Positions 1 through 64,000 of a stretch of 64,000 nucleotides of DNA are shown piece by piece. The notes under the pieces were generated by a model that saw only the letters and a list, made by a program, of their open reading frames with translations, was not told the origin of the DNA and searched no databases. Made by a program: the position numbers and the translations under genes. This DNA comes from Lepidurus packardi (Eukaryota; Arthropoda; Branchiopoda; Notostraca; Triopsidae). The stretch lies in NCBI GenBank assembly GCA_023053545.1, contig JAKZAN010000007.1:10168001-10232000 (forward strand), read 5' to 3'. Position 1 is the first letter of the stretch. Every line of letters starts with the position of its first letter.

Positions 1-761
1 AGCCAGTACATTTCATGAAAAAAAGTCTTTGACAGCAATCTTAAGCTTGCTACCTGGTAGTGCACAACTGCTAACAAAATAAGACTGGTTGAGTTTGCTT
101 TCCAAGCTGACAAGCCGTTTCTGAGAAATCTTGTTCGGAAAGTTTGACTTGATTTGGGACATGGCGCTGCTAGAGCAAACTGTGGTAACAAGTTGTACTT
201 TTCAGAAGCAAAACAAACGTAGAAACTTTTCCAGCAATCAGCTATCATTTCTTTTTTTTTTACTTTCTTACGCAAAACAATAACAAACGTCAGCGCCATC
301 TATGACAGTTTTGCATCACTAAGCTAAGGTAGACGGGAGCCTTACCTCGTTTCGTTTAGGTCATATTACTTTAATTGAGCTTCCATTTTATCTAACTCTA
401 TCTAATTCTTTCCTATGTTTCCTTGTTAGTATAGAAATCTTAACTTTTAGACGACATACACGACATATGTGACATACGGACCTAAGTCGCCAAAACGTGT
501 TGTCTGGTTCTCCTTTTGATTCTAAAAATCCCAATAGATGCGACATATGTAACATGGACATGCGACATAAGAACATAAGAGCCTATGAGTGACAAGAACA
601 TTAGCGACATATTGGCTTTAGACTGATTCCGAATAACCTATTGTTTAGCTTTACTATCGATTATCGGCTCCGATGTTGACATAGATAAGACATAGAGAAT
701 CGATTGCATCGCTTTCATTGATTTCCTGCATCGATTTCACTAAATTGAATTTCTGGTTCAG
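1..761. other. Non-coding flank with dispersed repeat
   Basis: I see no exon that I can support here. The stretch holds one copy of a dispersed repeat (263-345) and a zone around 450-625 in which GACATA/CGACATAT-like words recur irregularly on both strands. Earlier exons of the LGR gene, such as signal peptide or LDLa modules, may lie upstream of the window. AT content is high throughout. Confidence 0.5.
263..345 (+). repeat. Dispersed MITE-like repeat, copy 1 (3' half)
   Basis: It shares with 42655-42862, 44662-44730 and 60491-60570 a core reading AGCGCCATCTATGA, then GCATCA.TAAGCTAAGG and an end GGGAGCCTTA. The end matches the terminal inverted repeat seen in the complete-looking copy at 42.7 kb. 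The other terminus of this copy was not found. Confidence 0.65.
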
Positions 762-3700
762 CGCTCAGGAACGTTACCAAAGGGTGCAAGTGCCGTAGAG
801 GAACTCAAATTCTTTGCCTCTCATTGAATGACAGCCAAATCCCGTCCGACATTGAACCGCCCGAAATCGTCACTGATATGTATATTTTAATTATCTATTT
901 TTTTTTTCAATTAAAAAAAAAATTAAAAAATCAATTAAAAAGGTTATTGAACGGAAGTAACTTCAGTCTCCAAGAATACGCCTTTAGTCCTTACAACTTA
1001 AAATACATGTAAGTCCTCAATCTTCCTTTCCGTTTGAACCAAATTGAAACCTTTTTTGATATTGTAGTAGTTTAAGTGGCCATATAGGGATGCTCGATCC
1101 AAGAGCTTTTTCCAGCCAAATACGCTTGAAAATACTGTAAGTATCCTTTGTTATATTCCGAGAGATTTAATAACGATACTAAGAAAAAACATCGTAAGAT
1201 TTCAACAACTTTTTTATTATTTCTTTTCCTTGTTTGGACGCATCATTACCTGAACCTGGGAAAACCCACACACAGCGCTTTACATAACAACTCATTAGAA
1301 ACCTTACCGATGGGTCTTTTCATCGACACTCCTAATTTGGAAGAATTGCGTTTACATGAGAATGCGTTAGACGATTCCATTTTTCCTGTTTTGGCACATC
1401 AGCTTCCCAATCTACGCGAGTTGTATGTATATGCACGATTTTACCTTATGTTTTCTCTTTCCTCCATGCACTTGGTTACACTTTCCAGGTCTTTGTCTGG
1501 CAATAACATTCGGATGATTGGAATCGATTTTCCCTTTCTACCAAACGTGGTTGAACTGTAAGTCACATTTGAAAAGCGAAAGGCAAATGGGAATATTCCG
1601 TCACAGTAATTTCTGAAATTCTTTTCCCTGTTTAGATCAATGGGTCATAATTTGTTTGAAGGTATAGAGGAAAATACTTTCGCCAATCTAAAAATCCTCT
1701 GTTATTTGTAAGTGATTTTAATTTATTTTTTCTTTCGGAAATTTGGACTTGAAAAGACTTTTTTCCTTCAAAGGGATTTGAATCGGAATCAAATTAGAAG
1801 CATTCACCCGAGGGCATTCGTCATGTTGGAATATCTCACGGAACTGTATGTTAAATTTATTCTATTGTAATTCTAATTTTCTTTGAATTTTTCTACAATT
1901 TTCTTTGAATTTTTCTACAATTTTCTTTGAATTTTTCTACAATATTCTTTTAATTTTTCTACAATTTTCTTTTAATTTTTCTTATTTATTGTAGTTTTCT
2001 ATTTTTTGAATCAAACGTTTTCCCTGAGGATTATTATATTTATTTTATTTTTTCTACGATTTGGCTTTGAATTTCAACTTTTTGAATGAAATATTTCCCC
2101 TAGGAATTATGATATTTTTTGTGTAGGAATTTATCGTACAATCAATTGACGTTCTTGCCCGAAGGGGTTTTTGGTGGAAACTTTTCGAGACTGTAAGTAA
2201 ATCAGTATTAAAGTTTTCGAAAAGCCGTATTTCTCAAAATTGGAAGCTTATATTTCATTTTTTTGTGACATTTCTTCCGGGTGGAAAGAACGCTCGACAA
2301 TAATCCCCTGCTGACACTATCGGGCGCGTTTGGCACTAGTCCACATACCCTCAAATCTTTGTATGGCGTTCAACTTGAACTTTTTCCCCTCATTAGTTGA
2401 TCTTTCTACAGGATTTTATTTTTCCAATAGGAATTTGGAAGGAATCGAGTTCCAGAATATGACAGTGATGGATAATTTAATAGAGCTGGACTATGTGCAT
2501 TTTGCCACATTCCAATACTGCGTGTACGCCCCTCACGCAGTGACTTGCCTCCCTTCGACGGACGGTAAGGCATAAAACTTTTGTAATCTGTCCAATCTGT
2601 TCATTCAATCGACTTGAAATGTATACATTCCTTTGTTGGCGACCGTTAACGTCCGGCGTCCCTTCCAGCGCTTCAGGATTTGTAGTTTGAATCTCCGTAT
2701 TTTCAAATCCCATCCTGTCCTTCTGTCACCATGAAGTTAGAATCTGAAGCTAGCCTCTAGGGAATTTGTCAAACGGCCAGAGAAGAATTAGTCTTTCATG
2801 CAGCGAGTATTTACTTTGGGAAAAGACGGGAAGTTTTAATGGATCGTGGCAGGCTACAAAGAAGAACTCTGACAACTACTTACATCCGTCTCAAGTAGTC
2901 CCTAAAAACTCCAAGCTTCAAGGTAAACTATTCTCTGTGTTGGAGAAATTCCTGCCGAACTTGCTGACTTGCCTTTAAGAGGTAATTGCCTCTGACGCTC
3001 CTCACTTTAGGGACGTTAGAGACGCTTGGTAGCCGTTACGGGAAGTGGGACTTGCGCCACGTGGCCCGTGCGTGGTTTCGCGTCGTCCCACGCTCCCGAA
3101 CTATCCGTGTTTGATTTTCGGGCAACAAAGAAACACAACCTTATCGCTTTTAACTGAAACAGCAACCCGATTTCTTTGACTTTATGTATCTAATAACACT
3201 TTTAAAACATCTTTTGATAATGCGAGATAAATGAGGTGAAACTCACATCTCTTTTAGTGTACTTTGGTGCACTGAATGAGACAACTTTGGTTTATGAAGG
3301 ACGGAATTGGCTTTCTTGACAAGACAACCCATAAATGATTAGCTGAAGGTAATGAAGTAGCATAGCTAGGACTCTTGGCATTAATTGCTGCTCAGTGAAT
3401 TTACAGCTGACTAAAATAGATTGATTACCAAGAAGCAATAGGAGAAGCCGCGTTGTGATCCTGTAATTTGACTCTTTGGGGGATTTTTGGCTAATGTATG
3501 GCCTTTTGAACTCAGGCGTCTCTTCGAAGCAGGATTTGCTAATGGAAGGTTCAGTCCGGACCTGCGTTTGGACCATTGCCTGTTTCACAAGTGTAGGGAA
3601 CTTGATTGTCCTTTTTGGCCGGGGCTTTTTCCATGAAGAAAACCGAGTACCCAATATTTTTGTTCGTAATCTGGCAGGTAAATCATCCTTTCTTTCAAAA

Positions 3701-5442
3701 CGCCGTCCAGACAAGCATGGCTGAATATTTCTACTTTCCATATAGCTGCTGATCTACTCATGGGAATTTACTTGCTGGGCATCGGAAGTGTGGACTGGAG
3801 CTACCGAAATGAATATCGTCGTTATTCACACAGTTGGCTTTCTTCCTGGGCTTGCACGTCACTCGGAATTATGGCCACCATTGCTACCGAGGTTTACGAA
3901 ATTTTTTTTTATTTTTTCTTTAAATCTTCCTAGAATGATATGCGCATAAAGTGTCATGTCGTAAGGATCTGAGCTAAAGTATCCTTTTGTATGGTTCACA
4001 GGTTTCGATTCTATTGCTAGCTTTTATATCTATGGAACGATTTCTTTGCATCACGTGTCCTTTCAGCAATCATAAATTAAATCCTAAAAAGGCGGCCATA
4101 AGCCTTACACTCATTTGGTGTCTTGGCATCGCCCTCGCAGTAATTCCGGGTACGTGTCCACCTCTTGGGATCCCTTTCTGTACAAAAAAATAAGATAAAC
4201 AAAATGACAAGATCGAGACAGAGAGGAGTATCAGATATTTCCTTTCAACGCATCTTCTAGCTTGAGAAAAAATAAAAATATTATTTTATACAGTTTTTCG
4301 TTGGCCACATGCCTTGCGTTACTATGGAAGCAATGGCTTCTGCTTTCCCTTACATATTGATGAGCCGTTTGGCCTGGGATGGCAATACTCGACTTTCATT
4401 ATCTACGGGGTGAATGGAACATGGTATGTACCCGAAATCAAGGTCTTTCCAAGTGAATTTATTTGATTTTTGCCCTTTTCTAATCTTCCATGAAGGGAGA
4501 GATCCTAAATTTGGGTTGAGTTTTTCATTTGTTTAAAGTGCTTGATTAAATTTCATTTATTCAGTGTTTTCGTAAAGAAAATGAAGTGTGAGAAGAATTC
4601 AAATGAAATGGGTTTTTCTTTTGTATTGATTTTGGCAGTATGCTACTGATTTTCTTCACGTACGGAGCGCTTTTTGCCAGTATTCACTCTACAAGGTGTG
4701 CTACACCCATCCGCTCCACCAACGCAGACTGGGATTTAGCTCTCCGGTTCTTCTTCATCGTTTTCACCAATTGTTTGTGTCTGGCTCCAATCCTGACTAT
4801 CAAAACATTAGTTTTGCTTCATACTACGAGAGTTTCACGTAATTACCAGCTCATCTTTTTCTTGACCTTTACTACTCTCTAGCGGGACAAACCTAAACCT
4901 CTTACCAAGCACGAACCGGAAGCACGTGGCTTGGGTGTTCTTTGTATAAGGAGCGCAACAAGCAAGTCAAGCCGTCTTTATAAATGATTTCTATTTTCTA
5001 CTTTATGGGACCTTTTAGCTGAACTGTCGGCATGGTTAATCGTGTTCATCTTGCCCATTAACGCGGCTTTGAACCCGTTTTTGTATACCTTCACAACTTC
5101 CCGATTCCGGAAAATGCTCAAGAACGTGTTTGCCAAATGTCTAGTCCATCATCGCAGTTATCGGCTACATGCCAACGGTAAAAACGGATCACTTATCATG
5201 GATCATTGAAAACTATAGTAATCTTTCAGCTTCTAATATTCCCTTTTATTTTTTTTTATTATTTTTTTATCTTGGCGTGGTCTGCAGATACGGAAATCAT
5301 GCGGATGTCGTTGTCTGCCAGGCACTCCTTCCCAAGTGGAGTCACAGGGAGAGCCACTGACACTTTCTGTACCCGTACCGTCTTCAAAGCTCCCCTTCTT
5401 CCTAATAAGAGCTTAAAGCCTTGCGCGGACACTCTTATTTAA
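762..5442 (+). CDS. Relaxin-receptor-like LGR (leucine-rich-repeat GPCR)
   Basis: A G-protein-coupled receptor of the RXFP/LGR type at the plasma membrane. Exon 762-879 encodes an LRRNT cysteine cap (GCKCRRGTQILC). About ten LRRs follow, mostly one per short exon and all joined by phase-2 introns (near 970-1011, 1067-1137, 1275-1420, 1490-1559, 1636-1707, 1774-1846, 2126-2190, 2290-2358, 2431-2563), as is usual for LGRs. The cap/hinge has FQYCVYAPH and continues into the first 7TM exon (3516-3677). Further 7TM exons are 3746-3891, 4002-4149, 4293-4421, 4639-4838, 5019-5177 and 5288-5442. Seen: ERFLCITCPF after TM3, NPFLYT in TM7, and a short Ser/Thr tail. The YCxYAPH motif favours relaxin-type over glycoprotein-hormone LGRs. 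The start codon and any LDLa module were not found and may lie upstream of the window. Ligand unknown. Confidence 0.85.
1874..1981 (+). repeat. 22-bp pyrimidine-rich tandem repeat in LGR intron
   Basis: About five copies of a 22-base unit (CAATTTTCTTTGAATTTTTC plus TA), decaying at the 3' end. It lies in the longest LRR-region intron and looks like simple slippage or unequal-exchange expansion. Confidence 0.8.
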
Positions 5443-5930
5443 CAAACTTTTGCATTTAAATACGGAAGGACAGAGAGAGAGAGTCCGTGAAAACAATATC
5501 AATTAACTTAATCCGTACATTGTTAATGTTTTTTTTGTTAAATAACTTCAAAGGTTTATTATGTAATACAAGAGTTGTCTCTTCCCTGCCACGTGGACTG
5601 TGGTTCCTTATCAGCATAGGATTAAGTGGTTGTCCTTCACATCACTATATCTTAAAAGACACGAGATCATTTATTTTATTTTTGTTTCTTTGTTTTTAAC
5701 TTTATATAACTACAATCTTAGTTTCTTACCACACGAACTGCGTCAATCGCATCAGTAATATCAAAATGGACCCCATTTATCAGGTCAAAATCCAAATCTC
5801 GGTTAAATTTATCTCTAAGGAGATGGAATGGAATGATAAAAGTGTTATTTATTTAAACTGTGGCTATATAGTCAGATTGCATCGTAATAATTGGATCATT
5901 CTTTGATTTCTAACTGGTTCAGGATTAGAA
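5443..5930. other. Intergenic, nothing recognised
   Basis: The 3' flank of the LGR gene and 5' flank of the next gene. Open frames here are short and AT-biased and show no family signature or splice logic. Confidence 0.5.
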
Positions 5931-8309
5931 ATGGGGTTTAGTGCAAGGATTCTAGGGGTGTTCCTCTTGGCAACGCCTATTTTAGGTAGAATACATTTAA
6001 ACCTAACCTTAAATTCCAGTAATATAACGTTGTTTAACTTGAAGGGCTGGCGGTGAAAGGGACTCAGCCAGCAGATGCTATTGTGGAACGTTTTCAAGCG
6101 GAAGAAGTTCAGCGAGAGTTACAACGGAAAGTAGGACAGGTCTTGGTGACGGCTTTGAACGAACATGTGGCCACCCGATTGTCCAGTGGCTCCCGCTTGG
6201 ATCCCATTGTCGTACCGGACATGACTTTCAACGTCACTCAACCTACTTTTCACGTCTCCGTTTCTCTCTGGTAAGGAAGACCAACAATAAAAGATTCTGA
6301 GAATGTTGGGAGAAGGAGAAAGTGATGCTAGACACTGATTTAAATGAAAATCAATTTCTAACAGGAACACCACGATTAATGGGCTTTCAACGTTGCATTT
6401 TGACCACGCCCAGGTCAATTTGAGCCGCTTGGCAGGCGACGTAGGCGTGGTTTTACCTTCTTTGGTAATTAAAGGCCAATACAAAATGAAGGGAAGGATG
6501 GGGATCGTAATACCCATTACCGGCCACGGCGACTATAATATTTCTTTGACCAACGCTACGGCTGCAGTAATGGGCGATCTGAAATTTCTGCCAGACCAAG
6601 GTGAACAATTTAGAAAATTCAAGCTAAAGTAGTTTAAATCCCTTATTTTAAAACCTAATTTCAATTTTTGATATATAATTTAATAAGTATATCTTTTTAT
6701 GTATTTTAATTTAGTAAAGCGTTTTAGAATTTATAGAATTTCTAGCATTTTATAGAATTTAGCATTCTTTTCGATTTATTATATTATTATTAATCGTATT
6801 TATATTTAGTTGTAATAATCCCTAATTTAAAAATTTAATGTTACTGAAAAAGAAAAGGAAAATGGAAGAAGAGAAGAAAATATTTTAGAAAATATTTCTG
6901 CAGCAATTTTTCAGTTGGCTGCCTTAGACTACCAGCTCACTTTGGGTGCATTGGATATTTTCTTTGAGAATTTGGGCGGGGAAGCGATGAACTCTGTACT
7001 ATCCACTACTGCCTTAATTATGCTGAAAAAAATCGAAGATAAAATGCACGAACCTCTTATTAACACTACCATGTTGGTAGTCAACGACTTTCTATCGGTA
7101 AGAAATAATATCTGCAGAAAACTGAAATCCAAATATCTTGTTTTCAGTGATTTCTCAATGGCAAACAATTGCTTTCCTCTTTTTCAATCTCATTTTAACA
7201 ATTTCAAACAATATTTAATGTCCTGCATTAGCTCCTGACATTGGATGTGCTGAAAACAGCGGTCATTGCTGTGGCAGATGAGTTCATCGACATTGCTTTC
7301 GCCAGAATTGATGCCGAGCTGACTGAGCAAGGTTTCAACAACATTACACTTCCAGATATCGTCATCAGGCTGTAAAAGAAAACTTTTTCTTTTCTCTCTC
7401 TCGCTTTCGCCTCACTTTGCAGTAATATTGCTAAGCATATTTCTATATTCTTGGCAGTCCACTGTCGTTGGCCCGCATTGGACTCCATGATGGATATATC
7501 GAAGGTTTGGCCACGATTCACCGAACAGCCCCTATCGAGTTCAACGTCGTAGACGGGAAGTTCAAAATAGGGTTCACTTTTGGCACCAACAATAGTTTCT
7601 TCACCTACCATATGGTAACTAAGGTCATTGGTGTGGGTCCTGATGCGCGACTCGATGGATATGTTGATCCGGTAGATGTCTCTATTGTCGTAAGTTTATA
7701 CCTTTTTCTCCTCTAAAAAATTTATTTAAAATTCAAGGAGATGTTCTGGTTTTGTTTGTTAAAGCAATCTTTCCTGTTTTTAACATTCATGCACTTTAAA
7801 TCATAACGTAATGAATGTTGAAGAGAAAAAGGAAACTTGAGAAAACTTGAAGGCTGTTTATGTTTCTGGAAAAACTTGGTACAATACTAGGAAACTAGGG
7901 GTCACATTTAAGGGCGCGGCCCTGGTGTGCAAAAGAGAAAGTGTTTAGTGGAAGCACTTTTGGTGCAGAACCCGTTTCCCTTTATATAACTCGAATGTTT
8001 TGGATTTTTTTTTTTATGTATAATAGGTAAGCTTGGATCCTAAGAATGGGAATGTTCATGTGGACAAGTTCGATATTATGGTAAAACCCATTGCTTTTGA
8101 TGTCCATGGACTATGGATTTTGGATTCCACAGTGGATCTAGTAAGGAATTCCCCAAAAGTGAAAGGTTTGGGGGGTAAACGTTTGCTAATATTCTTTTGT
8201 ATTTCTTGTCATTTTTTAGATCATTACGATTGTGGGCAACACAATTACCGTGTTTATTGAAGAAACTATTGAAACGTTTTTCAAGATTATAGCTAATATG
8301 ATTATCTAA
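5931..8309 (+). CDS. Secreted two-module TULIP protein (takeout/JHBP-like plus group-7-allergen-like)
   Basis: Likely a secreted carrier of small lipids or hormones. Exons: 5931-5985 (signal peptide MGFSARILGVFLLATPILG), about 6043-6270, 6366-6600, 6904-7097, 7232-7371, 7458-7689, 8027-8140, 8220-8309; all joins keep frame. The first half has the takeout/JHBP pattern: INGLSTLHFDHAQVNL, then a basic/glycine stretch (IKGQYKMKGRMGIVIPITG) and an amphipathic C-terminal segment. The second half (from IGLHDGYIEGL) resembles mite group-7 allergens: GYIEGLATIH, a beta-rich centre, VDPVDVSI, then a helical tail. Both families belong to the TULIP fold, so this is a tandem-module protein of roughly 430 residues. 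The 6904 acceptor was chosen because the nearby one at 6917 breaks the frame. Function is inferred from fold only. Confidence 0.75.
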
Positions 8310-8479
8310 TATAAATTCAATACAGCGGAGGCATATTTAGGGTGTTTAAAATAATCGTCGTCTTCGAAAATTATTAATTAAATTAAATAGGGCCTATTTG
8401 GTTAGTCTGTGTTCTATTTGCAGGTGTAGGGATGCCACTTTCGACTTCAAGTGATGCAGTAGGTGGGGTTTCGCCTTTT

Positions 8480-8580
8480 CAATTACAGTTACCGTTTTTA
8501 TTGAAAAAAACGATTGAAAACATTTTTCAAGATTATAGCCAACATTATGTAATATAAAACTGAAAATTTATTAAAGCGGG
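8480..8580 (+). pseudogene. Relic copy of the last TULIP exon
   Basis: About 100 bases closely resemble 8225-8335, the last exon and start of the 3' UTR of the gene just upstream (shared words TTACCGT.TTTATTGAA and TTTTTCAAGATTATAGC). The reading frame is not maintained and no other exons of the copy were found. A local tandem duplicate now decaying. Confidence 0.8.
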
Positions 8581-8834
8581 TCGTGTACCCGTGTACCCTT
8601 TTAATTTACGGAAAAGGCCAGTGTAACAGTTTCAGGTAATTTGGTGTCGATTTCTAGGACAAGTACAAAAGAATATACTTTCTCCTGTGCATGACTTCAA
8701 AGTAAAGGAAATAAAACTCAAACTGAAACATGAAAAGCTGTCTAACTAGTTTGGGAACAGCACGGAGCGGTTTTCACCAAGTTTGCTTGTTTCTATTCGC
8801 CTTATGGATAGTCCTTTGGGTTATTTTGCCGTGG

Positions 8835-8841
8835 TATAAAA
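8835..8841 (+). promoter_or_regulatory. TATA box of chemosensory protein gene
   Basis: TATAAAA about 118 bases before the CSP start codon. This would put transcription start near 8865, with a short 5' UTR. Confidence 0.6.
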
Positions 8842-8952
8842 GTCGGCAAGTTTCTAATGATGAATTACAGTTCCACAGCGCTTCTCCGTCTGCAGACTGG
8901 GCAGTTTGTAGTACAGTTACAGTACGCAGCTAAGGCAATACATTTTCCAAGA

Positions 8953-9537
8953 ATGAAGTTTTGGGTGGCAATAGCGGCACTGGTGTGTGTGGTTCAGTTA
9001 GTGTGCAGCCAAGAAGAACAAAAGCCTAAGGAAATCTCTAAAGCTTTGGAAAGCCTTAACGTCGATGAATTACTTCAAAACACTCGCTATGTTGAAACTC
9101 AGGTAACAAATAAATACAAACATAGTTTTAAATAGAGTTTCGTTGGTCCTCAAGCATAATTTTGCATGGCTTGTGGGTTTAGGTTAATTGTATTCTCGCG
9201 AGAGGGAAGTGCGATCGCACCGGTCGGGAACTCACGGGTAAGCATATGTATATTTTTAGGAGTTCAGTTATTCGGTAGATACTATTCCAGACGCTATAAT
9301 TGTTTTTTTGAATATCGTAGATATTTTGCCAGAGTATCTCCAACGAAAATGTGATATTTGTACTGAATCACAACGAACTAAAACAGGTAATCAGGAGAGT
9401 TTGATGGGTTAAGAAGTTGGATATAGATTTGACTTAATGTTTTGGATTTCTTTATCTTTTCTTTAGACAAGATTACTGCACATGTGACTCAACATTACCC
9501 CGAAGATTGGGCGCTTATCGTCCAGAAATATTCCTAG
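8953..9537 (+). CDS. Chemosensory protein (OS-D / CSP family)
   Basis: A small secreted carrier (about 115 residues) of the arthropod OS-D family, which binds small hydrophobic ligands in chemosensory or other extracellular fluids. Exons 8953-9102, 9183-9237, 9321-9386 and 9467-9537 join in frame. Visible: signal peptide (MKFWVAIAALVCVVQLVCS), the NVDELLQNTRYV segment before the first cysteine, and the four-cysteine CSP pattern C-x6-C-x18-C-x2-C: NCILARGKCDRTGREL, then LPEYLQRKCDICTESQ. The tail is HYPEDWALIVQKY, as usual in CSPs. It has three introns, whereas many CSP genes have one. A TATA box lies upstream. Exons are too short to show up as a long open frame, so it is easy to miss. Confidence 0.88.
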
Positions 9538-10544
9538 AATATCCACCGCATTGTACGCAATCATGGCGTTTTATAATACATACACTTTATATTCTCTAAG
9601 TTCGAGCATTACTTCATACTAAGGGACTTTTATAGTTAAACACAACAATAAAAACTAAAAATATAATAACGTAAAATTCCAGAGAATATTAGATATAGCT
9701 TTAGGTGAACCGTCATATTTTTATAAATCGAGCAAAAAGATGATCACTTCCCATGAACAATGTATACCAGCTTAGTTCTTACGTTGTATTTATAAATCTT
9801 TCACTGGGAATGACCGTATGGCCGAATGTAAGCGTATGACCTAGTGGATACTGTACGTACCTATATGTACTGCATACACCTTGGTTCATATGTCGGTTTT
9901 ATAGATGTTTCGATACTTAAACATAAGCCTACGATTGCGTGGATAACACGCACGACTGGGTCCTCGGTTCGATTCCCGGTCGAGGCACTTTCACAACTAT
10001 CACACAAGGTTAATCTTGATAACAGATTCTCTCCATACATCCAGCATGTTCGGCTGCTCAAACACGACTGACGAGAAACCGCAAGCTGGGCGGAGCGCTC
10101 TTTGCGGCCTTTGAGAAGCGCGCGCTATTCAAATCCACCTAAACTCATAAAATTTATTTTTAAGGTTTAATTTACGGAAAACAGGCATCTATAAAGTAGC
10201 CAGCATAAAACAGATATAATAGATCCAGAACTGAGCAAGCGTCTGAACTTTCCTTCAATCTGCTCGACGCCAAATTTAAATAATCAAATTTTCAATTTTT
10301 CAAATAATTTATGAAAAATTTGTTTGAAGCCTGATTTGGACAAAACCTATACCAAAAGGTTTGGTACGATATCAAGCTGTGTAGTAAACATTGACAAGTC
10401 TTTAAATACACCACACAAGCAGTCCATAGTAACAGATACACAAATAAACACATACACACATAATGTAACATCAATCAAATCCAAAAAATCCTCTTTTTTT
10501 TCACTTGCATTGCACACAATACGTGTCATTTATATACCCTAAGG
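9538..10544. other. Intergenic with a tRNA-like segment
   Basis: No coding exon supported. It contains a polyadenylation-type AATAAAA near 9647, a tRNA-like sequence (9825-9990) and a GC-rich patch near 10085-10130 (GCGGAGCGCTC...GCGCGCGC). The rest is AT-rich and featureless. Confidence 0.5.
9825..9990 (+). repeat. tRNA-derived relic or SINE-like segment
   Basis: 9967-9987 contains a good B-box/T-arm (GGTTCGATTCCCGG). Bases 9927-9930 pair with the 3' end, and a 4-bp D-stem (TGCG/CGCA) closes a GG-containing loop. The anticodon arm is missing, so it cannot be a working tRNA. A second A-box-like word (TGACCTAGTGG, 9837-9847) lies about 120 bases upstream, which suggests a rearranged SINE head. 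Confidence 0.4.
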
Positions 10545-12952
10545 CTAGGATATAACGCTCTCAGCTTCCAAATTGCTCTCTAAGATAATCTCTATCGGTC
10601 CTCTCGATTCTCGCTCTCTTCTTTTGGCAGCTGGTGGTTCGCACTGCTTATCTCCATTGTTTTCCTTATCAAATTGCTCCAGACGTTTCGTCCCTAACCT
10701 CGAAGGTGTCAAGGGCGCCACGGGTGATGCTTCGATAAGCCACGGATGATCCAAACATTCTTTCACCGTAGGTCGTTCACTAAACGAAATGACACCAAAA
10801 AAAATTACTTTTGGCTCATTTCCATCAATATTTATATTAAATGTACATTATTATTATTATTTATCTGAAATGTATTCATTTTATGCATAGTTTCTTTTCT
10901 TTTTACTCTTATTTACTCACATTTTCTTATCTTACACTTACTACCATGTTAACTTTCATTAAATTTGTGAATTTTTAAGATGATATTTTAAGAAATTTAA
11001 AATTTTTAAGATTATTCTTACCCGGGTTGTACTTTTAAGGTTGCCAGGATAAACTCTTTGGCGGACTCTGAGACATTTTCGAATAAATCGTCGGGTAAAT
11101 CAACTTTGCCCTGGGAAATGTTAAGGAATGTTTCTTGTTTCGTGTCGCCAGCAAATGGAGAATAACCGGACAGCAATACGTAAGCCAACACGCCCACCGA
11201 CCAGATATCGGTCGCTAAAGACACTGGCTCGTAGTTTAATACTTCTGGTGCGACATAGTCAGGCGTCCCTAGAATTTCCCGCACTTCCACATTTCCGGCC
11301 ACGTGCCTGGAAATTCCAAAATCGCACAACTTGACGTCACAACGCGGAAATGGTCCCGTCAACAAAACATTTTGAGGCTATAAAAAAAAGAAACAAAATT
11401 ACTCATCTCACTATCGATATTTCCCGCAAATAATTCAATGTCGCTTTCAATTTTCATATCGATAGCGATTTTATATATGTATCGAATTTGTGTTTCGATA
11501 TCGACTTCATATCGATTTGGGCTTTTATATCGATACAAATCGGGGTGTTATATCGATTTGTATGTCATTGATATCGATATTCGATATCGATATTTCATCG
11601 TAAGTAATTCTTTAAAAAATAAAACTCGTTAAACAATTTAATTTTTTTTTTACTTTCAAATCCAAATGTGCGATATGTCGGTCATGTAAACAGGAAAGCC
11701 CTTCTAATGTTTGCCGCATCATCCGCACAGCATCCGCTTCCTCTAACCGTTCATCTTCATCAATGACGCGCTGTAATTCACCTCCTGTGGCCCTACGAAC
11801 AAAAATAGTTGAATTAAATCATTTCATTAAATCAAAACCGAACTCACATTTCCAGAACGAAGATAATTTCCACCGCGGTCTCGTAGACGTGACGTAATCT
11901 CACAACTCGTTCATGCCCAAAAGTGATGTCCAAAACTGCAGCTTCGTGCAAAATATCCGGGCGTTGATCAGAAGCTCTCCGTCGCTGACGAACATACTTG
12001 GCAGCGTACGCGACTCCTGTTGTCTTATCCACAACTCGCCGAACTACCGCAAATTTCCCTCTGCAATAAAAAAAATGAATAATTAATTCATTCATCTTTT
12101 AAAGAAACATGATAATTTTTCCTTTTCCATCCTTTCTCGCTGCACTTTCCGTCACTTAAGTTGTATATACATCAAAGGATAAAAAAAGGTTAAAAATAAT
12201 GACATTTTATTTTTAAAAAATCTGAAAAATAATGAAAATTTTGTAAAAAAAAATCTTAAAAGTTTAAAAAAATTGTATGAAAATAAACAGTTAAAACGAA
12301 AATCTATGGGGTCAGGAGCCGATAACCTCATAATTCGCGTAGGTGTGAAGCCTGTGAGAGTGAAAAAAGGTTTAAAAAACGAAGGTGCGGTTTCACTGGT
12401 TTCGCCTAGAGGTAAAAACCGTTGATAAAAGAATGCCAAGAAAATCTTTTAACGGTTTGGGTGTTAATAAGTGGCACTCCCACTACCCATATATGTGCTG
12501 GAAGACTTCCAAAAGGTAAAAAAAAGAGTAAAGATGTGTCCTTTTTTTATTATTTTTTATGGATGTGTCCTTACTAGGAACTAAGAACGTGAAACGGTTT
12601 TTCAATTTAAAAAAATAAATAAAAAATAAGTAAATGAAAAGTTCACAAGGACAATAGTAGTGAAAAACGGGTTAAAAAGGAGGAAAATTGGGAGAAAAAA
12701 GGGAAAGAAGGCCACGTTTAGAATGTAAACCTGTAAATGGAAAATCAAGATGATTAAAATAAAGAAAATTAAGATATCTTTACCGCGCAAAAGGTGATTG
12801 TTCTACATCGTAAACTTCTTCAATTGGACCTCTCATAAATAAACTGGAAGTCCTTTCACTTGTTAAGGAAAGTAATCCAGGGAATGTTGGATTTATTAGG
12901 ACCGTTTCTGGTAAATTTGGATGAGCTTTAGATGAACACGAGTTAAACATTG
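10545..12952 (-). CDS. DRAK/STK17-like Ser/Thr kinase (DAPK family)
   Basis: Protein kinase of the death-associated-kinase group. Exons on the minus strand: 12952-12784, 12060-11848, 11792-11654, 11377-11022, 10779-10545, all joining in frame (about 370 residues). Visible: glycine loop RGKFAVVRR, ATP lysine in AAKYV, the basic insert RQRRRAS, alpha-C glutamate in DILHEAAVL, catalytic loop HLDLK (the DAPK-type variant of HRDLK), CDFGISR, GTPDYVAPE and SVGVLAYVLLSGYSPF. The C-terminus after the kinase domain (HPWLIEAS) is a short tail with a KRLEQF...AAKRRERESR basic segment, possibly a nuclear signal. No calmodulin-binding, ankyrin or death domains, so it is DRAK rather than DAPK1. The start codon at 12952 was chosen as the first ATG of the exon that supplies the residues before the glycine loop. 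Confidence 0.85.
11412..11592. promoter_or_regulatory. Cluster of TATCGATA (DRE-type) sites in kinase intron
   Basis: Within 181 bases there are five exact TATCGATA octamers (11412, 11457, 11528, 11572, 11585) plus several TATCGATT/GATATCGA near-matches. TATCGATA is the binding site of the insect factor DREF (DNA replication-related element). The cluster lies in the intron between the HLDLK exon and the DFG exon. It could be an enhancer or a simple ATCGAT-rich satellite; the spacing is irregular. Confidence 0.6.
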
Positions 12953-13732
12953 TTGTGGAACGTTTTTGTACTTTTAATGTTCAAAAATCAATAGAAAGCA
13001 CTGTCACATTTGATTGGAGGTTTTATTTTCAAACTCAACGATTTTAGGAATTAACTGAGGAAGTTTTGAACGTCTTAAACTTGACTAATTAGATCCCATA
13101 ATGTAGATGAAGGGATTGGACGACTTGTGTTTAAACGCTTTCAAATAAAAGCGTAGCAAGCGAGCTGTGTTTACTCGTTCTCACACCTCACCCTTGTTTG
13201 ATGCGTTCAATCTCGGCATCAACAAACCTCGGGGAAGACATAAAGAGAGAAGCAGGCGAACTTGACCGATGAGCTACAACTTTGGTGGCACCTCGAGCGG
13301 CGACTGAAAGAAACTAAAAAACCGCGGTGATTTGAAAAACACGAGAGAACTCGCTATGCCACAATAGGATGGAAGGGGCAGAAATGTTTTGTATAAGAAT
13401 TCAAAGATTTCTTGCAATGTCTATCAGTAAAAAAGTTTCCAATATGAATAATTGAGACAAAAAAAATTAATTTCTTTAGTTCTTTGCTTTGAAATTTGTC
13501 TATTTTTGTCTTGAATATGTGAAACATTTATTCAAAACTTTTTATTTTAATTTTAATTTTATTTAATATTTAAATTTATTCATGCGCGAAGATAAGAAAA
13601 GGGAGAATTTGACAGTAAAGCGTAAGCTTAAACTATTTTTTTAGAAATCAAAACTTAGAATTAGAATTGATAAAAATGAGTTGTTTGATCAACAAACTTG
13701 TATTTACTTATTTTAGCACGCACATAGACCAG
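12953..13732. other. Intergenic between kinase and proline-rich gene
   Basis: Holds the kinase 5' flank and the 3' flank of the clip/proline-rich gene. No TATA-like or coding element that I can defend, apart from AT-rich runs at 13440-13680. Confidence 0.45.
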
Positions 13733-14755
13733 CTAATAGGGCGTACGCGGAGGAGCATAGGAAGATTGAGGTGGGCTATATGATGCAGGCGGTCTTGGAG
13801 GGTAAGAAGGTGGAGCTTGTGACGGGTATTGTGGAGGAGGACTGTAAGGCATTGGAAGGGTTTGGTAAGGCTGTGGAGGTGGGCTATAGGGTCTTGGAGG
13901 AGGGCTATAAGGTTGCATGGGTGGGCTGTACGACTGCGGGGGAGGGCTATATGGTCTAGGACTATATGGCTGCGAGGGAGGGCTATAAGATTGTGGCGGT
14001 GGACTGTAAGGCTGCGGGGGAGGGCTATATGGTCTAGGAGGGCTATAAGGTTGTGGGAGAGGGCTATACGGTCTGGGAGGGGGACTGTATGATTGCGGTG
14101 GTGGTCCATATGGCTGCTGCGGAGGTGGAGAGTACGCTAGCGGACGACCATATTGCATTGGAGGTGGAGCGTAAGGCATCGAAGGTGGAGCGTAAGGCAT
14201 AGAAGGTGGAGCATAGGGCATCGGAGATGGCGGTTGATAAGCCGGTGGGCTTGGTTGAGGTGGTTGATACGGTGGGGTGGCGGGGCTCGCTGGCGGTGGA
14301 GCTTGGCTTGCTTTGGGTGGAGGCGGGGGTGCCGTAGCACCTGAAGGAGGGAGAGCTGAACCACCTGGAATTGACTGACTATCGATAAGCCCCGCCTGTG
14401 CTTGCGTCTGTGCCTGTCCACTACTGTGCTGCTCCGCCACGGGTAAGTTACCAATAGGTGTCGTTTTCCCCAATGCAGCCGGAGATATACCTAAAGCCTT
14501 CAACTCTTCTGGGCTCAAGGAAGCCAGGTCCTCTTGCGTCAGTTCGGGCTGCTGGGAAGGAGGGGGATCTTTAGGACAACAGCGGACTTTCCCGAAGTTA
14601 GCACACGGCGCTAAAATCCCGAAATTCTGAATATCCAATGGATCCTTCCCGTACTCATGCTTCTCGTCTGGACACGTGTCTTCTTTTGAACAAGGACATA
14701 CTTCGTCTTGCGCAGCGACCAATGCCACGCACACCAAAAGAAGCAACAGCTTCAT
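13733..14755 (-). CDS. Secreted clip-domain-like, proline-rich repeat protein
   Basis: 340 residues in one coding exon. Residues 1-16 are a signal peptide (MKLLLLLVCVALVAAQ). Residues about 20-62 hold six cysteines in the order C-P-C...C...C...CC (CPCSKEDTC, LAPC, VRCC) with GILAPCANFGKVRCC. This looks like the clip domains that precede arthropod clip-serine proteases. No protease domain follows. Residues 70-130 are Gln/Ala-rich, and the rest is a Pro/Tyr/Ser repeat built on YSPPPQP and PYAPPSM units. The architecture suggests an extracellular matrix, cuticle or adhesive protein, or a clip-type binding module tethered to an extended stalk. A 5' UTR intron is likely (donor near 14820, acceptor just before the ATG). 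Antisense frames across the repeat are artefacts of its composition. Confidence 0.75.
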   Translation of the reverse strand: MKLLLLLVCVALVAAQDEVCPCSKEDTCPDEKHEYGKDPLDIQNFGILAPCANFGKVRCCPKDPPPSQQPELTQEDLASLSPEELKALGISPAALGKTTPIGNLPVAEQHSSGQAQTQAQAGLIDSQSIPGGSALPPSGATAPPPPPKASQAPPPASPATPPYQPPQPSPPAYQPPSPMPYAPPSMPYAPPSMPYAPPPMQYGRPLAYSPPPQQPYGPPPQSYSPPPRPYSPLPQPYSPPRPYSPPPQPYSPPPQSYSPPSQPYSPRPYSPPPQSYSPPMQPYSPPPRPYSPPPQPYQTLPMPYSPPPQYPSQAPPSYPPRPPASYSPPQSSYAPPRTPY

Positions 14756-14872
14756 GCTAAAATGTTACACAAAATAAATACAAAATTAACTTCAGCCCAA
14801 CTAGTGTTAATTTGTCTTACCTTACTTGACCGACCATAACCCACGATTAACACTGCCCACCTTTACAAGAAC

Positions 14873-14880
14873 CATTTATA
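14873..14880 (-). promoter_or_regulatory. TATA box of clip/proline-rich gene
   Basis: On the minus strand the sequence reads CCTATAAATGG, about 30 bases upstream of the probable first untranslated exon (ending near 14821). Confidence 0.55.
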
Positions 14881-15187
14881 GGGGTCACGGATTTCAACTT
14901 CGGAGAAAGGGTCATACTTAGGTCAATCAGTTTGCTAGGAAGTCGCTTAATCAATCCTGAACGTTCCCCTTTCAAGCCTGCCAGGGAAAGTTCCCACCTG
15001 GGATCTTGTTTACCTTGATAACTTTTACCCAATATGTCAAGCTATCAAATATCGGCTTGGGAATTCTCACTGCGAAATTCCCATCACAACGAGATTAAGT
15101 TTTAATCAGGACAGCATAAAAAGCAGCGTAGGATCTATACACCAAATCAACGATTATTTTTTTTACGAAAACCTGTGCAATTCAGTT

Positions 15188-17452
15188 ATGTTAACAACGT
15201 TAATTATCCTCGCTTTTCTTTGCACCACTTTGGGTAAAGAAATTTAATTACTGCTGCAGTAGTAAATGCAATATCTTAAGTAGTGAAAGTTAATCCATGC
15301 CTGGAATTTGAAAGTGTGAATTTGAATTTGAGTCCTGTTTGAAAGTCCGGTTTGCAAATTCCTTTTCGTTCTATTTGCTCTACAGGGATTTCGTTGCCCA
15401 AAGAAGGTCAAACTGTTTGCTACGATGACTTGGGTTGCTTCACCACAGCCTTTCCGTGGACTTCGACCGACATTCGACCCTTACCTGCCCTTCCCGAGGA
15501 TCCTACTATCATCGCTACCACTTTCCAACTCTTCACCAGGTTAGACATAAAATACACCATAAGCTTGGAAACGCAAGGTTAGAAAGGGAAGTGAAAACAA
15601 CTGAACTCTCTGATGCTGCAGACAGAACGCTGACGCGGGGTACTTGTTACTGGCAGATGAAGCCAATCTGCAAGGCTCACCTTTCGACGGTACCAAGAAA
15701 TCAGTTTTCTTGATCCATGGCTGGACCAATGACGGAAAGCATAGTTGGGTTACATCATCCAGAAAGGATTTGCTAGTACTGGTAAATCACTGCAGAAAAC
15801 CAATTTCTTCTTACTGATCCAAGAGATAATAACTTAGGAGGATATGAATGTCGTGGTCGTGGACTGGTCCGCAGGGGCAGGCTACCCTTACTTGAGAGCT
15901 CTAGCCAACACTCAAGTTGTTGGAGCCGAAATTGCGAAGTACTGCAGTTTCACTTTCTGTGTGTACTTTCTATTAAACCTTGGTTTCATAGACTAGTTCT
16001 GTTTCTGACAGCCCAAACCGCTCAGGAACCAGGTATGGTCCACTTAGTAGGACACAACCTGGCTGCACATGCTGCCAGCTATGCAGGCAACCGCGTACCA
16101 GGACTTGGTCGGATCACGGGTAAGCAATTACATATTAGGGCAGAAATGCATTGAAGAATTTTGTATGAATTTATTACGCATTCCAGGCTTGGATCCTGCG
16201 AGGATCTACTTCGAAGGCGGGGACCCAACGACCTATTTGGATGACAGTGACGCAGTACTAGTTGACGTCATCCACACCGACGCGCCTCACAACAAACACA
16301 TCGGATTAGGATTTGCTTTTTCGACTGGCCATGTGGATTTCTTACCCAACAACGGACTCGCCCAACCGGGTTGTGTTGATACTATCAACGACCTAGTGAA
16401 CTCCGCGGATGACTTGGTCATGTACACCAAACTCAGTGGACCAATCGACGCGTACATCTGCAGTAATATGCGCGCTACAGAGTACTTTGCCGAGTCGATA
16501 AACTCGCTTTGTCCGTTTGTGAGTTACTCCTGCAGTGACTACAACACCTTCTTAGAGTAAGTTAATGCTAAACAAGGGGTACGCACAGAAAATTAAGGGG
16601 ATGTCCATCTGGCGGGGATTTTTAGCAACGGATGTTACTCCACCTGTCGGACAGGCAGATGCCAAGCGATGGGCTACCACGCAGGCCAATACGAAGCTCG
16701 GGGAATCTTCTTTGTGCAAACTGAAAGCACAGATCCTTACTGCGGTAGTTTATTCCATAATGACTACGCTTGATTATTTTGGACATTTGGGTATTGCAGT
16801 TGCGGTTTACAGAGTCTCAATCGAAATTGCCATAGACCAAGGAGCTACTGATGGTACCGTCACGTACATCTTGATCGGCGACTACGGGCAGACCAAAGAA
16901 GCGGTTCTTTACAAGTATTTCTTTTACAAACTTCTAATCTGATTTTAATTTTATCATTTCACTTCACCTTCTTCTTCTTCTTAAGTCTTCAAACTATTCC
17001 AGTTATTCGTCGGTATTAGTGATCTAAACTACATTAATGGAATTGTCTAGGGGGTCAATGCATGGGGGCAATGTGGAGTCAGCAGTAGTAAGCCTATACG
17101 GAAGCGGTCCTTATAGCATTGGGAATATCATTGAGTTGCGTTTGAGATATGAAGATGGCTGGTTCGACCCCAATGTGCTCTACTTAGATGGCGCTAGCGT
17201 CAGCGTAGCTAACTGGACTGTTGAAAACACCGAGTAAGTTTTTGTCTAACCTAAGAGGACTTTTGGTTTTTAATCCTTAATATATTAAATTAAAAATTAA
17301 TTAATTATTGCACTAAAAACTATTTTATTAGATAGTATTTATTTTTATTTTATTAAATAAAAAATAACTAATTGTTGGCTTTGTTTTTCAGTACAACTTT
17401 CGAATCGGCTGAACTTAAGCACGATGTGTACGTTACACTTTATCCGGTGTAA
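15188..17452 (+). CDS. Lipase-family protein with lost catalytic Ser and His (pseudo-lipase)
   Basis: Secreted pancreatic-lipase-fold protein. Exons 15188-15233 (signal peptide), 15386-15539, 15622-15781, 15838-15938, 15992-16119, 16187-16556, 16626-16744, 16800-16914, 17051-17233, 17392-17452; every junction keeps frame. Family landmarks: CYDDLGCF near the mature N-terminus, SVFLIHGW, VVVVDWSAGAGYPYLRA, VVGAEIAKLV, LDPARIYF, VLVDVIHTD, then a cysteine-rich part (GCYSTCRTGRCQAMGY) and a PLAT-like C-terminal beta domain. The nucleophile motif, normally GHSLGAH, reads GHNLAAH, and the catalytic-His motif, normally CxHxR, reads CSNMRA. The acid Asp in LDPA is kept. With Ser and His both replaced by Asn, the protein should not hydrolyse esters by the usual triad; a binding, storage or yolk-protein-like role is an inference. 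An AATAAA lies at about 17510. Confidence 0.85.
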
Positions 17453-17907
17453 CAAGCTTGGAAATTACGATTTTATTTTTCAAGCGACTGCAATTAATTT
17501 TGTGTATAACAATAAAAGATAACACAAATTGGATGTTATTAAGGGCGAAATACAGAATAAAAAATCTTAAGATTGTAAAATGAAGAACAATTGATTAAAC
17601 ACTAACCGTGCTGATTCTGATTTTAGGGGGAAGGGGGTGAAATTGAGGATTTCCTAGATCCGGTATAAGACAGACCTTGCTCTAATGATCTTGAAAAGGA
17701 GGGAATCTGATCTGTATAGACTGTTACGGTCAACAGACAGCGGATAACAATGCAAGCGTGAGACAATTGACAACGCCCTTCTTTAGTCACAACCAGGCAA
17801 GCCAAGGCTAAGAAAAGTGCCTATAAAACGATCAGAAAACGGTGGTCAAATCATCAGTCGCTACTCCTAGCTTCCAACACTAACCAACTCCCTAAATCCA
17901 TTCAACA
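17453..17907. other. Intergenic; promoter of cuticle gene 1
   Basis: Contains the lipase polyadenylation signal (about 17510) and a TATAAAA at 17822-17828, about 80 bases before the cuticle start codon. No other coding sign. Confidence 0.6.
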
Positions 17908-18406
17908 ATGGCTAAATTCCAAGTGAGATTCAACATCCAAAGCCAGGCGTTAATTCGCTAATTTTTAACCAATTTACTCTCATCCTTAGGTTTTCGTCGC
18001 CCTTTTGGCCTTTTCCGCCGCCATGGCCGCCCCCGCCGAAGAGGTGGGGCCCTCTGACGACCAGAAGGCCGAAGAAGGCGCAGCGCTGGTTTACTCCGCT
18101 CCTCAATACCACGGATACTACGACAGCAGCCTCGCGTCCCCTTACGCCTACGCTGCTGCCCCTGCCGTCTTGACTGATCACTACGGTTACGCTACCGGCT
18201 CTAACGTAGTGGCCGCTCCTTACGCGTCCGTCCTTGCCGCTCAACCCTACGTCCACGCCGCTCAGCCGTACGTCAAGTACGCTCCCACCGTCAAAGCTTA
18301 CGCCGCACCCGCTGCCTATGCCTACGCTCCGGCTAGTTACGATTACGCCGCCGCAGCAGTCCATCCTACCAGCTACTCCTACTCTAAAATGCACGGCAGC
18401 TGGTAA
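17908..18406 (+). CDS. Small Ala/Tyr-rich cuticle protein, copy 1
   Basis: Structural cuticle protein of about 139 residues. Exon 1 (17908-17922) encodes only MAKFQ. Exon 2 (18000-18406) completes the signal peptide (VFVALLAFSAAMAAPAE) and the mature chain. The chain is made of short Ala/Tyr/Pro/Val segments (YAYAAAPAV, AQPYVHAAQPYVKYAP, AAPAAYAYAPASY) typical of low-complexity arthropod cuticular proteins; it lacks a Rebers-Riddiford chitin-binding motif. It ends HPTSYSYSK..GSW. GC content is clearly higher than in the surroundings. Paralogues lie at 21080, 38996 and 62927. A TATA box and an AATAAAA (about 18511) frame the gene. Confidence 0.88.
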
Positions 18407-18955
18407 CCGCTCACCCTAAGGACGCTTCACAACAAGTTAACTAATCTCCTGATCGTTTTATCCCTAAATCGTTATCTGTTCACTTTTGGCATTGTTGAAA
18501 ATTCTGAAAAACAATAAAATTTTGTGTTTCAAGAAAATCCAAGTCTTATTCCCAAAATCATTTTTTTTCCACTGTGTTCAGCGTTCATGGTTCAGTAGTT
18601 AATTGTTGTTCATTCCACTGTAAATACTCACAGGGTATGAAAATTTTTAAACCGAGTAGAAGCCATCGACAAGGAAGTTTTCCTTTTTGCCTGAAGGAAG
18701 CGAGTCTATGAAATGCACAGATTTTATTGTTGCTGAGTCACGTTTGGAAAACACGACTGCATCACCGGATACTCGCAATCCCTTTCAGGTAAGATAACGA
18801 TATCGTAGGTATGGTTTGAGGTTGTAAACAAATATCAAGTTTCCAAGGTCTTGAGCCCTGCAGCGCAAATGAACATCCAGTACTCAAATATTCCTACGAA
18901 TCACTTGACGTGAGCTAGTAAGCTTAGAGTTCTAAGTTTCGCAATATACTTTAGA
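18407..18955. other. Intergenic, nothing recognised beyond the poly(A) signal
   Basis: 3' UTR of the cuticle gene (AATAAAA near 18511) and 5' flank of the YWTD gene. No exon or repeat recognised. Confidence 0.5.
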
Positions 18956-20280
18956 ATGTTCGTCAATAAGATAGCCAATATATGCTTCTTGTCCTTATTA
19001 GTAACTTCGCAAGGTTTCAGGTAAGAAAGATGGATTGAAAAAAAAAGAAAGTCAATACATAGAAAGTCAATACATCGATTTTGATTTTTTGGTAATTTTA
19101 CAGTGACCTTGGCTATGTCTGTAATGTCTACTGGGCCGCTTCTACTACAGTCCGAGTCATGGAGTTTAACGGTCTAGCGCTATTGAGTGATCGGAGTCAT
19201 AACATCGGAGATTCGATCGGAGCGATTGCATGGAATCCCTCACTGACCAACCTCATATGGTTTGATTATGTTACGAATGTACACGGCACTGGCTACCTTC
19301 CTTACCTGATGGTACAATTTAGCATTTTACATTTTAACTTTGAGAACTTAAGCTTTGAATTATTTGAAGCAACTCATATTTTATCATAGTTAATTGCTTA
19401 GATTTAACATTCTGTTCTTCCCATGTTTCCTACTGTATCACACGGAAAAGACCATGACGTTTGAAAGTGGATTGCCCCAAATGATATGGAAAACAGCGGG
19501 TACCGTAACAGGATTAAGTATGGATTGGAGTACTGGCAACCTCTATATCGCCACTTCATCTTACATTTATGTCACGAAGTTGTTGTCTTATGGAAACTTT
19601 AAAAGTAAAATTATCTGGTCGGGCGCTTCCATCAAGGACGTGGTAGTTCATCCTGCACGAGGGTACGTGCTTATTACTACTAATGTGTAGCGCTCATGAT
19701 GAATTTCCAGGTATTTATTTTGGACCGAGTTTTCAACTACAATAAGCAGATACGTAATCAAAAGAAGCTGGTTGGATGGCAGTAACACTACAGTAATAGT
19801 ATCGTCGGTACGGGATACTCTAGCCTTGGATTTACGTCAGGATATCCTGTACGTACTGAACGATACTTCAATCGTAGCTACTGATTTAAATGGAGGATCA
19901 CTTCGAGTGATTTCGCCACATTGGGGAAACATTATTAAAGTAACGACTAATAAGAACATAAAATCTATATGGACGGTTAACCTTTGAGGTGTTTTGTTTA
20001 GTTGTACATGGATTCCACGATCCTAGAAATATGGGGCGATGGCCTCGTTGTTGAGTCGTCTAAAACCTTACTTTATGTGGATCCCATTACTGGAATAGCG
20101 CAAGAAGTTATCAAAAACGAAGATGGAAAGTCACGAGATATAAAAGTGTACTGCCCTGAATTAGCCGGTAACGTAACTACGCCGTGTACTAGTTCTAATG
20201 GGGGGTGTGGTGCAGAACAAATTTGCTTGCATACGCCATCTGGCGTAGTTAAATGTCACTCGCACAAATTTTGGCTTTGA
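18956..20280 (+). CDS. Secreted YWTD beta-propeller / EGF protein, copy 1
   Basis: Looks like one LDL-receptor-type YWTD propeller closed by a single EGF-like module, without membrane segment or LDLa repeats. Exons 18956-19020 (signal peptide MFVNKIANICFLSLLVTSQG), 19104-19311, 19451-19662, 19711-19939, 20002-20280; joins keep frame. Propeller blades show NVYWAASTTVRVM, GLSMDWSTGNLYIA, YLFWTEF, WLDGSNTTVI and LALDLRQDILYVL. The end is TPCTSSNGGCGAEQICLHTP, an EGF pattern as found after LRP propellers. A secreted single propeller could be a ligand-binding or inhibitory protein for LRP partners; this is inference. The paralogue at 60813-62266 has the same exon layout and is likewise followed by a cuticle gene. 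The 19451 acceptor was set by comparison with that copy. Confidence 0.78.
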
Positions 20281-20295
20281 AGTACCTTTCCGATT

Positions 20296-20347
20296 ATCGC
20301 TTCTTGGCCTTTTGGCTAAGATCAACGTGTAGTATCTGTTCTTATCA
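20296..20347 (+). ncRNA. U2 snRNA 5'-end fragment (pseudogene)
   Basis: About 52 bases match the highly conserved 5' end of U2 snRNA (ATCGCTTCT.GGCCTTTTGG, then CTAAGATCAA and GTGTAGTATCTGTTCTTATC). This includes the branch-site-pairing GTAGTA. There is one substitution (C to T) and one inserted C, and similarity stops abruptly before the Sm-site half. Most likely a truncated retro-copy, not an expressed U2 gene. It starts 15 bases after the YWTD stop codon. Confidence 0.85.
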
Positions 20348-20993
20348 CCTTTTCGATTTCTTTAATGTGTTCTAAGCTTAATTTAAACAAAGATTAGAAG
20401 TCTACCCTAAATTTGAATGAATAGAAATTCAAAATACAATGCAAATGACTAAATTGCTTTAACTTATTCAAAACACGAGATAAAAAGGAATAAATTGGAT
20501 TGCAATAGACATCTAATGGTGTTAGAAGTAACTTCCATGAACGTAAGTTTTGAAGTTATTTTGTTTTGAAAATTTTAAAACATTTGAATATTTTAGAGCA
20601 CTAACTGTACAATATTTACGTAAATTTAAAATAAAAAAAGACTGAAATAATTTCAAATAATGTCATACAATTTGAATTGTTACAATAAACTGTTAATTTA
20701 AAATGTTAAACGTAAAGTTGCGGTACTTTTAGTTTATTTCAAACTCTGTAGTTCTTCGTTCTCTTCTCAGCAGTTTCACTTTGACATTGAATTCTACAGA
20801 CGGATGTGAAGGATAGTTAGCTTAGATCGTGACAAGGAATTTTTTTAGTATTATTGAGAAAAATGAATGTTACGGATACGGTCGAACGACTACACAGCAA
20901 GGGTTCTGGTCAATGGACCCATTCGCGGCAAGGTATACAACACGACTGACAACGCCCCACACCTTCAATGAATTCAAGGCTAAGAAAAATGCC

Positions 20994-21000
20994 TATAAAA
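20994..21000 (+). promoter_or_regulatory. TATA box of cuticle gene 2
   Basis: GCCTATAAAA, same context as in copies 1 and 3 (TAAGAAAAATGCCTATAAAA), 80 bases before the start codon. Confidence 0.7.
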
Positions 21001-21079
21001 AGATCAGAGAACTGTGTTCCAGTCACCAGTCGCTACTCCTAGCTTCCAGCACCAACCAACTCCCGAAATCCACTCGACA

Positions 21080-21579
21080 ATGGCTAAATTCCAAGTGAGA
21101 TTCAAAAACCCAAAGCCAGGCGTTAATTCGAGAATTTTTAACCAATTTACACTCATTCGTAGGTTTTCGTCGCCCTTTTGGCCTTTTCCGCCGCCATGGC
21201 CGCCCCCGCCGAAGAGGTGGCGCCCTCCGACGACCAGAAGACCGAAGAAGGCGCAGCGCTGGTCTACTCCGCTCCTCAATACCACGGATACTACGACAGT
21301 AGCTTGGTGTCCCCCTACGCCTACGCTGCTGCCCCTGCCGTCTTGGCCAATCCTTACGGTTACCCTACCGGCTCTAACGTACTGGCCGCTCCTTACGCGT
21401 CCGTCCTTGCCGCTCAACCCTACGTCCACGCCGCTCAGCCGTACGTCAAGTACGCTCCCAACGTCAAAGCTTACACCGCGCCCGCTGCCTACGCCTACGC
21501 TCCTGCTAGCTATGGTTACGCTCATGCAGCAGTCCATCCTACCAGCTACTCCTACTCTAAGACCTACGGCGGCTGGTAA
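21080..21579 (+). CDS. Small Ala/Tyr-rich cuticle protein, copy 2
   Basis: Exon 1 (21080-21094, MAKFQ) and exon 2 (21163-21579). The signal peptide and Ala/Tyr/Pro repeat architecture match copy 1. It is almost identical to copy 3 (38996-39495): the two differ by Thr/Ala in DDQKxEEG and Pro/Ala in YGYxTG. It ends SYSYSKTYGGW. Promoter, intron and 3' UTR are duplicated with the coding part, so both copies are probably expressed in the same way. AATAAAA lies near 21683. Confidence 0.88.
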
Positions 21580-21849
21580 TAGGTGACTGACGACAAACAT
21601 ACGAACCGCCCCTGATCCTTACATTTAATCGTTATTGTTCAAGTTTGCCTAACTCTCGTCCAAAAAATCTCTGAAAAACCAAATAAAAACTGCAGTATTT
21701 CAGAAACATATACTTCTGTTTTACTTTCACAACTATACATTTCATGACCTACAGGCTTAGAACTATACTTCTGTAGGTGTACGTAATCCTTACATCAGGA
21801 CCTCAAAGTCCCTTCCGTCAAACATTAAAACGTTAACATTGCTTTAGTT

Positions 21850-21985
21850 CTGCACCACGGGCGGAATCGAACGCTCAGAACGCGTTCGTTATAGCCCCGC
21901 CATCGTTGTTCGGGATCACCCCGTTCAGACCGACGGGGGCAAAATGGCCGTTACTTCTTAACCCGTTGCACTATCAACATGGAAC
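21850..21985 (-). repeat. tRNA-like SINE-type element in duplicated block
   Basis: Read on the minus strand it starts TAGTGCAACGGGTTAAGAAG (A-box-like) and ends with CGTTCGATTCCGCCCGTGG (B-box-like), about 110 bases apart. A second copy lies at 39765-39900. The two promoter boxes in order suggest a tRNA-derived element or tRNA pseudogene; no clean cloverleaf forms. Confidence 0.45.
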
Positions 21986-22304
21986 AAACATTACTTTTAG
22001 GTTTGAAACTATAAGGTAAGTTCTTAAAAGCACGGAATTTTTACCTAGCATACTTATGCAGATATACGTCACCGTTCTTGGACTTTCTAATTTCCAGCAG
22101 CTGCACTCAAATTTTCGGATTTTTTTTTTATCTTCCAGCTTGCGTTTCATGAAGCTCAAACTCTGGCCAAACAACAAGCACGCTTGTTGTTAAATGGTGA
22201 TATTTTTTTAAGAATTACGCAGCTTGTCATACTGCAAGGAAGGGAAAAAAACGGGATCGCCCCCTCTCCCCTACTGTACGACAAGCACGCTACCACTTCC
22301 TTTC

Positions 22305-22388
22305 GTCAAAGCTATCGCTGCAGCAGCTATCTAAACTAAGACCCAACTAGTTATGGTTACGTCCCCACGGCAGTTAATGATACCAGCA
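22305..22388 (+). pseudogene. Broken cuticle-protein 3' end, left relic
   Basis: Encodes remnants of the family C-terminus (GTCAAAGCTATCGC..., TAGTTATGGTTACG) but with an in-frame stop (CTATCTAAACT) and truncation at 22388. The equivalent at 40231-40325 is longer and keeps its stop codon. Both derive from an additional, now lost cuticle gene. Confidence 0.7.
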
Positions 22389-22390
22389 TG

Positions 22391-25300
22391 CTTTCTGGAA
22401 GCTTCCTTTAAAGACCAAGATCCACGTTTAAAGGATTTATTTTTGGAGTTTAATACAAAGCAATTAAACAAGTACGAAAACGGATCCCATTTTTCAAAAA
22501 TAAACAGAATCTTTTTCTTAAAATTATGTTGTGACCTTCAAAAGTCAGACCTTCAAATAGAATGTGTGAGAAGTCTTACTGTTTATGCTCACTCTTTCCA
22601 TTGTGGCAATGATTGTCTAGTACAATTGGCAGGCACGTTTGTTCTATAACTATTTTACAAGCCAACCCGAAAGAGCTCAAATAAAATGTAGAACCACGGT
22701 ATACACAGTAGAATAACCAGGGTATCTTCCAATGTAAAGGTTTTGGGCCGACTTTCTTTGAACCAGGGGTGGATTCAGGTAGAAGGCCGAAATATTAAAG
22801 GATATATTCCAAAACCTGCCAGTGCAGTTCAAAAAAGGTAACGACGGCTTGCAAAGTAGGTCGGATCTTACGGGCGTCGAAAACTGCCCAGAGTACCCGA
22901 GAGAAGGGCCACCAGTCCCCCGGTTTGTTAATGTTTTGTTTTTCTTCTCGAACTCTTCCTAGAAAATTAGGAATGCCTACCTTCCGAGGTCACGGGCAAG
23001 TCGAACTCCAGTTGAACTCCATCCTATGATCTATCAACTATCAACTAACATCCTATCAACTATCATCCAATGTTCTTTCGCCGAATTTCTAACGAAAAGG
23101 ACAATTGAGTGTATACCATTTGTATTGCTTTTCAGTGCTCCCCGTGTTAGCGTATTCCGTTCACCTCATACAATGAGCAATTTCGCATAACTAAGACCTA
23201 AATTAAGAACACACATTTAAGACTAGCTTAATAATTAGTAAAAGATGGACAATTAAAACTAAACACTGCAAACACAAGTTGCGTTCCTAGGTTTTACGCA
23301 AAACAAAAGAAAAATGAGCTTTTGGACATAGAGTCTTAGCCCAAGACGCGAATGGGGTTGAGAGCAATGTTGCAGGCGTTGACTCCTCGCTTCAGGTAGA
23401 AATATCCTCCCAAGCCCCATGTCGGTCCGTGCCAGTCGTTGCGAAGAATCCAGACCTTGACGCCACCTAGCGTTCCGTAGCCAACTACTATGACCGGAAG
23501 CATGATTCCGTCAGTCGACTGCAAAACAACATCGTTGGTAAGAAATGAACATTTAGATTTTAGAATATTTTGCACGAGTTTTACCTCGCCATCAAAGGGA
23601 AGAAAGCTGAAACCCGCAACCGAAGTCGGGCACATCTTGTCGCTGTCCATAATCCCAGTCCTGATGGGAAAAGAAAAGACCCAAAGAATCCAAGTTTCCC
23701 TCTCGGTCAACAAATAGCAACTGTTGCAAAAGATGAGCCCCGTATACTTACGAATAACTGCCGAAATCTGTTTCCAATGTTTTCGAATCCAGGTACAAAG
23801 TTGCCAAAATGGGTCCTCTTTGTTTGACTTGCTGCGCCATCTTACTCTCATTGAGCACTCTGATGTTTCGGTAGCCCCTTTTCAACTTGTACGCAACGCC
23901 TACTCTTTCAGCATGGCAAGTGCCTATGGCACTAGTTGGGGAAGGTGGGGTAGCGGTGGGAGTTTGTCTAGCAAAGTTAGGATATTCCTGCAAAGAAAGA
24001 AGAGATTTTTATTAACTCGACACCTTTTATCTCAACATAACTTGTATCACAACATTTAGATTTGCAGTTGCAAATTGCGACTTTTTTTAAAATAAAATGT
24101 CTGAATACTTGCTATGCTGCTACCCGAGATGTTTATAGGAGCACCAGCTAGCTTCATCTGACTAACTGGTAAATATATAACGGTTTACCTTATTATTAAC
24201 CATTCCTCCAATACTACGACGACCAGTGGCAGGAGGAGTAGCAGTAGTAGGAGGAGGAGGAGGAGCAGCGGAATTCTCATCTTCCTACAAATAAAACGTA
24301 CTTCACTTTATGACTTTAACATAGGATTGGCAAGTTTCGAATTCCTTTTTTTGTAAACCCTGAAAGGGGTTTAGAAAAAAAGAGTAATAAATCCTTACCG
24401 TTGCATAGTACGTAGCATTCAGAGCGATACCAGCGTAGATCAGGTAGTCTAACGCATCCGTCACTTTCTTGAAGTTCGGTGTCACGCATGCCACTTGAGC
24501 GTTGGGTAACGCACACTCCAGGACTTGTTCAACACTGGTTCATCCCAATTAAAAGATATAGAAGCCAAGTCAATTTGGTAGTTTTACCTGAAATCGCGAA
24601 GAACTTTTTTCTTGCTTGACATGCAGTCTGTGTATTCGGCCAAAGCGACGGCGGGAAGAGCCCATTGTGTTAAGAAGCAAGTCTCGTCAGACCCAAAGAT
24701 GAATTGTTCGGAAATGGGAGGCATGCATTTCCTGGAGCGGTAATCCACCTAAAAATCCACCTTGTACTTTAGAAACAACTCCACTCATCAACACTCTGCA
24801 AAGTCAAAAGTAGGAGGCCAAAATGCACCTTACCTTGAAAGAATTCCCAGCTCTTTCTTCGCCCGTCTTTATTACATCGTGGTGGTCCTGGCAATCGTAA
24901 AATTTTTAGGAAAAAAGTCCGTTTCATGAAAATTCAATATTTCCATTATCTCATTATTCAGAGTGTTTAGCTCTGGATTTTTTAATCTTTGGTTAGATGG
25001 ACTTGGACGCGTTATAATTTAAACCTTTTTTTAGCCAACTAACAAAAAGGCTTATACACTGTAGCCGCGTGCTCCTTGAATTAGAGTCTCGTTTTCCTTT
25101 TTTAATTATTTACAAGCTATAGAAAATGCATCCAATGTGTTGAAAAGCAAAAGTGATCAAGTTTAAGTTACTATATTGCCTTCTGGCATACAACTACCCC
25201 TAAAACAGACCCTGTTGAAGCAATACCCCATTTTAGTCACTAAATAAGGACTTTTCAAAATAAGTATACAGAATATGGAATATGTTTTTCATAGAATATT

Positions 25301-26678
25301 AAAAATATTAAAAACTTAGGGAATTGGTGCCAACAGTTTACATAGATGTACTGGAGCCTACAATGTATGGCAATTTTGGTGGTGCTTGTCTAGATTAGAC
25401 GTCACGGCGTCATTGTTAACTTTCAAATGGAAACCAAAAAAAAGCTTCGGTGTTCAAGGGAAGAAGGATGGATTTCTTACCTTCTCGAGAGGGGGCAGCT
25501 CCAGCACGGCGGCGGAGGCAACGGTCAGCAAGAGGAAATGTACCAGGCCGGGTACTCGTACATGGAATTCAGCCATCGAAAATCTCGACTGGATGCAAGG
25601 ACTGAAGACTGGATGAAGAACAGTTGAACAGAATAGACAGAGCCAATAAAGCTGTGATAAACTGCCGACTGAACTGATCAGAGCTCGTTTGAGAGACCGA
25701 TACTTTCCCATAGAGATGGGAGTCGACTTATATGGGGGAATTCCCCTCCTTATACAGGTGTCAAACATCCGGTCCTTTGTTGCAACTGTATAGCCCATAT
25801 CGACACGTATATGGAGCCACGTACTTGTTGTTTTCCCCGAACCGTCACGGCCTACAGATCTTATGTAAATGATCTGACGTACTTTGGACTTTTCCCCTAT
25901 TGGTCCACGCTTCTCTGCTTTGTTTTTCTCAGTACAGTATATGCAAGCGTGTGCTGAGAGATCCAAACAGGCGTATCCTGGTATCTGAAATTCAAGTATC
26001 CGTTGATGTGTCACCTCGTTCATTGGTCCATGATTCTTTTTTTATTATTTTATTGATGCGTGAGCTGGGAGGTCCATGTTTCTTTGTTACTATGTAAAAT
26101 TTACTTATTTATTTCAAAAATAAATGCCGAAGGAATCAAGTTTGTATTTCTCAATTTGTTATAATTCCGTTTTCAACGATGTTTCTAGTTAAGTTCATTT
26201 AACAGTCAGATGAATCATTCCGAATTTCAACAGGAAACATTTAGTAAATATCCTCTCTATACTTCACTTTCAAGTATCTGTTTCGCTATTTTAGATAAAA
26301 AAAAATAATTCACATCACATTTCGTTCTGCTTTCGGGCCTAAACGGAGCAGAATAGCTTTTGTTCCGGCCGTGACTTGAATTGAGCTCAAGTGAAATGGG
26401 ATCAAAATGCTATAATTGAAAACAGTGAACATAACGACACACAGTCCAATATTCTTGCTATACACATGGTTTATCTTTGAATTTACCTTGGCAGAAAAGA
26501 AAGTACAAGTTTTAACGATTCTCATCAACGGCAGTTGATGATAGTCGTTATCCTAACCAAAGTTAAGCTTACCTAACCTAATTCATTTCCAATCCCACTA
26601 CCAATTTCCAACTCGAATGACATTGGTTTGTCCTTGTATTCCGGAGAACGTTTTGCAAGAATATGACACAATAGTGTC
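22391..26678 (+). repeat. Large inverted repeat, left arm
   Basis: Reverse-complement partner of 30198-34348. In the core (22563-26408 against 30339-34184) coordinates sum to 56747 at every point checked, so there are no indels. All translated frames on both strands are the same in the two arms, so I saw no substitution. Outside the core the arms are still homologous but diverged: an 8-base insertion and substitutions at 22391-22562, and an insertion/deletion of about 140 bases plus substitutions at 26409-26678. The outermost bases (22391-22430) are the copied 3' end of the sulfotransferase coding sequence. Confidence 0.92.
23336..25576 (-). CDS. Papain-family (C1) homologue lacking catalytic residues, left copy
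   Basis: Mirror image of 31171-33411, with the same exons and protein. Exon positions follow by subtracting from 56747: 25576-25481 (signal peptide), about 24888-24834, 24748-24588, 24533-24399, 24286-24188, 23988-23751, 23661-23584, 23519-23336. See the right copy for domain reading. It is transcribed away from the spacer, divergently from its twin, with TATATAAG-type promoter sequence duplicated as well (about 25727-25734). Arms this similar may be kept identical by gene conversion. Confidence 0.82.
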
Positions 26679-27478
26679 GTTTTTTATCTACGCGTTTTTA
26701 ACCGAAGACCGTGTTCGTTATCCGATCATAAAAAGGCGCCAAAAAAGTGTTCGTAATCCGATCTGTTCCTTAACCGATCACCCACTGTATCAAGATGGCG
26801 GACGTTGCGCTGTCAAGACGGCTGACTTACGTGCCAAATTGCATTTGGCTTTACTTCGACTATTTACTTATGTTTATACTCTATTTTGATTACGTATAAT
26901 ATATAAATCATCTAATTTTCCCTACTTATACCGTATTTATCTTAAATAAGTGAAGGGGTACTACTGTCAGAGATATACATAAGAAAGCATGAAGAACAAA
27001 AGGACGAAATGGCAAATACACTAAGAGAAGTATATGTGTAAGTGCAAATAGGGCTAGAGATCAGTTAAAGTACCGTATCGTGAAACATAATTGCATGTGG
27101 AAAAAGACATTGTTCTATTAAGAAAAACGCATTGTTTCTCTCTTTATCTACTGTGCCCAGGAAAGGGCGTCATTCCGAGGGCGCCATTTTAACTTTCGTT
27201 GGCATTAACTGTCTTCAAGTGCATGAACAAGACTAGAAACAAGACTACGAAGTATACAGAAACCAGAGTATGAATAGAAACAATCGAAAACTTAACAACG
27301 CAAACAAAGGCTAAAGGTCAAGTGAAAAGAAAACAAACTTAAATCAAAATCAACCGGTGTAACTGGACCAGGTCCCAATCAACTTTCACACAGACGCAAC
27401 GATATTCTCTCTTTCTCTGGGAAGTCCTTTGCAGCTTGAATGCAACACTTCTTATGCCTGAATGCGGCTCACTCCCTA
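26679..27478. other. Inverted-repeat spacer, left part, non-coding
   Basis: No gene seen. Around 26700-26797 GTTCGTTATCCGATC and GTTCGTAATCCGATC recur, and the segment ends ACCGATCACCCACTGTA. This resembles the terminus of a Tigger/pogo-type element such as the one at 36.3 kb; only one end is visible. Confidence 0.4.
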
Positions 27479-29423
27479 TTAGTCATTGATATCCAAGCTA
27501 CAAGGTCTTCGGAAGGTTTGTGCCGTCTCCCGAATCCATTTGTTACTTACTGCATATATTAAACAAAACGTACAATAATTCTATTGGAAGATGAGGCATA
27601 TTATGTGTTGATTACCCCATTTAGAACCGTAAACAACTGGACATCCGCCATGCAAGGTCAAAGTGTCAGGCTCTCCGCTCTTTTTCAAATTCCACCAAAA
27701 GGCGGCCGCTCCTTTCACAGGTTTCGTAGCCACTCCTACTTGTGGGAACGCTGTCGCACCTCCCCGAATGACGTCATTCAACTATAAAAGTCATAACTTG
27801 CAATGAAACCTGTATCCCCAAAGATCATCCAAAGATTGGAAAGTGTGTATCCGGTGTTGTGAAACCAAGTATTACGCCCCTATTGTTTAACCCTTGTTAT
27901 GATGCCACTTACGTAAAACATAAAAGTGCCGATACGATCTCCCATCTGAAGCTCTTCATAAGACATACTCTCCACCTAAAATTCGAAGAACCGTTATAGC
28001 CAATACCAACGGTTAAAAAAGAAAGGAAATATTGAAAAAAGCGTTTACCAATTCGGAAGGTTTGTCTTTCATCAAGTAATCGTGATGAGGAGGGTAATAT
28101 CCGGCAATTCCGTACCTCCCAACCTAAAGCACAGTTCACCTTATAGTTATCAATAAATTTCAATATATATTTCAATATATGCTCAATTTTCACCGGCATT
28201 AAATAGAAATACGGACTAGGACGGCCCAGCCAGCATTTCAGCTTAGAAACGTACTTTTCGTCCTAAATATATTTCTTTTTAAATCACCAAATTATTAAAC
28301 TTTTTTTTATACAAGCAGCTGCTCTCCACGACAAAGAGCATTGAAATTGATGACGTCCTCCGTAAAATGCGAAGTTCTACCGAGCTGGTATTTCTTGTTA
28401 TTTTTCAACATCTCGCGCTGTTCTGAAAGGGGAACTTTGTTCAAAGGTTGTGGGAACAGGTCAAGAATTGTACCACTTGCCCGGGCTTGATCATGCTATA
28501 TAATTGTATGCCCATCAGAAGAAATGAATAGGCTTCTGTTTTCATGACGCGATAATTTTACTAAAAGAAAGACTGTATACCAGTTTAATCGCCACTTCTA
28601 GGTACTGCGAAGCCTGATCTTGACCAACAGTTTGATTATTCTCCAATCCGGCCAGTACAACAGTGACTTGAAACCATTCAACTGCCCGAAAGAACTTTTT
28701 CGCAGTGAGACAATGTTTACCCATAAACAAGCAATCTTGCGCTGTCAATTCTACCAATTAATATATTAGTATATTAGTATGAGTATTCATAGTAGCAGTA
28801 GTATTGTAATAAAAGGAAGAGGAGTAGGTAGTAATTTGTTGATCTTACTTGCCAGACCTGGCACTCCCCATACATTTCCGCGAGCTAAATCGAGTATATC
28901 TAGCTCGTAAATATCCTGCAGCCGGATCAAAGCTTTCGCTGCTTCATGCATATCGTTTTCTTCTGGAAATTCCCTCCCGTAGGTAACAACCTTGATCCGG
29001 TATAAAACTTTCGTCAAGTTATCCCGTTTCAGAGCTCCCTCAACATCTGTCCATTCCACTGTCAATCGCCGCATTAACTGGTAGCTATGAATTGGATTGC
29101 CTAAGATCCTCTCCTCGAAATCCCCGTCGTTTTGGATGTTTTCATCCATCAAGGATTGATATTGCTCTAAATAACTGTTGACAAAACGCAAGCAATACAA
29201 ACATCAACACGCTTACAGGGAAACCTGGAATACTTTGAATATCTCACTTCTGTATTGATTGTGGTTTTCGTCCCTCTTGGTTTACAAGCGTTTTCATGAC
29301 GCTGACCATATCCTTTTCCATTTGAAAGATACTTAGCATGTCTTTGGTGCTGTCCACGTCGTCACAACGCACTACTTGTACTAGTACAGCCGTTACTGCG
29401 ATTACGTAGGTTTTCAGCTGCAT
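27479..29423 (-). CDS. Prolyl 4-hydroxylase alpha subunit
   Basis: ER-lumen Fe(II)/2-oxoglutarate dioxygenase subunit that hydroxylates proline in collagen-like proteins. Exons (minus): 29423-29248 (signal peptide), 29174-28849, 28750-28581, 28495-28313, 28262-28140, 28121-28049 (start uncertain), 27975-27913, 27781-27616, 27549-27479. Seen: P4Ha N-terminal domain, the peptide-binding TPR part (TAQDCLFMGKHCL...AVEWFQ), ALCRGEQLL, LKCWLGRPSPYFYLMPVKIE, iron ligands in YYPPHHDY, GDRIGTFMFY, GGATAFPQVG, AAAFWWNL, and the distal His and 2OG Lys in LHGGCPVVYGSKW followed by NKWIRE. Oddity: the roughly 80-90 residues normally between PxKxE and the HxD motif (with RxSKSAWL) are missing. Only 16-18 bases, with intron-like ends, separate exons 5 and 6. 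The gene may therefore be damaged, or sequence may be missing from the assembly. Confidence 0.85.
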
Positions 29424-29501
29424 TTTTAGGATTCCCTATTGGGATAACGAACGCAAAAGTACAGCCTATGTATTAAAATTCTATTTCGTTCAATTGAAGG
29501 C

Positions 29502-29529
29502 CGACATTTGAACGATCGTTCAAATGTCG
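29502..29529. promoter_or_regulatory. Perfect 28-bp palindrome upstream of P4H gene
   Basis: Half-site CGACATTTGAACGA followed directly by its exact reverse complement. It lies 79 bases upstream of the P4H start codon, where a promoter is expected. Candidate dimer-binding operator or cruciform; the factor is unknown. Confidence 0.7.
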
Positions 29530-29851
29530 TGAATTCTCATTTTAAATTCATAGATATATTTATTTCACTATTATTTAATTCATTCGAGTATTCACTACCG
29601 AAAGAATGCAATAAAATAACGTATAAAGTTTGTCAAAATACCTTTAACATGGTAAAAATGGGAATATGAATAAGAGACGATAGGTTTAACACTAAACATA
29701 TTACTGTTTTAAGATTAGAATCATGTTTACCTTGTATTTGAAATCGGATTGTCAGCTAATTTTCGCACTCGGATTCACTCGGTATGCGTTCGACTTCGGA
29801 ATGCTGCCAGAATCAACTGCACGTATTTTCCCTATTCGGAAATATATTCCT

Positions 29852-30126
29852 CTTATAATATCTCATCTTTATTAGAACAACAGCACACCCTCCCCATACA
29901 AGATCCACATACTCTGCCACCAGGTAATGTATTCATGCTTCACAGGTGGTGTCCCAAAACCCAACAGGGAGGTTCCGCCCGCACGCCAGGGAATCCACCC
30001 TCGTAACACTGATGAGGATTCATGCTAAACTTCGGTACGCTAGTTTTCCGTGAAATTGGGCGCTATGATGAACACGAACATATTTGTGTGTCTTCCTAAC
30101 TATGAAACGGAGAAACCCTTGTGTTC
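29852..30126 (+). repeat. Inverted-copy segment (partner at 37610-37950)
   Basis: Shares long stretches with the reverse complement of 37610-37950 (for example ATATCTCATCTTTATTAGAA, AGGTGGTGTCCCAAAACCCA, GTGAAATTGGGCGCTA). The partner has an insertion of about 80 bases. Neither copy shows a protein family I recognise. It probably marks the ends of an old duplicated block. Confidence 0.75.
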
Positions 30127-30129
30127 CAA

Positions 30130-30290
30130 ATAAATGTTTCTTCTATAGATCCAAGTCATGTTTCTGCCTGGCTGCTGCTACGCATAGGACTTCCTCTGAC
30201 ACTAGTGTGTCATATTGTTGCAAAACGTTCTCCGGAATACAAAGACAAACCAATGTCATTCGAGTTGGAAATTGGTAGTTGGATTGGAAA
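30130..30290 (+). pseudogene. Sulfotransferase fragment
   Basis: Translates to DPSHVSAWLLLRIGLPLT, close to DPSNVTAWLLRRVGLPLT in the intact sulfotransferase at 34308-35615, then degenerates. No start, PAPS motifs or C-terminus. The right part overlaps the diverged inner flank of the inverted repeat, and the left arm keeps the matching piece near 26590-26678. Confidence 0.75.
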
Positions 30291-31012
30291 TGAATTAGGT
30301 TAGGTTAGCTTAGCTTAGTTAAGGTTAGCAGTATGCGGATTTTGATCCCATTTCACTTGAGCTCAATTCAAGTCACGGCCGGAACAAAAGCTATTCTGCT
30401 CCGTTTAGGCCCGAAAGCAGAACGAAATGTGATGTGAATTATTTTTTTTTATCTAAAATAGCGAAACAGATACTTGAAAGTGAAGTATAGAGAGGATATT
30501 TACTAAATGTTTCCTGTTGAAATTCGGAATGATTCATCTGACTGTTAAATGAACTTAACTAGAAACATCGTTGAAAACGGAATTATAACAAATTGAGAAA
30601 TACAAACTTGATTCCTTCGGCATTTATTTTTGAAATAAATAAGTAAATTTTACATAGTAACAAAGAAACATGGACCTCCCAGCTCACGCATCAATAAAAT
30701 AATAAAAAAAGAATCATGGACCAATGAACGAGGTGACACATCAACGGATACTTGAATTTCAGATACCAGGATACGCCTGTTTGGATCTCTCAGCACACGC
30801 TTGCATATACTGTACTGAGAAAAACAAAGCAGAGAAGCGTGGACCAATAGGGGAAAAGTCCAAAGTACGTCAGATCATTTACATAAGATCTGTAGGCCGT
30901 GACGGTTCGGGGAAAACAACAAGTACGTGGCTCCATATACGTGTCGATATGGGCTATACAGTTGCAACAAAGGACCGGATGTTTGACACCTGTATAAGGA
31001 GGGGAATTCCCC

Positions 31013-31020
31013 CATATAAG
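31013..31020 (+). promoter_or_regulatory. TATA-like box of right C1 gene
   Basis: CCATATAAG about 150 bases upstream of the start codon; the mirror copy is at 25727-25734. Confidence 0.5.
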
Positions 31021-31170
31021 TCGACTCCCATCTCTATGGGAAAGTATCGGTCTCTCAAACGAGCTCTGATCAGTTCAGTCGGCAGTTTATCACAGCTTTA
31101 TTGGCTCTGTCTATTCTGTTCAACTGTTCTTCATCCAGTCTTCAGTCCTTGCATCCAGTCGAGATTTTCG

Positions 31171-33411
31171 ATGGCTGAATTCCATGTACGAGTACCCGGC
31201 CTGGTACATTTCCTCTTGCTGACCGTTGCCTCCGCCGCCGTGCTGGAGCTGCCCCCTCTCGAGAAGGTAAGAAATCCATCCTTCTTCCCTTGAACACCGA
31301 AGCTTTTTTTTGGTTTCCATTTGAAAGTTAACAATGACGCCGTGACGTCTAATCTAGACAAGCACCACCAAAATTGCCATACATTGTAGGCTCCAGTACA
31401 TCTATGTAAACTGTTGGCACCAATTCCCTAAGTTTTTAATATTTTTAATATTCTATGAAAAACATATTCCATATTCTGTATACTTATTTTGAAAAGTCCT
31501 TATTTAGTGACTAAAATGGGGTATTGCTTCAACAGGGTCTGTTTTAGGGGTAGTTGTATGCCAGAAGGCAATATAGTAACTTAAACTTGATCACTTTTGC
31601 TTTTCAACACATTGGATGCATTTTCTATAGCTTGTAAATAATTAAAAAAGGAAAACGAGACTCTAATTCAAGGAGCACGCGGCTACAGTGTATAAGCCTT
31701 TTTGTTAGTTGGCTAAAAAAAGGTTTAAATTATAACGCGTCCAAGTCCATCTAACCAAAGATTAAAAAATCCAGAGCTAAACACTCTGAATAATGAGATA
31801 ATGGAAATATTGAATTTTCATGAAACGGACTTTTTTCCTAAAAATTTTACGATTGCCAGGACCACCACGATGTAATAAAGACGGGCGAAGAAAGAGCTGG
31901 GAATTCTTTCAAGGTAAGGTGCATTTTGGCCTCCTACTTTTGACTTTGCAGAGTGTTGATGAGTGGAGTTGTTTCTAAAGTACAAGGTGGATTTTTAGGT
32001 GGATTACCGCTCCAGGAAATGCATGCCTCCCATTTCCGAACAATTCATCTTTGGGTCTGACGAGACTTGCTTCTTAACACAATGGGCTCTTCCCGCCGTC
32101 GCTTTGGCCGAATACACAGACTGCATGTCAAGCAAGAAAAAAGTTCTTCGCGATTTCAGGTAAAACTACCAAATTGACTTGGCTTCTATATCTTTTAATT
32201 GGGATGAACCAGTGTTGAACAAGTCCTGGAGTGTGCGTTACCCAACGCTCAAGTGGCATGCGTGACACCGAACTTCAAGAAAGTGACGGATGCGTTAGAC
32301 TACCTGATCTACGCTGGTATCGCTCTGAATGCTACGTACTATGCAACGGTAAGGATTTATTACTCTTTTTTTCTAAACCCCTTTCAGGGTTTACAAAAAA
32401 AGGAATTCGAAACTTGCCAATCCTATGTTAAAGTCATAAAGTGAAGTACGTTTTATTTGTAGGAAGATGAGAATTCCGCTGCTCCTCCTCCTCCTCCTAC
32501 TACTGCTACTCCTCCTGCCACTGGTCGTCGTAGTATTGGAGGAATGGTTAATAATAAGGTAAACCGTTATATATTTACCAGTTAGTCAGATGAAGCTAGC
32601 TGGTGCTCCTATAAACATCTCGGGTAGCAGCATAGCAAGTATTCAGACATTTTATTTTAAAAAAAGTCGCAATTTGCAACTGCAAATCTAAATGTTGTGA
32701 TACAAGTTATGTTGAGATAAAAGGTGTCGAGTTAATAAAAATCTCTTCTTTCTTTGCAGGAATATCCTAACTTTGCTAGACAAACTCCCACCGCTACCCC
32801 ACCTTCCCCAACTAGTGCCATAGGCACTTGCCATGCTGAAAGAGTAGGCGTTGCGTACAAGTTGAAAAGGGGCTACCGAAACATCAGAGTGCTCAATGAG
32901 AGTAAGATGGCGCAGCAAGTCAAACAAAGAGGACCCATTTTGGCAACTTTGTACCTGGATTCGAAAACATTGGAAACAGATTTCGGCAGTTATTCGTAAG
33001 TATACGGGGCTCATCTTTTGCAACAGTTGCTATTTGTTGACCGAGAGGGAAACTTGGATTCTTTGGGTCTTTTCTTTTCCCATCAGGACTGGGATTATGG
33101 ACAGCGACAAGATGTGCCCGACTTCGGTTGCGGGTTTCAGCTTTCTTCCCTTTGATGGCGAGGTAAAACTCGTGCAAAATATTCTAAAATCTAAATGTTC
33201 ATTTCTTACCAACGATGTTGTTTTGCAGTCGACTGACGGAATCATGCTTCCGGTCATAGTAGTTGGCTACGGAACGCTAGGTGGCGTCAAGGTCTGGATT
33301 CTTCGCAACGACTGGCACGGACCGACATGGGGCTTGGGAGGATATTTCTACCTGAAGCGAGGAGTCAACGCCTGCAACATTGCTCTCAACCCCATTCGCG
33401 TCTTGGGCTAA
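31171..33411 (+). CDS. Papain-family (C1) homologue lacking catalytic residues, right copy
   Basis: Secreted C1-fold protein. Exons 31171-31266 (signal peptide), about 31860-31913, 32000-32159, 32214-32348, 32461-32559, 32759-32996, 33087-33163, 33228-33411. C1 landmarks: VDYRSRKCMPPISEQ at the start of the mature domain, GPILATLYLDS, VIVVGYG, VWILRNDWHGPTWGLGGYFYLKRG and NACNIA. By spacing from the oxyanion Gln, the usual GSCW nucleophile position reads GSDE, and the His before VVGYG (normally HAVxVVGYG) reads LPVIVVGYG; the Asn in RNDW remains. A Pro/Thr-rich insert (SAAPPPPPTTATPPATGRR) splits the domain. No recognisable inhibitor prodomain. So it is probably a catalytically dead C1 protein with a binding role. 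The upstream in-frame extension is ignored because the ATG at 31171 begins the signal peptide. Confidence 0.82.
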
Positions 33412-34307
33412 GACTCTATGTCCAAAAGCTCATTTTTCTTTTGTTTTGCGTAAAACCTAGGAACGCAACTTGTGTTTGCAGTGTTTAGTTTTAATTGTCC
33501 ATCTTTTACTAATTATTAAGCTAGTCTTAAATGTGTGTTCTTAATTTAGGTCTTAGTTATGCGAAATTGCTCATTGTATGAGGTGAACGGAATACGCTAA
33601 CACGGGGAGCACTGAAAAGCAATACAAATGGTATACACTCAATTGTCCTTTTCGTTAGAAATTCGGCGAAAGAACATTGGATGATAGTTGATAGGATGTT
33701 AGTTGATAGTTGATAGATCATAGGATGGAGTTCAACTGGAGTTCGACTTGCCCGTGACCTCGGAAGGTAGGCATTCCTAATTTTCTAGGAAGAGTTCGAG
33801 AAGAAAAACAAAACATTAACAAACCGGGGGACTGGTGGCCCTTCTCTCGGGTACTCTGGGCAGTTTTCGACGCCCGTAAGATCCGACCTACTTTGCAAGC
33901 CGTCGTTACCTTTTTTGAACTGCACTGGCAGGTTTTGGAATATATCCTTTAATATTTCGGCCTTCTACCTGAATCCACCCCTGGTTCAAAGAAAGTCGGC
34001 CCAAAACCTTTACATTGGAAGATACCCTGGTTATTCTACTGTGTATACCGTGGTTCTACATTTTATTTGAGCTCTTTCGGGTTGGCTTGTAAAATAGTTA
34101 TAGAACAAACGTGCCTGCCAATTGTACTAGACAATCATTGCCACAATGGAAAGAGTGAGCATAAACAGTAAGACTTCTCACACATTCTTTTTGAAGGTCT
34201 GACTTCACAACATGATTTTAAGAAAAAGATTCTGTTTATTTTTGAAAAAATGGGATCCGTTTTCGTACTTGTTTAATTGCTTTGTATTAAACTTCAAAAA
34301 TAAATCC

Positions 34308-35615
34308 TTAAACATGGATCTTGGTCTTTAAAGGAAGCTTCCAGAAAGGCTTCACAGAATTGGAGACATTCAAAGAGGCGCGGTTTGGTACCGGGATGTA
34401 CCCGTAATTGGCTAAAACATCAGCGCAAGTGTTTTGTATAGATTCAATTTCTTCCCAGGGCAGAGTGCTTTTCCAGAGCGACACTCTGCTGCCCAATTTG
34501 CGTGTAGTGGTCTGGCGCTCGTTTCCGTCGGATGTTGTATGCGTATCGAGGTACGTCCTCACAGAGGGCGTTAATGGGAGTCCGACACGTCGCAGCAACC
34601 AGGCGGTAACATTACTTGGATCCACGGCCAGGTCTTCATAGCGTAGTACCGTGAAAGTATCAGGGAATTCTTCCTGTGCTTCCAACGCACTTTCGTAGTT
34701 AACCCGTAAGAATTCGCAAAGCACCTCTTGTTTATCGCAGTTCTTAGTGCAAAACTTAGCCTTATGGCGAGACGCCATAGAAGCGCGCGGGTCTCTTACA
34801 AGCAGAACCACGTGAAAGTTGGGTACCGGCTGGCGCAAAAGTGGCAAAACCGGGCGCAAAGGCATGTGAACTAGCTTGGTGATTTGTACCGGAAAATGAC
34901 GGCAGGCAAAGGACAAACGTTCGTCTTGAGGACACATATCTTTGTAGATTTTGGAACAGATATTGTACAAAATTTGATTAGACAGCCATATCCTTACGAG
35001 AGGAAAGCCGTGTAGACCCATTTGTTCATGAAAGGACAAGTAATCGCAGTTTAGGACCCTGGCAATTTCATCAACGTGCACCTTAGCTAACGTATCATTG
35101 TCGGTAGGTAAGTTTTGGAATCCCATGTAGCTTAATGGCTCGAACTGGTACAAAGCACCCGGTACTTGGCTCAAAAGTTCGGCGGTAAATGATGAGCCAC
35201 TCCGGTAGGTAGAAACGATCAAAATGCGCTTAGCCACGCCCTCTGTTGATGGCAAAGTCATCCCATGGTCGATCAGTATTTTTCGTTGCTCTCTTGTCGC
35301 GTTTATTACCATTTCATTGAACCAGGAATTATTTTGCCCTATTTCAAAGATACCTTGATCAGATGGACGAACGGTACCTGCTCCTGTCGTTCCTGGCGAT
35401 TCATTTGAAAAACTTCCCACTGACGAAGTTGGTTTAGACTTTGAGAGGTTATTCGACTCGTCGTTGAAAGGTGGAGAAAGATGATGGAAGTAGACGACCA
35501 GTACAACCGTAGAGATGCAGCAAAATTCCAGGACATTTCTTCGACGTCGAAAGAATGTCCTTAGTCGCATTACGTTTGCTTTAAAGCAACTAATCGCGAG
35601 TGAATTACGATTCAA
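34308..35615 (-). CDS. Carbohydrate (GlcNAc/Gal-6-O type) sulfotransferase
   Basis: Golgi type II membrane enzyme moving sulfate from PAPS to a sugar 6-OH on glycans. 435 residues, single exon. Short cytosolic N-terminus with arginines (RLRTFFRRRR), signal anchor at about 28-46 (LEFCCISTVVLVVYF), a Ser/Thr-rich stem, then the 5'-phosphosulfate loop TYRSGSSFTAELL, QFEPLSY, and the 3'-phosphate motif VRDPRASMASR. ELLxxxPGALYxFEP and the conserved YEDLAVDPSNVTAWLL are as in the CHST1/3/5 group. The exact acceptor sugar cannot be told. The last 14 or so codons are copied in the left inverted-repeat arm (22391-22430), and an older fragment lies at 30130-30290. Confidence 0.88.
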   Translation of the reverse strand: MNRNSLAISCFKANVMRLRTFFRRRRNVLEFCCISTVVLVVYFHHLSPPFNDESNNLSKSKPTSSVGSFSNESPGTTGAGTVRPSDQGIFEIGQNNSWFNEMVINATREQRKILIDHGMTLPSTEGVAKRILIVSTYRSGSSFTAELLSQVPGALYQFEPLSYMGFQNLPTDNDTLAKVHVDEIARVLNCDYLSFHEQMGLHGFPLVRIWLSNQILYNICSKIYKDMCPQDERLSFACRHFPVQITKLVHMPLRPVLPLLRQPVPNFHVVLLVRDPRASMASRHKAKFCTKNCDKQEVLCEFLRVNYESALEAQEEFPDTFTVLRYEDLAVDPSNVTAWLLRRVGLPLTPSVRTYLDTHTTSDGNERQTTTRKLGSRVSLWKSTLPWEEIESIQNTCADVLANYGYIPVPNRASLNVSNSVKPFWKLPLKTKIHV

Positions 35616-36258
35616 ATTGTCTAAAATTTTTCTCCCAATCTCGATATAATTGCCAACTGGAATGCTTTTAAAATGGGTTCTGTTGTTACGTAATTTGCAC
35701 TGGATTTAAACACAGGTTTAGCAGCCGTTACACTTGGTTGTTTGTCTAGCGGACACCGCCACGTATCTGAATCCACGACAGCTCTTTCCCTTGCTATACC
35801 CAATATGCTAATCAAGTTCTATTAGCACATGCGTCAGGGTTGTCAGGCCTCACGCTATCCTGCTGAGCACAATGAAAGCGAGAAATCTATTCTTTTACTA
35901 AAAGAAAGGATTTTCCTATCCAGTTCTGTATAAATTATTCGTCTGGTTGTTTTATATGACTATACATAATTACAAGCGTATGAGTGATTAGGAAACATCT
36001 GGGCGTTTTCTTTTTCGAAACGTTCATTGGTCCACGTTTCCCGAGTTTGTGATTCGCTGCTATGCTTCATTCCATGAGCAAATCACATTCCGGCCCGTTC
36101 TTACTTGTTTTGAAAAGTTAAGCAAGAAAGCTTACTCAAACGATTGAAATGAATAAAAAAAGAATGTAATTGCTTTATAAAAATGCGAAATATTGTGTTT
36201 AAATATTTTCTATTTGTATAGAATATACACATGTATAATAATTGTTTCTATTTATAGA
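35616..36258. other. Intergenic, nothing recognised
   Basis: 5' flank of the sulfotransferase. No TATA box, repeat or exon that I can support. Confidence 0.45.
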
Positions 36259-36856
36259 CAGGGGTGCCTCGCATAACGTACGCCTTGCATAAAGAACGTT
36301 CCGCATTACGGAAAATGTTCCACATAACGAACGCGGTCCCGCATTGCGAACCGCTCTGTTTTGTTTTCTGTATTTGAAATTTGTGGAAAGTTCCGTACTT
36401 TTCTTAGTATTGTTAAAATAGTACCTAAGAAGACCGTTAATGGGAAGAGGAGAAAAGCAGCTACTACTGAAAGTGAGCAGCAAGTCATAGACAAAAAAAA
36501 AAACTCAGGAACTAGGGTTCTGGATCAATCAAGAATCATGAAAGCTAAGGTGGCCAATGGATTCTCCAGAGTTTGTTCCAGAGTTTAGTGACTAGAGGAA
36601 CAAGCTCACAAGCTTTAGAACAACAGGAAGGATGGTTCAAAGCCAGCAGGGGGTGGTTTCATAGGTTTCAGAAAAGAAGTGGACTCCAGCGTCATCATGC
36701 AAAATTAAGATTTTTCGCCATTTTGGAACGGCCTCGGGAACGGATCAAAACTAGTTTCAAAGTAACGTATGAGAAACGGCGTCCCGAATAACGAACGATT
36801 CGGGGAAAGAACGTCGTCCTGGAACGGATTGTGTTCGTTCTGCTAGACACCACTCT
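36259..36856 (+). mobile_element. Internally deleted Tigger/pogo-like DNA transposon
   Basis: The left end CAGGGGTGCCTCGCATAACG is matched, imperfectly and inverted, by the right end CGTTCTGCTAGACACCACTC followed by TA, as expected for a TA-target-site element. Inside are degraded transposase pieces: a KRRKAATTES segment and, in another frame, WFKASRGWFHRFQKRSGL, the CENP-B/Tigger-type helix-turn-helix signature. No DDE catalytic part remains. About 600 bases, non-autonomous. Confidence 0.8.
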
Positions 36857-37070
36857 ATATGCTCAATTATGTCACATTCTAGATTATTCCTTTATGATGT
36901 GTGTCGACCTCTTCTCCTTGGCTGTCGTGGATGCTAATGAAGCTCCATTAGGGAGACGATCACATGCGATGGGAAAATCATCTCCCCTCTTTTGTCAGCT
37001 GCGGACACAACAGAGGGGACGCATGAACAGTAAACAAATTCTACGTTCTTTCCAGTTTTTGAAGAAAATT
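36857..37070. other. Unassigned segment between transposon and tandem repeat
   Basis: One open frame continues from the transposon edge, but I recognise no family in it. It may be older mobile-element debris. Confidence 0.3.
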
Positions 37071-37545
37071 AAAATCATTACTTAGTAATTTTCGGTTGCA
37101 AGGCAAGTCTCTTAATATCTGCTGTACAAGTTGGTTATATTCAATAGCACTGAAATGAAAAATAAACCGATGCCAATAATAACAAAGGGTGTATTAATTA
37201 AACTAAAATTAATTTTTGATGTATTCATAGGAAAATAAGCGCTTAAATCAGATGAATAATTAGTTAAATTGCGCTAAAAGATAAATGTAATTAACAATAC
37301 CTTTCAATCAAAATCATTACTTAGTAATTTTCGGTTGCAAGGAAAGTCGCTTAATATCTGCTGTACAAGTTGGTTATATTCAATAGCACTGAAATGAAAA
37401 ATAAACCGATACCAATAATAACAAAGGGTGTATTAATTAAACTAAAATTAATTTTTGATGTATTCATAGGAAAATAAGCGCTTAAATCATATGAATAATT
37501 AGTTAAATTGCGAAAAGATAAACTTAATTAACAATACCTTTCAAC
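37071..37545 (+). repeat. Two-copy 239-bp tandem repeat
   Basis: Copy 1 at 37071-37309 and copy 2 at 37310-37545, with few differences (for example AACCGATGCC against AACCGATACC). AT-rich, non-coding. The high similarity suggests a recent duplication. Confidence 0.9.
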
Positions 37546-37609
37546 CTTTCCACTGATAGGGAATAACTTATCTTTAAAACTCACATTAGAACAAATGTTC
37601 CTCGATCTT

Positions 37610-37950
37610 GAAGGAACACAAAAGCTTCGCAATTCCATGAAGACACAAAAATGTTCCTGCACATCGTAGCGCCCAATTTCACGGGAAACTAGCGCAGCGA
37701 AGTATAGCATAGGTATGCCATATGATCTGGAAAGCGTCCTGGAAACGGTAGATGTGTAACACTTGGCATAACGACACCTGTGAATGCATCATCAGTGTTA
37801 CGAGGGTGGATTCCCTGGCGTGGGGGCGGAATCTCCCTATTGGGTTTTGGGACACCACCTGTGAAGCATGAATACATTACTTGGTGGCAGAGTATGTGGA
37901 TATTGTATGGGGAGGGTGTACTGTTGTTCTAATAAAGATGAGATATTATC
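37610..37950 (-). repeat. Inverted-copy segment (partner at 29852-30126)
   Basis: See the partner entry. On the minus strand it carries the extra sequence GGTGTCGTTATGCCAAGTG...CATATGGCATACC that is absent from the partner. It lies next to a P4H exon relic, just as its partner lies next to the P4H gene. Confidence 0.75.
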
Positions 37951-38042
37951 AATATAGACAATATGGACAATATAGATAATGAAGTGTTGCTGTTGTGTTG
38001 TGAATGAGTTGCTGTTGCTGTATAGTCCCCTCTGTTTTTGTG

Positions 38043-38151
38043 TCTTCGCGAGTTGCTGAAAAATAACAAGAAATACCAGCTCGGTAGAACTTTGCATTTT
38101 AGGGAGGGCGTCATCAATTCCAACGCACTTTGCCGTGGAGAGCAGCTGCTT
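38043..38151 (+). pseudogene. P4H alpha exon 4 relic
   Basis: The plus strand reads NNKKYQLGRT.HF, then NALCRGEQLL followed by GT, matching the end of exon 4 (28313-28495) of the P4H gene including its donor site. Substitutions such as TSHFTEDV to TLHFREGV show decay. No other P4H exons lie nearby. Confidence 0.85.
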
Positions 38152-38909
38152 GTATAAGAAAAGTTTACCTTATTTGCAAAGTTTACCTTATCTCGAAAAT
38201 CAGAAATATTACATAGTCAGAAATAGTCGATAATGTGCCCGTTAGATGGCACAGTTTTGACTAAAAACAGACCAACAACAACGACTTTGCAATTTCTTGA
38301 ACGTGTTCTAAGTTCAGTTTGGAACAAGGTTTAATACTGGAAAAGATTCGACTTAACGACAAAAAATACACTGAAATTGCTACAACTAATTAGAAACTGG
38401 AGATGAAAACAACAAAGGATTACAAACGCCATCTGGTGCAGTTAAAAAGTAACTTCCATGAGCGTTAGTCTTCAAGTTGTTTAGTTTTCAATTTTGGTGA
38501 ATATTTTGAAAGCAATCTGTAACGATTTAATTAAATAAAAATGTTTCAATAAAATGTAACCAATTCCATACAATTTAAAGAGTTAAAATAACACGTTAAA
38601 ATAAAATGTTAATTTAAAATGTTAAACGAAAAGTTACGGTACTTTTAGTCTATTTCAAACTCTGTAGTTCTTCGTTCTCTTCTCAGCAGTTTCACTTTGA
38701 CATTGAATTCTACAGACGGATGTGAAGGACAGTTAGCTTAGATCGTGACAAGGAAGTTCTTTTTTTATTATTAAGAAAAAAATTGTTACGGATACGGTCG
38801 AACGACTACACAGTAAGGGTTCTGGTCAATGGACCCATTCGCGGCAAGGTATACAACACGACTGACAACGCCCCACACCTTCAATGAATTCAAGGCTAAG
38901 AAAAATGCC

Positions 38910-38916
38910 TATAAAA
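38910..38916 (+). promoter_or_regulatory. TATA box of cuticle gene 3
   Basis: TGCCTATAAAA, 80 bases before the start codon, in duplicated promoter context. Confidence 0.7.
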
Positions 38917-38995
38917 AGATCAGAGAACTGTGTTCCAGTCACCAGTCGCTACTCCTAGCTTCCAGCACCAACCAACTCCCGAAATCCACTCGACA

Positions 38996-39495
38996 ATGGC
39001 TAAATTCCAAGTGAGATTCAAAAACCCAACGCCAGGCGTTAACTCGCTAATTTTTAACCAATTTAATCTCATTCGTAGGTTTTCGTCGCCCTTTTGGCCT
39101 TTTCCGCCGCCATGGCCGCCCCCGCCGAAGAGGTGGCGCCCTCCGACGACCAGAAGGCCGAAGAAGGCGCAGCGCTGGTCTACTCCGCTCCTCAATACCA
39201 CGGATACTACGACAGTAGCTTGGTGTCCCCCTACGCCTACGCTGCTGCCCCTGCCGTCTTGGCCAATCCCTACGGTTACGCTACCGGTTCTAACGTACTG
39301 GCCGCTCCTTACGCGTCCGTCCTTGCCGCTCAACCCTACGTCCACGCCGCTCAGCCGTACGTCAAGTACGCTCCCAACGTCAAAGCTTACACCGCGCCCG
39401 CTGCCTACGCCTACGCTCCGGCTAGCTATGGTTACGCTCATGCAGCAGTCCATCCTACCAGCTACTCCTACTCCAAGACCTACGGCGGCTGGTAA
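38996..39495 (+). CDS. Small Ala/Tyr-rich cuticle protein, copy 3
   Basis: Exon 1 (38996-39010, MAKFQ) and exon 2 (39079-39495). Signal peptide VFVALLAFSAAMAAPAE; mature chain of YAYAAAPAV, QPYVHAAQPYVKYAP and AYAPASYGYAH segments; ends KTYGGW. Nearly identical to copy 2 across promoter, intron, coding and 3' regions, so the duplication is recent or homogenised. Expected to be a structural cuticle component secreted by epidermis. Confidence 0.88.
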
Positions 39496-39764
39496 TAGGT
39501 GACTGACGACAAACATACGAATCGCCCCTGATCCTTACATTTAATCGTTATTGTTCAAGTTTGCCTAACTCTCGTCCAAAAATCTCTGAAAAACCAAATA
39601 AAAACTGCAGTATTTCAGAAACATATACTTCTGTTTTACTTTCACAACTATACATTTCATGGCCTATAGGCTTAGAACTATACTTCTGTAGGTGTACGTA
39701 ATCCTTTTCTCAGGACCTCAAAGGCCCTTCCGTCAAACATTAAAACATTAACATTGCTTTAGTT

Positions 39765-39900
39765 CTGCACCACGGACGGAACCGAACGCTGAGAACGCGT
39801 TCGGTATAGCCCCGCCATCGTTATTCAGGATCACCCCGTTCAGTCCGACAGGGGCAAAATGGCGGTTACTTCTTAACCCGTTGCACTAACAACATGGAAC
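39765..39900 (-). repeat. tRNA-like SINE-type element, second copy
   Basis: Duplicate of 21850-21985, with substitutions in both boxes (for example CGTTCGGTTCCGTCCGTGG). Confidence 0.45.
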
Positions 39901-40230
39901 AAACACTAGTTTTAGGTTTGAAACTATAGTGTAAGTTCTTAAAAACACGAAATTTTTAACTAGCATACTTATGCAGATATACGTCACCGACCTTAGGTTG
40001 TCTAATTTCCAGCAGCGGCACTAAAATTTTCGGATTTTTTTGCTCTTCCAGCTTGCGTTTCATGAAGCTCAAACTTTGGCCAAACAACAAGCACGCTTCG
40101 GCCATCTAGTGGTTATTTTTTTAAAGAATTACGTGTTTTGCCATACAGCAAGGAAGTGAAAAATAAAACGGGATCGCCCCCCTCTCCCCCTACTGTACGA
40201 CAAGCACACTAACACCTCCTATCGTCAAAG

Positions 40231-40325
40231 CTATTGCTGCAGCAGCTATCTGGGCCTATGCCCCAACTAGTTATGGTTACGCCCACCCCGCAGTTCATGA
40301 TACCAGCTACGCGTACTATGGATAA
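40231..40325 (+). pseudogene. Cuticle-protein 3' end, right relic
   Basis: Reads VKAIAAAAIWAYAPTSYGYA and ends HDTSYAYYG with a stop at 40323-40325, clearly the C-terminus of a cuticle paralogue. An AATAAAAAT follows near 40439. No upstream coding part was found in frame, so I call it a truncated gene. Confidence 0.7.
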
Positions 40326-42050
40326 CCCCCCCGCCCAAACTCGTTAATCGACTTCAACTTAACCACCAGAATCATCGACTTGCTCCAAGTTTGGCTCTTG
40401 GCTTAGTAAGGTCTAATTACGGAAAACTTTTGAAAACCAATAAAAATCAGTCCTTTCCCTAAGTTACAAGACTTTGATTGCAATCTACAAAATTTTAAAT
40501 TGAACTTTCAAGTGAATAAAAGCGATCAGATCAACAATAACAACACGACGAAGGACACGTCCGGTTCCTCCGAGGGTTGGGCAAGTGTTCGATGGGGGAT
40601 AGAATAGGCAAAAGGTCCTCCTCTAAAGCTCAACACCACCCGTACCCTCGTTAGCCTTATCCACGCCTACCAGTTAGGCCTAATAAGGCCTAATATCGTA
40701 TCTCTACCAGCTGCATCCGTCCTTCTCTGGTGATAAACTTAAATCATGAGGGTTGGAAAAGTGTCAGCAAGGCCCAACCTAGTAAACTTAGCCCTGGCAG
40801 TGTCTACTACTAACATTCCAGTTTCTCGTTGGACTTCCATGAGTGCAGTAAGATGTTGTTCAACGATTCATCGCTCGACTACACGTTTCCAAACTTGAGT
40901 TTTGATACAGAATTCATTCCAAACTATGACATGGAAGAATTTTCATACTACTACATCTATTCAATGCTCGTCGCGTATTCTTCGTTAATTTTCTCGATCT
41001 TCCCATTGGCCATCTTTGTCATTTACGCAGTGCTACCCGAGTTACACCACGTACATGGTTTGAACATCATGAGCTACGTCGCCAGTACCTGCGTTTCATA
41101 CATTCTTTACGGATCACTGATAATACCGAGCGGAACGGAAAAACGGTCACTGACGTGTCTGTTCCTAGGTAAGTTCAACTGTCTTATACTCTTGACGTAA
41201 ACAAAAGTATCCCAGCGGCTCCAACAAAGGAATCCTAACTTTCGATTTTGGCAATCTTTGGCGAAAGGCTGCGCATTAGAGCGCTAAACCTGTTCCGAGA
41301 CCTAAAAACCTTGTTTAAGGCAGACCAAGAAAGCGGTCTGAGGGTAAAAGGCAGCTGTCCTCTTCCATAGAGGGTTCCATCAACGCCATGAAGGGCCCGG
41401 CGACGTCGGGGTCGAAATTGGATACCTACCACTGACAGTCAAAGGATTCTTGCCAAGAAAAGCATAACTCGAGACACTATTGCATCACATTTGTTTTATA
41501 GACTGAAACGTTGAAGCGGTGGGAAGAGGCTCTAGAATACATAGTCGTCCTTGACGTTACACTGATTCCGCCACAACTAACATGATACATTATGCTTTTG
41601 TTCCGCAGGTATTCTTATTCACTACTTCGCCCTTTGTGTCTACTCTTGGATGGGAGTTCTTTGTTTTGACATGTTCTGGACCTTCACGTAAGTGTAACTG
41701 CTAGTACACAGTCAACGTATAAAGTACAGGAAATGCCACTTGTTGTGATCACGTTTGTCAAGTGAATTTTGATTCAATCCAGCGGAGATTCTCATAGCCA
41801 AAAATTGGAATGCTACGGATTAATCGGGTGAAACGAACTGGCTTGCTTAAACCAAATAAACAAAGCAGCGCCTACTTATTGACACTTTCTTTTAAACACG
41901 CCCATTACTGTTTATTTCGTAACGATTTTTCAACCATTTTGATGGAGATGATTGAGGAATTCCTAGCGTAACAGTCTTCTCTGTGTGGCAAATTTTTTAA
42001 ATTTGACTTGTCGTAAGTTTCAATGTGAAGATTCTGTTAAAATTGATTCC

Positions 42051-42500
42051 AATATCCGAATGTTGGATTCTAGTAACCGATTAAAATGCTCTGACTTTTA
42101 TCATTTTGAATCGGTGCTATAAAATTTTATTCCCTAAAGCGGCTGATTCTATCAAGCGATTTGATTGGATTGGATTTGATTCTATCAAGCGGAGAAAGAA
42201 ATTTTTATCAAGAAATCGATTCTAATATCCGAACGTTCAATTGCAATAACAGATTAAAATGCTCTGCTTTTATCATATTGAATCGGTGCTTTAAAATTTG
42301 ATTCCCTGAAGCGGCTGATTCTATCAAGCGATTTGATTTGGTTGGTTTGGATTTGATTCTATCAAGTAGAAAGAAATTCTATCAAGAAATTGATTCTAAT
42401 ATCCGAACGTTCAATTGTAATAACAGATTAAAATGCTCTGACTTCTATCATTTTGAATGGGTGCTATAAAATTTGATTCCCTAAAGCGGCTGATTCTAAC
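42051..42500 (+). repeat. Tandem repeat of about 174 bp, 2.6 copies
   Basis: Units begin AATATCCGAA at 42051, 42224 and 42398. Each contains GATTAAAATGCTCTG and GCGGCTGATTCTA, with an internal ATTCTATCAAGCG sub-repeat. Intronic to the 7TM gene. Confidence 0.9.
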
Positions 42501-42654
42501 ACCCAGTGATCATAATAAGCGGCATATACTGTAACTCCACGTTAACTGCTATGTAACGTGTAACTTGTACTCTGGATGTGGAAACATAGGAACTGGAAGG
42601 GATATAAAGTATTGTAAAGAAAATGACTGTTATTTTGAGGCCAAATAGACTGTT

Positions 42655-42862
42655 AAAGCCCTCGTATACTTTAGCGTATTGATGCGAAAGAGTCATAGAT
42701 GGCACTGAGGTTTGTTAGTGTTTTGCGTAAGAAAGCCTTGCATTGTATCCGAAATGGAAGGGACAATCGCCTGTGCTTGATTGGTAAAAGTAAAGTTGCT
42801 AGTTTTAACGAAAAGTTTTCCGAAATTAAGCTTATATCAAGCTAAGGTATACGGTAGCCTTA
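42655..42862 (-). mobile_element. MITE-like element with terminal inverted repeats, copy 2
   Basis: About 208 bases. The left end AAAGCCCTCGTATACTTTAG and right end CTAAGGTATACGGTAGCCTT are imperfect inverted repeats of each other (about 23 bp). The body holds the shared core in reverse (TCATAGATGGCACTGA). No coding capacity. This copy defines the family boundaries. Confidence 0.75.
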
Positions 42863-44135
42863 AATCAACTATTTTGTGTTCTTATTTATGTGCACAGCTT
42901 TGGATCAAGCAAAGATAAGGAAGATTGGTGCAACACAATCCAAGGGGACCGTGCTACCGTGTCCGTGAAGCCTCTGCAAGTTACGCCATCTAGCGATGTC
43001 GTCGGAACTTCACACCTAACGCACGCCAAGTAACGACGCCATTTTGTTTCTAGTTCCCCTTTCTAGCTAACTCTTTAACTGAAGTTATTCTTCTATTCTC
43101 AGCTCATCAAGATCTATCTTAATTAAATTAACCTACAGTTTCTTAAGGTTATTTCTGCTTACTATTCTGCTTAACTATCAACAGTCTTACTAGATCAAGA
43201 AATTAAATTAATAAAACCTCTTGACCCTGCATTAACAGTCAAGTAAGAGTTGTTCGAGCTACACGATGTACACGATTCTTGAAATATTCCGTGTTTGGTT
43301 GGGGATACCCTCTCACCACCGTAGCCTTCAGCCAGCTTGCGGAAATTTTTGAAGACTTTCCATCACCCGGCTTTGGAGGCACTTGCTGGTTTGCAAGTAT
43401 TGACTTGAAACTATCACTAATCAAACCTTAGCTAACATTTTAATATCTTCTTACCAAGCGGAATTGGCCAGCCTTGTACATTTAAGCCTACCAAACTTAC
43501 AAGTTTGGATAGTCAGCTTGGTGTTGATCTTATGGACTTCCTGTCGCTTCACCCGCGTTAACAACGCTTATCGGAGAAACGCTACGCCCAGGTATTTACT
43601 GATCACCTTCATACTAGTCTTCTTTGAACACAACAGTATTCCAGCCGGTAAACTAAGGTTCTCTATTTCTTTAAATAAAACAGGATACGCGCCGTCATAT
43701 GCCCACTAATCACGCTAGGAATTACTTGGATCTTTGAGATAATCATCAATACCTCGTATCATATTTGGGGCGTCATCGCACTACTGAATGTGGTACACGC
43801 GGTAGTCCTCTTCGCCGTCTTTGTCTGCCAGGAGCACGTGCTCCGGTTACTGTACCCTCGCTGCCTGCCGCTACTGAAAGCATGGCGCAGTAGGGTACCG
43901 GCCTTTATGGGATGCCATTGCTGCGACCGATACGCCTCTGCTCCGCTAGAAACAGGAGAACCTGGATACTCTGTTCCGGTACCTTGTTAAGTTGTACCAA
44001 GCACGGAGCAGACCACACATTTTTCGCCAAATCAGTTAAAAAAAGTTCAAATCCTTGAACAAATCACCTTGGCTTCAAACTATGAAGCTATATTTCTTGA
44101 CTTTCAGATGGCCCTATCTTTGGTTTTTTTAGTCC

Positions 44136-44585
44136 AAGTGTCATTTCGCTTCTGTTGAGGCAAGTGTTTCCTATTTCAACTGCAAATTGATTCAACTGCA
44201 AAAAAATCCCTTAAATTTATAATTAATTTACGTTAATTTTTGGTTAGTTTTTTAATTGTAACGACATTTACTATGTTTTATTGGTAACATTAAAAACTTC
44301 AGCAATGAATGTCATCATCGTTCAAATCCTATTCTTATATTAACAGAAGTGTCTTAACTTAACTTCTTAACAGAAGTGTCATTTCGCTTCTGTTGAAACG
44401 ATTGTTCCGATTTTTAACTGCAAAATTGATCACTCAATACACTGCAATAGAACCCTTAAATTTACAATTAATTTGCGTTAATTTTTTAATTTTAACTACA
44501 TTTACTATATTTTATTGCTAATACGAAAAACTTCAGCCATGAATTTCATCATCGTTCAAATCCTATTCTTATATTCTAATACTAA
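44136..44585 (+). repeat. Two-copy tandem repeat, period about 236 bp
   Basis: TCATCATCGTTCAAATCCTA and GTGTCATTTCGCTTCTGTTG each occur twice, about 236 bases apart. AT-rich and diverged; non-coding. Confidence 0.85.
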
Positions 44586-44661
44586 AATTATTTCTTATTT
44601 TTAGACTGTCTTTATTTTCAATTTCTTTAATCTTTATTCCTTAATTTCTTTATTACCAACA

Positions 44662-44730
44662 TTGGCTCCCGTCTACCTTAGCTTATTGATGCGGAACTGT
44701 CACAGATGGCACTGGTGTTTGCTATTGCTA
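44662..44730 (-). repeat. Dispersed MITE-like repeat, copy 3
   Basis: TTGGCTCCCGTCTACCTTAG, then TTATTGATGCGG and CAGATGGCACTGGTGTTTG, the reverse of the shared core. The far terminus was not found. Confidence 0.65.
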
Positions 44731-45311
44731 TCAACAGACGATGATCATTTCTCGGCATTTTTTTTTCTTATTTCTTGGGACAACTTAAAACGGCCCACAT
44801 AATTTTAACTATTTAAAAATCTATTCTAAAAACTATTTTAAAATCGCAGTAATTTCTCATTTGAACTGCAGTTCTGTATCGAGTCAGTACTTCATCTACT
44901 CCACCAAGTAACAGAAATAAACACAGCTCCTTCCGTATACAATGTTCCACTGAAACGAAAACCGTTATTGAAATTCCAAACAAAATAAAGAAAACGCAAA
45001 GACTTCTATAGAATTAAACTTCGTGGTTTGATTGTAACCACATTTGGCTCGACTAACATCCTTTCCGAGTCCGTGGTCAACCTCAAGTATAAAAAATTGA
45101 CGACACTACCTATCCCCAGAACTAATGTATGTTCTTTGCAACTCTTTAGTATACATTCAGTACAATCTCTCCCACGAAAACAACGGGTCTTGCCCCTCAC
45201 ATTGTGAAACCCCGACTAGAATCTCGCTAAACTGAACTGTTCTGTAACTATAGCCTTCAAACGACTCCAGCAACCTAAGCCCACCACTAAACCATCATTA
45301 AGCTAAGATCA

Positions 45312-46082
45312 ATGGCTAAATTAACCTTCCTAGTACCTTTACTCCTGCTTTCAACCCAACTGAGCCTTGTGCAATGCATCGTAGTGTCCCAATATCTTCC
45401 TACCATCCAAAAGTGTTGCCCTGAAGATCAACAGCTAGTTTTGCCCAATAACAGTCAATGTCAATCTAGAAGGCTTCCGAGCGGCTTTTGGCCACTAAAA
45501 GCACTCGATTTATATTCGCAGTCAATACTCGACATCGCTAAGACAGACTGGCAACTAGAAATCGGATTCCCTGTTTGTACAACAGAAGATCTGCGTCACA
45601 CGCATTATGCCCGAGGCAATGTTGACAGTCCGATTACGCCATCTAGCGACGGCCAATTGTACTTACAAGAATATCAATTGCTTCTGCCCGCGAGTTCCTT
45701 TTGCGTAGATGAAACTGAACAAGGCGGTTCTCTTCAAACAGTGATTCACTATTGCTTTGCAAACCTATCAAACATCCACAAATGTTGTCCAGAACGATCT
45801 GCAGTTCTATTGGTGGATTACGGCATTCAATGTAGTAACTTTTCCGTACCTTTACATCCCTCGGACTTCAGATGGCAAATGACTTACGGTTTCCCTGACT
45901 GCGATTTCTATCCTCTAAACCCAGAGGAAGAAGACTCTTCTTTCTATGCCTTGCCCTCGGGGCAGCTCTGGCTGCCCTTCAAGGATGAGAACCACAGCGT
46001 TGTAATTAAAGAATACTGCATCGACTACGTTTTAAAAAACGGTTGGCCATCGGAAGAGGTATTCTTCTTAGAATCAAATTGA
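45312..46082 (+). CDS. Secreted protein of two Methuselah-type ectodomain repeats
   Basis: 256 residues, single exon, signal peptide MAKLTFLVPLLLLSTQLSLV then C. Two tandem modules of about 110 residues. Module 1: IQKCCPEDQQL, C, a W-containing centre, IGFPVC, SDGQLYL, SFCVDE. Module 2: IHKCCPERSAVL, C, W, YGFPDCDFYPL, LPSGQLWLP, EYCIDYVL. The CCP...C...W...FPxC...L...GxL...YCxD pattern is that of the extracellular part of arthropod Methuselah-like receptors. There is no transmembrane segment. Its neighbour 1.3 kb upstream is the 7TM half of such a receptor without an ectodomain. A soluble decoy or ligand carrier is an inference. N-glycosylation sites (NNS, NLS, NFS, NHS) are present. Confidence 0.75.
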   Translation: MAKLTFLVPLLLLSTQLSLVQCIVVSQYLPTIQKCCPEDQQLVLPNNSQCQSRRLPSGFWPLKALDLYSQSILDIAKTDWQLEIGFPVCTTEDLRHTHYARGNVDSPITPSSDGQLYLQEYQLLLPASSFCVDETEQGGSLQTVIHYCFANLSNIHKCCPERSAVLLVDYGIQCSNFSVPLHPSDFRWQMTYGFPDCDFYPLNPEEEDSSFYALPSGQLWLPFKDENHSVVIKEYCIDYVLKNGWPSEEVFFLESN

Positions 46083-46543
46083 AGAATCTAACTAGAATAG
46101 TTGAAATAGGAATTCATACTTCAAATAATAATTCGTTTTTCTTTTCTTTTTTCAAAGATAAACGCCTTTATATGCTTCAGCACAGCCAACGCCATCTACC
46201 CATGCTTCTTGTTAACAGTTCTTAGTGCCATCTTTGGTGAACTCGCTTTTCATCTTTAAAACAACCGATAAATTACCACAAAAATGACACTGAATGGTTA
46301 AGAATAAATGAGACCAGAAAAAGCGAAAGTAAGGTAATTGTGAACCCAAACATTGGGAATAAACGAAATCCCTTGAAGATAAAATTGATTTCGAATTAAA
46401 TGAATGCTTAAAAAGCACTAACGTGGAACCAGTTTTGAATGATTTGAACGAATGCGAAAATAATTTGAATTTGAACTAGTTACTTAGTTTGTCAGGTTAT
46501 TTTTCAAATGATGTAATCATGATATTGAACACTTGTTTTACCT
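46083..46543. other. Intergenic, nothing recognised
   Basis: 3' flanks of two convergent genes. CGCCATCT and TGCCATCT words at 46191 and 46228 echo the core of the dispersed repeat but are too short to call. Confidence 0.45.
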
Positions 46544-50599
<4,056 letters not shown>

Positions 50600-50967
50600 G
50601 ATCACGTTTATGATTGTTAAAAGCACACAATTCAATTAATAACACAATATTTTCATGGTAAACCACGCTTTAGAAATCAATGTTTTGGCTCTTTCAGACA
50701 TGTTTTGTGCACGCTGAACGGACGTTTTTCAAACTGTGGCGCTAGTTAGTTGGCGCGAGATTCAAATTTGAAACCGCGTAACGCGGAACTACGAAAGCAC
50801 AACGGTCATAACCGTTTTCGAAAGAAAAATCAAAGCATCAAAGAAATACTATAACAGAAACAAAAATTTCACATGATATAGTCTCAAGACGCGAAATAAC
50901 GACACAGCGTAGATATACTAAGATATTACAGGTCTACTTGCCATTCTTAGAATTTGTTTTAAGAGTT

Positions 50968-51747
50968 TCACAGAATTTGAACTATAGTAGCAAAAGCGGG
51001 AACGTCAGTTGACAACTTGGGTTTCTCTTGCACGAGTCGTTTGTGCTCTTCATAGGCTAGTTTAGCCGTCTCGGGCCTGTCTACCCAATGCAGGATGATG
51101 TCTTGATCAGAGGGACACGTTTGGGTGAAGATGTCATTGTTATACGCCTCGTGCATGTATCGCCAAAAGGCGGACAAAGAGGGCGAGATGTAGTAGTGTT
51201 TCAGCTGTTCACAGGCTACGCGCACGTGTTGCAATTTGGGCAGTAGCTCGCAGTCTAAATGCGACAACTGGGAACCACAGAGGTATGTAGTACCGTTGGT
51301 TTGTAAGTAGTAATTGAGTTTCCTTAACTCGGCTTCTAATTGGGTGGGGTCTTTGGACACGGCTTTGATGTAGAAGCAAAAACGCGAGAAGATATCCTTG
51401 ACTGCTTGGTCCGTTGCGGGGTTATCGTAGGCTAATCCGCCACCTGGGTAGCGCTGGTCCAAGTGTGTCACGATATCCTCCACGCTATCCCAAGCTTCCT
51501 CGCCGTCTGCGAGCGCCGGAAGCCGTCGCAGTCCGCGCGCGCGGAATTCGGCGGGGGGTTTGGCGAGATTAATCGTCGCCACTCGGAAGCTGAGCTGGTT
51601 AGGACTGTGCAACGACTTGACCAACAAGATCATGAACAGACGCTGGCAAAACGGACAGGCGCCGTAACGCTGGCCATCGGCGCCTGCTTTGGCGTAGAGG
51701 ACGATCGACGCGCCAGACTTTGCGCCACTTGATTCAGGCGACGCCAT
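50968..51747 (-). CDS. Clic: Chloride intracellular channel (CLIC) family protein
   Basis: 259 residues, single exon. GST-fold protein that exists as a soluble form and can insert into membranes. N-terminal thioredoxin-like part with KAGADGQRYGACPFCQRLFM, the CLIC signature including the redox-active CPFC motif and the putative transmembrane helix that follows. C-terminal all-alpha part with LCGSQLSHLDCELLPKLQHV, then AFWRYMHEAY. Similar to the insect and nematode (exc-4) members, which have a C-terminal extension. High local GC content compared with neighbours. Confidence 0.92.
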   Translation of the reverse strand: MASPESSGAKSGASIVLYAKAGADGQRYGACPFCQRLFMILLVKSLHSPNQLSFRVATINLAKPPAEFRARGLRRLPALADGEEAWDSVEDIVTHLDQRYPGGGLAYDNPATDQAVKDIFSRFCFYIKAVSKDPTQLEAELRKLNYYLQTNGTTYLCGSQLSHLDCELLPKLQHVRVACEQLKHYYISPSLSAFWRYMHEAYNNDIFTQTCPSDQDIILHWVDRPETAKLAYEEHKRLVQEKPKLSTDVPAFATIVQIL

Positions 51748-52921
51748 TAATAACCGTTCCCGGACTCACTTGACCTCCGCTAGCCAGCTCCTTTAACCTT
51801 CTTGACGGTGCCAAGTATGCCCGCAGCCACAAAGGCTTACGAGACACTCACTAGCTTAAAGATCACCAAACACATTCACTCGGTTTCCGAGAGTGACAAC
51901 TGCCAATCCACAATACGTTAGACTGACACGGATGTCACCCGACGGTGCAATGAAGGGTGAGAACGGAAGAGTTCAGCTCTTGAAGGACCTGCTTAACTCA
52001 TCAACGCCAAGTGACTGCCTCTACAGTAACACAGATCCGGCACAGATGGAACAACAAGTTCTAATGCTGGGTTGAGGCGAAACGTCGAGGGCGTCAGGCG
52101 AATAAGGCAACAGGACCCCGGGTTTGGCAGGGGCGTCGTCACGTGTTCCGAACTATTTTCGTCTGTCTAGGACTTCCGCTTGCCGGTCAGGTATTTTAAC
52201 ACCCATTATTGAGCGATGAATACCCTATTCTCGCGGTAATACTAGAAAGGGGCTTGCCGAACATCTAACCGTAACATGCTGGAAAACTCTCAATCCTACC
52301 GGACCACGGCGCAACACTACCATTGACATTGACATCACATCACCGCAAGTACATGCTAAATGGCAGTGGTTTTCTCGCTCTACTGCTCTACGCTAGAGTG
52401 GCGACGCCTTTTGGTGTCCAAATTGGCCTAGAATGAGCTAAACCTGGGCAGTTGCAACTACCCTAACTTGGGGTGATTAGAACTACCCTCAATCGGGAAG
52501 TTCCAACTACCCTGGGCGGTTCCAACTACCCACACCCCACTAGATCGCAACTCCCCCAAGATTAATGACACCACCTCCTGCAATTACGTCGCACAAAGAG
52601 TAACAATGGTAAGCTCATTAGTTCAAACGTCAACCCGCCTTGGCTGGCTGATCCTGCTGCGTGATAAAGGAGGCTATCTTTTGGTCGAAAAGGAATAACG
52701 TTGCACGCACGTGTTCGGGGACTTGAACCTTGCTCCTCTTCTCTCTTTTCCCCGGATAGATTTCTCGCAGGAAAACGAATTAGTGACATGCCTCTACAAG
52801 GAATTCCGCCCGCAGGGGAGCTAGAACACAACAGACCTGACCAGAGCTAAAGGGGTTTTTCAAGGTCGGATAAGCTACCAAGGGAGTAGCCGTTGTAGGT
52901 TTGTTCAGAGTTACAAGTGGA
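51748..52921. other. Intergenic; short AACTACCC repeats
   Basis: No gene supported. 52450-52540 carries five irregular AACTACCC(T) words. An open frame near 51893-52130 ends in a TTGAGGCGAAACGTCGAGG context that could be retro-element debris, but nothing decisive. Confidence 0.4.
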
Positions 52922-54340
52922 ATGGCTCAGGCAGGCAAGTCTGCGGTGCTCAAAGCGTATGGTGAGCATGACAACATCGAGGTTTGAGTTTCCCATAGAT
53001 TCCGTTGATTCCCGTAAGTGTTTCTCAGGTTCAAAGTGTTGTTAGGTTGAAGATGCTACGTTTGGTGACGCGTTGCGACCGGGGGAAGTTGAGGTGGAGG
53101 TGGAATGTTGTGGCTTGAATTTCGTGGATGTTTACACCAGAAGAGGTCTACTTCAAAGCTACGGTCTACCTCTCGTCCTGGGGTTGGAATGTTCAGGAGT
53201 GGTAACTCATACTGGGGAGGAGATTCTTGAAATTCAAGTAAAAAAAACAAAGTGGTCGAGGGATTTACCTTGAAGGCTGTACGGTAATTAGAAACCTTTT
53301 CACTTTGGGGGGGCTTTTTAAGGTTGGGGATCGTGTGTTGGTCCATACCGGACACCCGGGTTTGTTTACGAGCCGCGTGCGTGTCAAAGCAAGCGATTGT
53401 CATAAGTTGCCCGAGTCCATGTCGTTGCAACATGCCAGCGCGATTGCGATCAGTTACTTGACGGCGTACTTCTGTTTGTTCGATATTGGGAACTTGCGAG
53501 ACGGTCAGACGGTCTTCATCCCCTCAGCCGCAGGTACTTGTCCCCATTAGATTCATTGTTACGACAGATAGAACTGCTTAGTTATCAAGGTTTTTGTGTT
53601 CTGAATGTTAAGACTTTGAATTGACTTTGAATGTTAAAGACCATTGAATTGTTGGTGAAGTGGCAGTATTTTGTAGGGGGCGTTGGATGGGCTGCTACAC
53701 AGTTAGCAAGGACGAAAGCTAACGTGAAAATAATCGGATCAGCCTCGTTAACCAAGCACGAGCTCATTAAAGAGAATGGGGTGGACATAGCAATCGACTC
53801 GCAGAGCAGTGAATGGGAGGAAATGATCCGAAGTGTGTGCCCGGAAGGGGTAGACGTAGCCCTAGATAATACCGCGGGTGGTAATTTCCGCAGGACCCAG
53901 AATATATTGAACCATTTGGGGAAAGCTATTATAATTGGTAAAACTAAATCTGAGTATCCGTAGAATTTTCTAGAATTTTCTAGAATTGTTCTAGAATTTA
54001 AAAAACAGATTTTTCCATGAATTAGAACTTGTGTTTACACTTAGGGGCGAATGGGATGTTGGACACAAAGGAGGACATGCTAGAAACAGAACCTGTTGAC
54101 GTCTTGGAACTCATTCTGAACAGTAGAAGTGTAGCTGGGTTTCATCTAACCTTGCTGAAAGAGAAAATCCCTAAACGCTACAAGGAAGTCTTGGAAATCA
54201 TCTTCGAGTTGTACGAAAATGGCGTCATCATGCCACGCATTGATACCACGTGGCCCATGGCGCGCGTAATGGACGCCATCAAGCGGATAGAAAAGCGGGA
54301 AAACGTGGGGAAGGTTTTACTGCTCAGTAAAAATTACTAA
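52922..54340 (+). CDS. VAT1/zeta-crystallin-like quinone oxidoreductase
   Basis: Zinc-independent medium-chain dehydrogenase/reductase binding NADPH, of the synaptic-vesicle VAT-1 type. Exons 52922-52981, 53046-53237, 53323-53533, 53677-53937, 54045-54340; all in frame. Landmarks: GEVEVEVECCGLNFVDVYTR, LVLGLECSGVV, VGDRVLV, ASAIAISYLTAY, the Rossmann motif AGGVGWAATQLA, ENGVDIAID, the substrate-domain return TEPVDVLELI...SVAGFHL, and the C-terminal IKRIEKRENVGKVLL. Only about 345 residues, without the long N- or C-terminal extensions of vertebrate VAT1. The end of the gene is duplicated in tandem just downstream. Confidence 0.88.
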
Positions 54341-54920
54341 AAAATGCTTGTTGTGTTAAAAGGATCAGTCTTCAATATAGCTGTGATACCATAGAGAAAT
54401 TTGTTTACTTTCTTGAAGTGTTACGCGAGCAAAGAGGCAAAGAATCTTGTGTTTTGGTTTGTTTTACTGGATCAACAAGCTTCCCAGACTTCCTTTTCTA
54501 TCACCAGGACCCATCTTCCCTAAGGTTTAGCGTCGATAGAAGAAGAGAAAATCCCTAAACGCTACAAGGAAGTCTTGGAAATCATCTTCGAGTTGTACGA
54601 AAATGGCGTCGTCATGCCACGCATTGATACCACGTGGCCCATGGCGCGCGTAATGGACGCCATCAAGCGGATAGAAAAGAGGGAAAACGTGGGGAAGGTT
54701 TTGCTGCTCAGTAAAAATTACTAAAAAATACTTGTTGTGTTAAAAGGATCAGTCTTCAATATAGCTGTGATACCATTGAGAAATGTGTTTACTTTCTGAA
54801 GTGTTACGCTAGCAATGGGGCAAAGAATCTTGTGTTTTGGTTTGTTTTGCTGGATCAACAAGCTTCCCAGACTTCCTTTTCTATCACCAGGACCCTTCTT
54901 CCCTAAGGTTTAGCGTCGAT
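54160..54920 (+). repeat. Tandem duplication of the VAT1-like gene 3' end
   Basis: Copy 1 54160-54538 and copy 2 54543-54920 are nearly identical (period about 383). The unit includes the last roughly 60 codons, the stop and about 200 bases of 3' flank. Copy 2 has an intact frame (one Ile/Val difference) but no upstream exons, so it is a dead partial copy or an alternative 3' exon. Confidence 0.88.
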
Positions 54921-55030
54921 ACAAACAACTTGGTCATTCTCAGATCATCGAAGAGAGTTTGGAAGAGTAGATGGTGACTAAAAGGGCTGACTAGCTCGTA
55001 AATTTTCTGTTCGGGAAATTGCGGAAAGTT

Positions 55031-57354
55031 ATGCCGTGTTTGAAACTGATCAAAGCAGTAATCGCTCGTGGTTTGTTTGCAATTCATGCGTTTGTTACTG
55101 TCTGGCGAGTGGTGGACACCAAGAATGGCGAAGCGTCGTACTGGTTTCTAGCTGCCGCAATATTACTACTTATTTTTGAGGGAATGGTTTCTGTGTGCAG
55201 TCGAAACGGCGAAGAAATGAAATGGCAAGTAGAGTTTCCATTTCTTCCTGGGTTCAAATTTCTGTTCCTTAAACTGTAACTTCAAATATGACGAATCTAA
55301 AGTCAAGTTCTTCTAAATTTAACTTTGCAAGGACTTGAAAATGTTAGAAAATGTTAGACATTTCTGGATGTTTTTTGGAATTTTAGGGAGTTCAGTTAAT
55401 CCCAGAAATTCAAGCTAAACATTGCTGAAGAATTTGAGTAAACAAGGGCTTCTCTTTCTAAATAAAAGGACTTTGCTTTATAAACATAAACATGACAGAC
55501 ACGTTGGAAGTGTATGTTCGAAAACTGAACTGAAACTTCCATCGATATTTTTGAAAACAAAGAAATCCCAACACATTTCAAACTATTTCTTCCGATTGAT
55601 TTATATCAACTATTTATTCCAAATTGATTATGGCGGGGTAGCATAGGTTCTGCCCAAGTGTGTTCCTCTACTTGTTGAGCGTCGTTCCTCCCATTTGGGT
55701 GCTCGAATTGGACATGGCTATGGAAAGGCAAGATTTCCGCAGAAATCACACTCGAGCTGCCGTTAAATCCGAGCAGCTTTCCTCCATCCTCAATTTTGTA
55801 GCATAATCCTTATAATTTACCATCAGAGTTCAAATTTAACACTCTCAATGTCCATAGAGTATCAATATCTCTTTACCGCGAGAAACGTGGACCAAAGTTC
55901 TTGAGCAGATTTCCTTAGTAATGCTTATTACTGGCCGTTGGCTCTTACCCAAAGGTGAACCCTTCTTATCTTTTCCTCTTCTCCTCGAAACACAAATTAC
56001 TCCATTTTCCTAAGTATGTAACTACATTTTGTTTAGGCGATCTCACTAGGGACCAACTCTCACAATTACTGCTGGTATATCTGGGCATGGCTGCAGATAT
56101 TGTTGAACTCTTCGAAGCATTCAAAGAAGACGCTGTAGTCGAAAATCTCGAATTAACCTACGCTATTCTAGGTAACTTGAATCTCTATTAATCGCAGTTG
56201 GAACAATTAAACTCTTGGTCAAAAGCGATACATTTCTACCCCATTTCTAAAATTACTGCTGAATAAAATTGGCAGGAATTTGGTCTTGGAGTCTACTGCA
56301 GTTTACGTTAGTGCTGACGGCCACCCACGCTCGCAAACCCCGCTTGGGAGTGGATTCCCCCCGCCTGCCAAGTCGTGACGAGGACCAGAATGTCTGCATC
56401 CGGTTCGAAGAAAGCATCGACATGGACATTGTAGCCATCCTAACCACCGTAATTCTGCAAGACGGGCCTTTCCTCGTACTTCGCATGACCCTCATCTTCC
56501 ACTACAACGTAATCAGCTACCTCAACATCTTCTTTACCTGCAAGAACACCCTGGTCGCCTCCTTGCAGTTGTATCGCTTCTCTGTCCTGTGCGTTGAGCG
56601 CCGAGCTGCCAAGAAATTAAATCCTCACGTAGAAATCTTGAGTTTAAACGAAGACAATTCCTCCTTCGATGACGTGTCGGAACGGACCAACACTCCTAGC
56701 GATGATAACGGATCTGAAATCCGGATCCAAATCACTAAAGCTCCGCTGATGGAGCCCATTCTAGAAGAAGACTGCGACGAAGTCATGCAGCCCGAAAATA
56801 GCTTCAAGCGGCAGAAATTCTATGAATCTGACAGCGATATCTCGGACCTCCAAGGGCGAACCGAGCCCATGGACTTGTGTTGGCAACGGCGGCACTCTGA
56901 CTCGGATTTGTCCGAGCTAGAAAACGAATCCGTGCAGCGCCACAGAAATAAACGATCTTCGATCCGTAAGCAGCAATTTGACCCTCGGTACCTGAAACCA
57001 AGTGATCGGAGTGATCCTAACGCAAGTACCAAAGGCAGGACGAACCTTAGAGACCATCGACGTCAAAATGGTTTGCGGAAGGAGATTAAATCTTTAAAAA
57101 GCCCATTGATCAACGATTCTGTACGATTATCACTGCAGAATTACGATAAATCACACCCGGCATTGATGACAAAGGATTCAAGACACCTAGCCAAGCCTTT
57201 TTTGAAAGAAACACTGTACAGAAACGTTCCTTCGACCAGACCTGTGATGCCAGGAAGTGGAAATCTAAAATCAGCACGAAGTTTACCCCACGGAAATATC
57301 TATGATCGAATCCGGTCTGAGAGTGTTGATTCTCGGCTAGAAAGTTATGTCTGA
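55031..57354 (+). CDS. Tmem26: TMEM26-like multi-pass membrane protein
   Basis: Exons 55031-about 55231, 55642-55797, 55858-55954, 56037-56171, 56276-57354; junctions keep frame. The first exon has two hydrophobic spans (VIARGLFAIHAFVTVWRVV, FLAAAILLLIFEGMV). Then FCPSVFLYLLSVVPPIWVLE, LVMLITGRWLLP, GDLTRDQLSQLLLVYLGMAADIVELFE and WSWSLLQFTLVLTA follow, the order and spacing of the conserved TMEM26 family. The last 240 residues are a charged, disordered cytosolic tail rich in Ser/Asp/Arg (SDSDISDL, RRHSDSDLSEL) that could be phosphorylated. Function of the family is poorly known. The start at 55031 was chosen over 55019 because it begins directly before the first span; either is possible. Confidence 0.82.
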
Positions 57355-57826
57355 CCTATAATTTTCTAGATTATTTTCTGTTGACCGAGTGGAACGCTTT
57401 GGATGGTGGTAAATCGTTGTTCAGAAATACAGGAATTATTGCTTAACACTGAATCTGCACTTGAATCGGCAGAAAACACATTGCTTCAGAATTAGGAAAG
57501 AAATACATAGTTAAACGCTTCAATATAACCAAAAACGAACTAAAATTGAAATGTTGAAAAACTTGAACTAAACGAAATTTGAAAAATGACTTTAAAAATT
57601 CAGAAAAATTGCTTCAAATGCTAACATGAGCTCAGCAATTATAAGGTGGAACCGATTCCTGAGATCCTATTACTTCCAAATTTTACAATCAACTTAAGAA
57701 AACAAGATTAATCCTGAGAAAATCTCAATAACGCAACTAAATTATTAGTAAATTTAGGTCAACTTGAAACAAAGATCCGGATTGAGCAGCAATTTCGCAG
57801 ATTGAGATCAGAAATACGAAACAATT
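57355..57826. other. Intergenic between convergent genes
   Basis: AT-rich 3' flanks of TMEM26 and the coiled-coil gene. Nothing recognised. Confidence 0.5.
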
Positions 57827-60387
57827 TTACGAACCGAAATTAAAGAAAGTTGCAACTGGCTTCTCGTCATCTTCGTCTCCTCCAAAAAGCGAAAAGTTGC
57901 TCGATTCGTCATCTCCGTTTCCCAAGAAGTTGAATCCTCGGAATTTTGAACCGGAAGATTGCGATTCCATTAAACCAGCAGCGTCCATAGTTAAGTCGGA
58001 ATTCTGGGAGAATTTGGCCATAGTCCCGAAATCGCAGTAGCGTTTCGGCGTGGAAGATGCTTCGTCCATATTAGACGCCATTACTTCTTCGCTATTTTTC
58101 TTTGCTCCGTCAATGCTGCTCGGCGGAGGCGTATTCGTCCGAATTGCTGCAGCAACATGGGTGTGATTCTCTTTTCTGGGCTGAAACATACCAGAAATAC
58201 CAGCTGGGGTGGTTACTGGCGCTTTGAAGGAAAATACTGGAGTCACTGGACGTTGTGGTACTGGCGAAAGCATCACTGGTATGGCAGGAATGGGGCGGGG
58301 TTTAACCAATGGCTTGGCTGGCATTTTGAAAACCACTGCTGGTGATTTCAAGATGTTAAAGAAAGAAGTTGTTGGTTTTTCAAGTGTACCAGGAACCATC
58401 TTTGGGGTGATGGTACTGGCAGCGGAATCGCTGCGCGGAGTAGGAGTGGTAACCTTAGGACTCTCGAGTCTCAAGGAATGCTGCACGTGCTGAAGTAAGG
58501 GAGTGTACGGCTTTGAAGCGGTACCAGCAGACGCAGAAATATTGATACTCCTGGTAGAGAAAGGGGCAGAAGGAGAGGTAGGTGTCATAGAACCAAGCCT
58601 TGGAGCGAACTGAGGGAATTGAGGGAGCTTCGGGAATTGAGGGAATTTTAACTGCGGTTTGGTCGGACGCTCTAAAGTGGAAGAAATACCGAGCGCAGAC
58701 ATAAATGCGGCTGGAATTATTGGCTCAACCGTATTTCTGGGTTTCTGAACCAAGTTAAGCTTGAATACTGTGGATTTTGGACGAGTACTAGCCTGCTTAG
58801 GATCCAATTCAAACGATACGGGAGCTTGAAAGGGTTTAGCGTCGACAGGTTTGGCTTCGCCGGTATTACTAGCTTGGACAGGCTGAACAGTACACGGTGC
58901 CAGAGGGGTAGCAGGCTTGACAGAGAAGGAAAAACTAGGGAGTTGGAATGCAGGGCGAGGAGCAAGAGATTTCGGGACTTGAACACCTTGAACTTCCTCT
59001 AAATCAATGTCCGCGGTTTCAGGGTTAATAATGTGTGAGTCTGCAGTAATATCACAGCATTCGGTAGAGAATCCAGTACTTATTTCTTCCGGTAATTCCT
59101 CCTCATCCCGTTTGACAACTTCCTAAAAAGTTACCAGACCAATTAAGCCTGAATTATCTGCCAAGTATGGACAGCCTGGCGTCGGCATATTTCTGCAGCT
59201 GTACTGGACCCTAAACTACGCTTAACTATAAAACCAAAATCAAAGAAGAGGCAGAGAACTCTTATAACTCTTAGAGTGGGACTCTTAGAGCTATTTCAAT
59301 TTTGATAGAAAATCGCGCTTAAGCTTTACGAAGTACATATTTCTGCAGTTATGGCATACCTGGGTATCTTCAATCGGTGCTGGCAAGGGTTCACCAATCT
59401 GCTCCGGTACTGACAAGAGTTTTTCAATCTGCTTTGGTACTGGCAAGGGTACGTTGATCTGCTTCGGTACTGGAGCGGGCTCAACTTGCATGTCTTGCAT
59501 CACCACATCTGGCTGCGGGGAGCTAATTTGGCCCACGTCCATACTACATTCCTGTAGCTTGACAGCAATAAATGTCTTACGAGCTTTCACCCATTTCTGG
59601 GCGTATTCGACGAGGAATTCCGTGTCCGTGCCGTCGACCCTTTCGCTCCCTATTTCTATGAACAAACCCTCGTCATATCTGTGTCTTCATCCTAAGTTAG
59701 CTATTAAGCTGTCAAACCATTCTCGTCTTCCGCTTGCAGATTTTCCATCTCACGAATCTTTCCACCCAAAACCGTATTTTCCTCCTCAAATTCCCTGGCT
59801 TCCTCTAGTAACTTGTGATACATCTGGCAGTCCGCAAACGTCATCAAATGCTCCTAATAGACATAACTGTTTTGTACCAAATTTCCTAAATTTAGGCATC
59901 CGTTTGTTACATTGAAGAGTTTGAATTTATGTTCCAAGGTGGCGTACTTGTCGCCTAGACTTTTCTGACGCTGCGCAGTCTCCGTTTCATAGTTTAGTAG
60001 TGTCTGCTCCAGTTCGCGGATCGTGTTGTCCAATAAAGTGGACGCAACACGTAACCTGAAACATTGTACCCAAGATATTTGGTTCTAATAATTGTCTAAA
60101 ATTGGTAGAAATTTTTCTAACTCGTTTTGGACTTTCAAGCGGTTAAGAGTCTCTTCATTAACGGTGTTGACCGTCGTTTCAAGTTCCTTTAAGAGAGCTT
60201 CATCACGTTCTTTCTCCTCTAGCAGCTCCTGGACCCGTTGTTCAGCACGGACTTTGCGTTGCTCTAAAGCGTTTATGCGCTTGTCCACTTTCCGGACGTA
60301 CAAGCAAATGACATCCAAAGAATCCAGGGTCATGTCATGAGGCTCCAGGATGGCTCCAGGGTCTTTAGGGGAATCTGGATGATTCAT
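57827..60387 (-). CDS. Unidentified coiled-coil protein with disordered Pro/Ser-rich C-terminus
   Basis: Family not recognised. Exons (minus): 60387-60122, 60055-59911, 59853-about 59730, about 59690-59360, 59122-57827. The first three give a continuous heptad-rich region (DKRINALEQRKVRAEQRVQE, RELEQTLLNYETETAQRQ, KLLEEAREFEEENTVLGGKI), so probably a dimeric rod of about 180 residues. Then come VPKQI/LPVPKQI-type short repeats (near 59400-59480) and a long acidic-to-basic low-complexity tail with LPQFPQF, TPRSDS and KPRPIPAIPV, ending in repeated F/G words (NFLGNGDDES, FSLFGGDED, FFNFGS) that resemble FG-type motifs. The junction between the third and fourth exons could not be set in frame, so two genes or an unseen exon remain possible. 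A centrosomal, kinetochore or nuclear-pore role would be guesswork. Confidence 0.6.
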
Positions 60388-60490
60388 TTCGGCCTGTAAA
60401 CAATAATTAAGACGTTAACAGAAACTAAATAACAGTAGAAAGTTTGCCAACAATTAGCTATATATATTTTTTTTATTTTTTAAGCAAAGT

Positions 60491-60570
60491 TTTCTCATGC
60501 AAAACAAAACAAACATCAGCGCCATCTATGAGTGCTTCGCATCAATAAGCTACGGTATACGGGAGCCTTA
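60491..60570 (+). repeat. Dispersed MITE-like repeat, copy 4
   Basis: AACATCAGCGCCATCTATGA, then GCATCAATAAGCTACGGTAT and GGGAGCCTTA. Same order and spacing as copy 1. Lies upstream of the coiled-coil gene and the YWTD copy 2. Confidence 0.65.
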
Positions 60571-60812
60571 GGGAGAGTAGTCAGCGTCAAAAATGTGTTG
60601 TATGATTTACTGTTTGACAAATGAATTCGAAAAAAAGAACGCAAAAGGCTGCGGTTGAATCAAATCTCTATAGCCTTTGATAACTTTGATAAGCATAATA
60701 CTTGGGCGATAAGATTTGATTTGACAGATTTGTTATTGGTCGCGATAACTTAAAGATGAAATGAGTTGAGGCAGGAGGCAGTATATTTAAGATATTTGAC
60801 AAAGTGCGACGA

Positions 60813-62266
60813 ATGGATCATAAGTTACCATGCTCCCTGTTGTGGTGCTTGTTACTGTTACTAGAAGTTCAACATTCGCTTAGCCAATCGGAACCATGCC
60901 ATCAAACGGAGCCGTTTAACCAAACGGAAACGTTTCACCAAATGAAACCAACCACAACGTAAAGTCTAAGAACTCCTAATTCACCTATCTTTAGCTTAAT
61001 TCATTAAAACACATTCTTTTCATGGTACATGATCACTAGAGGTGATCCTAGTGACCCTGGTGGGAGGTCCAGAGATCCTACCGAGATTTGCACCATATTT
61101 TGGTCCACCGCAACGACAGTTCGCGTCATCCTGCTCCAAAATCGGACTATTCTCCAAGATCGCAGCCATAACATCGGCGAATCCATCAAATCCCTTGCCT
61201 GGGATCCTGCAACGAGTCTATTTCTATGGTCTGATGAAGCCCCTCCTGGCCGCGAGAACTACCCTAACTTCATTGCTGTAAAAACCCTAACTTCATTGCT
61301 CTAACCCAATCTTTTTATTTCCAAAATTTCTCTTGAAAATAACTCAAATCACACAAAAACACGAACATTAGACCATGAGCTTTGAAAGGGGCCTGCCGGA
61401 CGAGATCTGGGGAAGACATCACGGGTTTATGAGACAGTTGAACCTCGATTGGAGTACCGGCAACCTTTACCTTCTACGAGAGAACACAATCTACGTTGTG
61501 AAACTCCGAGGAGCTAACCAATACCTTAAAACTAGCGTTTTCTCGCAAGACGGAATAACTAGCTTGGCAATACACCCAGAACGCGGGTACACACTTCAAC
61601 TTTTCCATAGAAGAAAAAATAAAAAAAATTTGTAAGCCATTGAATTTGATGAATTCTTCAGGTTTTTCTTCTGGACCTGGTGTTTGGAAGGTCCTCATCC
61701 GAAGAGTTGTTACTTGGAACGGAGTTGGATAGATGGCAGTCACATCAAGCGACTTACCAACAACAGTACCTTCGTTAGGGAGTACCTAACTATTGACTAC
61801 CATCAAAATATCATCTACGCCGCGAATAGCACGTCGATAATAGCTATGGATCTTGAAGGAAAGATTCTTCGAGCAATTAAACCTAAAGGGGTTAACAATA
61901 CTCTGGTATTACCTTAGCTCTTTTATTCCTTATAAAAAAAATCAAAAAATATCGATAAACAAGATAATAAAGGCTTTTGTGCGAAAGGTACATATAGATG
62001 CAATGAGACTCGGTATGTGGGGCAAGGATTTGCTGGTGGAATCACGTGGCACATTACTTCACGTGGATGTCGAATCCGAACAGACGGAAGTAATCGCCAA
62101 AAGCGAGGGAGGAAGAAAACGTGACTTGAAGGTATACTGCGGCAGTTCGTTTCCGGCCATTAGTACGCCATGTACTTCTGAAAATGGAGAATGTGGTACG
62201 CAACAGATTTGCGTACATACGCCAGATGGCGTAGCCAAATGTTATTCGCATAAGCGATGGTTGTAG
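60813..62266 (+). CDS. Secreted YWTD beta-propeller / EGF protein, copy 2
   Basis: Paralogue of 18956-20280 with the same five-exon plan: 60813-about 60959 (signal peptide MDHKLPCSLLWCLLLLLEVQ plus a QTEPFNQTETF glutamine/threonine linker), about 61040-61279, 61373-about 61586, about 61664-61904, about 61988-62266. Blade motifs: FWSTATTVRVI, DRSHNIGESIKSLAWDP, LNLDWSTGNLYLL, FFFWTWC, SWIDGSHIKRL, LTIDYHQNIIYAA. Ends in TPCTSENGECGTQQICVHTP and YSHKRWL. Against copy 1 it has an N-terminal linker and substitutions throughout, but the EGF cysteines are kept. Likely secreted and soluble. A cuticle gene follows 660 bases downstream, as with copy 1. Confidence 0.76.
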
Positions 62267-62430
62267 TCAACTTAACACTATTACAACTTAACTTAATAAT
62301 ACAACTTAACTCAATAATACAACTTAACTCAATAATACAACTTAACTCAATAATACAACTTAACTCAATAATACAACTTAACACTATTACAACTTAACTC
62401 AATAATACAACTTAACTCAATAAATAAAAT
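62263..62430 (+). repeat. 18-bp tandem repeat at YWTD copy 2 3' end
   Basis: About nine units of ACAACTTAACTCAATAAT with variants (ACTATT). The array begins at the stop codon, so it is part of the 3' UTR. It ends with AATAAATAAAA, a likely polyadenylation signal formed from the repeat edge. Confidence 0.9.
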
Positions 62431-62926
62431 GGAAGATTCTTAAACCTGAAAAGGATAACGCCCCATAACGAGCATTGTTGCTTGTCACGAAAACTTAAAC
62501 GACTTTCTAATGCAATTGGGGATTTTTAGTGTGAATTTTAAAAGAGTAAAGAATTTAAAAGTATATTGCATTCAAAGTACCCATAATTGTGTTTCAAAGT
62601 ACCCATAATTTAAAGTACCCATTTAGCCAGTGCAAAAAGAACTTTCTTACTGCAAGAGCACCACTTTGTAGAGTCACTTTATGTACTTTGCGTTTTGGTT
62701 ACGCTTGGAAACATACACAGTGTGGTCTCTGCAATTAGGGCTGCGTTCAATAACCGTTCCCAGGGTACCAATGCATGAAACCCACTCGCCAACGCCCTGC
62801 TCCTTGGTTACTATCACAATTTTCAAGGTTAAAATCGGCCTATAAGTAGCTAATAAAATTCTGGGAAGATCATCAGTTGCTACTCCAAGCTTCCAAGCAC
62901 CACCAGTTCTTCTAATCCGCTTAACA
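62431..62926. other. Intergenic; promoter of cuticle gene 4
   Basis: Contains three nearby AAAGTACCCAT words (62574-62625) and TATAAG at 62841-62846, about 85 bases before the start codon. Nothing else recognised. Confidence 0.5.
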
Positions 62927-63509
62927 ATGGCCAAACATCAAGTAATATACACTTAATCACATTCATAGGCTAATCCATGGCTAATCCATGTATCCTAACC
63001 TCACTTTCCTTTTATCCTAATTTTAATTGTATTTATTTTAAAGACATTCAATCCAAGTTTACCTGAATTGACCTTAAATCTTCTCGTTTTAGGTATTTCT
63101 CGCTCTTTTGGCTGTTTCTGTCGCTATGGCTGCACCTTCAGTTCAGGTAGATTCGGCCGAAGACCAAACTGCCGAAGACACCGTACCTCTGCTCTACGGG
63201 TCCGCTCCTTATCACTCTGCATTGTACCGTGGTCGTACCATCATTTCTCCTTACGCTTATGAAGCCGCTATCCCTAATGTAGTTGCTGCTGACCACGACG
63301 GTCAAATCATCAGTTCTCCTTATGCTTATCAAGCTGCTGCCCCCTACACCCACGTGCGAGCGGTTCAACCCATCGTACAGTACGCCAGTCCCGTGCAATA
63401 CTTGAATGCACCCGCCGCGTACCACTACGCACCAGCTAGTTATGGTTACGGTCAAGAACAAGTTCACCCTACCGGTTACTCTTACTCTCATGTTACTCGC
63501 AAATGGTAA
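62927..63509 (+). CDS. Small Ala/Tyr-rich cuticle protein, copy 4 (diverged)
   Basis: Exon 1 (62927-62941, MAKHQ) and exon 2 (63093-63509). Signal peptide VFLALLAVSVAMAAPS. The mature chain shares the plan of copies 1-3 (AEDQTAEDT, SPYAYEAAIPNVV, VQPIVQYASPVQYL, AAYHYAPASYGYG, VHPTGYSYS, KW at the end) but has a tandem ISPYAYEAA / SSPYAYQAA repeat, more charged residues and lower GC. The most diverged member, so probably the oldest split. AATAAAAA lies near 63682. Confidence 0.85.
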
Positions 63510-64000
63510 AGTTAACCACAAAGCACCCAAAACCCCAAGATAAGACCCAATTTGGTTGCAAAGCCTTGTCATTTGTTATCCTCCACCAGTTCCATTCATA
63601 CTCAACCCGACTACATAACCCTGTTCAAGTTTTTCGTTGTTGTACTGTACCACATTCTGTCAGAAAAACTGACGTAGAATCCAATAAAAAAGAAAAAATT
63701 TTTTTTCTGGCAATATGCTCAAACTCAAAGTTTTGTTCTTAGTTTAATATTCCAAGTTATTTTTTTTCTTTATTTATTTATACTACCAGCGTGAGCGTTT
63801 GCTCTTTGCTGGCTTAAAGTTCCAAGTACATACATATTTTGGTATAGTATACCAAAATACAACAAAATAAAACATAACAAAACCAACAAAATAAAAATTT
63901 GCTATACCAAAAAAATATTCTAAGTTAATAAACTAAGGCAATATGCTCAAACTCAAAGTTTTGTTCTTAGTTTAATATTCTAAGTTATTTGTTTTTATTT
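63510..64000. other. AT-rich 3' flank with direct repeats and a palindrome
   Basis: A segment starting GGCAATATGCTCAAACTCAA occurs at 63709-63764 and again from 63937 to the window edge (period 228). Between them, 63835-63859 is a perfect 12-bp-arm palindrome around one base (TATTTTGGTATA / TATACCAAAATA). No gene seen. Confidence 0.75.

Follow-up and report, generated by a model that had tools for sequence, protein, structure and literature searches.

Ectopic gene conversion has been reported for the palindromic Hsp70Aa/Hsp70Ab and Amy gene pairs of Drosophila, where the similarity between linked, inverted paralogues greatly exceeds expectation (PMC3924832). Hsp16-48 of C. elegans and other Caenorhabditis paralogues are likewise described as spaced inverted copies with converted introns (PMC3966223). 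The great-ape GSTT2 tandem inverted duplication is reported to be homogenised by conversion, reaching 99.4% in humans (PMC3375281), and palindromes found on Y chromosomes and in parthenogenetic animals are described as having reverse-oriented arms that permit conversion (PMC7953838). In Daphnia magna, the conversion reported was measured at heterozygous sites (PMC7820357). The two loci described here, A and B, resemble these inverted pairs in those respects, and we consider it probable that they are old members of a gene family in which recent interlocus gene conversion made at least 3.85 kb identical.

The window that we analysed is a stretch of 64,000 nucleotides (C6:10168001-10232000) of the 108.6-Mb assembly of Lepidurus packardi, which comprises 344 contigs. 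Comparing the window with itself by BLAST and base by base, we recovered two inverted arms on one chromosome, with A and B in opposite orientation and 3.9 kb between them. The maximal exact run spans 3850 bases, such that the core of arm A (22559..26408, minus strand) is the reverse complement of the core of arm B (30339..34188, plus strand), with 0/3850 substitutions and no indels. The initial annotation of this DNA had described an identical core whose paired coordinates sum to 56747; the sum is correct and the equality is exact, and the true run is four bases longer than was given there. The same annotation had placed a prolyl 4-hydroxylase gene in the spacer, where we indeed found exons of the alpha subunit (28542..29203, minus strand; P4Ha_N 83.9 bits, E 1.2e-23), with a TPR_P4H match of 19.7 bits, under its cut-off of 27. 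Further copies of this gene in the same cluster are 92-94% alike. Outside the arms, a segment that ends 3 bases before arm A (20451..22387, plus strand) has a direct copy (90.6%) at 38374..40307 on the plus strand. We also observed a match to U2 spliceosomal RNA at 20296-20410 (62.9 bits), in which model positions 1-192 are covered within only 115 bases, so it is perhaps a shortened pseudogene. An open frame of 138 codons, rich in Ala, Tyr and Pro, occurs in three copies (17990-18406, 21163-21579 and 39079-39495); these look cuticle-protein-like by eye, and the copy at 17990-18406, the one searched, had no match in Pfam.

With a portion of the core, the inner flank and the adjacent sulfotransferase as queries against the genome, we found the pseudo-protease unit at six further places on the same contig, P1 to P6, 0.2-0.5 Mb away (regions examined C6:9650001-9720000 and 9960001-9990000). 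P1 and P2 lie on either side of a 100-N gap, are 99.6% alike and probably represent one stretch that was assembled twice, and the 5.1 kb direct repeat of 99.6% that flanks this gap (C6:9669110-9679525) probably represents unmerged contig ends. P6 is broken. We excluded P2 and P6 from the divergence, dN/dS and exact-run comparisons. In P1 the outer portion of the unit (22391-23083) is missing. The core of B differs from P1, P3, P4 and P5 by 8.4-9.0% over 2934 common sites, and these four differ among themselves by 5.2-7.1%. The sulfotransferase gene adjoining arm B (34308..35705, minus strand) also adjoins P3, P4, P5 and P6, with one in-frame TGA in the copy next to P3, and near P1 there is a diverged relative, 72% alike.

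P3 and P4 are an adjacent inverted pair in the sister cluster, 94.5% alike over 5467 aligned bases and 90.4% alike over a further 2222. Since P3 and P4 are inverted yet not homogenised, inverted position by itself does not explain the identity of A and B. Conversion may nevertheless have touched other members of the family. In permutations of 10 pairs, the observed shared run of variable sites was reached in 0/2000 for P1-P4 and P4-P5 and in 1/2000 for B-P5, and in 6 pairs over 22391-26100 it was reached in 0/2000 for B-P4, B-P5 and P4-P5, although such long shared runs may partly reflect poor alignment of low-complexity stretches, for example 24035-24136. These longer-than-expected runs suggest conversion elsewhere in the family.

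Both cores contain the same gene, at 23336..25576 on the minus strand in arm A and at 31171..33411 on the plus strand in arm B, with 8 exons and the same coding sequence. We built the gene model by eye from the paralogue alignment and the splice sites; the exons in arm B are 31171-31266, 31860-31913, 31999-32159, 32213-32348, 32463-32558, 32760-32995, 33087-33162 and 33229-33411. The introns are GT-AG, there are 346 codons including the stop, and the frames of A and B are open. The core also takes in 832 bases ahead of the start codon and 777 bases beyond the stop codon. Pfam finds Peptidase_C1 at 78.1 bits (cut-off 20.7) over residues 51-340, so the protein belongs to the papain family by descent, and the nearest solved structures by sequence are cathepsins H and K. 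As in the papain family, the domain is recognised along its length and the region of the catalytic Asn is kept. It departs from that family in carrying Gln at the position of the catalytic Cys (QWAL where CWAF is usual, a position that we set by eye from the WAF-like motif) and Leu at that of the catalytic His (MLPV in place of NHAV, aligned to cathepsin H), and because the Pfam search returned no domain besides Peptidase_C1, the protein is without the I29 prodomain. With both Cys and His absent, it is predicted not to be an active cysteine protease, and both copies indeed look like pseudo-protease genes. A hydrophobic start, judged by eye, suggests secretion, and both genes are presumably expressed. 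We found no literature on the locus or its protein family among papers judged by title or the start of the abstract.

The same altered Cys and His motifs occur in P1, P3, P4 and P5, and P3 and P5 have uninterrupted reading frames. In P1 (C6:9667294-9672127) and P4 (9690527-9694573), extra tandem copies of a short proline-rich exon break the naive exon model. Among the copies, dN/dS is 0.40-0.85 (309 codons, proline-rich exon excluded), which points to weak constraint. Together with the open frames in both arms, these values are what could be said in favour of purifying selection as the force that keeps A and B the same, and we regard this explanation as having almost no chance of being right: the introns and intergenic flanking sequence in the core are identical too, which refutes selection for the non-coding part, and paralogues with open frames are about 8% apart.

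Papain-like genes were also seen on small contigs between C122 and C300, where an unbroken match covers the greater part of the profile. In-frame TAA and TAG occur in several of them, and they could be ciliate-like contaminants reading these codons as Gln.

The flanks of the core are homologous between the arms and diverged. On the outer side, the flank of arm A (22391..22558, minus strand) holds the 3' side of the sulfotransferase gene and its last codons, to which the gene is reduced there, and the flank of arm B (34189..34348, plus strand) continues into the complete gene; they differ at 4 of 159 sites and by indels of 1, 1 and 8 bases. On the inner side, the flank of arm A (26409..26678, minus strand) is contiguous with the core and is also present in P1 and, as far as 26658, in P5. 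In the inner flank of arm B (30198..30338, plus strand), roughly 138 bases present in P1 and P5 are missing. Between A at 26549-26678 and B at 30327-30198, 10 of 130 sites differ, and this stretch is separated from the core by 140 bases in A and 11 in B. The substitutions, the 8-base indel and the length step of about 140 bases that had been noted beforehand were thus all found. Pooled, the flanks have 14/289 differences and the core 0/3850 (Fisher p 5e-17), and single flanks against the core are also significant (p 2.4e-6 and 1e-15). The alignment therefore has a step in divergence at the core edges, and even divergence along the arms is rejected (p = 5e-17). Identity by chance can likewise be ruled out by the Fisher test and by the longest exact run per pair in the 10 pairs among A, P1, P3, P4 and P5, which is 73-209 bases.

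Judged against P1 and P5, the inner length step arose through two deletions: A alone has lost 9 bases at 26408/26409, which B, P1 and P5 keep, and B alone has lost the roughly 138 bases at its inner edge. At the outer edge, among the copies that align, A alone carries the 8-base insertion and 3 of the 4 substitutions, and the fourth substitution is shared with P3. This pattern fits a decaying sulfotransferase tail in A that the last tract missed. As to direction, this comparison of flanks with paralogues gives mixed clues, since private outer-edge changes lie in A and the larger inner deletion lies in B.

About 26495-26700 is part of a dispersed element, with at least 48 matches among the 40 of 340 candidates that were scored, and among the matches listed, those of at least 100 bases outside the protease family are 76-84% alike. 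We ruled out that the inner flank is an unrelated dispersed repeat inserted twice: the bases leading from the core to the element are common to A, P1 and P5, and B has the first of them, so the copies represent the same insertion.

The closest counterpart of the inner flank of A is that of P1, at a distance of half a megabase; the two differ at 3 of 109 sites, compared with 8 of 110 for A and B. The core of A, in contrast, is equal to B and 8.5% from P1, and towards its inner end it resembles P1 (22/408 differences) just a little more than P5 (32/407). In the inner-flank tree, A joins P1 (support 69/71), and joining A with B is not rejected (AU p 0.074, 130 sites); in the outer-flank tree, A and B are weakly joined (69/67). 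Given the weakness of these trees, the strong evidence for conversion is the step in divergence and not topology. Of the two parts of the earlier interpretation, recent homogenisation of the core within older homologous sequence is supported by the identical core, the diverged flanks and the long exact run. An older inverted duplication that gave rise to A and B receives no such support, as the two are part of a multicopy family and the inner flank of A is nearest to P1.

Core identity with sharp ends would also be produced by a single recent inverted duplication of 3.85-4.0 kb, inserted into a site that held remnants of the unit and no core, so that nothing was overwritten. The genome does have other very recent copies on contig C1, namely the inverted repeat and the trypsin-like loci described below. 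Such an insertion requires that A had previously lost the core alone and retained both homologous edges, and the core and inner flank are contiguous in P1; we give this explanation little credence. Because the inner flank of A is contiguous with the core in P1, and in P5 to 26658, it is very probable that a core was already present at the A site.

Gene conversion is the explanation we favour. The starting state would be two old members, in opposite orientation, of a multicopy family whose unit is the pseudo-protease gene plus, in most copies, the neighbouring sulfotransferase. One copy would then have recently replaced at least 3.85 kb of the other, that is the whole gene and both sides, through interlocus gene conversion in one long tract or several merged ones. 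The identity would end on the inner side at the length differences and on the outer side among the substitutions and the 8-base indel. A and B form an identity tract inside homologous diverged sequence, and since the core is identical, the flanks are diverged and the fuller paralogues are diverged, the two loci are old and were homogenised recently. We infer conversion rather than another kind of replacement, and with it the repair mechanism. Against conversion, the trees of the short flanks are compatible with A and B as sisters, the outer flank is only 2.5% diverged, the tract of at least 3850 bases is long against the C. elegans range, and there is a false-looking duplication at a gap on the same contig.

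That duplication also bears on the quality of the assembly. Real differences between the arms, amounting to a few per cent at most, may have been erased if the consensus, gap-filling or polishing step wrote one version into both places. The 100-N gap at C6:9674277-9674376, with 5.1 kb repeated on either side, the absence of any indel across the 3850 core bases, and a second exact inverted repeat on C1 are compatible with this. However, the window and the 10 kb beyond each of its ends are free of N, neither arm abuts a gap or contig end, each arm has different neighbours, and there is a spacer of its own between the arms. Artefacts from folded reads usually have no unique spacer. Moreover, family copies that are 5-9% diverged were kept separate in the assembly. 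We therefore consider an artefact unlikely, if still worth bearing in mind.

The second repeat, C1:12110065-12115045 versus 12122677-12127657, has exact inverted arms of 4981 bases and a spacer of 7631 bases. Unlike at A and B, its flanks are without similarity, and without diverged homologous flanks it has the pattern of a simple duplication. A papain-like gene whose Cys motif is intact lies in its arms, and by eye the spacer has retrotransposon-like open frames. Exact inverted repeats are thus not unique in this genome, whether real or technical. We also noted a direct repeat of a trypsin-like locus at C1:12224027-12236971, its two copies scoring equally and separated by 11.9 kb; they are either another recent duplication or an artefact. 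On C3, at 8.69 Mb, paired globin domains occur in three neighbouring places. Daphnia haemoglobins are two-domain, like these.

The 0/3850 differences bound the divergence of the cores at about 0.08% (rule of three, calculated by hand). For D. obtusa, a rate of 2.45e-9 substitutions per site per generation is reported (PMC12926508), and only if this rate fits our organism would the last homogenisation, again by hand, be less than about 160,000 generations ago. Dating A and B by their 0% divergence would make them brand new, when their edges and relatives reveal an older family; duplicates that look young may be old. The roughly seven places of this family, with A and B homogenised and P3 and P4 not, offer a natural comparison for the timing of long conversion tracts. 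A more speculative idea, which we think improbable, is that A and B are kept identical repeatedly by long-tract conversion of whole transcription units, favoured by the usefulness of a double dose of a catalytically dead, probably secreted protein with a papain fold. If this were true, the genome would permanently harbour exact inverted repeats of 4-5 kb, the one on C1 being the second.

A and B also differ from the described systems. The Drosophila Hsp70 and Amy pairs are reported from comparison between species and shared polymorphism (PMC3924832), and A and B are known from one genome and its diverged edges. Tracts reported in C. elegans are 12-2958 bases long, most of them 50-200 (PMC3966223), compared with at least 3850 here. 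GSTT2 is described as a 29-kb duplication of an enzyme gene, sampled in several individuals and species (PMC3375281), and relative to the palindromes described for Y chromosomes and parthenogenetic animals (PMC7953838), A and B are a short pair of single genes. Conversion in inverted repeats is already known from Drosophila Hsp70 and nematode hsp-16, and A and B are one more case, in which the mechanism is ordinary and the tract, though rather long, is clearly visible.
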